Of a DNA stretch of 64,000 nt, positions 1 through 64,000 are shown piece after piece. Made by a program: the position numbers and the translations under genes. The stretch comes from Deefgea piscis. GTDB taxonomy: Bacteria; Pseudomonadota; Gammaproteobacteria; Burkholderiales; Chitinibacteraceae. The stretch is taken from NCBI RefSeq assembly GCF_019665785.1, contig NZ_CP081149.1:310001-374000 (forward strand). Reading direction: 5' to 3'. Each line of letters opens with the position of its first letter. The first letter of the stretch is position 1. A model generated the notes under the pieces. The model worked only from the letters and a program-made list of their open reading frames with translations. It searched no databases and was not told the DNA's origin.

Positions 1-1
1 C

Positions 2-91
2 GTAGGACGTCAATGAGCGCAGCGAATTGCGCCGAATGCGCCGTAAAAAACATCGCAACGGCGCGATTCGTTTCGCTCATCAGCACCCTAC
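2..91. repeat. Long imperfect inverted repeat
   Basis: The left arm at 2-33 is an imperfect reverse complement of the right arm at 60-91. Both arms carry the core TGAGCG/CGCTCA and end in GTAGG/CCTAC. The 26-nt middle contains a short A run. The element could fold as one long hairpin and looks like a mobile or dispersed intergenic repeat at the edge of the AIPR gene. Short open frames across it come only from the repeat. Whether it is multicopy cannot be seen here. Confidence 0.6.
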
Positions 92-136
92 AATTGCGGC
101 TTACGAGTTATATACCGCGTACCCAATTACATTTTT

Positions 137-1906
137 TCAGACCACACTTGATTCTAAATCACGAGTCTTTTTTCTATTTATTTCATTTTCAACTGCGATC
201 ATTAATTCTTGAGTAAATTTACCACGCTTTATTTCATCATCTGTTGGAAAACCGAGTGAATCAATTATATGTTGACATTTTTCAAAAATATTAACGTATG
301 ATCGTTTCTCTGAATTAAGAACATCAATTATCTTACTTGCATATTTCTCTGCTTTCTTAGAACCTGCAAGCGGCACGTCCATACTGTTATGGCATAACAA
401 TTTAAAACCTTGGATTATATGCCACCGCAATTTTACATAGTTTTGAGCATCAATTTTACGACCATTAATCAATGCTTGATATTTATATAAAGCAAGAGCG
501 GAAGCATAATAATATGCTTCATGATCTTCTTCTTTAAATAGATTATCTCCATTTGCTGAAAAAATAGTTTTTACATATCTTGCAGAGTTATGCGGCGTAT
601 TCAAAAACATTGCGGCATAACAACGAGCTATTTCACGTACATCAAATATTCTAGATGATTGGTAACCAACACCTTTAAACTCACCTTGTCTGCGCTCAAA
701 ATATATATTATTTTCAGCTGGGCAGCTTTGATTCTGTACTTGAAAATATTTCTGAACTAACTTTGCTTTATTTTTCAATCCAAAAAAAGATTCTTGCGGT
801 ATATTAGATTGACTATTTGTAGCTGCAATAATATCGCTAGATGATTCATTATCTGGAGACTCAATAAATTTAACTACTACATTAGAAGATTCATCCAGAA
901 ATGATTTATTCTCAAATAAAGTAGTACTAGTCTGACAGCCATTAATTATTTGATAGTTTGTAATATTCAATTCTTTTGTATTTGGTGTCAATGTCAACTC
1001 AGGAGCAACTATAGTAATTCCATTATTTAAAACAGAAAAAAGTGATTTTTTATTTACATCTTGTAATGTTTTCTGTATATCTTGATTTACTTCATTTTCT
1101 GCACCTAAAAACGATCTTACATTTTCTTCAAATACATAATGTTTCAGATTATTATCTTCGTCGATAAGTAATGAGTTAACGAACTCCTTAGCATTTACTA
1201 AGGCTACGTAAGACTGTGGAATCCCAGGCATTGCTGGCATTCCAAAAAAATCTATTAACTTTAATTTAGCTTCATTTTTTTCAGTTAAATTAACATAATA
1301 TTTCAACATTTCACTACGACCAACAGCGGTAACAGAAACAGCATGAAAAAATTCTGATTCTTTTACGCATCTATTAATTATTTCAAACGATGCTTTTATT
1401 TCACGTTCAGCCTTATATGTACCAGATGTGCAGTAGTATATATATGCATTTGGCCTTCTATTTCTTACTTTTTTTAGATTTTTTAAAACTATATTAAAAA
1501 CTGCTAATAATTCAGTATTCAATTTTCCATTTGGTAATACTGGATCTAAACTTAGAAAATCCTCCAGTCCAACTTTAAAATTATTAATATCTTCCTTAGT
1601 AAAACTTTCCCCACTCTTTGATTGCACGAAAACCAGATCTACAGCTAAATTAGTCTTATGTGTTTTAAATACTTCAATAGCATCATCTTCAGTTGTTATT
1701 AAATCACCATCAACAATAATAGCTAATCCATCAATAGATGCATCATCTTCATCAGTGGTAACAGATTTAGGATCAAACCTACCAAAAAAATGCTTTGATA
1801 TTACACAATAATTGCTAAACAATTCAAATAATTTTGAATCTTTAATTCCATCATATTGGAAATCTTCAGCAAGCTCGCTAATATGATTTTTTAAAATTAT
1901 ATGCAT
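137..1906 (-). CDS. AIPR-family (abortive infection) protein
   Basis: 589 aa. The segment at residues 231-330 is typical of the AIPR family: a YVALVNAKEF stretch, then FEENVRSFLG, the NNGITIVA block (about 294-301) and NYQIINGCQTS (about 317-327). Members are linked to abortive-infection phage resistance, including genes next to restriction-modification or DISARM-like loci; the biochemical role is not settled. The N-terminal part has IDG (58-60) and FVQSK (93-97), resembling the DG plus QxK pair of Mrr-type PD-(D/E)XK nucleases, so a nuclease-like domain is possible (inference). The gene is much richer in A+T than its neighbours and stands alone beside a long inverted repeat, which suggests horizontal acquisition. 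No methylase or restriction partner is visible, but the window starts 136 bp beyond its end. Confidence 0.8.
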   Translation of the reverse strand: MHIILKNHISELAEDFQYDGIKDSKLFELFSNYCVISKHFFGRFDPKSVTTDEDDASIDGLAIIVDGDLITTEDDAIEVFKTHKTNLAVDLVFVQSKSGESFTKEDINNFKVGLEDFLSLDPVLPNGKLNTELLAVFNIVLKNLKKVRNRRPNAYIYYCTSGTYKAEREIKASFEIINRCVKESEFFHAVSVTAVGRSEMLKYYVNLTEKNEAKLKLIDFFGMPAMPGIPQSYVALVNAKEFVNSLLIDEDNNLKHYVFEENVRSFLGAENEVNQDIQKTLQDVNKKSLFSVLNNGITIVAPELTLTPNTKELNITNYQIINGCQTSTTLFENKSFLDESSNVVVKFIESPDNESSSDIIAATNSQSNIPQESFFGLKNKAKLVQKYFQVQNQSCPAENNIYFERRQGEFKGVGYQSSRIFDVREIARCYAAMFLNTPHNSARYVKTIFSANGDNLFKEEDHEAYYYASALALYKYQALINGRKIDAQNYVKLRWHIIQGFKLLCHNSMDVPLAGSKKAEKYASKIIDVLNSEKRSYVNIFEKCQHIIDSLGFPTDDEIKRGKFTQELMIAVENEINRKKTRDLESSVV

Positions 1907-2020
1907 CTCATCCCCATTTTATAATTTAATTGAAATCTGATTCGTTGTAAAAATTAAATAGCACCCACACGTTTTCAAGCATCTTAATTTATCAAAACAG
2001 AAAATGTAAGATATATTGGG

Positions 2021-2944
2021 TTATTTTTTCATTTTGCTTTCAAAGTGCAACACCAACCAATCCACCAGCCCCCTAACCTTCGGTGCCAAATACCGATTCG
2101 GTGGATAGAGCAAATATGCCGTGCCTTGGTAGGCGGTTTGCAGTTGCCAGTTGGGGAGTACGCGCGTGAGGCGGCCGTCCTGTAGGGCGGCTTGGGCGGT
2201 GAAGTGCGGTAGGCTGGCGATGCCCCAATCGTCGAGTGCGGCGGCGAGGCGGATTTCGGTGTGGTTGGCGATAAAGCGCCCGCTGACTGCAACGCTGTGG
2301 CTGATTTCGCCTTGGCGTAGTACCCAGCGATTGTCATTGGCGTGTTCACCCAGATAAATACAATCATGCTGGGTAAGCTCGGCTGGCGCTTGTGGCGTGC
2401 CGCGTTGCTGTAGATACCCACTGGATGCAACCAAAACTTGCTCAATCGGCATTAGCGCTTTGGCGATGAAGCCTTCGGGTGGCTGGTCGGTAATGCGCAC
2501 GGCTAAGTCGATGTCTTCTTGCAGCAAATCGGTCAGCCGGTCGGTGACAATCAGCTGCACATTGACCTCGGGATAGTGGCGCAAAAAATCGCCCAGCAAG
2601 GGCTGGATCACTTGTTTGGCAAAGGCCTTGGGTGCAGATAGCCGCACCCAGCCTTGCGGCGTGGCGCGCACCTCACTCACAGCAACGGCGGCGCGCGCGG
2701 CGGCGAGCATATCGGTGGCGTGTTGCACGATGGCTTGCCCAGATTCAGTCAGGCGCAGCGTTCGCGTGGTTCGAACAAACAATTGCACTTTAAGCGCGGC
2801 CTCAAGCCGCGAGATTTGCCGGCTAATGCTCGACGGTGGGCTATTGAGCGCACGCGCCGCCGCCGAAAAGCTGCCACTTTCGACAACTTTGACTAGCACC
2901 GCCAAATCCGGCAATAGCGCCAGCAATCGATCATTTGTGCTCAT
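2021..2944 (-). CDS. LysR-family transcriptional regulator
   Basis: 307 aa from the ATG at 2944; a TTG three codons upstream is a less likely start. An N-terminal winged helix-turn-helix (SGSFSAAARAL then SISRQISRLE) is followed by the LysR linker and a periplasmic-binding-like effector domain with the usual NDNRWVLR and final LHFESK region. It is divergent from an EamA-type exporter at 3079, and a perfect 10-bp inverted repeat lies between them. It therefore probably controls that transporter and itself. The effector is unknown. It resembles the large group that includes YafC/DsdC-like regulators of exporters. Confidence 0.88.
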   Translation of the reverse strand: MSTNDRLLALLPDLAVLVKVVESGSFSAAARALNSPPSSISRQISRLEAALKVQLFVRTTRTLRLTESGQAIVQHATDMLAAARAAVAVSEVRATPQGWVRLSAPKAFAKQVIQPLLGDFLRHYPEVNVQLIVTDRLTDLLQEDIDLAVRITDQPPEGFIAKALMPIEQVLVASSGYLQQRGTPQAPAELTQHDCIYLGEHANDNRWVLRQGEISHSVAVSGRFIANHTEIRLAAALDDWGIASLPHFTAQAALQDGRLTRVLPNWQLQTAYQGTAYLLYPPNRYLAPKVRGLVDWLVLHFESKMKK

Positions 2945-2973
2945 CGCGCACAAGTCCTATGCAATTGGAATGG

Positions 2974-3003
2974 ATTATCAATTGCTGAGTATAAATTGAT
3001 AAT
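2974..3003. promoter_or_regulatory. Inverted-repeat operator between lysR and exporter
   Basis: ATTATCAATT (2974-2983) and AATTGATAAT (2994-3003) are perfect reverse complements separated by 10 bp. The site lies in the divergent promoter region between the LysR gene and the EamA exporter. Placement and size fit a LysR-type operator, although the classical T-N11-A form is not exact. Confidence 0.55.
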
Positions 3004-3078
3004 GCCTAAACCCAATCGAGCCCGATTGAAAAACCCAGTAAAGTGAACAGCCAAAGCTTTGGCGATAAGGAGAACCCC

Positions 3079-3972
3079 ATGCGCTACCGTTTACCGTTAC
3101 CTGAACTGATGTTATTGGCGGTGGCGCTGGTGTGGGGCTGTAGTTATGGCGTCGCCAAAATGGCGCTGCTGTATTACCCGGTGTTGGGGTTTTTGGCGTT
3201 ACGCTTTGGGATTACCTTTGTGCTGTTGCTGCCGAGTTTGCGTCATTTTCGTCAGCCGGCGGTGCAAAACGCCATTCGAGCTGGGCTGCCTTTGGGTGGG
3301 ATTTTATTGGCGATTTTTCTGTGCGAAACCTTTGGCTTAAGCAAAACCTCGGCGACCAATGCCGCGTTTTTGATTTCGCTGTGCGTGGTGTTTACCCCGT
3401 GGTTTGAGTGGCAAATCCTAAAAAAACCGCCTGATCTTGGGGTGTGGATCGCCGCCGGTGTGGCGCTATTGGGCGCGGGATTAATTGGTAGCAAGCTAAA
3501 TATGGCGTTTAATTTAGGCGATGGTTTGATTTTGGTGGCGGCGCTATTGCGGGCGCTGATGATGGTTGAAACCAAGCGCCGCTGTACGCAATCGCCACCG
3601 GATATGCTGGCGCTCACGGCGGTGCAATCTGGCGTTTTGGCGTTGGGCTGTCTAATTTTGGCCGTGTTGAGCGACGCATTACCGGCCTTGCCGCAGTCGA
3701 TGACGTTTTGGGGCAGTACTTTGTTTTTGGTATTGCTGTGTACTTTGTTTGCTTTTTTTGCCCAAAATTATGCCATTGCCCGTAGCTCGCCCTCACGCGC
3801 TGCGGTGCTGCTCGGGAGCGAACCCTTATTTGGCGCTTTATTTGCCGTGATGTATCTGGGTGAGGCTTTCAATGCACAACTGCTTATCGGTGGCGGCTTG
3901 ATTGTGTTAGCCTCTTTGACTGCAGTGCTACAGCCATGGGCGGGTCGTCGTTGGCGGGTGGCGCTGCTTTAG
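3079..3972 (+). CDS. EamA/DMT-family exporter
   Basis: 297 aa from the ATG at 3079, preceded by AAGGAG at 3067-3072; an in-frame GTG at 3043 lacks a ribosome site. The protein is almost wholly hydrophobic, with about ten predicted helices in two repeats of the EamA fold (AVALVWGCSYGVAKM at the start, SSPSRAAVLLGSEPLFGALFAV in the second half). Such drug/metabolite transporters export amino acids or small metabolites across the inner membrane. The substrate cannot be told from sequence. The divergent LysR gene and shared operator suggest induction by a specific metabolite. Confidence 0.87.
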   Translation: MRYRLPLPELMLLAVALVWGCSYGVAKMALLYYPVLGFLALRFGITFVLLLPSLRHFRQPAVQNAIRAGLPLGGILLAIFLCETFGLSKTSATNAAFLISLCVVFTPWFEWQILKKPPDLGVWIAAGVALLGAGLIGSKLNMAFNLGDGLILVAALLRALMMVETKRRCTQSPPDMLALTAVQSGVLALGCLILAVLSDALPALPQSMTFWGSTLFLVLLCTLFAFFAQNYAIARSSPSRAAVLLGSEPLFGALFAVMYLGEAFNAQLLIGGGLIVLASLTAVLQPWAGRRWRVALL

Positions 3973-4000
3973 CCCGATTCATTCCCCAGCAGGACTTATT

Positions 4001-4459
4001 GTGAACCGTAAAGAAATCATCCAATTGATGAAAAGCCAAAGCACTTGGCGTTTGTATTTGCTGAGCGCGCTCAGTTTAGGGATTTACACGGCGTTTTATA
4101 TCCAGCAGCAAAGCCAAAAATTGCTGCAAATTCCAAATATGCCGCCGATTTCTCCGCTGCTGATTCAAGGGCTATTTGGCTGCTATATGTTGAGCGCGTT
4201 TGTTACCGTGGCGTCGTTTTTTGTGCCACCTGAGCATGCGTTTAATATCGCCAGCAGTTTATTCAGTATTGCTACGTCGGTATTAGCGATTGTGTGGGCG
4301 TTTCAAATGCGCAGCCGTTTTAATCTGATTTTTGCCAGCGAAGCGAGCAGCCCCGATTGGTTTCATGGCGGTTGGACGTTTTTGTTTACGGTGTTTTATA
4401 TCAATTACAAATTCAATACGCTGCACCAAGATTTAGAAGAAATCGGCTACGCCAGCTAA
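4001..4459 (+). CDS. Small DUF4234-like membrane protein
   Basis: 152 aa with a GTG start preceded by AGGA. Four hydrophobic segments are visible (about residues 17-36, 50-75, 83-105 and 120-137). The opening STWRLYLLSALSLGIYTAFYI pattern resembles the DUF4234 family of small integral membrane proteins of unknown role. It lies 28 nt after the exporter on the same strand and ends before a strong terminator, so it may be cotranscribed. Function unknown. Confidence 0.7.
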   Translation: MNRKEIIQLMKSQSTWRLYLLSALSLGIYTAFYIQQQSQKLLQIPNMPPISPLLIQGLFGCYMLSAFVTVASFFVPPEHAFNIASSLFSIATSVLAIVWAFQMRSRFNLIFASEASSPDWFHGGWTFLFTVFYINYKFNTLHQDLEEIGYAS

Positions 4460-4482
4460 GTCGGCCCCGATTGCCACCCAAG

Positions 4483-4509
4483 CCGCCAGTGATCACTGGC
4501 GGTTTTTTT
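4483..4509 (+). terminator. Rho-independent terminator
   Basis: CCGCCAGT-GATC-ACTGGCGG is a perfect 8-bp stem followed by TTTTTTT. It ends the exporter / DUF4234 unit. Confidence 0.85.
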
Positions 4510-4582
4510 ATGCGCAGCGGCGCCACATCGCAGCAGCGTGCGCCAAAAATCACGCGGCGCAGCCGCATAAAAAAAACCGCCG
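4497..4582. repeat. Inverted repeat carrying terminator-like arms
   Basis: The left arm (about 4497-4524) holds GGCGG, a T run and TGCGCAGCGGCGCC. It is mirrored by the right arm (about 4553-4582), which holds GGCGCAGCCGC, an A run and CCGCC. The unit lies between the convergent DUF4234 and cardiolipin synthase genes. It looks like a second terminator tail in inverted orientation, or a small dispersed element inserted at a terminator. Confidence 0.5.
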
Positions 4583-4629
4583 GAATAAATCGAGGGGTTG
4601 TTTGATATGGCATGCGGTGTTGAACCGGC

Positions 4630-6054
4630 TCACAATACCGGCCCGAGCATGGCGATGGTGTTGTTCCAAAAGCGGCGGCGCATCGGCCATTGCTCGACCA
4701 TTGCGGCGGTGACGGGCTGGCTTTGCGCGAGGTAATGCGCTTGGCGTTGGCGGATGTCTTGGCTAATGGCGGCGTCGTACAGCAGGATGTTGTTTTCAAA
4801 ATTAAGCTCAAAACTGCGTCTATCCATATTAGCCGAGCCAATCAGGCTGACTTCACCATCCAGCGTTAGCGTTTTGGCGTGCAAAACGCCGCCGACGTAT
4901 TCATAGATTTCAACGCCTGCGGCGAGTAATTCACCGTAATAGCTATGGCTGGCGGCGGCGACAATCCATGAATCATTGCGAGCAGGGAAAATAATCGTGG
5001 TTTTCACGCCGCGCCGCGCGGTGGCGCACAGCGCCGCTTGCATTGCTTCATCCGGCACAAAATACGGCGTGGTGATAAATAATTCGCGCTGGGCGGCAAA
5101 CATTAGCGTGACAAACACCTCGGGCATCGCCGAATACTGCAGCGTTGGCCCAGTGCCAATCACTTGGGCCACAAAGCCGTCTTCATTAGCCTGTGGGGTG
5201 TATTGGGCGTAGCGGCTTAGGTCTTCGTGGGTTTGCGCCATCCAGTCGCTCATAAATAACAGCTGATTTTGCTGCGCAATCGGGCCAGTCAAGCGCAGCA
5301 TAATGTCGACCCACGGGGCGAATTTGGCTTTGACCAAAAACGCAGCATCGGCGCAGTTTTGGCTGCCGCAATAGGTGATATGGCGGTCGATCACGACGAT
5401 TTTGCGGTGATTGCGCAAATCAATTCGGCCGCGCAATGGCCGCAATAGCGGATTGCCAATCGGCAGCGCCACGGCCACTTGCACCCCAGCGTCTTGCATC
5501 GCTTGCCAATGCGGCGAAGCAATCATTAAGCGCGACCCTAAACCATCGGCCATGGCGCGGCAGGCCACCTTGCGCGCGGCGGCGCGTTGCAAGGCGGCAA
5601 CGACTTTAAGCCCGCTGTGATCGGTGAGCCAGATATAAAAAATCAGATGCACATGCTCGGTGGCGGCGTCGATATCGGCGACGATGGCATCAATCGCGGC
5701 ATCAGAGTCCGCCAGCAAGCGCGCACTATTGCCAGCCACCGGCACAAAGCCATTCACCGATTGGCCAAAACGAAAGAGTTGACTAAATCGCTCGGGAATT
5801 TGCTGGGGCCATTGTGTGGCTTGCGCCTGCTGCAATACTTGATTGACTTGATGCAAGCGCGCGATGCGATGGCGACCAATACTGGTTTCGCCGAGCAAGA
5901 TATACGCTAACACCCCCAAACCCGGCAGCAACATAATCACCACAATCCACGCCACCCGCGACGCTGGCTCGCGCTGCGGCCGCAAAATCGCCCGCGCAAT
6001 AAACAATAACTGTATCGCGACAAACACCACGGCCAGTATTTGATTCCAATGCAT
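4630..6054 (-). CDS. cls: Cardiolipin synthase
   Basis: 474 aa from the ATG at 6054, which has GGGAG just upstream; a longer start at 6117 lacks one and adds a polar extension before the first helix. Two N-terminal transmembrane segments (about 6-25 and 33-54, with LLPGLGVLAYILLG typical of bacterial Cls) are followed by two phospholipase-D HKD motifs: HRKIVVID near residue 216 and HAKTLTLDGEVSLIGSANMD nearer the C-terminus. The enzyme transfers phosphatidyl groups to make cardiolipin at the inner membrane. It stands alone, convergent with the preceding gene. Cls A/B/C type is not decided, but the membrane helices favour ClsA. Confidence 0.92.
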   Translation of the reverse strand: MHWNQILAVVFVAIQLLFIARAILRPQREPASRVAWIVVIMLLPGLGVLAYILLGETSIGRHRIARLHQVNQVLQQAQATQWPQQIPERFSQLFRFGQSVNGFVPVAGNSARLLADSDAAIDAIVADIDAATEHVHLIFYIWLTDHSGLKVVAALQRAAARKVACRAMADGLGSRLMIASPHWQAMQDAGVQVAVALPIGNPLLRPLRGRIDLRNHRKIVVIDRHITYCGSQNCADAAFLVKAKFAPWVDIMLRLTGPIAQQNQLLFMSDWMAQTHEDLSRYAQYTPQANEDGFVAQVIGTGPTLQYSAMPEVFVTLMFAAQRELFITTPYFVPDEAMQAALCATARRGVKTTIIFPARNDSWIVAAASHSYYGELLAAGVEIYEYVGGVLHAKTLTLDGEVSLIGSANMDRRSFELNFENNILLYDAAISQDIRQRQAHYLAQSQPVTAAMVEQWPMRRRFWNNTIAMLGPVL

Positions 6055-6413
6055 ACATCGCTCCCAGCTTAAAGATTGGCAATGTTTAGTTTGGTGTTGA
6101 TACTGTGCCGCAGGCACTTCAAATCAACAACACGTCATCTAAATCTGCTGAATATTTTGATGCTAACACGCCAGAAGTCATGCTGCGGTAAGCGAATTTC
6201 ACTTTTGCGCGGGTAGCGGTAACGCGTCTGGCCTTGGCTTGGCCAGCCACACGCTGGTATTTTCTAGGCGCAAAGCGCGTGACATCGGGCTGGATTAGCC
6301 TACAACATCGGCGTAAAAGCCGCCAAAGCGTGTTTCGTCACAGTCGCGTGCTAAACTGCGAGCCTATCTTCAATTTGCGCGGCATGCTTGCCGCCGCCGA
6401 CTAGGGCCTGCCT
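6055..6413. other. Intergenic region between cls and mgtE
   Basis: 359 bp between divergent genes. It contains the cls ribosome site and presumably both promoters. A TGGCCTTGGCTTGGCCAGCCA-like self-complementary run lies near 6230-6250. No gene or recognised riboswitch is seen; no M-box could be recognised ahead of mgtE. Confidence 0.4.
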
Positions 6414-7850
6414 ATGACTGTACTCACCCGGAAACCACAAGAAAGCTTGCAAGACAGTTTGCAACAAGTCACTCGACTTTTAGAGCGGCACAAACTCGTG
6501 GAAGGGATGGTACATAAGCAAGAAGGCCCCAAGCATGATTTAGTCGAAAAACTCGTCCACCGACAAAACCTCACCGAATTACAAATGAAATTGGCCGCGC
6601 TGCATCCGGCCGATATTGCGCATATTTTAGAGGCGCTGCCACACGCTGATCGTTTAATGGTGTGGGGCTTGGTCGACGCTGAAGACGACGGCGAGATTTT
6701 GCTCGAAGTCTCCGACGCGGTGCGTGAATCGTTGCTGGCCGATATGGCGCCGCACGAAATGGTCGCCGCCGCCGGGCAACTCGATACCGACGAGCTGGCC
6801 GACTTGGTGCCCGATTTACCGAGCGCAGTGCAAAGCGAAGTGCTCGATACACTCGACGCAGAAGATCGCGCCGAAGTGCAATCGGCGATGTCGTACACCG
6901 AAGATCAAATCGGCTCGCTGATGGATTTTGAGATGGTGACGATTCGCGCTGATATTAAGCTCGAGGTGGTGTTGCGCTATTTGCGCCGTTTTGACGAGCT
7001 ACCTACGCATACCGATAAGCTGTTTGTCGTCGACGACAATGAGATCCTTAAGGGGGTATTGCCGCTTAATCGTTTGCTGGTGAGTGACCCAGACAAATAC
7101 GTGCAAGAAATCATGGCCGATGATGTAGTGGTGTTTCAGCCATTTGACGACGCTGGCGAAGCCGCGCAAGCGTTTGAGCGTTATGACTTGGTGTCAGCCC
7201 CCGTGGTCGATAGCAATCACAAAGTGATTGGCCGCATTACGGTGGATCAAATGGTTGACGTGATTCGTGAAGAATCCGACGCCGAAGTGCTGTCTTTGGC
7301 CGGTTTGAAAGACGAAGATTTGTTTTCTAGCGTCGGCAAGGCGGTTAAAAATCGCTGGCCGTGGTTGGCGCTCAATATTTGTACCGCTTTTATCGCCAGC
7401 CGCGTGATTGGCTCATTTGAAGCGACGATTTCGCATTTGGTAGCGCTGGCTGCCTTAATGCCGATTGTGTCGGGGATTGGCGGCAATACCGGCACGCAAA
7501 CCACCACGCTGATTATTCGCGGTTTGGCGTTAGGGCAAATTCAGCCGTCCAATACGCGGATGTTGCTGCTCAAAGAATTGGGCATTGCGCTGATTAATGG
7601 CCTGATGTGGGGCAGTGTGTTAGGCGTGATGGCGTGGGCTTTATACGGCCAGATTGGTCTGGGCTTGGTGATGATGGGCGCGATGATGCTCAATATGATT
7701 GTCGCCGCCTTGGTCGGTTTGTTTGTGCCGCTGATCATGCAAAAATTTGGCCGCGACCCCGCTTATGGCTCGTCGGTGCTAATTACTGCACTCACCGATA
7801 GCCTAGGATTTTTTATCTTTTTGGGATTGGCGACGATCTTTTTGATGTAA
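6414..7850 (+). CDS. mgtE: Magnesium transporter MgtE
   Basis: 478 aa, the normal family length. Order: cytoplasmic MgtE-N superhelix (about 35-135, with LHPADIAHILEALP), a CBS-domain pair (about 140-265, with TDKLFVVDDNEILKGVLPL and SAPVVDSNHKVIGRITVDQMVDV), a connecting helix, then five membrane helices. The signature GIGGNTGTQTTTLIIRGLALG lies in the channel domain, and a conserved Asp (TALTDSLGFF) in the last helix. The protein is a Mg2+-gated channel of the inner membrane; the N and CBS domains sense cytosolic Mg2+. prmC follows after 15 bp and may be cotranscribed. Confidence 0.95.
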   Translation: MTVLTRKPQESLQDSLQQVTRLLERHKLVEGMVHKQEGPKHDLVEKLVHRQNLTELQMKLAALHPADIAHILEALPHADRLMVWGLVDAEDDGEILLEVSDAVRESLLADMAPHEMVAAAGQLDTDELADLVPDLPSAVQSEVLDTLDAEDRAEVQSAMSYTEDQIGSLMDFEMVTIRADIKLEVVLRYLRRFDELPTHTDKLFVVDDNEILKGVLPLNRLLVSDPDKYVQEIMADDVVVFQPFDDAGEAAQAFERYDLVSAPVVDSNHKVIGRITVDQMVDVIREESDAEVLSLAGLKDEDLFSSVGKAVKNRWPWLALNICTAFIASRVIGSFEATISHLVALAALMPIVSGIGGNTGTQTTTLIIRGLALGQIQPSNTRMLLLKELGIALINGLMWGSVLGVMAWALYGQIGLGLVMMGAMMLNMIVAALVGLFVPLIMQKFGRDPAYGSSVLITALTDSLGFFIFLGLATIFLM

Positions 7851-7865
7851 ACCAGAGCCAGCAAT

Positions 7866-8672
7866 ATGCCAACGTATCGTGAATTAATTGTAAGCAGTGG
7901 CCTTGAACGTTTTGATGCTCAGGTGTTGCTACTGCATATCGTGCAAAAAAACCGCGCGTGGCTGATTGGCCACGATAACGAAGCGGCCAGCGAAGATCAG
8001 CAAACGGCGTTTGCCGCTGTGGCAGCGCGCCGGCGAGCTGGCGAACCGGTGGCGTATATCCTTGGTTCGCGTGAGTTTTATGGCCGCGAATTTCAAGTTT
8101 CCCCTGCAGTACTGATTCCGCGCCCAGATACCGAATTACTGGTTGAATTGGCGATCGCGCGCGCGCCGCAAGCCGGGCACATCATTGATTTGGGCACAGG
8201 TTCGGGCTGTATTCCGATTACCCTCAAGCTAGAGCGGCCAGACCTCACTGTGGCGGCGCTGGATATTTCGCCCGCGGCTTTAGCAGTGGCGCAAAGCAAT
8301 GCGGCAGCGCTGGGCGCTGAAGTGCGCTTTTTGCAATCGGATTGGCTGGCAGCGGTGGCTGGCGAGCGCTTTGATTTAATCGTTAGCAACCCGCCGTATA
8401 TTGATGCGGCCGACGAGCATTTAAGCCAAGGCGATTTACGCTTTGAGCCCAGCGGTGCGCTCACCGATGGCAGAGATGGTTTGCAGCACTTGGCGCACAT
8501 CATTAGCGCGGCGCGAGCCCAGCTCAAACCGGGCGCTTGGCTGTTGCTAGAACACGGCTGGGATCAAGGCGCGGCGTGCCGCGAATTATTGCAGCAAGCA
8601 GGCTTTAGCGAAGTGCAAACGTGGCGTGATTTGGGCGACAATGACCGCGTTAGCGGCGGCCGCTACGGCTAG
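7866..8672 (+). CDS. prmC: Release factor glutamine N5-methyltransferase
   Basis: 268 aa. A short helical N-terminal domain is followed by a Rossmann methyltransferase with IDLGTGSGCIPITL (about 107-120, SAM binding) and the NPPY catalytic motif (175-178). RPDTELLVE (86-94) is typical of PrmC/HemK. The enzyme methylates the GGQ glutamine of peptide release factors RF1 and RF2. The usual partner prfA is not adjacent; here the gene follows mgtE by 15 bp. Confidence 0.93.
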   Translation: MPTYRELIVSSGLERFDAQVLLLHIVQKNRAWLIGHDNEAASEDQQTAFAAVAARRRAGEPVAYILGSREFYGREFQVSPAVLIPRPDTELLVELAIARAPQAGHIIDLGTGSGCIPITLKLERPDLTVAALDISPAALAVAQSNAAALGAEVRFLQSDWLAAVAGERFDLIVSNPPYIDAADEHLSQGDLRFEPSGALTDGRDGLQHLAHIISAARAQLKPGAWLLLEHGWDQGAACRELLQQAGFSEVQTWRDLGDNDRVSGGRYG

Positions 8673-8755
8673 AAAATCCATGCTCGGTGGGCTTGCCGCT
8701 AACTCGGCATGCGCTTACAATACCCGACTAAATCAATCAAGCTTTTGAGGGCATC

Positions 8756-9076
8756 ATGAGTATTCAAGACACTATTCGCCAGCAAGTGACCGACAATTCT
8801 GTGGTGTTGTACATGAAAGGCACGCCATCGTTTCCACAGTGCGGTTTTTCATCCGGCGCAGTTCAAATCCTTAAAAACTGTGGCGTGAGTTTTGCTGCAG
8901 TCAATGTCTTGGCCGATGCTGATATTCGCCAAGGCATTAAAGAATACGCCAACTGGCCAACGATTCCGCAGTTGTATATCAAGGGCGAATTTGTTGGTGG
9001 CTCAGATATTATGAAAGAACTCTACGCCAGCGGTGAATTGCAAACCATGTTGGCCGAATTTAAAGACGCTGAATAA
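8756..9076 (+). CDS. grxD: Monothiol glutaredoxin (Grx4 type)
   Basis: 106 aa, the normal length for Grx4. The CGFS active site is at residues 29-32, and the glutathione-binding WPTIPQLYIKGEFVGGSDI segment lies further on. CGFS glutaredoxins carry and deliver [2Fe-2S] clusters and cooperate with BolA proteins. AGGGC precedes the ATG. A strong terminator follows 30 bp after the stop. Confidence 0.95.
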   Translation: MSIQDTIRQQVTDNSVVLYMKGTPSFPQCGFSSGAVQILKNCGVSFAAVNVLADADIRQGIKEYANWPTIPQLYIKGEFVGGSDIMKELYASGELQTMLAEFKDAE

Positions 9077-9106
9077 TTCCTGAATCATTCAGTAGAAAAT
9101 TACACA

Positions 9107-9133
9107 ACGCCGTCACCATGACGGCGTTTTTTA
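9107..9133 (+). terminator. Rho-independent terminator after grxD
   Basis: ACGCCGTCA and TGACGGCGT form a perfect 9-bp stem with a 3-nt loop, followed by six T. Confidence 0.9.
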
Positions 9134-9468
9134 TGCCTATTACGATGTGAATTTTTACGTTCATCGGCAATTTATAGCTTGATATAGCGCAAACCCCTTC
9201 TATACCCCCTCCCCGCATAATCCCGCAGCCCTTTATTTAATAAGATTGATTATCAATACCCATAGTATCAATCGACATTGCGGCATTGTTAGTCAAAATC
9301 AATCGACGTGATCTTTATAATTAAATTTCACTATTTAAAAACGCTACATATACTGCAAACACCTTAGTTAAACCAGAGCGCCAGCGATGCTCAATTTGCT
9401 TTTCGAATCCTTCATAGCGTTAGAAGAAATTAGCGCTAATTTTGCCGCCAGCCATTAGGAGAAAGACC
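9134..9468. promoter_or_regulatory. Catalase upstream region with ATCAATCGAC repeats
   Basis: The 335-bp region holds a near-palindrome TTGATTATCAA (about 9246-9256) and two direct copies of ATCAATCGAC at 9267-9276 and 9298-9307, 31 bp apart (about three helical turns). This spacing suggests cooperative binding of a regulator to one face of the DNA. Catalase genes are often controlled by OxyR or Fur, but neither consensus is clear. No gene is seen. Confidence 0.4.
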
Positions 9469-10905
9469 ATGAGCCAATGTCCATTTCAAACCACCACTGC
9501 CGGTGCGCAAATTGCCGACAATCAAAATAGCCTGACCGCAGGTCCACGTGGCCCTGTTTTGCTGCAAGACTGGCAGTTGCTGGAAAAACTAGCGCATCAA
9601 AATCGTGAGCGAATTCCTGAGCGCGTAGTCCACGCTAAAGGCTGGGGCGCGCATGGTACGTTTACGGTGACGCACGATATTAGCCAATACACCAAGGCGA
9701 ATATTTTTGGTGCCATCGGCAAAAAAACTGAATTGCTGGCGCGTTTTTCTACTGTGGCCGGTGAATTGGGCGCGGCGGACGCCGAACGCGATGTGCGCGG
9801 TTTTGCGGTGAAGTTTTATACCGAAGAAGGCAATTGGGATTTGGTCGGCAATAATACGCCGGTGTTTTTTATCCGCGATCCGTTGAAATTCCCTGACTTT
9901 ATCCACACGCAAAAACGCCATCCCCGCACGCATTTACGTTCCAATACCGCAATGTGGGATTACTGGTCGTTGTCGCCAGAGTCTTTGCATCAAGTAACGA
10001 TTTTGTTCTCTGATCGCGGCTTGCCAACCGATGTTCGCCATATGAATGGCTATGGCTCGCACACATTTAGCTTTATTAACGCCAAAAACGAGCGTTTTTG
10101 GGTGAAATTTCACTTTAAAACGCAGCAAGGCCATCGTCATTGGACCAATGCCGAAGCCGCTGCAGTCGTCGGGCAAACTCGCGAAAGCACGCAAGAAGAT
10201 TTATTGAGCGCGATTGATAAAGGCGATTTCCCACGCTGGACGGTGTCGGTGCAAATCATGCCAGAAGCCGACGCGGATAAAACCAGCTACAACCCGTTTG
10301 ATTTGACCAAAGTATGGCCACACGGCGATTACCCTTTGATCGAAGTCGGCGTGATGGAATTAAACCGCAATCTGGTGAATTATTTTGCCGAGCTAGAACA
10401 AGCGTCATTTAGCCCATCCAATATTGTTCCGGGGATTGGTTTTTCTCCAGACAAAGTGTTGCAAGCGCGCTTATTTAGCTATGCCGATGCACACCGCTAT
10501 CGCCTTGGTACGCATTACGAATCATTGCCAGTCAATGCGCCAAAATGCCCAGTGCATACCTACCATCGCGACGGTGCAATGAACTTTATGCCAATGGATA
10601 AAAATCCAGATGCGTATTACGAGCCAAATTCGTTTGGCGGCCCGGTCGCCAATCCTGCTGTGGCTGAGCCACCGCTTAAAATCAGCGGCGATGCCGATCG
10701 CTTTAATCACCGCGAAGGCAACGATGATTATTCGCAACCGCGCGCGCTGTGGGCGATGTTTGATGAAGGCCAAAAATCACGCTTGTATAGCAATTTGGCC
10801 GCTGCGATGAAGGGTGTGCCGGAATTTATTATTGAGCGCCAATTGGGGCACTTTGCTTTGATTCACCCAGATTACGCTGCTGGTGTACGCGCCGCTTTGA
10901 AATAA
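9469..10905 (+). CDS. katA: Haem catalase (clade 3 size)
   Basis: 478 aa from the ATG at 9469 with AGGAGA upstream; the in-frame TTG at 9442 overlaps this site and is unlikely. Key residues are present: the catalytic His in [12 protein letters not shown], the Asn in [12 protein letters not shown], and the proximal haem Tyr in [14 protein letters not shown]. The enzyme dismutates H2O2 to water and oxygen in the cytoplasm. The length of about 480 residues, without a C-terminal flavodoxin-like domain, places it with small-subunit catalases. It is monocistronic, with its own upstream repeats and terminator. Confidence 0.96.
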
Positions 10906-10928
10906 GCTCGCTCTCACCGGATTAACCC

Positions 10929-10958
10929 AATCAGCCCGCTTTGTCGGGCTGATTTTTT
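10929..10958 (+). terminator. Terminator after katA
   Basis: AATCAGCCC and GGGCTGATT form a 9-bp stem with an 8-nt loop, followed by a T run. Confidence 0.9.
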
Positions 10959-11018
10959 ATCTAGAAGCGCAATCTTTGTTAGCATAGCGAGATTGTTTGA
11001 TTTTCTTTTGGAGTCGTA

Positions 11019-11687
11019 ATGAGCACCCTCGCTTGTGTCACCGTTGAAACCGCCCCCAATCCAACTGCCAGCGTAATTTGGCTACACGGCCTTGGCGCTG
11101 ATGGGAATGATTTTGTGAGCATTGTGCCGGAGCTAGGTCTACCAAGCGATTTAGCCGTACGCTTTATTTTCCCGCATGCGCCGATGATGCCGATTACTTG
11201 TAATAACGGCTATGTGATGCGCGCTTGGTACGATATTGTGCATTTTGATCAAATTAGCCGCCAAGCCGATATCGCTGGCGTTGAGCAATCCGTAGCGGCG
11301 ATTCGCGCCCTGATTGCCGCAGAAAACGCCAAAGGGATACCCACCGACCGTATCGTGCTGGCGGGCTTTTCCCAAGGCGGTGCCATTGCCTATACCGCGG
11401 GTTTAACTCACCCAGCAGCCTTAGCAGGCATTGTGGCTTTGTCGACCTATCTGCCAGCAGAATCTTTACTGACGCCAGCGACGATTGCCGCCAACCAAAA
11501 TACGCCAGTATTGGCCGCCCACGGCAGCCACGACCCCGTGGTTGGCATTAGCCTCGGTGAAAAAGCCAAACAATTTGTCGCTGATTTAGGGGTGAAAGTC
11601 CAATGGCAGACCTACCCAATTCAGCATTCGGTTTGCTTGCCTGAGATCCAATTGATTGGGCAGTTTATTACTAAGTCTTTGGCGTAA
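11019..11687 (+). CDS. Carboxylesterase / acyl-protein thioesterase family hydrolase
   Basis: 222 aa, a compact alpha/beta hydrolase of the phospholipase/carboxylesterase family (PF02230 type). WLHGLGADGNDF forms the oxyanion region. The probable triad is Ser118 in GFSQGG, Asp172 in HGSHDPVV and His203 in IQHSVC. HAPMMPITCNNGYVMRAWYD is diagnostic of this family. Such enzymes hydrolyse short-chain esters or lysophospholipids. GGAG precedes the ATG. Natural substrate unknown. Confidence 0.9.
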   Translation: MSTLACVTVETAPNPTASVIWLHGLGADGNDFVSIVPELGLPSDLAVRFIFPHAPMMPITCNNGYVMRAWYDIVHFDQISRQADIAGVEQSVAAIRALIAAENAKGIPTDRIVLAGFSQGGAIAYTAGLTHPAALAGIVALSTYLPAESLLTPATIAANQNTPVLAAHGSHDPVVGISLGEKAKQFVADLGVKVQWQTYPIQHSVCLPEIQLIGQFITKSLA

Positions 11688-11691
11688 ATTC

Positions 11692-11840
11692 ACGCCACCA
11701 CGTGCGCAAATCTTGCAGATTTTCGCACCCTACGATTTGTTGGGTATTTAATTGCAGTGCTTTATTTACAAAGCTTTCCGATCAATACCCAACAAAAAAT
11801 CCCGCTAAATAGGGTGCACAAGTTTGCGCACGCGGTGAAT
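11692..11840. repeat. Intergenic inverted-repeat element
   Basis: Two arms of about 54 bp (about 11694-11747 and 11786-11838) are imperfect reverse complements. Both have CACC(A/G)CGTGCGCAAA at the outside, a CACCCTA core, and TTGTTGGGTATT at the inside. The spacer is about 38 bp. The element fills nearly the whole gap between the convergent esterase and hydrolase genes. It resembles a non-coding miniature inverted-repeat element, or a large bidirectional termination hairpin. No transposase is present. Confidence 0.6.
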
Positions 11841-11846
11841 CGCGAT

Positions 11847-12590
11847 TTAAGCCAAAACAAAATCGGCGATGCGCTGACCTAAACGCAGGCGATCGGCTTG
11901 CCGGGCAAAGGTATGATCGGCATCAGCCCAAGCTTCAAACTGGCAGCAGGGCAAACACGCCGCCACTTGTTCGCCAATCTCCACCGGTACAGCAGCATCA
12001 GCTTGGCCATGCACCACCAAAGCGGGGACTTCAAGACTGGCTAAGCCCGAAAACGGCGCGAGTTGCGCCAATTCTTGGCGAAATTGCGCGCTAATCTCTA
12101 GCCCTAAAAAATCCACGCCACCGGCAGCCCCCAGCTGTGGATTACTCGCCGCCACCGATTCAACAATTTGCGCCAAATTGGCTGCTGGCGCCAATAAGCA
12201 TAATGAGCGAATCAATGCCGAATCGGCCAAAGCGGTTTGCAGTGCCACCAAACCGCCCATGCTAAATCCGAGCAAATGCCGTTGGTATTGTGGATAGTTT
12301 TTAGCTAAATACGCCAATAAATGCTGGGTTTGAGCCGCTTGATTAGCCACCGAAACCTCAGCAAATTCACCATCACTCTCGCCGCAGCCCAAAAAATCAA
12401 AGCGAAACACCGCAATGCCACGTTCGGCCAATACGCGCGCCAAAGTAACAAAAAAATAGGTGTATTCCACTCGATTGCCAGTAAAGCCATGCAGCATCAA
12501 TACCGCTTGCTCAGCCTGATCGGGCAAATGCGCGCTACCGATCAGCTGCAAGCCGGCCATTTCAACATTTAAAGGCGTAATCGCAGTCAT
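11847..12590 (-). CDS. Alpha/beta hydrolase
   Basis: 247 aa. LMLHGFTGNRVEYTYFFVTLARVLAERGIAVFRFDFLGCGESDG is the canonical opening of the serine aminopeptidase / Hydrolase_4 group. The likely triad is Ser110 in GFSMGG, Asp198 in HGQADAAVP and His226 in DADHTF. The protein is probably cytoplasmic, with no signal peptide. It starts 9 bp after hemL ends on the same strand, so it is probably translated from the hemL transcript. Substrate unknown; related proteins are cinnamoyl-ester or short-acyl esterases. Confidence 0.85.
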   Translation of the reverse strand: MTAITPLNVEMAGLQLIGSAHLPDQAEQAVLMLHGFTGNRVEYTYFFVTLARVLAERGIAVFRFDFLGCGESDGEFAEVSVANQAAQTQHLLAYLAKNYPQYQRHLLGFSMGGLVALQTALADSALIRSLCLLAPAANLAQIVESVAASNPQLGAAGGVDFLGLEISAQFRQELAQLAPFSGLASLEVPALVVHGQADAAVPVEIGEQVAACLPCCQFEAWADADHTFARQADRLRLGQRIADFVLA

Positions 12591-12599
12591 ATTGGCCTC

Positions 12600-13874
12600 T
12601 TAGCAGCGACTTAAAGCGATTTTTGCCGCCGCCAAAGTGGCTTCGATATCAGCATCGCTATGCGCAGCCGAAACAAAACCAGCTTCAAATGCCGATGGGG
12701 CTAAATAAACGCCTTGATCGAGCATCGCATGGAAAAAAGCATTAAATCGGGTGCGATCCGATGCCATCACATCAGCAAATGACGTTGGCACAACTTCGGC
12801 GAAATACACACCAAACATCCCCCCTACTGACTGCGCGCAAAGTCCGTGATCTTTGCCTAATTCATTTAATCCTGCGACTAACTTCGCCGTTTGTGCGCTT
12901 AACTTCGCAAAGAAATCATCTTGTCTAATTTCGGCTAACGTCGCCAATCCTGCAGCAACGGCAACTGGATTTCCCGACAAAGTACCAGCTTGATACACCG
13001 GGCCTAAAGGCGCTAAATAGCCCATGATATCGGCACGACCACCGAAAGCGGCCAAAGGCATGCCCCCACCCACGACCTTACCTAAGCAAGTTAGATCTGG
13101 CGTAATACCGTGAAAACCTTGCGTACACTGCAAGCCAACACGAAAGCCGGTCATGACTTCGTCGTAAATCAATACTGCGCCATGCTGCGTGGTTAAATTA
13201 CGCATTGCCGCGACAAATTGCGCGCTCGGCTGCACCATATTCATATTGCCAGCGATAGGCTCAACAATAATTGCGGCAATTTCACTGCCTTGCTCGGCAA
13301 ATAAGGCTTCAAGCGCCGCCACATCGTTGTAAGGTAAAACAATCGTATCGGCCGCAACTGCTGCAGGCACCCCAGCTGACGATGGATTACCAAATGTAAG
13401 CAAACCAGAGCCCGCTTTCACCAACAAGCTATCGGCATGGCCGTGGTAGCAACCCTCAAACTTGATCAATTTATCGCGACCCGTAAAGCCACGCGCCAAA
13501 CGAATAGCGCTCATCGTCGCCTCGGTACCGCTCGATACCAAACGAACTTGCTCTAAAGAAGGCAACATTTCGCACAATACATCGGCAATTGTCACTTCGG
13601 CCTCGGTGGGAGCACCAAAACTCATACCATTTTTAGCGGTATCGATCACCGCCTCGATCACTTTCGGGTGCGCATGACCCAAAATCAATGGTCCCCACGA
13701 GCCAACGTAATCAATGTATTTTTTGCCATCGGCATCCCATACATAAGCGCCCTCGCCCTTAGTAAAAAAGCATGGCGTACCACCCACCGAGCCAAAAGCG
13801 CGTACTGGCGAGTTCACACCACCGGGAATATGTTTTTTAGCCGATTCAAATAGCTGTTCATTACGTGTAGTCAT
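12600..13874 (-). CDS. hemL: Glutamate-1-semialdehyde 2,1-aminomutase
   Basis: 424 aa, full length. A PLP-dependent class-III aminotransferase fold: [10 protein letters not shown] near the N-terminus, [43 protein letters not shown], and the PLP-binding Lys266 in [11 protein letters not shown]. It converts glutamate-1-semialdehyde to 5-aminolevulinate, entering the C5 tetrapyrrole pathway. hemJ, a later haem-pathway gene, lies 3 kb upstream on the same strand. A pair of inverted GGTATAT-type motifs lies 23-64 bp upstream of the start. Confidence 0.97.
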
Positions 13875-14686
13875 TTGTTATTCCTTGTAAAACAATGGGT
13901 ATATAGATAAAAGCCTTAATTTATAATGATTTTATTCATATACCTACTAAAAATTGTAGCAAACCACAACAAAGTACGTAGCCTACAAAAAACAAGAACA
14001 TACTTGTGTTTTTGGCAAAAAAGACGCAAATGACATAAAAAAACACCACAAACGCCACCGGCCACAGCCCAATACAGCATCTTTTCTTTCGCCAGCAGCA
14101 AGCCACATATCAAAAGAGAATATTTAATCCAAAAACACACCGAAATCGAAACAAATCGCCCTTTTAGCGACCTAGATTATGCAATAAAGATCGACCAAAG
14201 TGGGCGGCCAACATCACTTCATACAAACCATGTAAGGCGAGGCAATCAATTTAGGCTTTGCATTTGAGTGCCAATAGAGCAAAACCGTTTATAGGCCGAG
14301 TAAAACGCAGCCGAAGACTACTTTTAGCATAAAAATCGTCGGCATTAAGACGCAATAATGCCTTTTGGCGAGGATTTATCATGGAAGCAGCGCATTGGGT
14401 TTGGCAAAAAAGGTCTAAGTTCATGATCAATCAGAGTTTGCGCCTCGAAACACACGCTGCCGATTAATATTTAATCAGTCACGATAAATAGTTACCCACA
14501 TAGCACTGATTTTTATATAAAAAATGGCTGTTTTGACGTATTTTGCTGTGGGTTTTCAGGATTGTTTGGCGTGCTGATTTTATCGTAATAGCTATTTGCT
14601 ATTGGTTGTTTCTGGTGGGTATCTGAATATATTCCATATAAATAAAGGCGTAGCGATATATACATCAATATTTTTGAACAAGCTTC
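13875..14686. other. 812-bp region without a supported gene
   Basis: The hemL promoter must lie at the left end. GGGTATAT (13897-13904) and ATATACC (13938-13944) form an inverted pair there. A minus-strand open frame at 13916-14140 encodes a Cys/Leu-rich 74-aa product without a convincing ribosome site and is not accepted. The rest is AT-rich with short repeats but no recognisable gene, RNA or remnant. Confidence 0.45.
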
Positions 14687-15103
14687 CTAGGCCAATGTGG
14701 CAGCCGTGTTTTGATCGGTGGGATGATTCACGCCATCATAGATTTTAATGTTTGGAATTTGGTATGGATTAACGCCCTCAAGGCATCCGACGTTATAGCC
14801 ATATAGATGCGGATTTGAGCGGCGTTGATGGTGGGTATAAATCCCGCATACTGAGCAAAAGTAATGCTTGGCAGTTTGAGTATTAAATTGATACAGCCGC
14901 AGAACGTCTTCGCCCTGAATAATTTTAATACCGGACAACAACACCGAAGCCACCACCGCGCCTTTGCGTCGACATATCGAGCAATCACAATGCCGAGGAT
15001 CAACAATGCCATCGGGCAAATCAATCTCTAATACCACCGCACCGCAATGACAACTGGCTTGGTGCTTTAGCTGAATAACTGTCTCACCCACTCTCTTGAT
15101 CAT
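14687..15103 (-). CDS. GFA/CENP-V family zinc protein
   Basis: 138 aa. Seven cysteines in the family pattern bind structural and catalytic zinc: C18 and C20 (CHC), C39, C41 and C44 (CDCSIC), and C83 and C86 (CSVC), followed by GIYTHH. The family includes glutathione-dependent formaldehyde-activating enzyme, but most members have unproven roles. The next gene upstream on this strand, the acetyltransferase, ends 35 bp away. Confidence 0.85.
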   Translation of the reverse strand: MIKRVGETVIQLKHQASCHCGAVVLEIDLPDGIVDPRHCDCSICRRKGAVVASVLLSGIKIIQGEDVLRLYQFNTQTAKHYFCSVCGIYTHHQRRSNPHLYGYNVGCLEGVNPYQIPNIKIYDGVNHPTDQNTAATLA

Positions 15104-15138
15104 TGCAATCCTCGCGTCATTTTAAACTGCACCTGCGT

Positions 15139-15693
15139 CTAAACCTGCTCAATATACTCCCGCCGCAAGACCCCAAACTGCACAAAATCGTTGAACTTGC
15201 CACCCCAAAATCCAGCCTCACGCAACTGGCCTTCGTGAACAAAACCGAGCTTGGGCATCAATTTAAGTGATGCTAAATTGTCAGGATGAATTTGTGCTTC
15301 TATGCGGTTGAGGTTCATTACGCGAAAACCATACGGCAAAATGGCAGCTAAGGCCTCTTGCATCAAACCTTGCCCCCACGCCGATTGGGCTAGCTCGTAG
15401 CCGACCATCGCGGAGCGCCAAGCGTGATTCCAACGGAAAAATCCGCAACTACCCAGCAATTTTCCATCTGATTTTTGGCTAATGCCCCAGCGAATACCGG
15501 AGTTTCCCTCACCACGCCAGTGTGAAAAAGTGGCCACCAAGGCCTTCGCTTGCGCTAATTCAATCAAAGGATCAGAACCAAAGTATCGCATCACTTCAGC
15601 ACAGCCATGAATATCAAGCAGAGCTTGTGCATCGGCATCGACAATTTCACGCAGGATAAGGTGCTCAGTGTGTAAAACTGGAAAATCGCTCAT
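15139..15693 (-). CDS. GNAT N-acetyltransferase (RimJ/RimL type)
   Basis: 184 aa from the ATG at 15693; a longer GTG frame would overlap the preceding gene. RLILREIVDADAQALLDIHG-like opening, then the acetyl-CoA loop region VGYELAQSAWGQGLMQEALAAILPYGF and the closing RIEAQIHPDNLASLKLMPKLGFVHEGQLREA, typical of the RimJ/RimL ribosomal-protein acetyltransferase group. The true acceptor is unknown. It is 2 bp downstream of the CYTH gene and so is part of its operon. Confidence 0.87.
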   Translation of the reverse strand: MSDFPVLHTEHLILREIVDADAQALLDIHGCAEVMRYFGSDPLIELAQAKALVATFSHWRGEGNSGIRWGISQKSDGKLLGSCGFFRWNHAWRSAMVGYELAQSAWGQGLMQEALAAILPYGFRVMNLNRIEAQIHPDNLASLKLMPKLGFVHEGQLREAGFWGGKFNDFVQFGVLRREYIEQV

Positions 15694-15695
15694 GC

Positions 15696-16160
15696 TTAAA
15701 ACCAACGACTAAACGGCGTAATTGACAGTGCGCTGTTGTAATAGCGCGCATCTCCCGAAACTTCTGCACCTAGCCATTCTGGCTGTGGATAAGTGCTATT
15801 TTCGCTAGCCAGCTCGAGTTCTGCGACGATTAAGCCGGCATTGTCGCCATGAAACTCATCAATCTCAAAGGTGTGCTGCTCAATGCTGAGTAAGTGCCGA
15901 GTTTTATCCAAAACTTGCGGGCAAAGTTTGAGTAATTCGACAGCTTCCGCCAGCGGGATTTCATATTCAAATTCAGAGCGGCTAATTCCAGAATTTTTAC
16001 CTTTAATCGTCAAGAATGCAGCGTCGCCTTTCACCCGAACTCGCACGGTGCGCTCAGGATCGGTGCATAAATAGCCTTGCGCGATGCGTGTACTACGATG
16101 AACATCGCTGCGCCAAGTGTCATTTTTAAGTAAAAATTTTCTTTCGATTTCAACGGCCAT
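15696..16160 (-). CDS. CYTH-domain protein (class IV cyclase / triphosphatase type)
   Basis: 154 aa, a single CYTH domain. The signature ExExK is E4, E6 and K8 (VEIERKF). RTVRVRVKGDAAFLTIKGKNSG gives the tunnel-lining basic residues, and VAELEL the acidic ones. Stand-alone short CYTH proteins usually hydrolyse inorganic triphosphate; a few are adenylate cyclases. The ATG overlaps the stop of the upstream lipoprotein gene by one base (TAATG), so translation is coupled. Confidence 0.88.
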   Translation of the reverse strand: MAVEIERKFLLKNDTWRSDVHRSTRIAQGYLCTDPERTVRVRVKGDAAFLTIKGKNSGISRSEFEYEIPLAEAVELLKLCPQVLDKTRHLLSIEQHTFEIDEFHGDNAGLIVAELELASENSTYPQPEWLGAEVSGDARYYNSALSITPFSRWF

Positions 16161-16552
16161 TATTCAACCGCCTTTTTAATTTTGGCGGATTCGCGTAAAT
16201 GATAAGCGCCATCGTCGGCTTTGTAGACGTTTTTATTCCAATCGCTTTCGATCTCAAATACGCCCCAATCTTGGTGTTTTTGATCAATCAATGCCTGCCG
16301 TGCTTCATCGGCGCTGCAATACACGCCCATACCACGATAGAAATTTTCTGGGTCGAGTAGCGCGGTTGGAAAGTCGGCGGGTAAATCAGCTTTCGCCGTC
16401 CGTCCTGGCGCTGGCTCACTTTGCGGGCTGGCCAGAATCTCTTTAATTTGATTTGGGCCGATGGCGTAAACGCCACATTGCTTGGTGGTTGGCGCAGTTT
16501 CGCCGCATCCGGCAAGTAAGGCGACCAGTAAAATAGGCAGCATGATTTTCAT
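16160..16552 (-). CDS. Hypothetical lipoprotein
   Basis: 130 aa. The signal peptide ends in a lipobox, LLAGC, with the lipidated Cys at residue 16, so the product should be anchored to a membrane facing the periplasm. The mature part has no family I recognise; it contains two further cysteines (CGVYAIG and GVYCSADE) that could form a disulfide. The stop shares one base with the CYTH start. Function unknown. Confidence 0.7.
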   Translation of the reverse strand: MKIMLPILLVALLAGCGETAPTTKQCGVYAIGPNQIKEILASPQSEPAPGRTAKADLPADFPTALLDPENFYRGMGVYCSADEARQALIDQKHQDWGVFEIESDWNKNVYKADDGAYHLRESAKIKKAVE

Positions 16553-16570
16553 TTTTTAATCCTTTTGCAT

Positions 16571-16603
16571 AAAAGTTGGGCTATCTCGCAATGGATAGCC
16601 CAA
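16571..16603 (-). terminator. Terminator after hemJ
   Basis: TTGGGCTATC (16576-16585) and GATAGCCCAA (16594-16603) form a perfect 10-bp stem. On the minus strand a short T run follows. It separates hemJ from the lipoprotein-CYTH-acetyltransferase unit. Confidence 0.75.
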
Positions 16604-16606
16604 AAA

Positions 16607-17029
16607 TTAAAACGGTTTAACAATCACCAAAATCACGATGGCAAATAAAATCAGCACCGGCACTTCATTAAAAAAACGAAACCACACATGGCTGCGGGTA
16701 TTTTTATTGGCAGCAAAAGCCAATACCATTTGGCGACAGGCAATATGGTAGCCGACTAAAATTGCGACTAAGGCTAATTTGGCATGCATCCAGCGCCAGC
16801 CTTCTCCCATATAAAAGTCATAAAAACCCCAGGTCCAGACCCCAAAAATTAACGCCAAAATGCCCAGTGGCGTCATAAATCGATAGAGTTTATGCGCCAT
16901 TAAATTAAGCCTAGCTAACTCATCGGTCTGTTTGGCCATGGCTAAATTGACAAAAATACGCGGTAAATAAAATAGCCCAGCAAACCAGCTAATTACAAAA
17001 ATCAAATGTAATGATTTAATCCACAGCAC
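16607..17029 (-). CDS. hemJ: HemJ-type protoporphyrinogen IX oxidase
   Basis: 140 aa, four hydrophobic helices. The opening WIKSLHLIFVISWFAGLFYLPRIFV with His8 is the conserved HemJ/UPF0093 signature, and WMHAKL gives the second conserved histidine region. HemJ oxidises protoporphyrinogen IX to protoporphyrin IX in the inner membrane in bacteria that lack HemG and HemY. It shares the neighbourhood and strand with hemL, which fits tetrapyrrole synthesis. Confidence 0.9.
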   Translation of the reverse strand: MLWIKSLHLIFVISWFAGLFYLPRIFVNLAMAKQTDELARLNLMAHKLYRFMTPLGILALIFGVWTWGFYDFYMGEGWRWMHAKLALVAILVGYHIACRQMVLAFAANKNTRSHVWFRFFNEVPVLILFAIVILVIVKPF

Positions 17030-17069
17030 GGCTTTTCCTTATTTGTGCTAACAAGCAAAGCTAACTGCG

Positions 17070-17942
17070 TTAAGACGCGTTTTTCTTTGGCTTGCCACTG
17101 GGTTTTGGTTTGTTTTTAGCCGTCTCATAGAGCGGCATCACCACCGGGATTTTGGCTTGTAATTCGGCAATCCGCGTATTGCTCGAAGGATGAGTCGACA
17201 TAAATTCCAGCCCTTTACCTGCGCCTTGGGCCGCCATTTTTTGCCATAAACTCACTGCAGCATTCGGGTTATACCCAGCACGCGCGGCCAGCTCTAAGCC
17301 AATGGCATCGGCTTCGCTTTCACTGGTTCGACTATTGGGCAATGAGTAACTGACATCCACCAAGGTATTTAAACCGCTACCAGCAAGATCTTGGTAGGCA
17401 TCATATTTACCGCCAGTGACGATAGAAAACAGCTGCATACCACCTTGTAAAGCAATGGTTTTGCCGTATTCCTCGCTCATTTTTTCACGCCCATGTTCGC
17501 GCAAGGCATGCGCGATTTCGTGGCCCATGATTTGCGCGATCTCATCGTCAGTGAGTTTTAAGCGCTCAATAATACCGGTGTAAAACATAATTTTACCGCC
17601 GGACATACAATAGGCATTGAGTTCAGGGCTTTTTTCTACATTCACTTCCCATTGCCACTGCAAAGCATCAGGGCGAAATACCGCCGTTTGCGGAATGAGT
17701 CGCTGAGCAATATCGCGAACTCGCCGCACCGTGGGGTCGTTACTCGGTAAAAGCTTACCTTGGGATGCTGATTTTTTAATGGTTTCGGCATAGCTAGCGG
17801 CCGACATTTGATCAACTTGCTGACTAGACAGCAGCATGCTTTGTTTACGCGTAGCGCCAATTGCCCCCGCTTGGGTGGTGTTCACTTGCTGACAAGCCGT
17901 CAACATCGAGGCTATCGCTAAACTAAGAATTAATCGTTTCAT
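17070..17942 (-). CDS. M48-family periplasmic metalloprotease, lipoprotein
   Basis: 290 aa. The signal peptide ends in a lipobox with Cys17 (MLTAC). Zinc motif HEIAH at 141-145, with the third ligand in ESEADAIGLELAARAGY. YCMSGGKIMFYTGII and the final STHPSSNTRIAEL are typical of the BepA/LoiP group of Oma1-like proteases, which act in outer-membrane protein quality control. The C-terminus is Lys/Pro-rich. Unlike BepA there is no TPR domain, so it is closer to LoiP/YggG. Confidence 0.9.
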   Translation of the reverse strand: MKRLILSLAIASMLTACQQVNTTQAGAIGATRKQSMLLSSQQVDQMSAASYAETIKKSASQGKLLPSNDPTVRRVRDIAQRLIPQTAVFRPDALQWQWEVNVEKSPELNAYCMSGGKIMFYTGIIERLKLTDDEIAQIMGHEIAHALREHGREKMSEEYGKTIALQGGMQLFSIVTGGKYDAYQDLAGSGLNTLVDVSYSLPNSRTSESEADAIGLELAARAGYNPNAAVSLWQKMAAQGAGKGLEFMSTHPSSNTRIAELQAKIPVVMPLYETAKNKPKPSGKPKKNAS

Positions 17943-17960
17943 CGGCCTACTCCAGCAAAA

Positions 17961-18125
17961 TTAGATTTGCACCATTTCAAAATCATCTTTGCGTGCACCG
18001 CAATCAGGACAAGTCCAATTCATTGGCACGTCCTCCCACTTGGTTCCCGCCGGTATACCGTCTTCTGGCCGGCCTTCAGCTTCATCGTAAATAAACGCAC
18101 AGATTAGGCACATATATTTTTTCAT
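17961..18125 (-). CDS. Rubredoxin
   Basis: 54 aa, found by reading the minus strand directly. Two iron-binding pairs are seen, CLIC (residues 6-9) and CPDC (39-42), with the usual Y-E/D-rich turn and WEDVP between. It binds one Fe(Cys)4 and carries single electrons in the cytoplasm. It sits between the M48 protease and the divergent thiD, the customary betaproteobacterial position of a rubredoxin near thiD and hemL. Confidence 0.95.
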
Positions 18126-18188
18126 TGCGATAAGTCACTCAGAGTGGTTTAGAATTCTAATTTTACCGAACAAAGAAAATCTGTGCTT

Positions 18189-19064
18189 ATGAATCCAACG
18201 CCACCCACTGTACTAGTTTTTGCTGCGAATGATCCTTCTGGTGGTGCGGGTTTAATGGCCGATGTATTGACCCTTGCCTCACTGGGTTGCCACACCTTAC
18301 CGATTATTACCGCCATCACGGTGCAAGACAGCGCAGGCGTGCAAGAATTCCATGCCGTCGATTCTGAAATCGTTGATGAACAAGCGCGCTTTATTTTAGA
18401 AGACATCAAAATTGATGTGATTAAAGTCGGCATGGTCGGCAGCGTGGAAAACTTAGCGGTAATAGCTGAAATCGCCTCAGACTATCCAGATATTCCTTTA
18501 ATTTTAGAGCCGGTATTTAGCATGGGGCGCGGCGAGGAATTATCCAACGAAGAGCTGATTAGCGCGATGCGCGAATTGCTGTTGCCACACACGCATTTGG
18601 TTACGCCGAATAATACCGAAGCGCGATTATTGGCTTCCGACGATCCCGATGAGCAAGAAGAAATGCCGCTCGATGCCGCTGCGCAACGCATTTTGGAATG
18701 TGGCTGCGAGTATGTGTTAATCGCCGGAACGCATGAAAAAACGCCGAAAGTGGTCAACACCCTTTATAGCCGCTTAGGTCGAGTGCGCACCGATCAATGG
18801 CCACGTTTACCCGGCAGCTATCATGGGGCGGGCGCCACCTTGGCCTCGGCCATTGCCGGCGCACTCGCCAATGGTGCTGATATCGGTGATGCGGTAAAAG
18901 ACGCGCAAGACTTCACCTCGCAAGCGCTGTCGGCGGCATTTCGCCCGGGAATGGGGCAATTTGTTCCCGATAGAATGTTCTGGGCGCGCCCAACTGATGA
19001 AGAAGCAACCGCAGAAATCGAAGCGGCAATCCGTAAAGAATTAGAGCCACCAACCCAGTCATAA
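18189..19064 (+). CDS. thiD: Hydroxymethylpyrimidine/phosphomethylpyrimidine kinase
   Basis: 291 aa from the ATG at 18189; a GTG two codons earlier is possible. Ribokinase-like fold: ANDPSGGAGLMADVLTLASLG at the start, ITAITVQDSAGV, KVGMVGS, TPNNTEARLL, and GAGATLASAIAGALANG as the anion hole and catalytic loop. In ThiD the usual sequence is GTGCTLSSAIAA; here the segment reads HGAGATLASA, so Ala replaces Cys and the usual catalytic Asp position needs checking. It phosphorylates HMP twice in thiamine synthesis. It is divergent from rubredoxin, and a perfect parS follows its stop. Confidence 0.82.
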   Translation: MNPTPPTVLVFAANDPSGGAGLMADVLTLASLGCHTLPIITAITVQDSAGVQEFHAVDSEIVDEQARFILEDIKIDVIKVGMVGSVENLAVIAEIASDYPDIPLILEPVFSMGRGEELSNEELISAMRELLLPHTHLVTPNNTEARLLASDDPDEQEEMPLDAAAQRILECGCEYVLIAGTHEKTPKVVNTLYSRLGRVRTDQWPRLPGSYHGAGATLASAIAGALANGADIGDAVKDAQDFTSQALSAAFRPGMGQFVPDRMFWARPTDEEATAEIEAAIRKELEPPTQS

Positions 19065-19068
19065 ACGT

Positions 19069-19084
19069 TGTTTCACGTGAAACA
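19069..19084. promoter_or_regulatory. parS (ParB/Spo0J binding site), perfect
   Basis: TGTTTCACGTGAAACA is a perfect 16-bp palindrome identical to the widely conserved chromosomal parS sequence. It lies 5 bp after the thiD stop. Confidence 0.93.
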
Positions 19085-19170
19085 TCGCGGTATAAACGTG
19101 CCCAGCCAAAATTGAGTACAAACAATATATTCATTGCTGACGCATTTTTATACCGCTTCTTGGATTATTT

Positions 19171-19749
19171 ATGCCTCTCCCCCAAGTCATTGTTTTAAAC
19201 GGCAGTAGCAGCTCTGGTAAAACGGCCGTGGCCAAATTATTACAAGAAATGCTGCCACAGCAATATCTCAATTTCAGCATCGATATTGTGCTCTATTCCT
19301 TGCCCGCGAGTGATTTACGCAAAATGCAAACAGGTGCTGAAATCACTCGCCCCGGTTACGATTGGCCGAGTTTAGTTCGCGGCTATCATTATTGCTTACC
19401 TGCTTTGCTGCAAGCAGGTTGCCATTTATTGATTGATCATGCTTGGTGTGAGCGTGGAGAAAAACGCGAGTTGCTCACCGAACTGGCAGGTTATTCAGTG
19501 GCTTTAGTTGGCGTGTATTGTAATTCAGAGGTGGCAATGGCGCGCGAGCAAGCACGTCAAGATCGGGCGATTGGTTTGGTTGCTTGGCAAAGTGCGCGCG
19601 TTCATCAAGATATGCAATACGATTTGAATATTGATACGACAGGTATATCGCCACAAGTTGCAGCTGAAAAGCTATGTAGCGACATACTCAAACATGGTGC
19701 ATGGACGGGAGCAATCGAAACGCTAGAGCACTTGAATATGCTGAACTAA
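19171..19749 (+). CDS. Chloramphenicol phosphotransferase-like kinase
   Basis: 192 aa. A P-loop GSSSSGKT at residues 11-18 opens a small nucleotide kinase fold of the CPT family (PF07931). LLIDHAWCERGE and the VGVYCNSEVAMAREQARQDRAIGLVAWQ region match the lid and nucleotide-sensing segments of that family. Most chromosomal members have unknown substrates; true chloramphenicol resistance should not be assumed. Free-standing, with the DUF1993 gene next. Confidence 0.82.
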   Translation: MPLPQVIVLNGSSSSGKTAVAKLLQEMLPQQYLNFSIDIVLYSLPASDLRKMQTGAEITRPGYDWPSLVRGYHYCLPALLQAGCHLLIDHAWCERGEKRELLTELAGYSVALVGVYCNSEVAMAREQARQDRAIGLVAWQSARVHQDMQYDLNIDTTGISPQVAAEKLCSDILKHGAWTGAIETLEHLNMLN

Positions 19750-19808
19750 AGCACGATGATAGTAAGGGTCAACTCAGTCTTTCCATTTTACCAACGTAAG
19801 GAAGTGCC

Positions 19809-20309
19809 ATGTTCGACTACTACCAGCTCACCGTACCTGTTTACAATCGCGCACTAAACCAACTCGCTCATTTGCTGGATAAGGCAGCAGAATTTGCTGC
19901 GCATAAAAAAATCAGTGATGAAACCATGCTCGGTCTGCGTCTTGCACCCGATATGTTTAATCTAACCAAACAAGTGCAAATCGTTTGCGATAACGCCAAA
20001 TACTGCGTTGCTCGCCTCTCTGGTGTGACCGCTCCGGTGCATGAAGATGATGAAAAAACCTTTGCCGACTTGCAGCGGCGTATTGTTGCCACTCAAGAAT
20101 TTATTGAATCGGTATCAGAACACGATTTTAAAGACGCCGCCGGCAAAACGATTACATTGTCTTTTTTGCCTGATCATCCAATGAGTGCCGATGTTTATTT
20201 GCTCTCGTTTGTGCAACCTAATTTTTATTTCCACCTGACCACTGCTTATGCCATTTTACGCAGCAATGGCGTCGATATTGGCAAGCAAGACTATATGGGT
20301 CAAGTTTAA
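19809..20309 (+). CDS. DUF1993-family protein
   Basis: 166 aa, all-helical. It resembles DUF1993 (DinB-like four-helix bundle): YYQLTVPVYNRALNQLAHLLDKAAEFA at the start and YLLSFVQPNFYFHLTTAYAILRSNGVDIGKQDYMG at the end, where the HxxTAYxILRxxG pattern is characteristic. Function is unknown. AAGGAAG lies upstream of the start and a strong bidirectional terminator follows. Confidence 0.85.
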   Translation: MFDYYQLTVPVYNRALNQLAHLLDKAAEFAAHKKISDETMLGLRLAPDMFNLTKQVQIVCDNAKYCVARLSGVTAPVHEDDEKTFADLQRRIVATQEFIESVSEHDFKDAAGKTITLSFLPDHPMSADVYLLSFVQPNFYFHLTTAYAILRSNGVDIGKQDYMGQV

Positions 20310-20320
20310 ACATCGCCTAC

Positions 20321-20354
20321 AAAAAAACAGCACGGCTTGCCGTGCTGTTTTTTT
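20321..20354. terminator. Bidirectional terminator
   Basis: AAACAGCACGG and CCGTGCTGTTT form an 11-bp stem with a 4-nt loop. An A run precedes it and a T run follows, so it serves both the DUF1993 gene and the small convergent gene. Confidence 0.92.
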
Positions 20355-20538
20355 ATGCATTTTCTAATAATGCTAATTGAAGTAATTGTTGGCGTAGTGC
20401 TTCGATCGATTCAAGGCAGCCTGCTTGAGCAATTTCTTGTTCACCATCTGCGCTGATTTTATATAAACCGTAACGCATCAATTGTGGCTGTTGCGTCGTG
20501 CTCCAAACGGGGTGAATAGCGTAAGTCATGATCTTCAT
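20353..20538 (-). CDS. Small hypothetical protein
   Basis: About 61 aa; starts at 20538 and 20529 are both possible. The product reads MTYAIHPVWSTT..., then a polar helix rich in Leu and Gln ending EALRQQLLQLALLENA. It stops exactly at a bidirectional terminator, which supports a real gene. No family is recognised. Confidence 0.45.
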   Translation of the reverse strand: MKIMTYAIHPVWSTTQQPQLMRYGLYKISADGEQEIAQAGCLESIEALRQQLLQLALLENA

Positions 20539-20615
20539 CACTTTGAGCACGACGGCAAGAGGCCGTTGATCTATTGCTCTTAGCTTTAATATCGTTGAGA
20601 TTGGGCAAAACTGAA

Positions 20616-21197
20616 CTACCGCTGGTCAGCAAAATGCTGCACTGCGTCACTTGGCGTATTTTTATCCGCCCAGCACCAATGCCAAGGCTCATACACATAG
20701 CCATAACGATTGTCGCGTGGAAAAGACAAAGTAAAACCAAACTCAGCTGCATGCGAATTTAACCAAGCAAATGCCGGCGTATTTTCAAACTCTTCCGTCA
20801 CCACAGGGCCACCCGGCGTAAAAATATCCACCGCCCTACCTGTATGATGCTCGCTACACCCCGGTGGCGCGAGCACCTGTAAAACCTCGTCGATCAGCAC
20901 ACCTGCAATCAACTTTCTTTGGATTAACTCCACTTGCCGTGTGCTAGCTCGATAGGCCGATGCAATTTGTAAATCAACGCCATCTTGCCAAGCTGCCCGC
21001 TGCATCTGCGCCCATGCAGCAGCTGCCGCGGGAATCAATTGCCAGATTCGTCCATCGTCACTCACTGCCACATCGATTAATTCAGTGGCTTCGGTAAACA
21101 AGGTTAAATTGCGGCTTTGCAATAATTCAAAAGGTATGCCCAGCTCAGCCCATGCGACGGCTAGCTCTGGCGTCATACCTGATGGATGTGCTTTCAT
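20616..21197 (-). CDS. VanY-like D-Ala-D-Ala carboxypeptidase
   Basis: 193 aa, peptidase M15B family. The zinc motif SEHHTGRAVDIF gives the first His and Asp, and EPWHWCW the catalytic Glu and last His. SAYRASTRQVELIQRK is the usual substrate-site segment. No clear signal peptide is visible, so a different start or a cytoplasmic or released role is possible. The start abuts the parC stop with no gap, so it is cotranscribed with parC. Confidence 0.88.
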   Translation of the reverse strand: MKAHPSGMTPELAVAWAELGIPFELLQSRNLTLFTEATELIDVAVSDDGRIWQLIPAAAAAWAQMQRAAWQDGVDLQIASAYRASTRQVELIQRKLIAGVLIDEVLQVLAPPGCSEHHTGRAVDIFTPGGPVVTEEFENTPAFAWLNSHAAEFGFTLSFPRDNRYGYVYEPWHWCWADKNTPSDAVQHFADQR

Positions 21198-23567
21198 TTA
21201 AAATCCAGGCAGTTTAAATGCAGTGCTAATCGGCTTGCCTTTTTTGGCGCGTTTACCAATATACGGCGCCATTTCGTTCTCATTTAAAATCCACTCTTGC
21301 GCCTTACCGCCACGCCCTGTGTAATTAATGGTTAACGTTAAGCCGTCGCAAATGGTAATGGCATTGAGCTGATCTTTTGGATCAAGCGCCATGGTAATCA
21401 CACCACGTCCACCGCCAGTGAGCTGCTTAAATTCGCTATACGCAAATAAATGCAATTTACCTGCCGTCGATAAGCAAGCCACCAATGATGTTTCACGTGG
21501 AACAAAAGTCGACACCCGCAACAATGTCTCACTCTCTTCCAAGGTCAAAAATGCTTTACCGGCTTTTTGTCGACTGAGTAAATTATCAAACAAACAGCTA
21601 AAGCCATAACCACTCGAGTTGGCCAGCACCACCCAATCACCTAATTTAGCTGCCAGCATTTGGGTAATCCGCGTTTTAGCCACCAAATCAACCAAGGTCG
21701 TCACCGGCACGCCATCGCCACGTCCACCAGGGACCACCGAGGCTTGAATTGAATACACCCGACCATCACTGCCAAACAGCGCAATCTGGTCAATCGTGCG
21801 GCATTCAATCGCCGCCAATTGGCTGTCGCCGTCTTTAAAGCTCAGGCTTTGCAAATCAAGGCCATGCCCTTGGCGAGCACGTAACCAGCCTTTTTCTGAC
21901 AAAATAATCGTTACCGGCTCATCCACTACCGCCACTTCAGCAACGGCGCGTTCGGCGTGCTCAATTAAAGTACGACGAGGATCGGCGTATTTCTTTTTAT
22001 CAGCTTCGATTTCTTTGATAATTTGTTTTTGCATTGCGGCTGGATTAGCCAACAAGTTTTCTAGCTCGGTTTTTTCTGCACGCAGCGCCGACAATTCTTG
22101 CTCAATCTTAATCCCTTCAAGTCGCGCTAATTGGCGCAATCGAATCTCAAGGATGTCTTCAGCTTGGCGTTCCGATAACAAGAATGCCGCCATCAACGCC
22201 GATTTGGGCTCATCCGAATGACGGATGATGCGAATCACTTCGTCGATATTGAGCAGAACCAGCAAGCGCCCTTCCAGAATATGGATGCGATCATCGACTT
22301 GGCCCAAACGATGCTGGCAACGACGCGTCACCGTCACAAAGCGAAAATCAATCCACTCGGCGATTAAATCACGCAGCGTTTTTTGCCCAGGTCGACCATC
22401 ACGGCCAATGGTAACAATATTGATCGATAAGCTACTTTCTAAGCTGGTATGCGCTAACAGCAAATTCATCAAATCATCTGAGCTTTGCCGCGATGATTTT
22501 GGCTCAAATACCAAGCGAACTGATTTATCTTTTCCCGACTCATCGCGAACACGATCCAGCACGCTCAAAATCAATTGCTTAGTTTGCACTTGATCTTGGC
22601 TGAGCGCTTTTTTGCCTTTTTTCACTTTGGGATTAGTGAGCTCTTCGATTTCTTCTAATACTTTTTGGCTCGACGTACCTTGTGGCAATTCAGTCACCAC
22701 CATTTGCCATTGCCCACGCGCCAGATCTTCTTTTTCCCAACGAGCACGGACTTTCAAACTGCCACGGCCATTTTCATACGCGCTGGCGATGTCTTTATGC
22801 GAAGAAATAATTTGCCCGCCACCGGGTAAATCGGGGCCTTGGATATACGTCAGTAATTCAGCAGTCGATAATTTAGGATTACGAATCAGCGCAATACTCG
22901 CGTCCGCCACTTCGCCTAAATTATGCGATGGCATTTCAGTAGCCATCCCCACCGCAATCCCCGATGCGCCATTGAGTAGCAACATAGGCAATCGCGCCGG
23001 CAATAAAACCGGCTCTTGAAAAGCGCCATCATAATTTGGCGTGAAATCGGTGGTGCCTTTATCGAGCTCACCGAGCAGCAGATCCGCCACCGGCGTTAAA
23101 CGTGCCTCGGTATAACGATAAGCCGCAGCACCGTCACCATCGCGTGAACCAAAATTGCCATGACCATCAATCAAGGGATAGCGCAGCGAGAAATCTTGGG
23201 CAATACGAACCAAAGCGTCATACGCCGATTGGTCACCGTGGGGATGATATTTACCCAACACATCACCCACAATCCGCGCCGATTTCATCGGTTTGGCCGT
23301 CGCCATTAAACCTAGCTCGTGCATCGCGTATAAAATCCGCCGCTGCACGGGTTTTTGGCCATCTTCAATTTGCGGCAAGGCGCGGCTTTTCACCACGCTC
23401 ATGGCGTATTCAAGATAACTTTTTTCGGCATACAGTCCTAGCTGTACTGATTCACCATCATCAGGTACAGCAGAAACTTGAGTAGCAATAAAACGCGCAG
23501 CGCCGCCTTGATTGGGTTTCAAGGGCGTTGCAGACATTTCTACGGGGTCGAGTAAATCATCAGACAT
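21198..23567 (-). CDS. parC: DNA topoisomerase IV subunit A
   Basis: 789 aa. The winged-helix cleavage core has [17 protein letters not shown] (71-87) and the catalytic Tyr152 in [31 protein letters not shown] and [23 protein letters not shown] lie in the tower and coiled-coil regions, with a short beta-pinwheel C-terminus. With ParE it decatenates daughter chromosomes. At the quinolone-binding position equivalent to E. coli Ser80 the residue is Gln113 ([10 protein letters not shown]). A parS variant lies within the gene at 21489. The vanY-like gene follows directly; parE is 9 kb away on the same strand. Confidence 0.96.
21489..21504. promoter_or_regulatory. parS variant inside parC
   Basis: TGTTTCACGTGGAACA differs from the perfect palindrome at one position and fits the accepted parS consensus. 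It is inside the parC coding sequence (C-terminal pinwheel region). Confidence 0.85.
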
Positions 23568-23688
23568 GGATCAGGCCAAAGTGAATCTAGCCTCGTATTC
23601 TATCTGCCTGAATGGCTAGGTTCAAAGCGCTAACGACAAACAACAAAAGATATATTGAACTCAGGGTATATGTAAGAATACTGTTATA

Positions 23689-26295
23689 GTGTGCAAGGCC
23701 CATTTTTATTCGCTCGAGCACGAATTGCAAACCAAGATATCACTACGATTTGCCGTGAGTTTTACCTTTGCCGCCCTACTCATTTTGGCGCTATTGCTCA
23801 GTAGTTGGCTGCAATTTCAAAACCAAAATAAGGCCATTGAAAACCTAGCTGAAAAAATCATGTCCGCACAGGCCAATGAAGTGCGCCATCAATTGCTGGA
23901 TTTTTTATCTGCGCCAATTTTAAATAATCAAATCCTCAATAATTTATCTGAAATTAAATCCATCAATACCGCAACTGATTTAAGTGCACTGAATCAACCC
24001 TTTATTAATACCTATACCCAAGTGCTAGGTAATAAACCGGCACTGAGCCTAATTGGTTTTGGTAGTGTTAGCGGGCAATTTATCGCCCTAATGCGAGAGC
24101 AACAAATCACTCGCCTACTACTAAAAGACCAAAGAACTCAAGACCAACTGCAGCTATACCCAAACACCGAAATCAGTGCCGATAGTCAAACCCTCCCCGG
24201 TTACGACCCCAGAGAACGGCCTTGGTATCAAGCAGCAATCCACAGCGGCCAAGCCAGCTGGTCAGATGTCTATGCCACATTCAATCAAGAACAATCGGCC
24301 ACCTTGTCATATTCCAGTCCGGTATATAACCAGGACAATCAGCTCATCGGGGTGATAATGAGCGATATTAATATCGATCATTTCAATCAGTTTTTACTTC
24401 AACAAGCCCAACCAGGTCATGGCGCAATCTTTATCGTTGATCAACAACAACGCTTAATTACGCACTCCTCTCCTCGTAGCGTAATGAGCGCCAATCCAGA
24501 CCCACAGGCCCCAGCGCAGCGCACATTCGCCAAAGACAGTGAGCAAGCCCAAATTCGTGCCGCCAGTGCCTTACTCAATCAAGGGCCCAATTTGCGCACT
24601 CACTTTCAAGTACAAGGCGAGCGCATTTATTTTCAATCCATTTCACTGAATAATCAGCCCGGCATTGATTGGCGGATTATTATTTTAATTCCTGAAAAAG
24701 ACCTGATTGGCAATCTAAAACAAAATCAACGCAATACCGTGCTGGTCATTTTATTGATTGGTCTTGCAGTAGCCATGTTGGCATGGTGGGTATTAGGGCG
24801 TATCACTCGGCCTATTATTTCTACTACCTTGGCTGCAGAAAAACTCGGACATGCCGATTGGCAAGCGATTCCTAGCTCAGGCATTCAGCTTAAAGAAACC
24901 GCCCTACTGACCAAAACCTTTAATGAGATGGCAGGCAAGCTGGCACTCTCTTTTGAGCAACTCAATCAACAGATCCGTTTTGACTCAATGACAGGGCTTA
25001 TGAATCGCAATGGCCTTGCTGTTGCCATCAATGATTGGGCTTATACCCCAAGCCAGTCGCAGCTGATGTTGCTGATTGGTTTAGATGGCTACCGCGCCAT
25101 CAACGACAGCGTAGGCCATGAGCTCGGCGATGCCCTATTGCAATCGATTGCCGTGCGACTGATCGAGCATCTGCCACCCAATGCCTTACTCGCTCGAACC
25201 GCCGGTGCTGAATTTACGATTTTATTGCCCGAAATCAGTAGCCCAGAAGATGCGACCTATACCACGCTGCGTTATCTAGCCTATTTTTCAGAAGCCTTTC
25301 AAGCCGAACAATCAGCCGATGAAATCGTCGTCACCGCATCCATTGGCGCAGTGTATGAACGCTTTCGACGTTGTGATTTAACCGATTGGCTGCGTAATGC
25401 CAGCGTGGCCCTCGGCAAGGCCAAAGCCAAAGGCTTTGGTTCTTATACGCTATTTGAAGCGCAAATGATTGAGCAATCCATCGCCAAAACACGGCTCACT
25501 TCTGAGCTTAAACTGGCGCTGGAGCGACAAGAATTCCGCGTGTTTTTCCAGCCGGTGATCGATTTACAAAATGGCGAAACCATAGGCGCAGAAGCGCTGA
25601 TTCGTTGGGAAAGCCCACGCGGTATGATTTCCCCCGGCGTATTTATCCCAGCTGCAGAAGATTCAGGACTGATTTTACAAATTGGAAATTGGGTATTGCG
25701 AGAGTCTTGCCTGCAAATTGCCAATCAGCTTAAAGCCGGCTGGCGGGCTGATTTTGACGTGCATGTGAATGTCTCAGTACGGCAATTAATTCAATCTGAT
25801 TTTTATGAGCAACTGCAGTTTATTTTGCAAAGCACTGGCTTACCGGCACATAACCTCACGCTAGAAATCACTGAATCTTGTTTAGTCACCCAAAGCGAAG
25901 TGGTCGCCAAATTAATTCGCCGTGTTCGTGCCCTTGGCGTCGGCATTGCGATTGATGACTTTGGCACCGGCTATTCATCGTTAGCGTATTTGCATCAATT
26001 TGATTTTGACTACCTTAAAATCGATCAATCCTTTATCGCCAGAATGCTCGAAAACATTCAAGACGAAGCGATTGTCTCGGCCATTATCAGTATGGCTTCC
26101 GGCTTTAAAGTGATTTTAGTCGGTGAAGGCGTAGAGACTGAAGCCCAAGCCAACCGTCTACGCGAGCTAGGTTGCCAGCGGGTTCAGGGTTATTTCTTTG
26201 GGCGACCAGCGCCATTAGCGGCATGGACTGACGATATTATTCAACAAAAAGACCAGAAAGAAAACAAAGGTATATTGTCCAATACTTTGATTTAA
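23689..26295 (+). CDS. Membrane sensor with degenerate GGDEF and EAL domains
   Basis: 868 aa with a GTG start; a TTG at codon 13 is an alternative. Order: TM1 (about 20-40), a dCache-like periplasmic sensor (about 45-345, with GYDPRERPWYQAAI typical), TM2 (351-370), HAMP (371-425), GGDEF-like (430-595), EAL (605-850). The GGDEF signature is AGAEF (505-509), so cyclase activity is unlikely, though GTP sensing is possible. The EAL domain keeps EAL (635-637), LEITES, DDFGTGYSSL, LKIDQSF and GEGVETEAQ, so it should be an active c-di-GMP phosphodiesterase. It lies divergent from parC and stands alone. Confidence 0.93.
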   Translation: MCKAHFYSLEHELQTKISLRFAVSFTFAALLILALLLSSWLQFQNQNKAIENLAEKIMSAQANEVRHQLLDFLSAPILNNQILNNLSEIKSINTATDLSALNQPFINTYTQVLGNKPALSLIGFGSVSGQFIALMREQQITRLLLKDQRTQDQLQLYPNTEISADSQTLPGYDPRERPWYQAAIHSGQASWSDVYATFNQEQSATLSYSSPVYNQDNQLIGVIMSDINIDHFNQFLLQQAQPGHGAIFIVDQQQRLITHSSPRSVMSANPDPQAPAQRTFAKDSEQAQIRAASALLNQGPNLRTHFQVQGERIYFQSISLNNQPGIDWRIIILIPEKDLIGNLKQNQRNTVLVILLIGLAVAMLAWWVLGRITRPIISTTLAAEKLGHADWQAIPSSGIQLKETALLTKTFNEMAGKLALSFEQLNQQIRFDSMTGLMNRNGLAVAINDWAYTPSQSQLMLLIGLDGYRAINDSVGHELGDALLQSIAVRLIEHLPPNALLARTAGAEFTILLPEISSPEDATYTTLRYLAYFSEAFQAEQSADEIVVTASIGAVYERFRRCDLTDWLRNASVALGKAKAKGFGSYTLFEAQMIEQSIAKTRLTSELKLALERQEFRVFFQPVIDLQNGETIGAEALIRWESPRGMISPGVFIPAAEDSGLILQIGNWVLRESCLQIANQLKAGWRADFDVHVNVSVRQLIQSDFYEQLQFILQSTGLPAHNLTLEITESCLVTQSEVVAKLIRRVRALGVGIAIDDFGTGYSSLAYLHQFDFDYLKIDQSFIARMLENIQDEAIVSAIISMASGFKVILVGEGVETEAQANRLRELGCQRVQGYFFGRPAPLAAWTDDIIQQKDQKENKGILSNTLI

Positions 26296-26316
26296 AAGGA
26301 TTGGACGAATATACCC
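26269..26316. repeat. Hairpin at the end of the GGDEF-EAL gene
   Basis: GGTATATTGTCCAAT (26269-26283) and ATTGGACGAATATACC (about 26300-26315) are near-perfect inverted arms around a loop of about 16 nt. The structure spans the stop codon and has no T run, so it may be an mRNA-stabilising structure or a binding site. Confidence 0.45.
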
Positions 26317-26375
26317 ATGCTGTTGAATTTCTATATAGCTAATGCAATGCGCGAATCATCTGCGCCAATCCCAAG

Positions 26376-27350
26376 CTATTTATTCCCATGCTGCAAAACA
26401 TAATCAATCGCGGCGCAGATGGTCGCTACTTGGGCTCGATTGCATTGCTCAGCGGTGGCATTGGGGCTATCGGGATACACTTCGGTCGTCGTGACATACA
26501 TCGCATCAGTCATGCCGCCGCAAAGACCCAAAGCTTGTTTAGCATAATTGATTACGCCCAATTGCTGTAATGGCTCACCAATAATGCAGCCCGCGGCATC
26601 GGCGGCGGCAATATGCGTCACTTGGCTAACCGCAGAGATTAATGCCTGTTGAAATTCAGGTTGGGGATTTTCACTATCGCCAACCAAATAAAAGCCATCA
26701 GGAATATCGTGATATTCAAAAGCCACACCATCACGAGCGGCTTTAGCCGGACCAAACTCTGAATTGTCGGTATCGGTTGTTTCGTGCAAATCGATATGCA
26801 ACGCCACATTTTGGGTTTGTGCGCGAATAAAGGCCATCGCAGCGGCGGATTCTGCTGCTGGGCTATGCTCGACAAAAGCGCGATTCGGATCAATGGCCAG
26901 CGGATTCCAGCGATTAATCGTTTCATAAGCCCAAGGGCTAATACACGGCAAAATTAATAAATTAACCGCAGCCTGATAATGGCTCAATTTTTGGGCAATA
27001 AATTGCAAAGCCCCTTGCACACCACTGGTTTCATAACCATGTACCCCACCAGTGACTAAAACCGTTGGACGATGCGCTTGCCAATCACGGCTACGTACAG
27101 CAAACAATGGATACTGCGCCAAACCCTGAGGCTGATAGTCCAAGACCGCATATTCCACCAACTCGGCCCAATCGGCCAGTGGCGAATCTCGATCTAATAA
27201 TAAGGTCGTTAATGGGCTAACCACTTCATCCCAGTAGTTGCGCTTTCTTTGCTGTATCGCCAGCCAATCGGCTTTTTCTTTTGCTTGCCAAGCTATACCC
27301 AATGTACCGATCGGATAAATAGGCTGATTTACAGTGCTCGATTTTGTCAT
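26376..27350 (-). CDS. M14-family metallopeptidase
   Basis: 324 aa. Zinc carboxypeptidase-like motifs: VTGGVHGYETSGVQGA (HxxE ligands) and HIDLHETTDTDNSEF (third His). No signal peptide is seen, so it is probably cytoplasmic. It belongs to the M14 group with succinylglutamate desuccinylase/aspartoacylase-like members rather than classical secreted carboxypeptidases. The substrate is unknown. It is convergent with the GGDEF-EAL gene. Confidence 0.82.
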   Translation of the reverse strand: MTKSSTVNQPIYPIGTLGIAWQAKEKADWLAIQQRKRNYWDEVVSPLTTLLLDRDSPLADWAELVEYAVLDYQPQGLAQYPLFAVRSRDWQAHRPTVLVTGGVHGYETSGVQGALQFIAQKLSHYQAAVNLLILPCISPWAYETINRWNPLAIDPNRAFVEHSPAAESAAAMAFIRAQTQNVALHIDLHETTDTDNSEFGPAKAARDGVAFEYHDIPDGFYLVGDSENPQPEFQQALISAVSQVTHIAAADAAGCIIGEPLQQLGVINYAKQALGLCGGMTDAMYVTTTEVYPDSPNATAEQCNRAQVATICAAIDYVLQHGNK

Positions 27351-27462
27351 GAGGATACGCCTTAAAATTACTCAGTAATTCAACTATACCATCGCAACAC
27401 CGCGTCGCAAGCGTGCTGGTATGGCAAAAAAAACCGCAGAAAAAAATCAAAATAATCCAAAC

Positions 27463-27488
27463 ATAAAAAAAGGCGCCCGAAGGCGCCT
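27463..27488 (-). terminator. Terminator after the LivJ-like gene
   Basis: AGGCGCC-CGAA-GGCGCCT is a 7-bp GC-rich stem with a tetraloop, with a T run on the minus strand. Confidence 0.92.
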
Positions 27489-27510
27489 GATCTTTGTTGC
27501 TATCAGTGGC

Positions 27511-28713
27511 TTACTTGGCTGCTGCCGCGCCACCAATTACTTCTAGAATTTCCCATTTACCGTTTTTAACGGTGTAAACCGTAATCGCGCCATTATTGAT
27601 ATCACCTTTGGCATCAAACGAAATCGGTCCGGTCACCCCTTCGTATTTCATTGCTGCCAATTTTGGTAGATATTTAGCTGGATCAGCCGAGCCCGCTTCT
27701 TGCATCGCTTTTACCATCATATTCACTGAATCGTAGCAATATGGAGAATACAGCTGCACTTCATTGCCAAATTTAGCTTTGAATTTTTCTAAGAATGCCT
27801 TGCCGCCTGCCAACTGATCTTTAGGTGTGCCTGGGCTGGTGGCATACATGCCATCCGCATCAACACCGGCAAGTTTGATAAATTCAGGCGTTTGCGCACC
27901 ATCGCCGCCCATGATAATGACATTCAAGCCCAGCTTTTTAGCTTGTTTTTTCATTGGTGCAGCTTGAGCATCCATGCCGCCGTAAAAAATCAAATCCGGT
28001 TTACTGCCTTTAATACTGGTTAATACCGCATTAAAATCAGTTTCTTGGTTATTACTAAATTCACGCTTCACGATTTGCGCGCCAGCGGCTTTAGCGGCAA
28101 TTTCAAATTCATCGGCCAAGCCTTGGCCGTATGCAGTGCGATCATCAATGATGGCAATTTTTTTCGCGCCTAATTTACTCACCGCGTATTGGCCCAGCAC
28201 TTTACCTTGCTGTGCATCATTGGCCATTACTCGAAATGCCGTTTTAAAACCTTGGTTGGTGTAATTCACCGCAGTGGCCGAAGGTGAAATTTGCGCAATT
28301 CCCGCATCAGAATAAATTTTAGACGCAGGAATCGTCGTCCCTGAATTCATATGGCCAATGACACCTGCCACATTGGCATCAACAAAGCGCTGCGCCACAG
28401 TGGTCGCGGTTTTCGGGTCACCTTGATCGTCTTCTGAAATCATTTCTAATTTCATTTTTTTACCAGCAATATCCACCCCACCCGCTGCATTGATTTCATC
28501 AATAGCCAGCTTCACGCCGTTTTCATTGTCTTTACCAAAATGCGCAGCTGGGCCAGTTAAAGCCGCTGAATGCCCAATTTTAATCACCGACTGGCTTGGC
28601 TCTTCCGCCGCCGCCGGTGTGCTCGCCGCTTCGCTGCCAACTGGCGCTTGTTTACCACACGCAGCCAAACCCATCACGGCCGCAGCAATCAAACTATAAG
28701 AAGTGATATTCAT
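27511..28713 (-). CDS. LivJ-type branched-chain amino acid binding lipoprotein
   Basis: 400 aa from the ATG at 28713, which places the signal peptide (SLIAAAVMGLAAC) at the N-terminus; the frame stays open 5 codons further up. The lipobox Cys is followed by a Pro/Ala/Glu-rich linker. The mature domain is a type-I periplasmic binding fold: IKIGHSAALTGPAAHFGKDNENGVKLAIDEINAAGG, then SPSATAVNYTNQGFKTAFRV and FYGGMDAQA. It should capture leucine, isoleucine or valine (or another amide-like ligand) for an ABC importer. No permease or ATPase gene is adjacent, so it works with distant components. Confidence 0.92.
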   Translation of the reverse strand: MNITSYSLIAAAVMGLAACGKQAPVGSEAASTPAAAEEPSQSVIKIGHSAALTGPAAHFGKDNENGVKLAIDEINAAGGVDIAGKKMKLEMISEDDQGDPKTATTVAQRFVDANVAGVIGHMNSGTTIPASKIYSDAGIAQISPSATAVNYTNQGFKTAFRVMANDAQQGKVLGQYAVSKLGAKKIAIIDDRTAYGQGLADEFEIAAKAAGAQIVKREFSNNQETDFNAVLTSIKGSKPDLIFYGGMDAQAAPMKKQAKKLGLNVIIMGGDGAQTPEFIKLAGVDADGMYATSPGTPKDQLAGGKAFLEKFKAKFGNEVQLYSPYCYDSVNMMVKAMQEAGSADPAKYLPKLAAMKYEGVTGPISFDAKGDINNGAITVYTVKNGKWEILEVIGGAAAAK

Positions 28714-28803
28714 TTCAGGACATTCCAAAACAGAGAAAAAGACGGATCGGTATTAATACCAATAATTGTAAGGCTCAACGCATCATGCAGTAGCATGCCA
28801 CAG

Positions 28804-28823
28804 AGGAATACTAGGGTATTCCT
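28804..28823. promoter_or_regulatory. Palindrome upstream of the LivJ-like gene
   Basis: AGGAATAC-TAGG-GTATTCCT forms an 8-bp perfect inverted repeat about 90 bp upstream of the binding-protein start. It may be an operator, or the end signal of an upstream transcript. No T run is visible. Confidence 0.35.
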
Positions 28824-28848
28824 GTAGTCGATCGTCAGCTCTAATTGA

Positions 28849-29928
28849 TTACTGAAGTGCAGTAAACCACATCGGTTTGATTTCTCGAATTTTAACCAAG
28901 AGTTGCTGCGCAATTTGTTGATGATCTTGTAAATTCGGATGCCACTGACAAGCCGTTAGCTGCAAGGGATTTACGGCTAAATAATGCACATTTCTGAGCC
29001 CAGCAGCCTTTGCCGTTGCCATTACCGCTGGCACTTGTACGCGTAATTGATCATCAGGCCAAACTTTATACGACATCAACACAATCTGTGGTTGCTGATA
29101 TTGAGTATTAATTTCAGCAATCAATGCTTGATACGCGGCCTGAAAATCGGCAGCCAATTGTTCAGCATTGCGTTTTTCAGTTGGATTAATTGGCGTAGAA
29201 AAATCATTTAAGCCCAAGGCTATAACGACAATTTGTGGTTGCCAATCTGTCGCAGTAATCAAAGAACTCGCATCACTTTGAATTTTTCGTGGATAAAAAG
29301 TCCGAAAATCTTGATCTGCTAAACGACCATTCCAATTACGCACTAAACCCATTCCCGACATCGCATTAATTTGCCATTCGGCATCTAATTCACGCGCCAC
29401 ATTGACTGCAAAACCTTGGCGAATATCGGTATTTACTGCCAAATCAGCGTCTTTACATTCACGCTGCGTGGATAAACCCGCCAAAGCTGCGGTAAACGAA
29501 TCACCAATAAATTCAATTTTGCGTTTCTTTGCTGCTGGCGCAGGCAACCATTGCCCACCTTCCGCTAAAACAAAACCATCCACTTGACCAATATAATCTG
29601 GCGTTTCGTTACGACGAATTAAATCAATTCGATGCCGAGATGCCGTTAAATTTTTTAGCCAAATCACTCGTTTACCCGCTGCTGGAGCGATATTCAGTAG
29701 AAATTGGCCATCCACTTCTACTGCGTAATGACTACGCTCATCATTTAACGCAATACCAATACGCTGCCCAATAAATTGAGCGGATAACACCCCACCTGGC
29801 CATGTAGCTTGATAATTGCCATTGCTGTGCACCCAACGTCCACTCGCCAAAATAGGTTCTGCAGCGAGCGCTGTATTCAGTATCGAAAACAGTAATGCCA
29901 AAATCCCAATGTATTTCATGATGAGCAC
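28849..29928 (-). CDS. Secreted SGNH esterase, CE2-like
   Basis: 359 aa. A signal peptide (to about residue 23, ALA-A) is followed by a beta-rich N-terminal jelly-roll domain (about 25-130) and an SGNH hydrolase domain: IEFIGDSFTA (Ser), an ALGLNDFSTP block (Asn), and a WHPN...DH region near the C-terminus (His). This order matches carbohydrate esterase family 2, which deacetylates xylan or other polysaccharides. Together with chitin-type PTS genes it suggests polysaccharide use. It lies between two solute-binding protein genes. Confidence 0.82.
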   Translation of the reverse strand: MLIMKYIGILALLFSILNTALAAEPILASGRWVHSNGNYQATWPGGVLSAQFIGQRIGIALNDERSHYAVEVDGQFLLNIAPAAGKRVIWLKNLTASRHRIDLIRRNETPDYIGQVDGFVLAEGGQWLPAPAAKKRKIEFIGDSFTAALAGLSTQRECKDADLAVNTDIRQGFAVNVARELDAEWQINAMSGMGLVRNWNGRLADQDFRTFYPRKIQSDASSLITATDWQPQIVVIALGLNDFSTPINPTEKRNAEQLAADFQAAYQALIAEINTQYQQPQIVLMSYKVWPDDQLRVQVPAVMATAKAAGLRNVHYLAVNPLQLTACQWHPNLQDHQQIAQQLLVKIREIKPMWFTALQ

Positions 29929-30035
29929 CTGAAAAAAATGGAGTTTACGGCTTAGTTGGCTATTTGGCTGTGTTCAAAACTAATCAATAGTTTGTCCAAA
30001 TCAAACATCAATGAGATCGATACTTTTATATGAAG

Positions 30036-30062
30036 CAAAAAAAGCCCCACGGAATTGGGGCT
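30036..30062 (-). terminator. Terminator after the amino-acid binding protein gene
   Basis: AGCCCCA (30043-30049) and TGGGGCT (30056-30062) form the stem, with a T run on the minus strand. Confidence 0.88.
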
Positions 30063-30070
30063 GTTGTATT

Positions 30071-30904
30071 TTATAAAATCTGGAACGTAAAATACTTAAA
30101 CTGCATTTCTTGATATTGACCCGATTTAATGAGTTGGTCTAAAGCTTTATTAAATTTTGCCACCATTTCATGATCATCTTTAGCCAAAGCAATCGCTTCG
30201 CCTCGTCCTAAGCGAGGGTCACCCTTAATGATATTACCTACATAATTATAGTCTTTTGCATGCAGTGGATCGCGTAAAAACTCACCAAATACCGCGCTAT
30301 CACCAAACACTAAATCTACTTCATCTTTATTCATCGCCAGCAATAAAGCATCGGCATCAGGATAATGCTTTAATTTCACTTTGCTATTATTAAATTCAGC
30401 AGTCAGATAATCTGAAAAAGTTGTATTGCTCACCACGCCAATGATTTGGCCTGCTAAGCGTTCAGGTGTCATCACCGGGAAGATAAATTGACGATTATTT
30501 TTAGCTAAATACGCCGCAGGAACCCGTGCATAAGGCTGTGTAAACTGAACTAATTTTTCACGCTCATCGGTAATCGACATCGTGGCAATAATCGCATCGG
30601 CTTTTTTGTCTTGCACCGCTGGAATTAAATCATCCCATTCATAGCGCTCAATACTGCACTTAACCGCCATTTCTTTGCACAGCGCATTGGCCAAATCAAT
30701 ATTAAAACCCACTAATTGCTGGTTTTTATCTAAATATTCGAATGGTGGATATTTACCCTCTAGGGCAATGCGTAAAAGTGGTTGCGATTCAGCCGCTGCA
30801 CTGGCGATCTGATTTGTCGACGTTGGTGTTTTTTTATGTATCAGCGAAAAATACAATACTGGCGCAGCGATGACTGCAACAGCAATCACAATCCATTTTT
30901 TCAT
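30071..30904 (-). CDS. Polar amino-acid binding protein (ABC transporter, family 3)
   Basis: 277 aa. An N-terminal hydrophobic signal (residues 3-21) without a lipobox may be cleaved or act as an anchor. The mature domain is a type-II binding fold: LRIALEGKYPPFEYLDKNQQLVGFNIDLANALCKEM, then MSITDEREKLVQFTQPY and VDLVFGDSAVFGEFL. This is the Lys/Arg/Orn or His-binding group; the acidic YPPFEYLD region favours a basic ligand. No permease or ATPase genes are adjacent. Confidence 0.9.
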   Translation of the reverse strand: MKKWIVIAVAVIAAPVLYFSLIHKKTPTSTNQIASAAAESQPLLRIALEGKYPPFEYLDKNQQLVGFNIDLANALCKEMAVKCSIERYEWDDLIPAVQDKKADAIIATMSITDEREKLVQFTQPYARVPAAYLAKNNRQFIFPVMTPERLAGQIIGVVSNTTFSDYLTAEFNNSKVKLKHYPDADALLLAMNKDEVDLVFGDSAVFGEFLRDPLHAKDYNYVGNIIKGDPRLGRGEAIALAKDDHEMVAKFNKALDQLIKSGQYQEMQFKYFTFQIL

Positions 30905-31123
30905 GACGATTCATCCATTGCTCTGTAAGTAGCAAATCATACGGAGAGCGGATTTTAATCGAATCAGTAGTTTCCCCGCTTGTTTATTATTAAATTTATT
31001 AAACAAAAAATATAATCACGTCAAACCATAAAGCGTCGTTATTTACCACGCTATCACCACCACAAAAGCGTTCCGGCAAAATTATTCGCTATACTCAGTA
31101 ACTTAAACTTTGTGGAGGCTAAA

Positions 31124-32200
31124 ATGTTCTTTACTGATAAAAAATACATTGCCGATTTAAATGAGCAAATTCGTCAGTTGCATGCAGAGAACGCACAACT
31201 AAAAAAAGAAAACACAAAGCTAAACAGTGATCAGCAATTTCTCTCTAGTTTACAAGTGCAAGATAATGGCGATGGAAAATACTATCAATCCTTATTCAAA
31301 ACTATGGATTTATTTGGTGAGTCGCTCAAATTAAGTGCACACTCTATCGGCCATCTTACCGATAAAATGCAAGACGAATTACGCTGCGCCGCTGATTTAT
31401 CTCGCGTGGCCCAAGATAATAATCAAAAGATAAATACGATTGCAAATAGCTTAAATCAACTATCCAGCACTGCAATACAATCAGTCAGTGACGTCGATAA
31501 ACTTAATCAGCAATCAGATCAAATTAGCGGCATCGTACAAATGATCAAAGAAATTGCGGATCAAACGAACCTATTGGCACTCAATGCGGCAATTGAAGCC
31601 GCGCGTGCTGGCGAGCAAGGTCGTGGTTTTGCGGTCGTTGCCGATGAAGTCCGGAAACTCGCAGAACGCACCGGATCGGCCACCAAAGAAATTAGTCAAT
31701 TGGTAGGTGATATTCGTACTGAAACCCAATCGGTTAAATCCACAATGAACACCCTCGCCGAGCAAACGGCGCAATTTAGTGCAATGGGTAGCAATGCGGC
31801 GAATGAAATGAATTTATTGATTAAAATTTCTGCCGAGATGGAAAAACTGGTGGCTGCAAATCAACTCAATACTTTTGTTGAAGTGAGTAAAATCGATCAT
31901 ATTGCATTTAAATTTAAAGTTTACGAAAGTGTTGCCGGTGGCGCAGCCATGCCAAATATCAATGATCCGCATCAATGCCGCTTTGGCCGCTGGTATTACG
32001 AAGGTGAAGGCAAAGCGCAAGCGGGAAATCATCCGGTTTATCGTGAATTAGAAGCGCCACATAATGAAATTCATCAAATGGGTAGCCAAGCCTTTAGCGC
32101 ATGGCAAGCTGGGCAAAAATCACAAGTGATTGAAGCGCTCAATCGAATGGAAAATACCAGTTTAAAAATGATCCATATTTTAGATAAGTTGATTGATTAA
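31124..32200 (+). CDS. Soluble chemoreceptor with C-terminal CZB domain
   Basis: 358 aa from the ATG at 31124 with GGAGG upstream; the in-frame GTG at 31112 overlaps that site. There is no transmembrane segment. An N-terminal coiled coil (about 10-45) leads to a short MCP signalling hairpin with the tip [23 protein letters not shown], then a C-terminal zinc-binding CZB domain with [21 protein letters not shown] and [10 protein letters not shown] supplying the His/Cys ligands. Similar cytoplasmic receptors (for example TlpD) sense oxidants or zinc through CZB. It is expected to signal via CheA/CheW. Confidence 0.92.
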
Positions 32201-32320
32201 ACAGTCAAAAATGACGTGGCCATAACTTGCTTCGATCGAATTGCCTGCGCAACGCTTGTTGTAGCAGCTGTTGCCCAATCAAATGCCAGTAACGATTCGA
32301 CAGTGCCTCAATTTAGAAAC

Positions 32321-32347
32321 AAAAAAACCCGCAATCGCGGGTTTTTT
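32321..32347. terminator. Bidirectional terminator between MCP and parE
   Basis: An A run, CCCGC-AATC-GCGGG, then a T run. It serves the convergent chemoreceptor and parE genes. Confidence 0.85.
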
Positions 32348-32403
32348 ATTCTTTGGTATCTCAATAGATGCTTCAAATACAAAGGGCTACAAGCCAATAC
32401 CCA

Positions 32404-34377
32404 TTATAAATCTGCTTCAACCTCATTCCCGCGTGCTTCCAGCCATGCACGGCGGCTAGAAGCCTCTGACTTACTCATCAACATATTCATCACATCACGC
32501 GTATTGGCAGCCACATCAGAATGAATCGATACCCGCATCACGCGGCGAGTATCGGGATTCATCGTCGTGTCGAATAATTGCTCGGCGTTCATTTCACCCA
32601 AGCCTTTGAAACGTGAAATATTCCATGCTGATTCACGTAGTTTTTCGCCTTTAAGCTTATCGAGAATCGCGGTCAATTCACCTTCATCCAGCGCATAAAA
32701 CTTGCGCGGCGGTTTATTTTTACCACTGCCACCCACGTCAACGCGGTACAACGGTGGCTGCGCAACATAGATATGACCGTTAGCAACCAACAGCGGGAAA
32801 TGACGATAAAACAAGGTCAATAGCAGCACTTGAATGTGCGATCCATCCACGTCCGCATCGGACATAATGATGACTTTGCCATAACGCAAGCCACTCATAT
32901 CTGCGCCGCTATCGAGCGTATGCGGATCAACACCAATCGCAACCGCCATATCGTGAACTTCGTTATTGCCGAAAATTTGGTCTTTATCGACTTCCCAAGT
33001 ATTGAGCACCTTACCGCGCAGAGGCAAAATCGCTTGGAAATCTTTATCGCGGCCCATTTTGGCTGAGCCCCCCGCCGAATCCCCCTCGACGAGGAATAAT
33101 TCGCAGCGCTCAGTTTCATCCGACGCACAATCGGTCAATTTACCCGGCAATACCGCGACGCCAGAGGATTTTTTCTTTTCGACTTTCTGCGCGTTTTTTT
33201 GCCGCGATTGCGCAGCGCGAATGGCGAGTTCAGCGAGTTTTTTACCCAAATCAACGTGTTCATTCAGCCATAATTCAAATGGCGAGCGTACCATCGCCGA
33301 TACCAGTTTAAGGCCATCACGACTAGTGAGTTTGTCTTTGGTTTGACCTTGGAACTGCGGGTCGAGCACTTTGGCAGACAGAACAAATGAGCAGCGGCTA
33401 AATAGATCTTCCGGCAGTAACTTAACGCCTTTGGGCAGCAAGTTATGGAAATCAATAAACGTTTTTACGACTTGAAACACCCCATCGCGCAGACCAGATT
33501 CATGTGTTCCGCCGGCTGGTGTTGGAATCAAATTCACATACGATTCGCGATTGACGCTACCGTCTTCAGTCCACGTCAGCGCCCAAGCACAACCTTCCCC
33601 GCGCGAGAAAATTTCATCTTCACCTTCGATGTATTTTTCACCCTGCAAAATAGGAATCAGCTGGGTATAACCGGCGACTTGTTCATTGAGATAGCCCAGT
33701 AAACCATCGGGATAACACCAACGTTTTTCGAGTAACTCACCATTCGCTTGCTCAATATTGAGCGTCACGATCAGCCCAGGTAAAAGCACGGCTTTAGATT
33801 TTAATAAATGCTCAAGATCGGCAACTGGAATAGTTGGGCTATCAAAATATTTAGCATCGGGTTCAACAAAAACCCGAGTGCCTGTGTCTTTTTTTAAGCA
33901 ACTTCCAGTGACAAGTAATGGCTCAATCACATCGCCACCAGAAAAAACTAGGCGGTTAATTTGTCCTTCACGACGAACTTCAACCTCAAGTCGTGTCGAC
34001 AAAGCATTGGTAACAGAAACACCAACGCCATGTAAACCACCCGAGAAGGCATAAGCGCCACCGTCTTTTTTATCAAATTTACCGCCAGCATGCAGCTGAG
34101 TAAATACCACTTGCACCGTAGGTACGCCCTCTTCAGGATGTAAACCTACTGGAATACCCCGGCCATTATCAGCCACGCGCATTGATTGATTACGATATAA
34201 AACCACGTCGATTTGCGTGGCATAACCGCCAAGCGCTTCATCAGCAGCGTTATCAATCACCTCTTGGCAGATATGCAAGGGGTTATCAGTGCGGGTGTAC
34301 ATGCCAGGACGGTGGCGGACTGGATCAAGGCCTTTTAAAACCTTAACGGAAGATTCGTCGTATTTAGGAGCTGCCAT
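32404..34377 (-). CDS. parE: DNA topoisomerase IV subunit B
   Basis: 657 aa. GHKL ATPase motifs: EVIDNAADEALGG, DNGRGIPVGLHPEEG and SGGLHGVGVSVTNALS. Toprim motifs: LFLVEGDSAGGSAKMGRDK, ILPLRGKVLN and SDADVDGSHI. It pairs with ParC. The ATG is immediately preceded by a parS sequence that takes up the place of a ribosome-binding site; no GGAG-like motif is seen. No other in-frame start is better. Confidence 0.96.
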   Translation of the reverse strand: MAAPKYDESSVKVLKGLDPVRHRPGMYTRTDNPLHICQEVIDNAADEALGGYATQIDVVLYRNQSMRVADNGRGIPVGLHPEEGVPTVQVVFTQLHAGGKFDKKDGGAYAFSGGLHGVGVSVTNALSTRLEVEVRREGQINRLVFSGGDVIEPLLVTGSCLKKDTGTRVFVEPDAKYFDSPTIPVADLEHLLKSKAVLLPGLIVTLNIEQANGELLEKRWCYPDGLLGYLNEQVAGYTQLIPILQGEKYIEGEDEIFSRGEGCAWALTWTEDGSVNRESYVNLIPTPAGGTHESGLRDGVFQVVKTFIDFHNLLPKGVKLLPEDLFSRCSFVLSAKVLDPQFQGQTKDKLTSRDGLKLVSAMVRSPFELWLNEHVDLGKKLAELAIRAAQSRQKNAQKVEKKKSSGVAVLPGKLTDCASDETERCELFLVEGDSAGGSAKMGRDKDFQAILPLRGKVLNTWEVDKDQIFGNNEVHDMAVAIGVDPHTLDSGADMSGLRYGKVIIMSDADVDGSHIQVLLLTLFYRHFPLLVANGHIYVAQPPLYRVDVGGSGKNKPPRKFYALDEGELTAILDKLKGEKLRESAWNISRFKGLGEMNAEQLFDTTMNPDTRRVMRVSIHSDVAANTRDVMNMLMSKSEASSRRAWLEARGNEVEADL

Positions 34378-34393
34378 TGTTTCACGTGAAACC
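34378..34393. promoter_or_regulatory. parS abutting the parE start codon
   Basis: TGTTTCACGTGAAACC matches the parS palindrome except at the last base. It directly touches the parE ATG (complement of 34375-34377) with no spacer. Confidence 0.87.
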
Positions 34394-34671
34394 GGTAAAA
34401 ATGATTGGAGGGAAGTCTAGCAGAGAAAGCCTGAAACGACACCGTTTCAAATGTCCAAAACCATGATGGCATACTCAAGCCCAGTGCCAATCTTAAGCAT
34501 TGAAAGTCCATTTTAGATTCAGCTCATCACAATGCACGTGTCGATTTGACGCACTCACTTTGATTGCTACTGCTTAACAATATTTGATAACACACTAATG
34601 TTATATATATCTATTTCAACTTGGGTATATCGATAAATAACATTACTAATAAAGCTTATAGAGTAATACCT

Positions 34672-36165
34672 TCACTCAATACCCCGGCGATATTGGATTG
34701 CTTCAGCCAGATGCGGCGTTAAAATCGCCTCACTACCAGCTAAATCAGCAATCGTTCGGGCTACGCGCAATACTCGATGATAAGCACGCGCAGACCAGGC
34801 TAATTTTTGAATCGCATTTTGCAACATGGCCAAACCTGCGGCGTCCGTTTGGCAATGGGTATCCATTGCCGCGCCGAGTAAAGTAGAATTATTATGACCT
34901 TGCCGTGCTAGCTGCCGCTCACGGGCTTCACAAACCCTTTCACGCACCAATAAACTGCCTTCACTTTGCCCTTTGGCCAATAACACCGTATCAGGAATCG
35001 CCGGTACTTCGACCACCATATCAATACGATCCAGTAATGGTCCAGAAATGCGGCCTCGATAGCGCAGCACTTGTTCTGGCGTGCAACGACATGCTTTCTT
35101 CAGATGCCCTAAATATCCACAAGGACAGGGATTCATCGCCGCCACCAGTTGAAACCGTGCCGGAAATTCAGCTTGCCGTGCTGCGCGAGAAATATGAATT
35201 TTTCCACTCTCAAGTGGCTCTCGCAATACCTCTAAAACTTTTCGATCAAATTCGGGTAATTCATCTAAAAACAGAACCCCATGATGCGCCAGTGAGATCT
35301 CTCCAGGTTGCGGAATACTGCCACCACCCACTAAAGCAACGCTGGACGCCGTATGATGCGGGCTACGAAATGGGCGCTGACCGACATTACGCAGATCAAG
35401 CCCATTTTGCCCTAAGGACTGAATCGCTGCCGCCTCTAGTGCTTCATTTTCCAATAATGGCGGTAATAAACCCGGTAGCCGCTGCGCCAACATTGATTTA
35501 CCGGTTCCTGGTGGGCCAATCAGTAATATAGAATGATTGCCCGCTGCCGCCACCTCAAGACCACGCCGAGCGGCAGACTGCCCTTTTACATCGGCTAAAT
35601 CAGGATAAATAGGATTTGCCCTATCCATTGGCGCTAAAGCCGTTGGTAATGGTTGAGCTCCACTAAGATGGTGGCAAACTTCAAGTAAATGCGCTGCAGA
35701 CAATATCGCTGCATTTTGAATTAATGCCGCTTCATGACTGCTACTGGCACTAATAATCAATGTTCGCTGCGCATCACGAGCCGCCATGGCTAATGCCAAG
35801 CCACCTCGTACTGAACGTAATTGCCCAGTTAAGCCTAATTCACCCGCAAATTCATAATCAGCTAAATGCTCGCAGGGTAATTGCCCACTCGCAGCTAATA
35901 TACCCACCGCAATCGCCAAATCATAATGCCCTGCCCCTTTGGGCAAATCGGCAGGAGCTAAATTTACGGTAATTCGGCGATTAGGAAATTCAAAACCAGC
36001 CACTTGCAATGCCGCTCGAACTCGTTCTCGAGATTCACGAACTTCAGTATCAGCCAGCCCCACCAAATTAAATGCGGGCAAGCCATTGGCTAGATGAACC
36101 TCAACAGTAACCGATTGCGCAGATAAGCCATCTAATGCTCGAGAATACAAAACGGCAAGCGACAT
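34672..36165 (-). CDS. comM: ComM/YifB-type AAA+ ATPase
   Basis: 497 aa. An N-terminal Lon-substrate-like domain (ANGLPAFNLVGLADTEVRESRERVRAA) is followed by a magnesium-chelatase-type AAA+ core with Walker A GPPGTGKS, Walker B GVLFLDELPEF, and the C-terminal SGPLLDRIDMVVEVP and SARAYHRVLRVARTIADL segments. ComM is a helicase that drives branch migration during natural transformation, so the organism may be naturally competent. It is the only gene in this minus-strand unit. Confidence 0.93.
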   Translation of the reverse strand: MSLAVLYSRALDGLSAQSVTVEVHLANGLPAFNLVGLADTEVRESRERVRAALQVAGFEFPNRRITVNLAPADLPKGAGHYDLAIAVGILAASGQLPCEHLADYEFAGELGLTGQLRSVRGGLALAMAARDAQRTLIISASSSHEAALIQNAAILSAAHLLEVCHHLSGAQPLPTALAPMDRANPIYPDLADVKGQSAARRGLEVAAAGNHSILLIGPPGTGKSMLAQRLPGLLPPLLENEALEAAAIQSLGQNGLDLRNVGQRPFRSPHHTASSVALVGGGSIPQPGEISLAHHGVLFLDELPEFDRKVLEVLREPLESGKIHISRAARQAEFPARFQLVAAMNPCPCGYLGHLKKACRCTPEQVLRYRGRISGPLLDRIDMVVEVPAIPDTVLLAKGQSEGSLLVRERVCEARERQLARQGHNNSTLLGAAMDTHCQTDAAGLAMLQNAIQKLAWSARAYHRVLRVARTIADLAGSEAILTPHLAEAIQYRRGIE

Positions 36166-36222
36166 GATTGATTCACAAATGCTATGCTAATTCATACAGT
36201 GTAAGCAGGAAAATCAGATTTA

Positions 36223-37218
36223 ATGGAACAATCAACGATTTTAATGCCTAATTTCCGAAATTTAGGCGTAGTGTTGCGCGCCTTAGTCTTAGTGCATTTA
36301 GGCGTCTTGATTTATGTATTTATTAGTATTAATCGCTGGAATGAATGGATAAACAAACTCACCGAAATTAGTTTATGGGTTGAACCTGTCCTACTTATTT
36401 CATTAGCAGGGCTAGCAGTAGTGAGTGCACAACTACAAAAAATGAACTACCGAAATGCTGTGATGACTGTATTGCTGTGGGTTTTCTGCGTCGCGTTTAG
36501 CATATCAAAGCTATTTCAAAATTTAATTCCGCTTGACCAGAGCGTTGTACCTTGGCGCTTTGAGTTTATTACGCTCAGCGTGACTTTTTTGCTGCTGCAT
36601 TATTACCAACTTTGGATTCGTGCCCTATCACCGCGTTTGGCTGAAGCCAGACTTGTCGCCTTACAGGCAAGAATAAGACCGCATTTTTTCTTTAATAGTT
36701 TGAATGCGGTGCTATCTTTAATACGAAGTCAGCCAAAATTAGCTGAGCGGCTGCTAGAAAACCTGTCAGAACTCTTTCGTGTAGCAATGGGTACAGAGAC
36801 AGGTCTTTCCACAATGGCGCGCGAAGTAGAATTGGCGCAAGGTTATCTTGAAATTGAAAAGGTACGTTTAGGTGATCGCTTACAAGTTGAATGGCATATC
36901 GACAAGATGCCTAAAAACGCCCTGATCCCACCGTTGATTCTGCAACCATTGCTAGAAAACGCGATTTATCATGGTATTGAGCCAAATATCGAACCTGGGA
37001 TTATTCAATTGAATATATTTCGAGTGCGTGAGGAAGTACATATCAACATTCGAAATCCTCTTTTAAATAGTACGCCGCTACGACGCGGTAATGGCATGGC
37101 ACAAGAGAATGTACGCGAGCGTTTACTGCTTTATTATGATGCCGAAGCAAATCTCAGCATCACCACAGGAAACGACTATTATCAAATACATATCATGCTG
37201 CCCTATCGGGAGCTTTAA
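36223..37218 (+). CDS. LytS/AlgZ-type sensor histidine kinase
   Basis: 331 aa. Four hydrophobic segments (about 15-35, 45-65, 72-92 and 105-125) are followed by a His_kinase domain (PF06580 type): the phospho-acceptor His in RIRPHFFFNSLNAVLSLI, then the LIPPLILQPLLENAIYHGIE N-box. The glycine box is NPLLNSTPLRRGNGMAQENVRERL. The stop is 2 bp before its response regulator. No periplasmic sensor domain exists, so the signal is sensed within the membrane or by partners. Confidence 0.92.
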   Translation: MEQSTILMPNFRNLGVVLRALVLVHLGVLIYVFISINRWNEWINKLTEISLWVEPVLLISLAGLAVVSAQLQKMNYRNAVMTVLLWVFCVAFSISKLFQNLIPLDQSVVPWRFEFITLSVTFLLLHYYQLWIRALSPRLAEARLVALQARIRPHFFFNSLNAVLSLIRSQPKLAERLLENLSELFRVAMGTETGLSTMAREVELAQGYLEIEKVRLGDRLQVEWHIDKMPKNALIPPLILQPLLENAIYHGIEPNIEPGIIQLNIFRVREEVHINIRNPLLNSTPLRRGNGMAQENVRERLLLYYDAEANLSITTGNDYYQIHIMLPYREL

Positions 37219-37220
37219 CA

Positions 37221-37991
37221 ATGAATACTGCGTTACGACTCTTTCTCGTTGATGACGAACTACCGGCACTCAACCGATTGCAGGACCTTCTAAATGATTG
37301 TGCGCAAGAATGTCCAAATCAGGTCATTGGCACAGCAACCAATGGTATGAGTGCGCTACCGCAAATTGCTGAGCATGACATTGATGTGGTGATTTTAGAT
37401 ATCCAAATGCCGCAAATGAGTGGAATTGAGGTGGCTAAAAAACTAATGCATTTAGCAAAACCACCAGCAGTTATTTTTGCAACTGCATTTGAAGATTATG
37501 GCGTTGCTGCATTTGATGTACGTGCGGTTGATTATTTACTCAAGCCAATACGACAAGATCGTCTTCTTACAGCATTAAAACGAGTCGTAGAACAAAAACA
37601 ACAACATCATATACCAAGCAACAATCAAACTATCGAAGGTGCACGTAGTCATTTCAGTGTGACTGAACGCGGACGCGTTCACTTAATTCCTGTGAGTGAA
37701 GCTCGCTTTTTAAAAGCAGAACAAAAATACATCACACTACGTACTCGTGACCGTGAATACTTACTTGAAGATTCGTTAACTAAGCTAGAAGATGAATTTG
37801 GATCAAAATTTGTCCGAATACATCGCAATTGCTTAGTCTCTCGCGATAATATCGCTGGATTCGAACGCGAAGTGCAAACTGGGGGCGAAGCGCATTGGGT
37901 TGTGATATTACGTGATGTGCCAGAGCGATTACCTGTGAGTCGTCGCCAACAACATATTATTAAAGACTTCAAAAAAGGTCATGATGGATAA
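37221..37991 (+). CDS. LytTR-type response regulator (AlgR-like)
   Basis: 256 aa. A receiver domain with DDELPAL acidic pocket, the phospho-acceptor Asp in DVVILDIQMPQMSG and Lys in DYLLKPI, followed by a LytTR DNA-binding domain (about 140-250, with LIPVSEARFLKAEQKYITLRT and KFVRIHRNCLVSRDNI). AlgZ/AlgR-like pairs control type IV pili, alginate or biofilm traits in other bacteria. The targets here are unknown. It overlaps the next gene by a few bases. Confidence 0.93.
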   Translation: MNTALRLFLVDDELPALNRLQDLLNDCAQECPNQVIGTATNGMSALPQIAEHDIDVVILDIQMPQMSGIEVAKKLMHLAKPPAVIFATAFEDYGVAAFDVRAVDYLLKPIRQDRLLTALKRVVEQKQQHHIPSNNQTIEGARSHFSVTERGRVHLIPVSEARFLKAEQKYITLRTRDREYLLEDSLTKLEDEFGSKFVRIHRNCLVSRDNIAGFEREVQTGGEAHWVVILRDVPERLPVSRRQQHIIKDFKKGHDG

Positions 37992-38397
37992 TTTTAGTAT
38001 CAATACCCCTTCATTATTATTTCCTGCTATTTCCTTGTTAATGCTGGCGTATACCAATCGATTTTTAACTATTTCAAGTATTATTCGTCAGCTTTATGAT
38101 CATCACCGCAGTAATCCGCATGATAATATTTTGCGTCAGTTAGCTAATTTAAGAAAACGAGTATGGCTTATTCGTTATATGCAAGCTTTTGGTATTACTA
38201 GTTTATTACTGTGTATTATTTCAATGATTTTTATGGCCATAAACTTAGATCAGTTAGCGCAGGGATTATTTGTTGCTAGTTTAATATTAATGATAGGATC
38301 ATTAATATTATGCTTACAAGAAGTCATGGTATCAGATTCAGCATTAAAAATTTTATTGTCTGATATTGAAGATGAAATAAAAAATCCTAAAAAATAA
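37984..38397 (+). CDS. DUF2721-family membrane protein
   Basis: 137 aa from the ATG at 37984; one codon upstream is also ATG. It has three hydrophobic segments (about 10-28, 70-95 and 100-120). The opening TPSLLFPAISLLMLAYTNRFLTISSIIRQL and the final VMVSDSALKILLSDIEDE are typical of DUF2721. Overlap with the response regulator means translational coupling, so it may be part of the same signalling unit. Function unknown. Confidence 0.83.
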   Translation: MDNFSINTPSLLFPAISLLMLAYTNRFLTISSIIRQLYDHHRSNPHDNILRQLANLRKRVWLIRYMQAFGITSLLLCIISMIFMAINLDQLAQGLFVASLILMIGSLILCLQEVMVSDSALKILLSDIEDEIKNPKK

Positions 38398-38401
38398 CTA
38401 T

Positions 38402-38427
38402 AAAAAACGGGCTAAAGCCCGTTTTTT
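38402..38427. terminator. Bidirectional terminator
   Basis: AAAAAACGGGC-TAAA-GCCCGTTTTTT is a perfect stem with A and T runs, between the DUF2721 gene and the convergent dgkA. Confidence 0.93.
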
Positions 38428-38428
38428 A

Positions 38429-38800
38429 TTATGCTAACAAAGCTAAAATCCACATTGCTGCTAAATTAAATAAACAGACTAATTGTGCTGCACTACCTAA
38501 ATCCTTAGCCCTTTTGGCTAAATCATGTTTAGCTAAAGAAGTATGATCAACAGCCGCTTCAATCGCTGAATTTAGCAATTCAACTATCATAGTAACTAAA
38601 TGGCTTGCAACAATAATCGCATGAGCCCATGCCGGCATAGCAAGGAAAAAAGATAATGGAATACCAACAATCGCTAACAAACTGACTTGACGAAAGGCCG
38701 CTTCATTTATCCAACCTGCTTTTAATCCATCAATTGAATAACCTAATGCATTTAATACTCGTTTTACGCCTGTTTTACCTTTAAAGGGGCTTTCGCTCAC
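38429..38800 (-). CDS. dgkA: Diacylglycerol kinase
   Basis: 123 aa from the GTG at 38800, with GGGAGA upstream, which matches the usual 120-125 aa length. A longer ATG frame at 38836 would overlap the previous gene. Three membrane helices; GYSIDGLKAGWINEAAFRQ at the start and IVELLNSAIEAAVD as the catalytic Glu/Asn segment are diagnostic. It phosphorylates diacylglycerol produced by membrane-derived oligosaccharide or lipopolysaccharide modification. It is cotranscribed with the upstream membrane protein gene. Confidence 0.93.
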   Translation of the reverse strand: MSESPFKGKTGVKRVLNALGYSIDGLKAGWINEAAFRQVSLLAIVGIPLSFFLAMPAWAHAIIVASHLVTMIVELLNSAIEAAVDHTSLAKHDLAKRAKDLGSAAQLVCLFNLAAMWILALLA

Positions 38801-38813
38801 TCTTTCTCTCCCG

Positions 38814-39548
38814 TTAAGATTCAAATACATCAACATAACAAATATAGCTAGTTAATAAAGCTACTGGTAATGCAATAATTAAACCTAAAAACATTGGCAA
38901 TATTGCTAAAAATAAAAATACACCGCCAATCATAGACATGATTAAGATTGGTTGCCAATTTCTCCAAAAAGCTAGAAATGATAACTTCATTGCCTCATTA
39001 GCTTTCATTCCTTGCAACATCACTAAAGTTGGGGCATAAAAATAAGCACTATAAACAATTAAAAAAGCAAATAATACAACGATTAACAAAGGCCAAATTA
39101 CACCAATCTGCTCAATAATTTGAATGTTTTTATTGATCGAAAGAAAACCAAAAAAAGACGATATTGCAAATAGCACAGTCATCAATACCATAACAAATAT
39201 GGTACCGAACATATATAAAACACCAACTTTTATTAATTCAAAAAATCTTAATTTAAATCCTGAAAACAAATCAATTAATTCTGGTATTTCTCCATCTGCT
39301 TGTTTTTTTGCCGACCACATAATACCACCTAAAAAAACCGGCCCAAGCAAAGTAGAAATAAACCCACCAATTACAGGTAAGAAAGCAATACCAAAAAATA
39401 GCGCCACAAAAACGCCACAAATACTAATCCAGATTGTTGGTGCTTGTTTAAATAATTTAAATGCATTCACAATCCAATACCAACCTTGTATTGCGGGTAT
39501 TTTTTTTGGTTCAATACTTACATCGATTACATTATCTTGTTCTAACAT
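38814..39548 (-). CDS. BPSS1780-like integral membrane protein
   Basis: 244 aa from the ATG at 39548 with AGG upstream. Six hydrophobic segments follow an acidic N-terminus. The motif GWYWIVNAFKLFKQAPTIWI resembles the BPSS1780 family of betaproteobacterial membrane proteins of unknown role. It ends 13 bp before the dgkA start. Confidence 0.75.
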   Translation of the reverse strand: MLEQDNVIDVSIEPKKIPAIQGWYWIVNAFKLFKQAPTIWISICGVFVALFFGIAFLPVIGGFISTLLGPVFLGGIMWSAKKQADGEIPELIDLFSGFKLRFFELIKVGVLYMFGTIFVMVLMTVLFAISSFFGFLSINKNIQIIEQIGVIWPLLIVVLFAFLIVYSAYFYAPTLVMLQGMKANEAMKLSFLAFWRNWQPILIMSMIGGVFLFLAILPMFLGLIIALPVALLTSYICYVDVFES

Positions 39549-39642
39549 ACTTATTACCTGGTTAAAAAAGGTTAATCCCCACATCCTAACTGAAATTAGA
39601 TCTTTTTTAAGCCTGTATCTTGCCAGATAAAGATGAAGCTCA

Positions 39643-39676
39643 CATGAAAAAGCCGCTGAAATCAGCGGCTTTTTTA
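39643..39676. terminator. Terminator after ackA
   Basis: AAAAAGCCGCTGA and TCAGCGGCTTTTTT form a long stem with a 2-nt loop and flanking A/T runs. On the minus strand it follows ackA. Confidence 0.9.
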
Positions 39677-39692
39677 TTAAAATACTATAAAT

Positions 39693-40883
39693 TTATGCGA
39701 TGCAAGCCAATGCTTGGCGAGCAATCATTAGTTCTTCATTCGTTGGAATCACATAAACTGCGATTTTACTATCAGCTAAAGAAATGCGGCGTGGTTCACT
39801 AGAGCGTACCGCATTTGCCGCTTCATCAAGCTCAACACCTAACCAACGCAATTGATGACAAACTGCTTTACGTGTATTTGCATCATTTTCACCAATACCA
39901 GCAGTAAATACTAAAGCATCAATACCACCGATCGCCGCAGCTAAAGAAGCAGCTTCTCGAACTACACTGCTTGCAAAGTAATCAACTGCTAATTTTGCAC
40001 GTGGCGAATCTGAATTTTCTAGATCACGCATATCGCTAGAGAAACCTGACAAACCAAGCAGACCAGATTCTTTGTATAGCAAGGTTTCAATTTGTTTTGC
40101 ATCCATTTTTAAATGGTTCATCAAATGCAATACAACACCCGCATCAATACGTCCACAACGAGTACCCATTGGCAAACCATCTAATGCAGTAAAGCCCATC
40201 GTTGTTAATTGGCAGCGACCGCCAAGTAAACCAGCCATTGAAGAACCGTTACCTAAATGAGCAACGACAGTACGACCTTCTGCGGCACGAGTATCAATTT
40301 CTGGCAATACGCTGGCAATATATTCATATGACAAGCCATGGAAGCCATAACGACGAATGCCTTCTTTTTGTGAGAATTCATACGGTAGTGCAAATAATTG
40401 GTTTAATTCAGGTTGAGTCGTGTGAAATGCAGTATCAAAACAAGTGACTTGCGGCACATTTGGCAATAATTCTTCAAGGACACGAATTGGTGTGATGTTA
40501 TGTGGTTCATGCAAAGGTGCCAAAGGAATCAAAGCTTCTAAACCAGCAATCACTTCTGGTGTCACAAGTTCAGGTTTTGAATAAGTGGTTCCACCATGAA
40601 CTACACGATGGCCAATAACTGCAATTGAACGTCCTTCAATGCGTGATTCCAACCAGTTGAGCATATAGCGTAAAGCATAGTCGTGATTTTTTGGCGCATC
40701 ACTAGGTAATGTTTCATTGGCTACTTTATTATCAGCTGCATCTTTTGCACTAAATTTTGGTTCTACATACAAACCTTCCATTTGGCCTTTAAATAAGACG
40801 ATAGGATCAGCTGCGCTAGTCTCAAATAATGAAAATTTAATACTTGAAGAACCTGCATTGATAACTAAAACTAATTCACTCAT
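39693..40883 (-). CDS. ackA: Acetate kinase
   Basis: 396 aa. ASKHA fold with LVINAGSSSIKFSLF at the start, GHRVVHGG, CFDTAFHTT (catalytic Asp), RRYGFHGLSYEY, VAHLGNGSS and FTAGIGENDANTRK. It interconverts acetate plus ATP with acetyl phosphate plus ADP. pta is not adjacent. A long AT-rich non-coding region lies upstream. Production of acetate from GlcNAc-6-P deacetylation makes a metabolic link with the nearby PTS genes plausible (inference). Confidence 0.96.
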   Translation of the reverse strand: MSELVLVINAGSSSIKFSLFETSAADPIVLFKGQMEGLYVEPKFSAKDAADNKVANETLPSDAPKNHDYALRYMLNWLESRIEGRSIAVIGHRVVHGGTTYSKPELVTPEVIAGLEALIPLAPLHEPHNITPIRVLEELLPNVPQVTCFDTAFHTTQPELNQLFALPYEFSQKEGIRRYGFHGLSYEYIASVLPEIDTRAAEGRTVVAHLGNGSSMAGLLGGRCQLTTMGFTALDGLPMGTRCGRIDAGVVLHLMNHLKMDAKQIETLLYKESGLLGLSGFSSDMRDLENSDSPRAKLAVDYFASSVVREAASLAAAIGGIDALVFTAGIGENDANTRKAVCHQLRWLGVELDEAANAVRSSEPRRISLADSKIAVYVIPTNEELMIARQALACIA

Positions 40884-41566
40884 TTTTTACTCCAAATTAA
40901 AAAATAACGAAGGGTATTGATCTATAAACCTAGTAAATCAAGACCTTGAAGGCCATACTACTTAAACTAATTTTAAAAAATTATTAAATATAAACATATA
41001 GAAACTTAATTATGCAAATAGTTATTAAGTTGCATCATATTATGATTTTGTATAGTTCATATAAATTCTTACAGCATAAATTGCAATTTTATTGTAAGTT
41101 ACTTACATTTCTTGATTGCGCAAAATAGTACTTCTTAAAATATGTAAGGTTTAATCCAGATTTACAGCGAACTACAGTCACTTACTTATTATGACGTGTA
41201 GTTTGGCAAACACTTGTAGGCTATGCAAAGTAAATTGTGGCATATCAGTAGTGATATGAAGCTTTAAAATCAACCTTATCTATTTGTTTTTATTCAATAT
41301 TTTTAAACAAAGCTATTCTTTTTATCATTAAGTTAGCACTTGATTCATCATTTTTATTAGCAGTTAGCTCTACAATTACGGTAAATTTTACATAAATTGA
41401 AAGTTTAAACTTGATGAATGTATGTGCTTAGCTTCTGATATTGATCTAGTTTTTACTTGATTTTTAAAAGATGTCGTTTGCATAACTCATAAAATTAACA
41501 GCATTATAAACCGTGAAAATTATAATAACTTGGTTAATATCAAGGTCTTGAAGGTCATCGTTAAAA
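40884..41566. promoter_or_regulatory. Divergent AT-rich control region of ackA and the lipoyl-like gene
   Basis: 683 bp without a gene. It holds the palindromes TGTAAGT-T-ACTTACA (41093-41107) and GTAAATTTTAC (41381-41391). CAAGACCTTG (40939-40948) near ackA and its exact reverse complement CAAGGTCTTG (41541-41550) near the other gene lie at the two edges. The extended 20-bp copies at 40937-40956 and 41539-41558 agree at about 17 positions. The arrangement suggests one regulator acting on both divergent promoters. Confidence 0.5.
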
Positions 41567-42052
41567 ATGAATACTAATTACACTACGCATCTTATTTGTG
41601 CTCCGGATTTATCAGATGCTTTTAAAGTAACTAATATTAATATTAAATTAGGTGAATTTGTACATAAAAATGAATTGCTAATATCCTTAACTAAAAACAA
41701 TGAACATATTTATATTAATGCAATTGAGGATGGTCAAATTAGTTATTTATTTATTAAAATTGGTGATGATATTAATAGCGGTGATTTATTATTATCAATG
41801 GAAATTGAAGAATTGCCAACTGGGTTTTTAGATATTGCAGATCAATCTGGTTACAAAGATTCAACACAAATAGATATTGAAAATTCATTATTGATAATAC
41901 CTTCTGCAGCAAGTTTAGCTTCTCGTTTAGGTGTTGATTTAAGTTTAGTAACTCCAAATTGTATAACTGGTTATATAGGTAATGAAGAAGTTGAATTATT
42001 TGTTAAGCATGAATTATTAAAATTACAGCAGTTGAGGAAATTATTAGCATAG
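41567..42052 (+). CDS. Lipoyl-domain-like protein with E3-binding-like tail
   Basis: 161 aa, AT-rich coding. Residues about 15-80 follow the lipoyl/biotinyl fold pattern (NINIKLGEFVHKNELLISLTK then GQISYLFIKIGDDINSGDLLLSME). The modified lysine expected at the beta-turn is replaced: the turn reads TKNNEHIY, with Asn at the lysine place. Residues about 109-150 (IPSAASLASRLGVDLSLV then TGYIGNEEV) resemble the peripheral subunit-binding domain of E2 enzymes. No catalytic acyltransferase domain follows. It could dock to a dehydrogenase or be a regulator; the role is unknown. It sits between ackA and the candidate oriC. Confidence 0.6.
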   Translation: MNTNYTTHLICAPDLSDAFKVTNINIKLGEFVHKNELLISLTKNNEHIYINAIEDGQISYLFIKIGDDINSGDLLLSMEIEELPTGFLDIADQSGYKDSTQIDIENSLLIIPSAASLASRLGVDLSLVTPNCITGYIGNEEVELFVKHELLKLQQLRKLLA

Positions 42053-42506
42053 CTTGTCTGTTTCAAAATATGTATTTGGTATTTCACTTTGGATTGATGT
42101 TTGTTGGTTGCAAGTTTTAAGTCATTGATTTTTATAGCTTAAATTTAAAATTGTTTATAAGTTATTGATTTATATATGTTTTTAGATCTCCCGAATTTTA
42201 AGGTGATCATGTTTTGAAGCGTTTGTTTTTTATATATATATTGATAAGTAAAAGATAGTAGTAATAGATAAGGATCAGAAATTCTGTGGATAACTCGATA
42301 AACCTATATTTATCAACATTTTAAGTTATCCACATGGGTGCTGATAGTCCTTGTTCCTGCTGTGGATAATATGTGTTGAGTTTTAGCTTTGATCTGTGGG
42401 TAACACTTATCCACATTGATCGTGGACTTCCCCACATTTTAAGTGATTGATTTGTATAGGGTTGTGTGAATAAGCGTATAATCGCGGCTTTTATTGGGGG
42501 TGTTTG
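42053..42506. other. oriC: Candidate chromosomal origin of replication (oriC)
   Basis: Perfect DnaA boxes (TTATCCACA or complement) at 42285-42293, 42326-42334, 42361-42369 and 42407-42415. One-mismatch boxes at 42310-42318 (TTATCAACA), 42395-42403 (TGTGGGTAA) and 42465-42473 (TGTGAATAA). Five GATC sites lie between 42185 and 42421. A long AT-rich stretch (about 42060-42284, including TATATATATATTGATAAG) is on the left. The run TAGTAGTAATAG (42256-42267) ahead of the first box has the 3'-GAT/AAT-5' repeat form of a DnaA-trio, marking the unwinding side. All genes to the right up to 63 kb run away from it. dnaA is not adjacent. An alternative is a DnaA-titrating cluster like datA. Confidence 0.78.
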
Positions 42507-43412
42507 ATGGCAATTCAGTGGTTTCCGGGTCATATGCATGTGGCGCAGAAGAAAGTGGCAGAGACAATGGCCAAGGTGGATATGGTGATTGAAATCGTGG
42601 ATGCACGTATGCCCTTGTCCAGTAGTAACCCAATGATTGAGAAGTTGCGTTTGCATCGGCAACGTCCAGCTTTAAAAATTATCAATAAAACAGATTTGGC
42701 TGATCCTAAGTTAAGTCAGTTATGGTTGAACTATTTCCGCCAGCAAGCTGGTACTGAAGCCTTGTTGATGGGCGAAGACAACAAGCAAGCGGCTATTAAA
42801 CAGATCGCTGTCTTGTGCAAAAAATTAGCACCGTTTCGTAATGATGCTGAAAAGCCGTTGCGAGCGATGATTTTGGGCATCCCTAACGTTGGTAAGTCGA
42901 CTTTATTAAATACGCTGGCGAAGCGAAAAGTGGCGCGTGTTGCAGATACCCCCGGTGTTACTAAGTCTCAGCAGCGGATTGAAACGCTTGATGGGGTTAT
43001 TTTGTATGACACGCCAGGATTAATGTGGCCTAAAGTTGAGCATGAACCTTCAGGTTTTCGCTTGGCTTTGGGCGGCTCAATTGGTCGCAATGCGTATGAT
43101 GAAATTTTGGTGGCTTATTTTGCGATTGAAACTTTACGTGAGCGCTACCCTAAAGAATTGATGGCACGCTATAAATTGAGTAGTTTGGATGGTAGTGTGG
43201 ATGAGTTGTTTAATTTGATTGGTCGTAAACGTGGCGCTTTGATGGCTGGTGGTGTGATTGATGAACAAAAAACAGCTGATTTAATTATCACGGATTACCG
43301 TAGCAAAGCGATTGGTCGAATGACTTTAGAAGTACCTGATGACTTTATCGGGGTTGATTTAGGTTCGGGGGATGATCTTCCTGACGAACTTGAAACTGAA
43401 GATGAAGATTGA
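42507..43412 (+). CDS. ylqF: YlqF/RbgA-type ribosome biogenesis GTPase
   Basis: 301 aa from the ATG at 42507; a TTG directly before it is in frame. Circularly permuted GTPase: the NKTD motif (IINKTDLAD) comes before the P-loop GIPNVGKSTLLN and the DTPG motif. IQWFPGHMHVAQKKV is the usual N-terminus. An acidic C-terminal tail (ELETEDED) ends the protein. The family acts in late assembly of the large ribosomal subunit. It is the first gene to the right of the candidate oriC. Confidence 0.93.
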   Translation: MAIQWFPGHMHVAQKKVAETMAKVDMVIEIVDARMPLSSSNPMIEKLRLHRQRPALKIINKTDLADPKLSQLWLNYFRQQAGTEALLMGEDNKQAAIKQIAVLCKKLAPFRNDAEKPLRAMILGIPNVGKSTLLNTLAKRKVARVADTPGVTKSQQRIETLDGVILYDTPGLMWPKVEHEPSGFRLALGGSIGRNAYDEILVAYFAIETLRERYPKELMARYKLSSLDGSVDELFNLIGRKRGALMAGGVIDEQKTADLIITDYRSKAIGRMTLEVPDDFIGVDLGSGDDLPDELETEDED

Positions 43413-43494
43413 TTTGTATTCGTTGGCACTGATGTACTTGCTGAATGTAACATCACATAATATGTAACTCGGCATGCATTATCTAGCTTTGGTG

Positions 43495-43545
43495 TAGGTA
43501 TATCGCTGTAGATCTTTATTTTAAAGGGTTTTGTCTGTATACCTA
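43495..43545. repeat. TAGGTATA / TATACCTA inverted pair
   Basis: TAGGTATA (43495-43502) and TATACCTA (43538-43545) lie as inverted arms in the gap between ylqF and the zapB-like gene. It is one of several intergenic GGTATAT occurrences in this window. Confidence 0.4.
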
Positions 43546-43651
43546 TATGTAAGTTTAATAATTTATTGAATTTGTATCGAGATGCATAATCAATATTTTT
43601 ACTTTTTTGTCGCTGCATGACGTCAAAATTGCGATTGATAGGAAATCAAAA

Positions 43652-43852
43652 ATGGATGTAGAGCTTGGTCATTTGGAAGGCAAGGTCTTGCAATTAGTGA
43701 ACTTATGCCGTGAATTACGCACTGAAAATCAAGAACTTAGAGCCAATTTGCAATTGGCTCAAGAAGAAAATCAAAGCTTAAACACTAAATTAGTTGGCGC
43801 AAAAGACAAAGTGAATGCGATTTTGGCTAAATTACCTGAGGATGGCGTATGA
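43652..43852 (+). CDS. Small coiled-coil protein (ZapB-like / TIGR02449 type)
   Basis: 66 aa from the ATG at 43652 with AGGAAA upstream; the frame is open to 43607 but without a start of equal quality. Nearly the whole protein is a coiled coil: LEGKVLQLVNLCRELRTENQELRANLQLAQEENQSL with heptad leucines. Its stop overlaps zapA (ATGA), the common arrangement in which a short coiled-coil gene precedes zapA. It probably works at the division ring, by analogy. Confidence 0.82.
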   Translation: MDVELGHLEGKVLQLVNLCRELRTENQELRANLQLAQEENQSLNTKLVGAKDKVNAILAKLPEDGV

Positions 43853-44145
43853 CTGATGCCGTGAAGTTGTTGGATATTTCAATCATGGGACGTGAGTTTC
43901 GTGTGGCTTGTCCTGCGCATGAAGAAGAAACCTTACTTCAAGCTGTGCAACTTCTCGACGCACGGATGCATGAAATTCGCACTGCTGGTAAGGTCATTGG
44001 TATCGAGAAGATCGCAATGATGACGGCTTTAAATATGACGCACGAGTTTTTAACGGCAAAGGTTGAAGGTGGCTTTGACTTTAGTGATTTTCAGCGTAAA
44101 ATCGGTAACATCAGTTCAACGATCGACGCAGTTTTACAGGAATAA
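43849..44145 (+). CDS. zapA: Cell division protein ZapA
   Basis: 98 aa. DISIMGREFRVACPAHEEETLLQAVQLLDARMHEIR is the conserved ZapA N-terminal domain, followed by a C-terminal helix. ZapA cross-links FtsZ filaments at mid-cell. The start overlaps the preceding coiled-coil gene by 4 bp. 6S RNA and the 5-formyl-THF cyclo-ligase gene follow, the standard order in beta- and gammaproteobacteria. Confidence 0.93.
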   Translation: MTDAVKLLDISIMGREFRVACPAHEEETLLQAVQLLDARMHEIRTAGKVIGIEKIAMMTALNMTHEFLTAKVEGGFDFSDFQRKIGNISSTIDAVLQE

Positions 44146-44177
44146 TTTAATTATTTTGAACTGCGCCGTGATGCAAG

Positions 44178-44361
44178 TTAGCTTTCCTGCGGTGTTCGCG
44201 ACGGTTCTAAATCTTTGAACCGATAAGCTGTATAGCACGTTTGCCAGTCATCTAGACGCCTGTTGTGAGCGTTCCTTGAGAATGCACCTGATGGCATCTG
44301 ACCGGCAACAACTTGAACCATGGGTTCAAGATGCGAACCGAAACGGCACTGTGGGAAGCCC
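44178..44361 (+). ncRNA. ssrS: 6S RNA
   Basis: About 184 nt in the canonical place between zapA and the cyclo-ligase gene. The terminal stem pairs GCTTTCC near 44181 with GGGAAGC near 44353. The conserved 3' half element CTTGAACCATGGGTTCAAG (44312-44330) is a strong hairpin that matches the 6S closing region known from enterobacteria. It mimics an open promoter and sequesters sigma70 RNA polymerase in stationary phase. Ends are approximate. Confidence 0.85.
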
Positions 44362-44370
44362 TCATTTTTT

Positions 44371-44964
44371 GTGATTACTCAAAAAACTCAATTACGTCGT
44401 GATCTTCGGCAACGCCGAACTGCGATATCTAAAATACAGCGACAAGCTGCTGCTTGGGCTGTAACTCATTATCCGCAAATTTTACAAAAACTTCGTCGTG
44501 GCAAAAAAATTGCATTATATGTGCCTGTTGGCAGTGAGTTTTCTGCTTGGCCATTAATTTTTTTAGCACTGCAACGTGGTTGCTTAGTCTATTTGCCGGT
44601 TGTACCTAAAGTGGGTCGACGATTAAATTTTGTTCGCTTAAATGAAGATGCAGTTTGGTCTTATGGCGCATTTAATATTCTAACACCCAGTCATTTTGAG
44701 CAATGTTCAAGCCGTGATTTGAATTCTGTTTTTGTTCCTTTGCTTGGTTTTGATTTGCAATTAGCTCGATTAGGGCAAGGTGGTGGCTATTACGATACGA
44801 CATTTGCATTTCGTCGATTACGAAAAACTTGGCTTAAACCGGCATTAATTGGCTTGGCGTATTCATGCCAACAAGTGGAACGATTGCCTTGTGAGGCCTG
44901 GGATTTAAAGTTAGATGCAATTGCAACTGAACAAGGATGGATTCGTCGCTCGGGTATCAATTGA
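44371..44964 (+). CDS. 5-formyltetrahydrofolate cyclo-ligase
   Basis: 197 aa from the GTG at 44371, about 10 nt after the 6S RNA; a longer ATG frame would begin inside the RNA. ALYVPVGSEFSAWPLI and the C-terminal PLLGFDLQLARLGQGGGYYDTTFA are diagnostic (ATP and folate binding). It converts 5-formyl-THF to 5,10-methenyl-THF. The product carries the usual basic N-terminus (LRRDLRQRR). It is probably expressed from the same transcript as 6S RNA (ygfA/fau position). Confidence 0.92.
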   Translation: MITQKTQLRRDLRQRRTAISKIQRQAAAWAVTHYPQILQKLRRGKKIALYVPVGSEFSAWPLIFLALQRGCLVYLPVVPKVGRRLNFVRLNEDAVWSYGAFNILTPSHFEQCSSRDLNSVFVPLLGFDLQLARLGQGGGYYDTTFAFRRLRKTWLKPALIGLAYSCQQVERLPCEAWDLKLDAIATEQGWIRRSGIN

Positions 44965-45072
44965 GAGTAGTGAAATTACTGACATACTTTCGCATTCTAC
45001 TTGTTTATGATGTCAAGCTTGCTCTATGCTATTTGCATCGCAACGGTTTGAAGTAAATCAAGTGAGGTAATT

Positions 45073-45348
45073 ATGGTTGCTGTAATTTCTTCCCCTGTGC
45101 GTATTATGAATGCGGCAGGCCTTCATGCTAGACCTGCGGCGAATATTGTTAATACTGCTAAGCAGTACCAGTCTGAGATTAAGTTGTTACATAAAGGCAT
45201 TGAAGCTAATGCTAAATCTCTTGTTTCTGTGATGGGCTTAGATGTTTCTAAAGACGATCAGATTCAAATCAAAGCGGATGGGTTAGATGCAAATGAAGCA
45301 ATGCTTGCGGTAAGCGCAATGATTGCTTCTGGTTGTGGAGAAGACTAA
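45073..45348 (+). CDS. ptsH: HPr phosphocarrier protein
   Basis: 91 aa. Phospho-acceptor His18 in GLHARPAA, and the Ser site region NAKSLVSVM. It closely resembles the HPr domain inside the fused PTS protein that follows (both end in SGCGED), so the two look like duplicates. AGTGAGG precedes the ATG. The hairpin after the stop has only a weak T run, so some read-through to the fusion gene is possible. Confidence 0.95.
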   Translation: MVAVISSPVRIMNAAGLHARPAANIVNTAKQYQSEIKLLHKGIEANAKSLVSVMGLDVSKDDQIQIKADGLDANEAMLAVSAMIASGCGED

Positions 45349-45714
45349 ATCGGTTAAATCTATAAATAGGGTGGCTTAAGCCACCCTATTTGCTTCTGAA
45401 TAGTAAGTATTCAAAACCATTTTCTATTTTGCATGTAAAAAAATGTAATAAAGTAATATTTTAAATTAAATGAACTCTTGAAGCTGATTAAGCACAAAAC
45501 ATGTATTTTTTATAAAGTTAAAATGAATAAATATGGTTTAAGCATATCTAGATTTCGATCTGTAAAATTTACATATAAATTGAGCAATATTACGCCCCAT
45601 GTCAATAGCATTGGCGGGTAAACTAAAAAACAAGAATATGTCAACGCAATAAAAATTAATGCGGGTCAATTTGATTGACCAATTTGACTAAGAATTAAAC
45701 CAACAGAGGTTGTT
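45349..45714. promoter_or_regulatory. PTS fusion upstream region
   Basis: 366 bp. A hairpin AAATAGGGTGGC/GCCACCCTATTT (45364-45391) follows ptsH. TGTAAAATTTACA (45561-45573) is a perfect palindrome, and GGTCAA-TTTGA-TTGACC (45664-45680) is another palindrome close to the ribosome site GAGG. GntR- or LacI-type regulators of GlcNAc genes could bind here (inference). No gene is seen. Confidence 0.5.
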
Positions 45715-48261
45715 ATGTCGATAAATCCAGTTTCGCAATTTGTATTGCTGGCCCCACTATCGGGTGTGATGGTGCCTTTGGATACCGTACCTGATCCAGT
45801 TTTTGCCCAAAAAATGGTCGGTGATGGTGTTTCAATAGATCCAACCAGTAATGTTTTGTTGGCGCCGATGACCGGCAAGGTAACGCAGGTTCATTCAGCA
45901 AAGCACGCAGTTACTTTGGTTGCCGCCAATGGGATTGAAGTATTAATCCATATTGGTTTAGACACTGTGATGCTCAAAGGCCAAGGCTTTACTGCGAAGG
46001 TCAAAGAAGGCGATATCGTCGATGCGGGTCAACCATTAATTGAATTTGACATGGATGCCGTGGGTCGTAAAGCGTTGTCATTGTTGACGCAAATGGTGAT
46101 TACCAGTGGTGAAAAAGTAGCGCGCTATACACCCAATACCGGTTTGGTGATTGCTGGTAAAGATATTGCGTTAACGCTCGATTTGGCTGAAGGTATTGTT
46201 CAAACTTCAGCGACTGCAGATTCATCTGGTGAGGCGTATTCAGATCCAATTCGTACGCCTAATCCAACAGGTTTACATGCTCGCCCTGCTGCTGTTTTGG
46301 CCAATGCTGCAAAAACGTTTAAGTCTGAAGTTAAATTAGTGCGCGCTGGCCAAGAGGCGAATGCTAAATCAGTCGTTGCAATCATGGGCCTAGAAGTTCA
46401 AAACGGCGATGAAATTCGCGTTCGTGCTATTGGTCCTGATGCCTCTGCAGCGATTCAAAAATTAAGCGCGCTGATTATTAGTGGTTGTGGTGAAGACGTC
46501 GGTGGCGTAGCACCAAAACATAAACCGGCACCACTGGATACGATTAAAACCACTAAGGCACAACCTAAGTCAGAAGATCCAAACGTGTTGACCGGTGTGT
46601 CAGCATCGCCAGGCTTGGCTGTGGGACAAATTTTCCAAGTTAAACAAGTGGATATTGCGGTTGTTGAAGCCGGTGAGTCACCAGAATTAGAGCGTCGTCG
46701 TTTTGACCAAGCGTTGAAAGATGCACATCAACAACTTGAAAATCTAAAGTCTGAAATTAGCGATGAAAGTAAAGCTGAGATTTTTGCTGCTCATCAAGAG
46801 TTGCTTGAAGATCCGGATTTATTAGCCATTGCGATTGCTGGTATCAGCAACGGTAAGAGTGCTGGTTTTGCGTGGAAAGAAGCCTACAACACTTATTCAG
46901 CTAAGCTTGCGGCACTAAAAAATGAAGTGTTAGCGGGTCGTGCGAATGATATTCGCGATGTGGGCTTGCGCGTATTACGCTTGATTGCGGGTATTGAAGA
47001 AACTGCGATGATCGTTCCAGAAAATGCGATTTTGATCGCAGAAGATCTAACGCCATCAGATACCGCAAGCTTGGATCGCACTCGTGTACTTGGTTTTTGC
47101 ACCGTTGGTGGCGGGGCAACCAGCCACGTTGCTATCTTGGCTCGTTCACTTAATATTCCCGCAATCTGTGGCATTGATGAAGACGCATTGAATTTAAGCA
47201 ATGGTATGCCGGTTATCTTGGATGGTAGTCGTGGTACTTTGCGCAAAAATCCATCAGAAGCTGAAGTCAACAATATTCGTGAAAAGCAAGCCAAGCAAGC
47301 CATTAAACGTGATGCTGAATTAGCCGCAGCATTTGAGCCAGCCGTAACGCAAGATGGCATTCATGTGGAAGTGGTGGCGAATATTGGTGGCATTGACGAT
47401 GCGATTCAAGGCGTAAAACTGGGCAGTGAAGGGGTGGGCTTGTTACGCAGTGAGTTCTTGTACTTAGAACGTACTGATGCACCGACCGAAGAAGAGCAAA
47501 GCCAAATTTATATCGATATCGCCAAAGCACTCGGTAACGATCGTACATTTGTAGTGCGGACTTTGGATGTGGGTGGTGATAAACCATTGGCCTACTTGCC
47601 AATGCCAGTCGAAGAAAATCCATTCTTGGGTGTTCGTGGCGTGCGTTTATGCCTAGCAGAACCAGAGCTGTTACATACTCAAGTTCGTGCCGTACTACGT
47701 TCAGCGCCATTCTCGAAACTAGCCATCATGTTCCCAATGATTACTAGCTTGGAAGAAGTTCGTGAAGTGAAGCGTATTGTTGCTGAAGAAAAAGCAGCTT
47801 TAGGCATTACTCAAGACGTGCAAGTCGGCATTATGGTTGAAGTTCCAGCCACTGCCGTTATGGCCGAGCAATTTGCGCGTGAAGTTGATTTCTTCTCGAT
47901 TGGTACCAACGATTTAACGCAATACACTTTGGCGATGGATCGTGGTCATCCAAAATTAGCCAAGCAAGCCGATGTGATGCATCCTGGCGTATTGAATTTA
48001 ATCAATATGACGGTAAAAGGTGCACATGCACACGGCAAGTGGGTAGGTGTTTGTGGGGGTATTGCTTCAGACCCTATGGCTATTCCATTGTTGCTGGGCA
48101 TAGGTGTGGATGAGCTATCTGCGAGTGTACCGACGATTCCTGCAATTAAAGCTTTGGTTCGTACTTTAAACAAAGTTGAATGTGAGAAACTCGCTGCAGA
48201 AGTTTTACAAATGGGTACCGCCGCTGAAGTTCGGGCTCGTTTGTCGCAACTGGTCGATTAA
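45715..48261 (+). CDS. PTS fusion protein EIIA(Glc/GlcNAc)-HPr-EI
   Basis: 848 aa with three phosphotransfer domains. EIIA: His79 in HIGLDTV (residues about 10-160). HPr: His188 in TGLHARPAA (about 178-262). EI: phospho-His471 in GGGATSHVAILARSLNIPAICG, then the PEP-binding barrel with RSEFLYLERTDAPTEEEQ and SIGTNDLTQYTLAMDR. It should pass phosphate from PEP directly to NagE. This is the NagF-type fusion seen in GlcNAc-using proteobacteria. It is followed by a small EIIB-like gene after 11 bp. Confidence 0.95.
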   Translation: MSINPVSQFVLLAPLSGVMVPLDTVPDPVFAQKMVGDGVSIDPTSNVLLAPMTGKVTQVHSAKHAVTLVAANGIEVLIHIGLDTVMLKGQGFTAKVKEGDIVDAGQPLIEFDMDAVGRKALSLLTQMVITSGEKVARYTPNTGLVIAGKDIALTLDLAEGIVQTSATADSSGEAYSDPIRTPNPTGLHARPAAVLANAAKTFKSEVKLVRAGQEANAKSVVAIMGLEVQNGDEIRVRAIGPDASAAIQKLSALIISGCGEDVGGVAPKHKPAPLDTIKTTKAQPKSEDPNVLTGVSASPGLAVGQIFQVKQVDIAVVEAGESPELERRRFDQALKDAHQQLENLKSEISDESKAEIFAAHQELLEDPDLLAIAIAGISNGKSAGFAWKEAYNTYSAKLAALKNEVLAGRANDIRDVGLRVLRLIAGIEETAMIVPENAILIAEDLTPSDTASLDRTRVLGFCTVGGGATSHVAILARSLNIPAICGIDEDALNLSNGMPVILDGSRGTLRKNPSEAEVNNIREKQAKQAIKRDAELAAAFEPAVTQDGIHVEVVANIGGIDDAIQGVKLGSEGVGLLRSEFLYLERTDAPTEEEQSQIYIDIAKALGNDRTFVVRTLDVGGDKPLAYLPMPVEENPFLGVRGVRLCLAEPELLHTQVRAVLRSAPFSKLAIMFPMITSLEEVREVKRIVAEEKAALGITQDVQVGIMVEVPATAVMAEQFAREVDFFSIGTNDLTQYTLAMDRGHPKLAKQADVMHPGVLNLINMTVKGAHAHGKWVGVCGGIASDPMAIPLLLGIGVDELSASVPTIPAIKALVRTLNKVECEKLAAEVLQMGTAAEVRARLSQLVD

Positions 48262-48272
48262 AGAGGTTTAAT

Positions 48273-48596
48273 ATGGTATTGGTCGTTATTGCACTATTAG
48301 TAGGAATTGGGATTGGTTGGGCATTGAAAGGTCGGCAAGTGCCGGTGGCACCTGCATCGGTTGAAAAACCGGTTGTTATTGAGGTGTTACCTTTGTCGTC
48401 AGCTGAGTTGCTCAATCCAGAGTGGTATGCCGCTTTAGGTGGCAAAGCGAATGTTCGCTTGGCTGAATCCATTGCAACCACACGCATTCGTGTTGAATTG
48501 CTCGATGCTGCTTTGTTAAATGAAGCCGTATTAAAAGATTTAGGTGTTGCTGCTGTTGCCAAAATTGATGCACATACAGTGCATTTAATTAAGTAA
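48273..48596 (+). CDS. Membrane-anchored EIIB-like protein lacking the active Cys
   Basis: 107 aa. One N-terminal transmembrane helix (residues 2-18) with a short linker, then an EIIB-like domain (about 40-107). The segment IATTRIRVEL aligns with CITRLRISV of NagE EIIB, with Ala68 at the place of the phospho-Cys. It is closely similar to the extra C-terminal domain of NagE in this window. Phosphotransfer is therefore impossible; a docking or regulatory role is suggested. It is cotranscribed with the PTS fusion and ends at a terminator. Confidence 0.72.
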   Translation: MVLVVIALLVGIGIGWALKGRQVPVAPASVEKPVVIEVLPLSSAELLNPEWYAALGGKANVRLAESIATTRIRVELLDAALLNEAVLKDLGVAAVAKIDAHTVHLIK

Positions 48597-48616
48597 ATCG
48601 CTTGTAAATAAATACA

Positions 48617-48648
48617 AAAATCCACCGGTAGAATGGTGGATTTTTTTT
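48617..48648 (+). terminator. Terminator after the EIIB-like gene
   Basis: AAAATCCACC and GGTGGATTTT form a 10-bp stem, followed by a T run of eight. It separates this unit from nagE, which must have its own promoter. Confidence 0.9.
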
Positions 48649-48853
48649 ATCAAAATTGATCTCGACGGATGAATTTTACTTGCGGTGCTTTATATTAAAA
48701 ATGATGACTGATAATTTTATTAGTAAGGTATATCCCTGTAAGGTCATCGCTGCATAGTCAATGTTTAATTTTTGTAACAGAATCTAAAGTGAGTTCGATA
48801 AACCGGCGATTGCATGACAAATAAGAAACAGCAATGGCCTTTGGAGAAAAATA

Positions 48854-50656
48854 ATGTTTAAGAATGCATTTGCAGTCTTACAAAAAATTGGTAAAGCATT
48901 GATGTTACCGGTTGCAGTATTGCCTGTGGCTGGTTTATTACTTGGGATTGGTGCATCTAATTTTCCATTTATCCCAGAAATTGTTTCGCAAATTATGGCC
49001 GGTAGTGGAGATGCGATCTTTGGCAGTTTGCCTATTATTTTTGCGATCGGTGTAGCATTAGGTTTAAGCGATAACGATGGCGTTGCTGCGATTGCTGCGG
49101 TAGTTGGCTTTGTGGTATTGCAGGCCACTATGGGAGTAATGACAGGAGTCGCCTCATTGCCTGCCGATCAATTTCAAGCGTTACTAGCATCACATAAATC
49201 GTTTGAAGCCACTGTTTTTGGAATAAGCCAACAAGTTTACCCTGCTCTAGTATTTGGATTTAAAACTATTAATACAGGGGTGTTTGGGGGGATTATTATT
49301 GGTGGTGTCGCTGCGGCTTTATTCAATAAGTATTATCGAATCGAATTACCTGCGTATTTGGGATTTTTTGCAGGCAAGCGCTTCGTACCGATTGTAACCG
49401 GGATTGCGGCAATTTTTGTTGGTTTGGTCATGTCTCTCATTTGGCCACCGATTCAAGATGTGTTGAATACCTTCTCACATTGGGCTGCGGTATCAGATAC
49501 GCGTACTGCTGCGACGGTGTACGGTTTTGTTGAGCGGATGTTGATTCCATTTGGTCTGCATCATATTTGGAATGTACCGTTTTTCTTTGAAATGGGTGAA
49601 TTCACCGATGCTGCAGGTAAAGTGGTGCGTGGTGATATTAATCGTTTCCTTGCCGGTGATCGTACTGCGGGTATTTTGTCTGGTGCATTCTTGTTCAAAA
49701 TGTTTGGCTTACCTGCCGCAGCTATTGCGATTTGGCATACTGCAAAACCTGAAAATCGGGTGATGGTGGGTGGGATTATGATTTCAGCTGCGCTGACTTC
49801 ATTCCTTACCGGGATTACCGAGCCGATTGAATTTGCCTTTATGTTTGTGGCTCCCGTGCTGTATGTCATTCATGCGGTATTGGCGGCGTCGACACAATTT
49901 GTTGCCAATACCTTTGGTATGCATATGGGCTTTACTTTCTCGCAAGGCGGCATCGATTTCTTGCTGTTTAACGTGTTTGGTAAAAACGCGCAAAACTGGT
50001 GGTATGTACTGTTCTTTGGGCCAATGTATGCAGCCTTGTATTACTTTACTTTCCGTTACGCCATTCTCAAGTGGAATATGAAAACCCCTGGTCGTGAAGA
50101 TGTAGCGGTTGATGGTGTTCAACACCAAGCCAGTGGCCAAGGTATGGCGCATGATTTGGTGGTTGCATTTGGTGGTGCTGCGAATATTGAAAGCTTAGAT
50201 GCATGTATTACACGTTTGCGGATCTCTGTTCGCGATGCGGCCAAAGTTAATCAAGCTTCATTAAAAGCGTTGGGTGCTGCTGGGGTCATGCAAGTTGGCA
50301 ATAATATGCAGGCTATTTTTGGTACCCGTTCAGAAAATCTGAAAACCGATATGACTGAATATTTGAAAGCTGGCGGAACGGGTGTAGCAGCACCTGCAGC
50401 GGTTGCACCAGCAGTCAGTGCGACGGCAGGTACGATTCGTAGCCCCGCATTATTAGCTGCTTTGGGTGGTCAAGATAATATTAGTGAAACAGCGCCAATT
50501 GCAGCTACGCGGATTCGTGTGCAATTAAAGGACGCTAAACAATTTAATGAGGCGGCTGTTTTAGCATCGGGTGTTTCTGCGGTGGCAAAGCTTGATGGCA
50601 ATGTATTTCATTTGATTGTTGGGGATTCGTCGCAGCTGCTAGCATCGACTGTTTAA
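48854..50656 (+). CDS. nagE: PTS N-acetylglucosamine transporter EIICB
   Basis: 600 aa. EIIC (about 1-410) has ten or so membrane segments with [15 protein letters not shown] and the [10 protein letters not shown] signature (320-329). EIIB (about 430-500) has phospho-Cys451 in [10 protein letters not shown] further EIIB-like domain (about 528-590) reads AATRIRVQL with Ala550 in place of Cys. No EIIA is attached, so the fused EIIA-HPr-EI protein must supply phosphate. GGAGAAAA precedes the ATG. It takes up and phosphorylates GlcNAc, the monomer of chitin. Confidence 0.95.
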
Positions 50657-51030
50657 GTTAAATCTAACGTTAAAAAGCCCATCATGTGTTGATGGGCTTT
50701 TTTTGTAATCAGTTTGATTTTTTGTTTTGCGCTCATTTCATGTATTACGCATTTGCGTGAAGATCATATACAAATTTAATTTGTCATTACCTGCTAAGCA
50801 TTGAGTGGCGAGTGATGTTGATTGCATAATTTGGGGTTAAGGCTAAACAAAGAACAAAATTTTGCGTTAATTTGATCTGTGAATAACAAGCGCACTTGCA
50901 TAGCTTTAAGCATGTAGATCATGATTGGCAAATAGCGAGTCGCCAAAGTCTACTAAAGCAGATTGCATTACCGATTTTTTGTGTACCTCAATGCACTTTT
51001 TCAATTTCATCTACCGACTGCATGATTAAA
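50657..51030. other. Intergenic region nagE to phosphohexomutase
   Basis: A strong terminator (50672-50705: AAAAAGCCCATCA/TGATGGGCTTTTT) closes nagE. The rest contains only the promoter of the next gene; an open frame from 50896 runs through it but lacks a ribosome site. Confidence 0.5.
50672..50705 (+). terminator. Terminator after nagE
   Basis: A perfect 11-bp stem GCCCATCA/TGATGGGC within A and T runs, with a T tail. Confidence 0.92.
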
Positions 51031-52392
51031 ATGACTTCAATACCTAGTAGTTTATTTAAAGCTTATGATATTCGGGGGCAGATTCATTTATTAACCCCTG
51101 ATTTTGCGTATTGGGTTGGTCGCGCTTGCGGTGCTGTGGCTAGTGAGCAAGGTATTGTAAAAATAGCCCTCGGTTTTGATGGGCGTTTATCCAGTCCTGA
51201 TCTCGCATTGGCGTTGGCAAAAGGATTGCTTGAGGCCGGTATTACCGTATTAGATCTCGGTATGTCCTGTACGCCGCTATTGTATTATGCGGCCCGTCAT
51301 CAAGCTGCCGGCTCTGGAATCATGATTACGGGTAGTCATAACCCGCCAGATTATAACGGCATTAAAATTATGCTGGCCGGTGTAACGATTGCAGGTGATG
51401 CGCTGCAAGCGTTGCGGCAAAGAATTATTGCGCAGCAATTACCACTTCAGGATGGCGGTTCAATCCAGATGCTCGATGTCGTTGCTGATTATGTGGCGGC
51501 GCTGGAACAGCAATTGCCGTTGGCAAAACCATTAAAAATAGTCATTGATTGTGGTAACGGTTCACCGGGAGCATTGGCACCTACTTTGTATCGACAATTG
51601 TCGTGCGAAGTGATTGAGCTTTATTGTGAAGTCGATGGTCGTTTCCCCAATCACCACCCAGACCCCCAAGTTGCAGAGAATCTTCGTGAGCTCCAAGCGG
51701 CTGTACTGGCAGAACGCGCCGATGTCGGTTTAGCGTTTGATGGTGATGGCGATCGTTTAGGTGTGGTGACGCGAACCGGAAAAATAATTCCCGGTGATCA
51801 ATTATTGATGCTATTTGCCACTGCCGAGTTAGCCAATCAGACAGGCCATGTGCTCTTTGATATCAAATCAAGCCGAGCGGTCGCCCAATGGGTTAGTCAG
51901 TTGGGCGGCACCTCAGAAGCGATACCAACTGGGCATTCGCATATGAAGCGTCGTTTACGCGAAACCGGGGCCATCGTTGCTGGTGAGTTGTCTGGGCACT
52001 TTGCTTTTGCGGCCTGGCAAGTGGATGATGCTTTGTATGCCGGTGCCAAGCTATTGCAACAAATCGCCACCGGTGTTGATTTAGATGCCGAACTGGCACG
52101 GTTTCCAATTTCTGTGTCATCACCAGAGCTGCAAGTTCAATTAACTGGCTCTGGTCATGCTTTGGTTGATGAAATCCGCCAACGTGCTACTTTTCCAAGC
52201 GCCATTCAAGTGCTTTGTATTGATGGACTACGAATTGAATATAGCGATGGTTTTGGTTTAATTCGTGCATCAAACACTACGCCAGTCTTAACGTTACGCA
52301 TTGAAGCCGATAACATGCAGGCCTTACAGCGGATTCGGCAAGAACTTGCTAACGCGATTGCACCGCTCCCTTTTCCAGAAATTAAAGAATAA
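51031..52392 (+). CDS. Phosphomannomutase/phosphoglucomutase
   Basis: 453 aa from the ATG at 51031 (an ATG three codons earlier is equally possible); the frame to 50896 adds an unrelated extension. Alpha-D-phosphohexomutase motifs: FKAYDIRG, the catalytic Ser102 in TGSHNPPDYNGIK, the metal loop DGDGDRLG, and GELSGHFAFAAWQVDDALYAG for sugar binding. It interconverts hexose 1- and 6-phosphates for lipopolysaccharide and exopolysaccharide precursors (AlgC-like). The stop overlaps the nadC start. Confidence 0.92.
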   Translation: MTSIPSSLFKAYDIRGQIHLLTPDFAYWVGRACGAVASEQGIVKIALGFDGRLSSPDLALALAKGLLEAGITVLDLGMSCTPLLYYAARHQAAGSGIMITGSHNPPDYNGIKIMLAGVTIAGDALQALRQRIIAQQLPLQDGGSIQMLDVVADYVAALEQQLPLAKPLKIVIDCGNGSPGALAPTLYRQLSCEVIELYCEVDGRFPNHHPDPQVAENLRELQAAVLAERADVGLAFDGDGDRLGVVTRTGKIIPGDQLLMLFATAELANQTGHVLFDIKSSRAVAQWVSQLGGTSEAIPTGHSHMKRRLRETGAIVAGELSGHFAFAAWQVDDALYAGAKLLQQIATGVDLDAELARFPISVSSPELQVQLTGSGHALVDEIRQRATFPSAIQVLCIDGLRIEYSDGFGLIRASNTTPVLTLRIEADNMQALQRIRQELANAIAPLPFPEIKE

Positions 52393-53237
52393 TGATGAAT
52401 TTGAAACTACCCCCCCAATATCTGATCGCAGCCAATGTGGCCAATGCCTTAGCCGAAGACATTGGTGATTGCGACTGGACAGTCCAACTGATTCCTATCG
52501 AACAACAAGGTATTGCACGCATTGTGGTGCGAGAGGCAGCCATCATTTGTGGACAAGCTTGGTTTAATGAAGTCTTTTATCAAGTTGATGCCAATATTCA
52601 AATTGAATGGAAAGTCGCAGAAGGGGAGTATGTTGCTGCGGGACAAGTTATTTGTGAGCTACAAGGCAATACTCGTTCATTACTTACCGCAGAGCGTTCG
52701 GCACTCAATTTTTTGCAGACGCTATCTGCGGTTGCAACAGAAACACATCGCTACGTTGAAGCAGTAGAAGGCACCAATGCTAAAGTTCACGATACCCGCA
52801 AAACGATTCCTGGGCTACGTCGTGCACAAAAATATGCCGTTACAGTCGGTGGCGGAGAAAATCAACGCATTGGTTTATACGACGGCATATTAATTAAAGA
52901 GAATCACATTTTAGCGGCAGGCAGTATCGCCAATGCAATTGGGATGGCCAGCACCATTGCACCGGCACACGTTAGTATTCAAATTGAAGTTGAAAATCTC
53001 GCCGAACTGGAACAAGCCATTACTGCTGGTGCTGTATCTATTCTATTAGACAATATGAGTCTCGAAGAAATGAGCGCGGCAGTAAAACTTGCAAAAGGGC
53101 GAGCCATATTAGAAGCCTCTGGTGGCGTCGATCTAACTCAAATTCGGGCAATTGCAGAAACCGGCGTTGATCGAATTTCGATAGGAAAACTCACCAAAGA
53201 TGTAAAAGCGATCGATTTATCAATGCGATTGACATAA
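52392..53237 (+). CDS. nadC: Quinolinate phosphoribosyltransferase
   Basis: 281 aa; translation may begin at the ATG at 52392 or the next codon. ALAEDIGDCDWT at the start, AERSALNFLQTLSAVATETHRYV, DTRKTIPGLRRAQKYAVTVGGGENQRIGLYDGILIKENH (active-site Arg/Lys/His) and the final EASGGVDLTQIRAIAETGVDRISIGKLTKD are diagnostic. It makes nicotinate mononucleotide in NAD synthesis. The start overlaps the mutase stop by one base (TAATG), so the two genes are translationally coupled. Confidence 0.95.
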   Translation: MMNLKLPPQYLIAANVANALAEDIGDCDWTVQLIPIEQQGIARIVVREAAIICGQAWFNEVFYQVDANIQIEWKVAEGEYVAAGQVICELQGNTRSLLTAERSALNFLQTLSAVATETHRYVEAVEGTNAKVHDTRKTIPGLRRAQKYAVTVGGGENQRIGLYDGILIKENHILAAGSIANAIGMASTIAPAHVSIQIEVENLAELEQAITAGAVSILLDNMSLEEMSAAVKLAKGRAILEASGGVDLTQIRAIAETGVDRISIGKLTKDVKAIDLSMRLT

Positions 53238-53284
53238 TTGAATTAAAAAGACGCTAAATTGGAAATAAATGGATTTAATACTCA

Positions 53285-53410
53285 TTCATTTTTAAAGATA
53301 ATTGTAGATTAATATAAAATTAGATCTTTTTAAATTCAACTACTTAGCGCCTTCGTTTGGTTTTCTTTGCAACAAGGTGTTGACGGACTTTCGGTGGGTG
53401 GGTATAGTTC
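53285..53410 (+). promoter_or_regulatory. rRNA operon promoter P1 with AT-rich upstream element
   Basis: TTGACG (53380-53385) and TATAGT (53403-53408) are spaced by 17 bp, followed by a GC-rich discriminator. The 50 bp before the -35 are A/T-rich, as in UP elements of rRNA promoters. This strong sigma70-type promoter should drive the whole operon. Confidence 0.85.
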
Positions 53411-53478
53411 GGCCTCTCTGCTGCTGACACAGCAAACGAAACAAGCGGTTTTCCAGCTGGTTTCAGTGTCTAAGCCAC

Positions 53479-53490
53479 TGATCTTTAACA
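53479..53490 (+). promoter_or_regulatory. boxA antitermination site in the rRNA leader
   Basis: TGATCTTTAACA closely fits the boxA consensus TGCTCTTTAACA used by Nus factors. A second copy, CGCTCTTTAACA, occurs at about 55518-55529 in the spacer before 23S. A small leader hairpin CTTGGTT-TCT-AACCAAG lies at 53564-53580. Confidence 0.78.
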
Positions 53491-53630
53491 AAATACAGCC
53501 GATGAGTGTGAGTGCTTGGTTTGCCAGTCAAACAAGTGCTTACACTCAAGATATAAAAGAAATCTTGGTTTCTAACCAAGTGTTTCTTTGAGTAATGAGT
53601 ACTAAGCCAAGTATGTAAATTCAGCTAGAT

Positions 53631-55166
<1,536 letters not shown>

Positions 55167-55229
55167 AAGAGAAAGATTGGTAGATTAAGTACTCACACTC
55201 ATCGGCTGTAGATTTGAAAGAAACGATAT

Positions 55230-55306
55230 GGGTCAGTAGCTCAGTTGGTTAGAGCACCGTGTTGATAACGCGGGGGTCATAGGTTCGATTCCTATCTGAC
55301 CCACCA
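55230..55306 (+). tRNA. tRNA-Ile (GAT)
   Basis: The acceptor stem GGGTCAG/CTGACCC, D-arm, anticodon GAT at 55264-55266, T-arm GGTTCGATTCC and an encoded CCA end are all present. It lies in the 16S-23S spacer. Confidence 0.97.
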
Positions 55307-55313
55307 GTATCAC

Positions 55314-55389
55314 GGGGGTTTAGCTCATCTGGTAGAGCACCTGCTTTGCAAGCAGGGGGTGAACGGTTCGAGTCCGTTAACCTCCACCA
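55314..55389 (+). tRNA. tRNA-Ala (TGC)
   Basis: The acceptor stem GGGGGTT/AACCTCC (one G-U pair), the anticodon TGC at 55347-55349 in loop TTTGCAA, T-arm GGTTCGAGTCC and encoded CCA are present. It lies 8 bp after tRNA-Ile, as usual in the spacer. Confidence 0.97.
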
Positions 55390-55765
55390 TTATCTGCTGT
55401 AGAAAATAGAATTCTATGTATTGCACGTTGTTGGGTGCAGTGTATTTTATTCTGGTTTCTAAAATTAGATAAATCGGCTGTTTATATTTAGATATGAATG
55501 ATTGATTTTAGTAATATCGCTCTTTAACAAAATAGAAGAAGTAATTAATTCCAATAAACATTGTAATGGAATTAAATAAAACAATAACTGCGTGCAGTTG
55601 TGGTTGAGTTTAATTTCAAAGTAAAAATATTGGGTTGATTGTATCTGTTCAGTTGTGCTGGTCTCATGCCAGTGGAACTGAACCGCAAGTGAAATGAGAA
55701 CTCACTTGCAAGTCGCAAATACGATTTCAGTAATCTGAGATACGTTTTACGTGTTTGAGGTTATA
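55390..55765 (+). other. Spacer between tRNA-Ala and 23S rRNA
   Basis: 376 bp, AT-rich. It holds a second boxA (CGCTCTTTAACA at about 55518) and stem sequences that flank 23S for RNase III processing. No gene is seen. Confidence 0.75.
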
Positions 55766-58659
<2,894 letters not shown>

Positions 58660-58842
58660 ATAACCTGAAGCGCGTAGTGCGACGATGGATATAATCAATC
58701 CAAGTGTTGTTGTTGGAAAGTGTAGTATAATTACTTCTTCTATTGATTTTACGAGTTAGCGCTGTAGGTTGTGGTCTGAAAAGATAGCGGCTGAATGCGA
58801 TAACTCTCGTGTGACTTGAAAGAGTTGCACCAGACAGTTTAA

Positions 58843-58959
58843 TGTCTGGCGACCATAGCGAGGTGGTCCCACTCCTTCCCATCCCGAACAGGACAGTGAA
58901 ACACCTCAGCGCCGATGATAGTGCGGATTGCCCGTGTGAAAGTAGGTCATTGCCAGACT
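58843..58959 (+). rRNA. rrf: 5S ribosomal RNA
   Basis: TGTCTGGCGACCATAGCG at the start pairs with TTGCCAGACT at the end. The internal CCATCCCGAACAGG is a conserved 5S segment. Length is about 117 nt. Confidence 0.96.
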
Positions 58960-58970
58960 TCCCTATAGAG

Positions 58971-58999
58971 AAGCCCGATTCGAAAGAGTCGGGCTTTTT
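58971..58999 (+). terminator. rRNA operon terminator
   Basis: AAGCCCGA and TCGGGCTT form the stem, followed by a T run. Confidence 0.9.
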
Positions 59000-59112
59000 G
59001 CTGTCCGTCGTTTATGGCATGAATGCAACGTTATAATTTAAAGTGTTAATTTGTTGCGCCGCAATAATTTATATTAGCTAGAATGAATTTATTACTTCAT
59101 TTTGGACTCATT

Positions 59113-59601
59113 ATGAATGTTGCTGTTTCTCCTTTATCGACTGTCGATATCTTACGTGCGGCAGCAATTGCTCAGGCATTGCTTGATGGTTTTAATCATC
59201 ATTATGCTTTGTTTCGTGAAGCCAGTTGTATGGCCAAATTTAATTTTGAGGCTGGTGATGTAATCGCACAAAGAAATAGTGTGCGTAATCGAATTACTTT
59301 TTATGATGCTCGTGTATTGGAAAGTGTTTCACGCTTGAAGCAAGAATTTGCCGCTGAAGATTTACCAGATTTGATGTGGTCTGCGGTGAAGCAGCAATAT
59401 ATTGCTTTGTTGCTTAATCATCAACAGATTGAACTAGCGGAAACATTTTTTAATTCAGTGTGTTGTCGTATTTTGCACCGAACCTATTTTCATAATGATT
59501 TTATTTTTTATCGTCCAGCAGTTTCAACTGAGTATATTGAAGAGTCTGAGGCGACTTATCGTAGTTATTATGTGAATGATTTAGGATTAGTACCTACATT
59601 C
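59113..59601 (+). pseudogene. aceK: 5' part of aceK, cut by IS element
   Basis: 163 codons of the regulatory N-terminal part of isocitrate dehydrogenase kinase/phosphatase, beginning at the ATG at 59113 (another ATG at 59083 is in frame). ILRAAAIAQALLDGFNHHYALFREA is the usual AceK opening. Reading continues 15 codons into the insertion before a TAG at 59644. It joins in frame with the 3' part at 60660 after the duplicated PTF codons (CCT ACA TTC) are counted once. The reconstructed protein would be 585 aa, normal for AceK. Confidence 0.92.
59593..59601. repeat. Target-site duplication, left copy
   Basis: CCTACATTC is repeated exactly at 60651-60659 on the other side of the element; a 9-bp duplication is the hallmark of IS903-type insertion. 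Confidence 0.95.
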
Positions 59602-60650
59602 GGCTTTGTTGCACAAATCAGCGGCGCAATGCTGCTGGTAGAATAGCGATATAGAATAGCGATATGAGCAAACCAGCACCCCACAAATACAAAACCACCA
59701 ACTGGCCAAGCTATCACGCAGCTTTGAAATCGCGTGGCGCATTAATGATTTGGCTTGATCCAGCGCTGAAATGGGCTGCTGAGCCCACTGGCAAGCGCGG
59801 ACGAAACCCCACTTTTAGCGATGCTGCCATTCAATTCTGCCTCACCATCAAATGCCTGTTTGGCCTCGCATTGCGCCAAGCAACCGGCATGGTTGAAAGC
59901 CTACTTCGGCTCGCCAACTTAGATTGGAACGTTCCTGATTCGAGCACGATCTCTCGTCGACAAAAAACGCTGAAAGTCACGATTCCGGCCCGTCAAAGTC
60001 AGGGTGGACTGCATTTACTCGTCGATAGCACAGGCATCAAAATGCTCGGTGAAGGTGAATGGAAAACCAAAAAACACGGCGCTGAATATCGTAGGCAGTG
60101 GCGTAAAGTTCACCTCGGCATTGATGCCGAAACCCTTGAAATTCGTGCCATCGAGGTCACCGATAACAAAACAGGTGATGCGCCCATTTTGCCGGAATTG
60201 ATGAATCAGATTCCCGAGTCTGAACAGATTGCGGCGATTTACGGTGATGGCGCTTACGACACCAAAGAATGCCACAATGCCATTGCGGCAAGAGGTGCGG
60301 CAGCGATTATTCCTACACGGAAAAATGCACAATTTCGGAAAGAAAATACGGCCGGAGCGAGAGCGCGGAATGACATCTTACGGGCGACCAAATACTTGGG
60401 TAGGGCCATCTGGAAAAAATGGTCTGGGTATCATCGACGTAGCTTGGTAGAAACCAAAATGCAATGCTTCAAACTATTGGGTGAACGAGTGATGGCGCGG
60501 GACTTTGATCGTCAGGTGGCTGAGTTGCAAGTGCGTGCAGCGATCTTAAATCGCTTCACGCAACTGGGTACGCCAATGACGGTAAGAGTGGGATAAATCC
60601 GTCTGGGGTTAGGGGTGACTTACCCTCTAGTTGATTTGTGCAACAAAGCC
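59602..60650 (+). mobile_element. IS5-family (IS903 group) insertion sequence
   Basis: 1049 bp bounded by perfect 19-bp terminal inverted repeats, GGCTTTGTTGCACAAATCA at 59602-59620 and its complement at 60632-60650. It is flanked by 9-bp direct repeats CCTACATTC and carries one complete transposase. All parts look intact, so it is probably a recent and active copy. It interrupts aceK. Confidence 0.95.
59664..60596 (+). CDS. IS5/IS903-group transposase
   Basis: 310 aa. DDE residues are likely Asp121 (LLVDSTGIKM), Asp194 (YGDGAYDT) and Glu262 (RRSLVETKMQCFK). The sequence follows IS903 transposase closely: YKTTNWPSYHAALKSRGAL at the start, GEGEWKTKKHGAEYRRQWRKVHL in the middle, and RAAILNRFTQLGTP near the end. 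It moves the element by cut and paste. The full frame is present. Confidence 0.95.
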   Translation: MSKPAPHKYKTTNWPSYHAALKSRGALMIWLDPALKWAAEPTGKRGRNPTFSDAAIQFCLTIKCLFGLALRQATGMVESLLRLANLDWNVPDSSTISRRQKTLKVTIPARQSQGGLHLLVDSTGIKMLGEGEWKTKKHGAEYRRQWRKVHLGIDAETLEIRAIEVTDNKTGDAPILPELMNQIPESEQIAAIYGDGAYDTKECHNAIAARGAAAIIPTRKNAQFRKENTAGARARNDILRATKYLGRAIWKKWSGYHRRSLVETKMQCFKLLGERVMARDFDRQVAELQVRAAILNRFTQLGTPMTVRVG

Positions 60651-60659
60651 CCTACATTC
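60651..60659. repeat. Target-site duplication, right copy
   Basis: CCTACATTC, identical to 59593-59601. Confidence 0.95.
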
Positions 60660-61928
60660 AAAAAAATACTGTTAGATTTTTCTTGGAATTTATCATTTGT
60701 TGATTTGAATCGCGATGTAATGCGGATTTTATCGACATTACGCCATCATTTAGCTAGAAAGCTATCTCCAGAGTTTAATTCACATATTGAAGTTTTAGCC
60801 TCTCCTTTCTATCGAAGCAAAGCGGCATATATTATCGGTAGGGCAACGCATGGTGAGCTAGAAATTCCATTTGCGATTCCTTTGTACCGAAATCAAGATG
60901 GCCAACTTTATGTTGATGCTGCTTTGTTTGAGATGGTGCATATCCGTCAATTATTTTCATTGTCTCGGGCTTATTTCTTGGTCGATATGGAGGTGCCATC
61001 GGCTTATGTGCAATTTTTGCATGATTTAATTCCGGGCAAATCGCGTGCTGAGTTATACACCATGCTGGGATTGGGAAAACAGGGTAAAACGATGTTTTAT
61101 CGCGAATTAATCCATCATTTACGCCATTCTTCTGATCCATTTGTTAGTGCGCCAGGCACTAAAGGGATGGTGATGATTGTCTTTACCTTACCGTCATTTC
61201 CCTTTGTATTTAAAATTATTAAAGACGTATTTGCGCCGCCAAAAGAAGTTGATCGAGCAACCGTTCGGATGAAATACCTATTGGTTAAGCAGCATGATCG
61301 TGTTGGCCGTATGGCTGATTCGCTAGAGTTTTCTGATGTCGCTTTGCCTCGTTCGCGTTTTGATCCGGAATTGCTGGCTGAAATGCGTTTATTAGCACCA
61401 TCGATTGTAGAAGAAGATGGTGATTCTGTAGTGTTTCGGCATATGTATATTGAGTGCCGAATGAAACCGCTTAATTTGTATATTGAGCACCGCAAAGATC
61501 AAGAGGTTGAGGCGGTTATTCGTGATTATGGTAATGCCTTGCGTGAATTGGCTATTGCCAATATTTTTCCTGGGGATATGTTATTTAAGAATTTCGGTGT
61601 AACTCGCGCTGGGCGTGTAGTGTTTTATGATTATGATGAAATCGAATACATGACCGATTGCGATTTTCGGCGCATTCCACCGCCGCCAACACCAGAGTTT
61701 GAAATGAGTGGTGAGACTTGGTTTAGTGGCAATAAAAACGAGGTATATCCAGAAGAGTTTGGTGGTTTCTTATTAGCTCGATCGGATGTGAAGCAGGCTT
61801 TTAATAAATACCATGCTGATTTATTAACGCCCAAATTCTGGCAAGATACCAAAATGCGAATTAAAAATGGCATTGTGGAGGACTTTTTCCCTTACCCACA
61901 AGCATTACGATTTTCGCAGGATGAATAA
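60660..61928 (+). pseudogene. aceK: 3' part of aceK, cut by IS element
   Basis: 422 codons, starting in frame with the 5' fragment. It contains the C-terminal kinase/phosphatase region, including MIVFTLPSFPFVFKIIKDVFAPPKEVDRATVRMKYLLVKQHDRVGRMADSLEF and the DYDEIEYMTDCDFRRIPPPP segment. An open frame extends back into the IS right end (from 60615), but no good start is seen. Without the regulatory N-terminus it is unlikely to be functional. Without AceK, isocitrate dehydrogenase would stay unphosphorylated, changing the glyoxylate branch point (inference). Confidence 0.9.
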
Positions 61929-61945
61929 AATCAACGTTGTATTCT

Positions 61946-61972
61946 AGCCTCTTCTTTGAAGAGGCTTTTTTT
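61946..61972 (+). terminator. Terminator after aceK
   Basis: AGCCTCTTC and GAAGAGGCT form a 9-bp stem with a T run. A plus-strand open frame at 61956 begins inside it and cannot mark the next gene start. Confidence 0.9.
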
Positions 61973-62057
61973 ATTTATATTTTTAGTTTCGATGATATAC
62001 AGCAAGATTGATTCGGCTGATAATTCGGGCACGATTTGTTTTTGTTCTGAGGTTTAT

Positions 62058-63065
62058 ATGACGAGTGCTGCGGATTTATTACCTTATCAACGCCTTCATT
62101 TGAAGTCGTTTACTTATTCTGCTTTGGATGCTGGTCCAAGCTTAATCGTACTTGGGGCGGTGCATGGTAATGAAGATTGCGGTACTAAAGCAATTGCCCG
62201 CGTGATGGCTGAGCTCGATTCTGGCGCTTTGCATTTGCAGCGTGGCCGAATTACTTTTGTACCGATTACTAATCCGCTGGCATTTGAAAAACAGCAGCGT
62301 AATGGCGACCGAAATTTGAATCGTAATTTGCGAGTAACGGATGAGCCATTAGATTTTGAAGATCGCATCGCCAACGCACTTTGTCCCTTGCTCGCTGATC
62401 ATGATGTATTGCTCGATTTACATTCAACGAACAATCCTGGTGAAGCATTTATCATGCTTGGGCCTGAAAATAATCAAGGTGATTTGCAACCATTTACCCA
62501 TGCCGAGCAAGAAGAAGCATTAGCGGTTCGCTTGGGGCCGCATCGGATTGTTGAGGGTTGGTTATGCACTTATGCCGAAGGGGTTAAGCATCGATTGGCA
62601 TATACACCGCAATGCGAACGTTCGCATTTACTCAATACCGATCCGAGTTATGGGGTCGGCACCACCGAATATATGCGTGCTCATGGCGGTTATTCGCTGA
62701 CTTTAGAATGTGGACAACATGCTGATATCAGCTCGCCTGAAGTGGCCTATCAGGGCATTCGCAATGCCATTGCGTGCTTGCAATTAGCGGATGTACCTGC
62801 CGCGCCGGTGCAAACGGATATTGAATTTTTAAAAATTAGTCGTGTGATCGATCGTCATCATGCTGATGATGTTTTCGTGAAAACTTGGTCTAGTTTTGAT
62901 CCGGTTCAGGCCGGTGAAGTGATTGGGGTGCGCCATGATGGTCAGCAGGAACTTGCGCCGTGTGATGGTTTTGTGTTGTTCCCCAATCCGAGTGCAGTTC
63001 CTGGTAACGAATGGTTTTATTTTGCTCAGTTAAGTGAGCGTCAACTGAGCGCGTTGAAAGAATAA
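62058..63065 (+). CDS. Succinylglutamate desuccinylase/aspartoacylase-family protein
   Basis: 335 aa from the ATG at 62058 with GAGG upstream. Zinc motifs: VLGAVHGNEDCGT (HxxE), DVLLDLHST (third His). RNLNRNLRV is the substrate-binding Arg-Asn segment of the family. The C-terminal beta domain has VIGVRHDGQQELAPCDGFVLFPN. It removes acyl groups from N-acyl amino acids; the exact substrate is uncertain because no ast genes are adjacent. Confidence 0.87.
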   Translation: MTSAADLLPYQRLHLKSFTYSALDAGPSLIVLGAVHGNEDCGTKAIARVMAELDSGALHLQRGRITFVPITNPLAFEKQQRNGDRNLNRNLRVTDEPLDFEDRIANALCPLLADHDVLLDLHSTNNPGEAFIMLGPENNQGDLQPFTHAEQEEALAVRLGPHRIVEGWLCTYAEGVKHRLAYTPQCERSHLLNTDPSYGVGTTEYMRAHGGYSLTLECGQHADISSPEVAYQGIRNAIACLQLADVPAAPVQTDIEFLKISRVIDRHHADDVFVKTWSSFDPVQAGEVIGVRHDGQQELAPCDGFVLFPNPSAVPGNEWFYFAQLSERQLSALKE

Positions 63066-63079
63066 AACTAGGTATATGC

Positions 63080-63108
63080 TGCTAGACCATAATATATATG
63101 GTCTAGCA
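63080..63108. other. Perfect 12-bp hairpin between convergent genes
   Basis: TGCTAGACCATA and TATGGTCTAGCA flank a 5-nt loop. No T run follows. A GGTATAT motif is directly upstream. It may act as a bidirectional stop signal or a protein-binding site. Confidence 0.5.
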
Positions 63109-63115
63109 CTTAATA

Positions 63116-63496
63116 CTATGGATGAATTAATGGACTCACCATTTTTGGCTTCGCGGCTAAAATGGCTTCATGCACGGCATCATCTTGTAAGCCATGCCAA
63201 AACACATGTGCGGCAACGGCATGGCTATGATCATTGATTTGTTGCCATGCGCGAACGGCATCACTGGCAAATTCAAATAGAATAATTGATTTATGGGCTT
63301 CAATAGCCTGTGCCTCGATATTCATGCCAATATCGCTTAAATAATCGAGCAAGGCATTGCGAGACTTCGTGGTGCGTTCATCGGTGGTATCGTAAGTTAA
63401 AAAAATCACTGCTTGTGCCATATCGGTGGTGGCTAAGCGAATAAAATCCACTCGCGATAAAATATTAACTTTGCCTTTGGTTTGAATCGCTTGCAT
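63116..63496 (-). CDS. Hypothetical protein
   Basis: 126 aa. Mixed alpha/beta, no signal peptide or membrane segment. AVIFLTYDTTDERTTKSRNALLDYLSDIGMNIEAQAIEAHKSIILFEFASDAVRAWQQI and a HVFWHGLQDDAVHEAI motif are the visible parts. I do not recognise a family. A ribosome site GAGCAC lies just upstream of the start. The size and fold resemble small ferredoxin-like sensor domains, but this is only an impression. Confidence 0.6.
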   Translation of the reverse strand: MQAIQTKGKVNILSRVDFIRLATTDMAQAVIFLTYDTTDERTTKSRNALLDYLSDIGMNIEAQAIEAHKSIILFEFASDAVRAWQQINDHSHAVAAHVFWHGLQDDAVHEAILAAKPKMVSPLIHP

Positions 63497-63761
63497 GATG
63501 TGCTCCTGATCAATTTATCCGTTTTTCTGCTGTCTGCAGGGCTGAGTGTGTCACTGATGTTACGATTAAAGCACCCAAGTTATCCTTGATTAGGTTTGTG
63601 GGTAACTTTGTGATTAAGTTGTTAGTTTCTCGGTTTAACTCAGTATATTTATAATTTTTCTCTAGGTATTTCTACAGAACCCTTTTATTTATTGCTTTTA
63701 ATAAAGATACCTATTAATTGTTGCTTTTGGTCGAGCTGTGCATAAAATTGTGAGTAAGCTG

Positions 63762-64000
63762 TTATTTGGCTGTTGATTCATTGCTTAGGCTCTGAGCGAG
63801 TCGTTTAGATTCTTTATAAATATTTTTCATGGCGTACATTTGTTGATCGGCTTTTTCGATCAGCTCAATGGCGGAAATATAGTGCTCTGGTCCGGTTGCG
63901 GCGCAACCTATGCTGAGTGATACGCAGTCTTCTGATTTATACATTTCTTCAAATAATCGACGTAAATAAACCGCCTCGGCTTCAATTTTATTGCAGCGAC
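63762..64000 (-). CDS. C-terminal end of a GGDEF-domain protein (partial)
   Basis: The window cuts the 5' part. The visible residues end with a diguanylate-cyclase C-terminus: VSLSIGCAATG, IELIEKADQQMYAMKNIYKESKR, the usual SxGxA and ADxxMYxAK region. The active-site GGDEF motif lies outside the window. Probably makes c-di-GMP. The reading frame continues past 64000. Confidence 0.85.
   Translation of the reverse strand, partial: RCNKIEAEAVYLRRLFEEMYKSEDCVSLSIGCAATGPEHYISAIELIEKADQQMYAMKNIYKESKRLAQSLSNESTAK

Follow-up and report, generated by a model that had tools for sequence, protein, structure and literature searches.

A candidate replication origin before ylqF, apart from dnaA, in Deefgea and its family

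In Escherichia coli, oriC lies in the mioC/mnmG region, and its R1 box faces the melting region. The E. coli origin is described as separated from dnaA, and in the basal unwinding system the DnaA-trios should begin within 16 bp of a DnaA box, according to the same source (PMC8287927). Bipartite origins contain a spacer gene, which is given as usually dnaA (PMC4285127). The place of the origin differs between lineages (PMC4285127, PMC1914354), and oriC is near dnaA in most but not all cases, as stated for Ori-Finder 2022 (PMC10225481). Origins away from dnaA are known, but they are the exception.

The window analyzed here is a 64-kb stretch, bases 310001-374000 of a one-contig, 3,575,158-bp Deefgea chromosome (genome G000). 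The ylqF gene of this chromosome shares 98% identity with its D. salmonis counterpart. In the NCBI taxonomy, Deefgea belongs to Chitinibacteraceae, Neisseriales, Betaproteobacteria. Laribacter belongs to the same order. A predicted oriC with eight boxes is reported for Laribacter (PMC3135505), and base 1 of a meningococcal genome was set before dnaA (PMC7046676). Our literature search found no paper with an origin located before ylqF, and none on the origin of Chitinibacteraceae.

It is very probable, judging from the sequence, that window positions 42229-42473 are the replication origin (oriC) of this Deefgea chromosome. The original prediction of a candidate oriC without an adjacent dnaA is supported by the skew switch at the cluster, the density of DnaA boxes, and the conservation in the family.

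The DnaA-box cluster and its surroundings

The whole proposed oriC element (42229..42473, plus strand) consists of an invariant AT-rich block and seven DnaA boxes. The box scan located the seven boxes in 189 bp of intergenic sequence (42285-42473). Four are perfect: box 1 (42285..42293, minus strand), which adjoins the proposed melting block, box 3 (42326..42334, plus strand), box 4 (42361..42369, minus strand), and box 6 (42407..42415, plus strand). Box 2 (42310..42318, plus strand), box 5 (42395..42403, minus strand), and box 7 (42465..42473, minus strand) have one mismatch each. All of the four perfect and three one-mismatch boxes predicted within 190 bp were thus found. The 64-kb window has no further cluster of this kind; the runner-up has two boxes in 250 bp.

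The exact box, TTATCCACA, occurs 41 times genome-wide vs 11 times for the backwards-read control. Four exact boxes within 131 bp at the cluster constitute the densest exact group of the genome, and the exact-box scan of the whole genome never found more than two per 300 bp elsewhere. Assuming a uniform rate, the chance of such a four-box group is ~2e-8. The one-mismatch scan, which covered 590 kb of sampled stretches, detected two other groups, at 242.6-242.9 kb and 2,709.4-2,709.6 kb, neither as rich. A second, stronger cluster, the search for which belonged to the original prediction, was seen neither among exact boxes genome-wide nor among one-mismatch boxes in the samples. The group at 2,709.4-2,709.6 kb (G000:C1:2709415-2709583; L181:9415-9583) has four boxes, one of them exact, in 169 bp, and its stretch has no ORF of at least 80 aa. 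It is a possible DnaA-titrating site.

To the right of the cluster is ylqF (42507..43412, plus strand; TIGR03596, E 8e-92), which encodes a ribosome biogenesis GTPase and is the constant neighbor of the element in the family. From the reading of the sequence, the ATG at 42507 is better placed as its start than the mechanical TTG at 42504. Box 7 is immediately left of TATAAT (42477..42482, plus strand), the probable -10 element of ylqF, and thus DnaA may also affect ylqF. A 6S RNA (RF00013) is found at 44181-44361 of the window, between zapA and the 5-formyltetrahydrofolate cyclo-ligase gene, beside the proposed origin.

To the left, a lipoyl-like ORF (41567..42052, plus strand; weak biotin/lipoyl match, Pfam E 2.5e-5) lies in a species-variable AT-rich flank. 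The search of viral_contigs with this ORF found no relative. The predicted location between a lipoyl-like gene and ylqF, away from dnaA and dnaN, was borne out. The GC content of the left flank (36001-42284) is 0.32-0.42 per 2 kb. The flank next to the element is unalignable among Deefgea species and represents a variable spot beside the proposed origin. The family matches of the ten ORFs in 36223-44961 include no plasmid or phage family.

The stretch beside the boxes, 42053-42284, is 76% AT, which confirms the AT-rich segment predicted beside box 1. It contains a 46-bp AT-rich block (42229..42274, plus strand), the proposed melting site (DUE). All 46 bp are invariant in the seven Deefgea genomes, while only ~10% of the 150 alignment columns left of the block are invariant among them. 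A constrained melting site beside a free flank would give such a sharp edge of conservation. The block is strongly constrained and is likely to be the melting site.

Within the block, TAGTAGTAATAG (42256..42267, plus strand) reads outwards from box 1 as 3'-GAT-AAT-GAT-GAT-5', the form of a putative DnaA-trio run. It is 17 bp left of box 1 and is present at the same distance in all seven Deefgea. The predicted run is thus present and invariant, but its GAT-phased reading begins one bp beyond the 16-bp limit of the published search program, and it fits no better than shuffles. The fraction of shuffles that do as well is 0.125 to 0.64 in the seven Deefgea, which is not significant. In G000, five NAN trios in another phase begin 3 bp from the box, and they are equaled by 16% of shuffles. 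The trio reading is better in nine genomes of genus g9 (shuffle fraction 0.005 to 0.06) and in G037 (0 of 200) than in Deefgea. G000 and 32 of the 41 genomes with a first box have three or more NAN trios no farther than 16 bp from the box, a number often equaled by shuffles. The trio reading of the invariant block is tentative.

The five predicted GATC sites are all present (42185, 42205, 42273, 42391, and 42418), but their number only slightly exceeds what the window as a whole would give (212 sites in 64 kb, or ~1.5 per 454 bp). Nor are the sites conserved; the last 270 bp before ylqF contain 0 to 3 GATC sites across 43 genomes. SeqA has no match in G000, while the E. coli control was positive. 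Due to the variable GATC sites and the absence of a SeqA match, control of the origin by SeqA and GATC was rejected. Sequestration of the E. coli type, dependent on Dam and SeqA, is unlikely here for the same reasons.

GC skew of the chromosome and the dnaA locus

The 21.7 kb on the left of box 1 have a GC skew of -0.088, and the 21.7 kb on its right one of +0.141. Inside the window, the minimum of the cumulative skew is at 41185. The genome-wide skew was sampled from about a fifth of the sequence (68 stretches; 70 for the fit-error values). On this sampled sequence, the skew switches from negative to positive at the cluster and in the opposite sense about half-way round the chromosome. The best two-arm fit to the 68 stretches on a 10-kb grid places the origin at 350 kb, close to the cluster (352.3 kb), and puts the terminus at 2.06-2.10 Mb (switch back at 2.05-2.10 Mb). 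The skew is positive in 31 of 32 right-arm stretches and negative in 32 of 36 left-arm stretches. The four left-arm exceptions are the stretch 350001-358000, which straddles the proposed origin, and those at 310001, 3180001, and 3300001. Along the record, the cumulative value is lowest at the very end (3.54 Mb), a consequence of the arbitrary place at which the record was opened. When the skew is read as a circle, the fall continues past the record start to about 350 kb. The cumulative-skew check, which was named in advance and was carried out on samples, placed the switch at the cluster and not at dnaA.

A dif-like 28-mer is found at 2,078,601-2,078,628, between the last positive and the first negative sample. 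It is 26 kb past the local skew maximum, and the implied arms are 1.73 and 1.85 Mb. The strict dif pattern with up to three mismatches found nothing. Four candidates came from a looser scan over 60 kb, one of them with a perfect first arm and center; this best match has three mismatches in one arm.

The dnaA match is at 669945-671309, 317 kb from ylqF. Adjacency to dnaA, which is usual for oriC but not defining, is thus not seen here. The gene order at dnaA is intact, with mnmE and yidC on the minus strand followed by dnaA and dnaN on the plus strand. One exact box precedes dnaA. The skew is positive on either side of dnaA (0.125, 0.048, and 0.059), without a switch. None of the 38 family genomes (of 43) examined near dnaA has two boxes in 250 bp; seven of these loci were read upstream only, and the records of G014 and G017, which begin at dnaA, have one exact box near the end of each record. 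In the 11 one-contig family genomes, the distance between ylqF and dnaA ranges from 27 to 411 kb. It is 27 kb in G037, 89 kb in G041, and over 200 kb in the other nine. An origin at dnaA was rejected, as skew, box counts, and relatives are all against it.

Four further DnaA-like ATPase matches, with an identical score of 37.1 bits, are seen on the chromosome (G000:C1:1893186, 2458822, 2478210, and 3137525). They probably belong to a single insertion sequence, as its IstB-type helper.

Distribution in the family and the order

The family set contains 43 genomes from 11 genera, all with ylqF and dnaA. In 38 of the 43 genomes, the 260 bp preceding the YlqF match contain at least three boxes with up to one mismatch (shuffle mean 0.09). 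Only one or two such boxes are found before ylqF in G003, G004, G037, and G038. The element is absent before ylqF in G026, whose assembly has 680 contigs and 6% contamination. A first box with up to two mismatches is located 228-241 bp before the YlqF match in 41 genomes, all except G025 and G026. The same place in relatives is thus occupied by three or more boxes in 38/43 and by a first box in 41/43.

Over 20 kb on each side of ylqF, the skew is higher on the right in nine of ten one-contig relatives. It turns from negative to positive at ylqF in seven (G006, G007, G009, G027, G030, G037, and G041), with a change of less than 0.05 in G037 and G041. The skew around ylqF shows no such change of sign in G014, G017, and G023. 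An origin-like switch at dnaA was observed in none of the seven relatives tested, and G037 shows the opposite switch there.

Outside the family, 30 genomes from 22 other families were compared, out of 72 non-family ylqF genomes among 140 of the order. In none of these 30 genomes does the 1 kb before ylqF contain three boxes. At least three boxes within 300 bp are found by dnaA in nine of the 30; five of the 30 records begin at dnaA, and there only the downstream side of dnaA was covered. In the DnaA tree (29 rows, with G066 left out), whose bootstrap is not settled and many of whose forks are open, the nearest sampled outgroup is f21 (G108). Three boxes lie behind dnaA in G108, and two in G062 and G151 of f21. 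The G108 cluster by dnaA shows no skew switch across 11 kb. It is probable, if less strongly so than the position of the origin itself, that the origin moved from the dnaA-dnaN locus to ylqF in an ancestor of the family.

Exact boxes also cluster beside waaA in G173 (f51; L235:7152-8725) and G068 (f27; L236:4791-7318). In G169 (f44; L237:7232-7375), three exact boxes are located between lpxC and gapA, ~197 kb from dnaA. In stretches of 12-16 kb, an origin-type skew change is seen at the clusters of G173, G068, and G082; the change at the G169 cluster runs the other way. The waaA and lpxC/gapA clusters are possible origin neighborhoods in the order. Origins unlinked from dnaA may be frequent in this part of the order; the ylqF case alone is well supported here.

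Further elements, alternative explanations, and known systems

The group at 242.6-242.9 kb (G000:C1:242629-242932; L141:2629-2932) has five boxes, two of them exact, in 304 bp between proB and cheD. One exact box is preceded by TAGTAGTAATAAATAAGG. The pattern ATAAGG-N(8-20)-TGTGGATAA matches the ylqF site in all seven Deefgea and a second site in four of them: G000 (242697-242723), G019, G018, and G021. In G000 and G019, where both lie on one contig, 109-110 kb separate the two sites. The alignment of the proB-cheD element with the proposed origin scores 34, and the maximum of 300 shuffles and the best other sampled stretch both score 30, so the margin is small. No skew switch is seen at the proB-cheD element (-0.035 and -0.055 on the two sides).

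In all three genomes of genus g10 (G036, G037, and G038), the module recurs behind ylqF with three or four boxes (L022:2424-2660, L027:2424-2660, and L030:2424-2660). Local alignments between the copies before and behind ylqF score 51, 38, and 40, with shuffle maxima of 26 to 28. As the block-plus-box module recurs behind it, ylqF in g10 is flanked by two origin-like copies. No box is present within 1 kb behind ylqF in the other 27 loci read. In genus g9, the core pattern matches a second place away from ylqF in eight of nine genomes (G027, G028, and G030-G035). These second places share a spacer ending GTGTG..TTGTGGATAA.

It is possible, though rather doubtful, that the origin is a compact module, in which a box array follows an AT-rich, trio-like block with the first box, and that this module has been copied and moved repeatedly. 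This would cover the elements before ylqF in the family, behind ylqF in g10, at proB-cheD in Deefgea, and at waaA and lpxC/gapA in other families. The ylqF gene of g10 would then be the spacer of a split origin. If so, Deefgea may carry one active origin and one silent or regulatory origin, and the second element would be a record of how origins move.

The proB-cheD element itself could be taken as the main origin, or as one of two from which the chromosome fires, given its five boxes with two exact ones in ~300 bp, the TAGTAGTAATAAATAAGG that precedes an exact box, and the second core-pattern site in 4/7 Deefgea. This has very little probability: the skew does not switch there, the fit error is 2261 at 242.7 kb vs 1394 at 352.3 kb, its boxes are fewer and weaker, and 3/7 Deefgea have the core pattern without a second place. 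Even less probable is an origin beside dnaA at 670 kb, in which case an inversion or rearrangement would have produced the skew switch at 352 kb. The fit error there rises to 4233, the skew is positive on both sides, an origin-like switch at dnaA was found in 0/7 relatives, and the 38/43 family genomes examined have at most one box per 250 bp near dnaA. The intact order of mnmE, yidC and dnaA, dnaN and the single exact box before dnaA are what such an explanation can draw on.

Replication might also start elsewhere, if the cluster were a datA/DARS-like site titrating or reactivating DnaA or a DnaA-controlled promoter of ylqF. Box 7 immediately left of the -10-like element would agree with such a role, and single boxes do occur before genes, as at dnaA. 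That the skew switch coincides with the cluster, that the opposite switch lies half-way round the chromosome, and that the AT-rich block adjoining box 1 is identical in 7/7 Deefgea make this very unlikely. Finally, an AT-rich left flank that is unalignable between species could be a trace of an integrated plasmid or other mobile replicon, whose origin the element would be. The distance to ylqF is, however, kept in most of the 43 genomes and 11 genera, the chromosome-wide skew is centered on the element, and no plasmid or phage family is found among the ten ORFs of 36223-44961. The chance that the element is such an origin is extremely small.

If 42229-42473 is the oriC, DnaA from the gene 317 kb away would bind the high-affinity boxes first and the weaker ones later. 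From box 1, DnaA would extend leftwards on to the trio-like, AT-rich invariant block and melt 42229-42274, and the helicase would be loaded at the melted block. One fork would leave through ylqF, zapA, the 6S RNA, and the rRNA operon, and the other through the AT-rich left flank. The forks would meet near 2.05-2.10 Mb.

Most genomes of this betaproteobacterial family share ylqF as a new fixed neighbor, and the old dnaA-dnaN locus is intact. The family is a natural case for asking why the linkage between dnaA and oriC is usual and how origins move. Family records opened at dnaA (the one-contig G014, G017, and G023) would not begin at the origin. Tools that take dnaA as an indicator would misplace the origin, which matters for growth-rate estimates from read depth.

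Compared with known systems, the element resembles E. coli oriC in its DnaA-box array, in the exact box facing an AT-rich putative melting region, and in being unlinked from dnaA. It differs from E. coli oriC in having ylqF as its neighbor, in lying 317 kb from dnaA, in its variable GATC sites, and in the lack of a SeqA match. Its box next to an AT-rich side with 3'-GAT-AAT-GAT-GAT-5' resembles the basal unwinding system of B. subtilis (DnaA box, spacer, DnaA-trios), but the GAT-phased run of Deefgea begins 17 bp from the box, where the program limit is 16. Genus g10 is similar to bipartite origins in having box groups on both sides of ylqF. This is not so in Deefgea, and the spacer gene between these candidate parts would be ylqF. 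The dnaA-dnaN origins suggested by box clusters of other families, at which the skew was sampled narrowly (e.g., 11 kb in G108), also have several TTATCCACA-type boxes in one intergenic stretch. In contrast to them, the Deefgea cluster is located before ylqF, and only one box remains at the dnaA locus. The element is thus a well-supported new example of a dnaA-unlinked oriC, with an uncommon neighbor common to most of the family.
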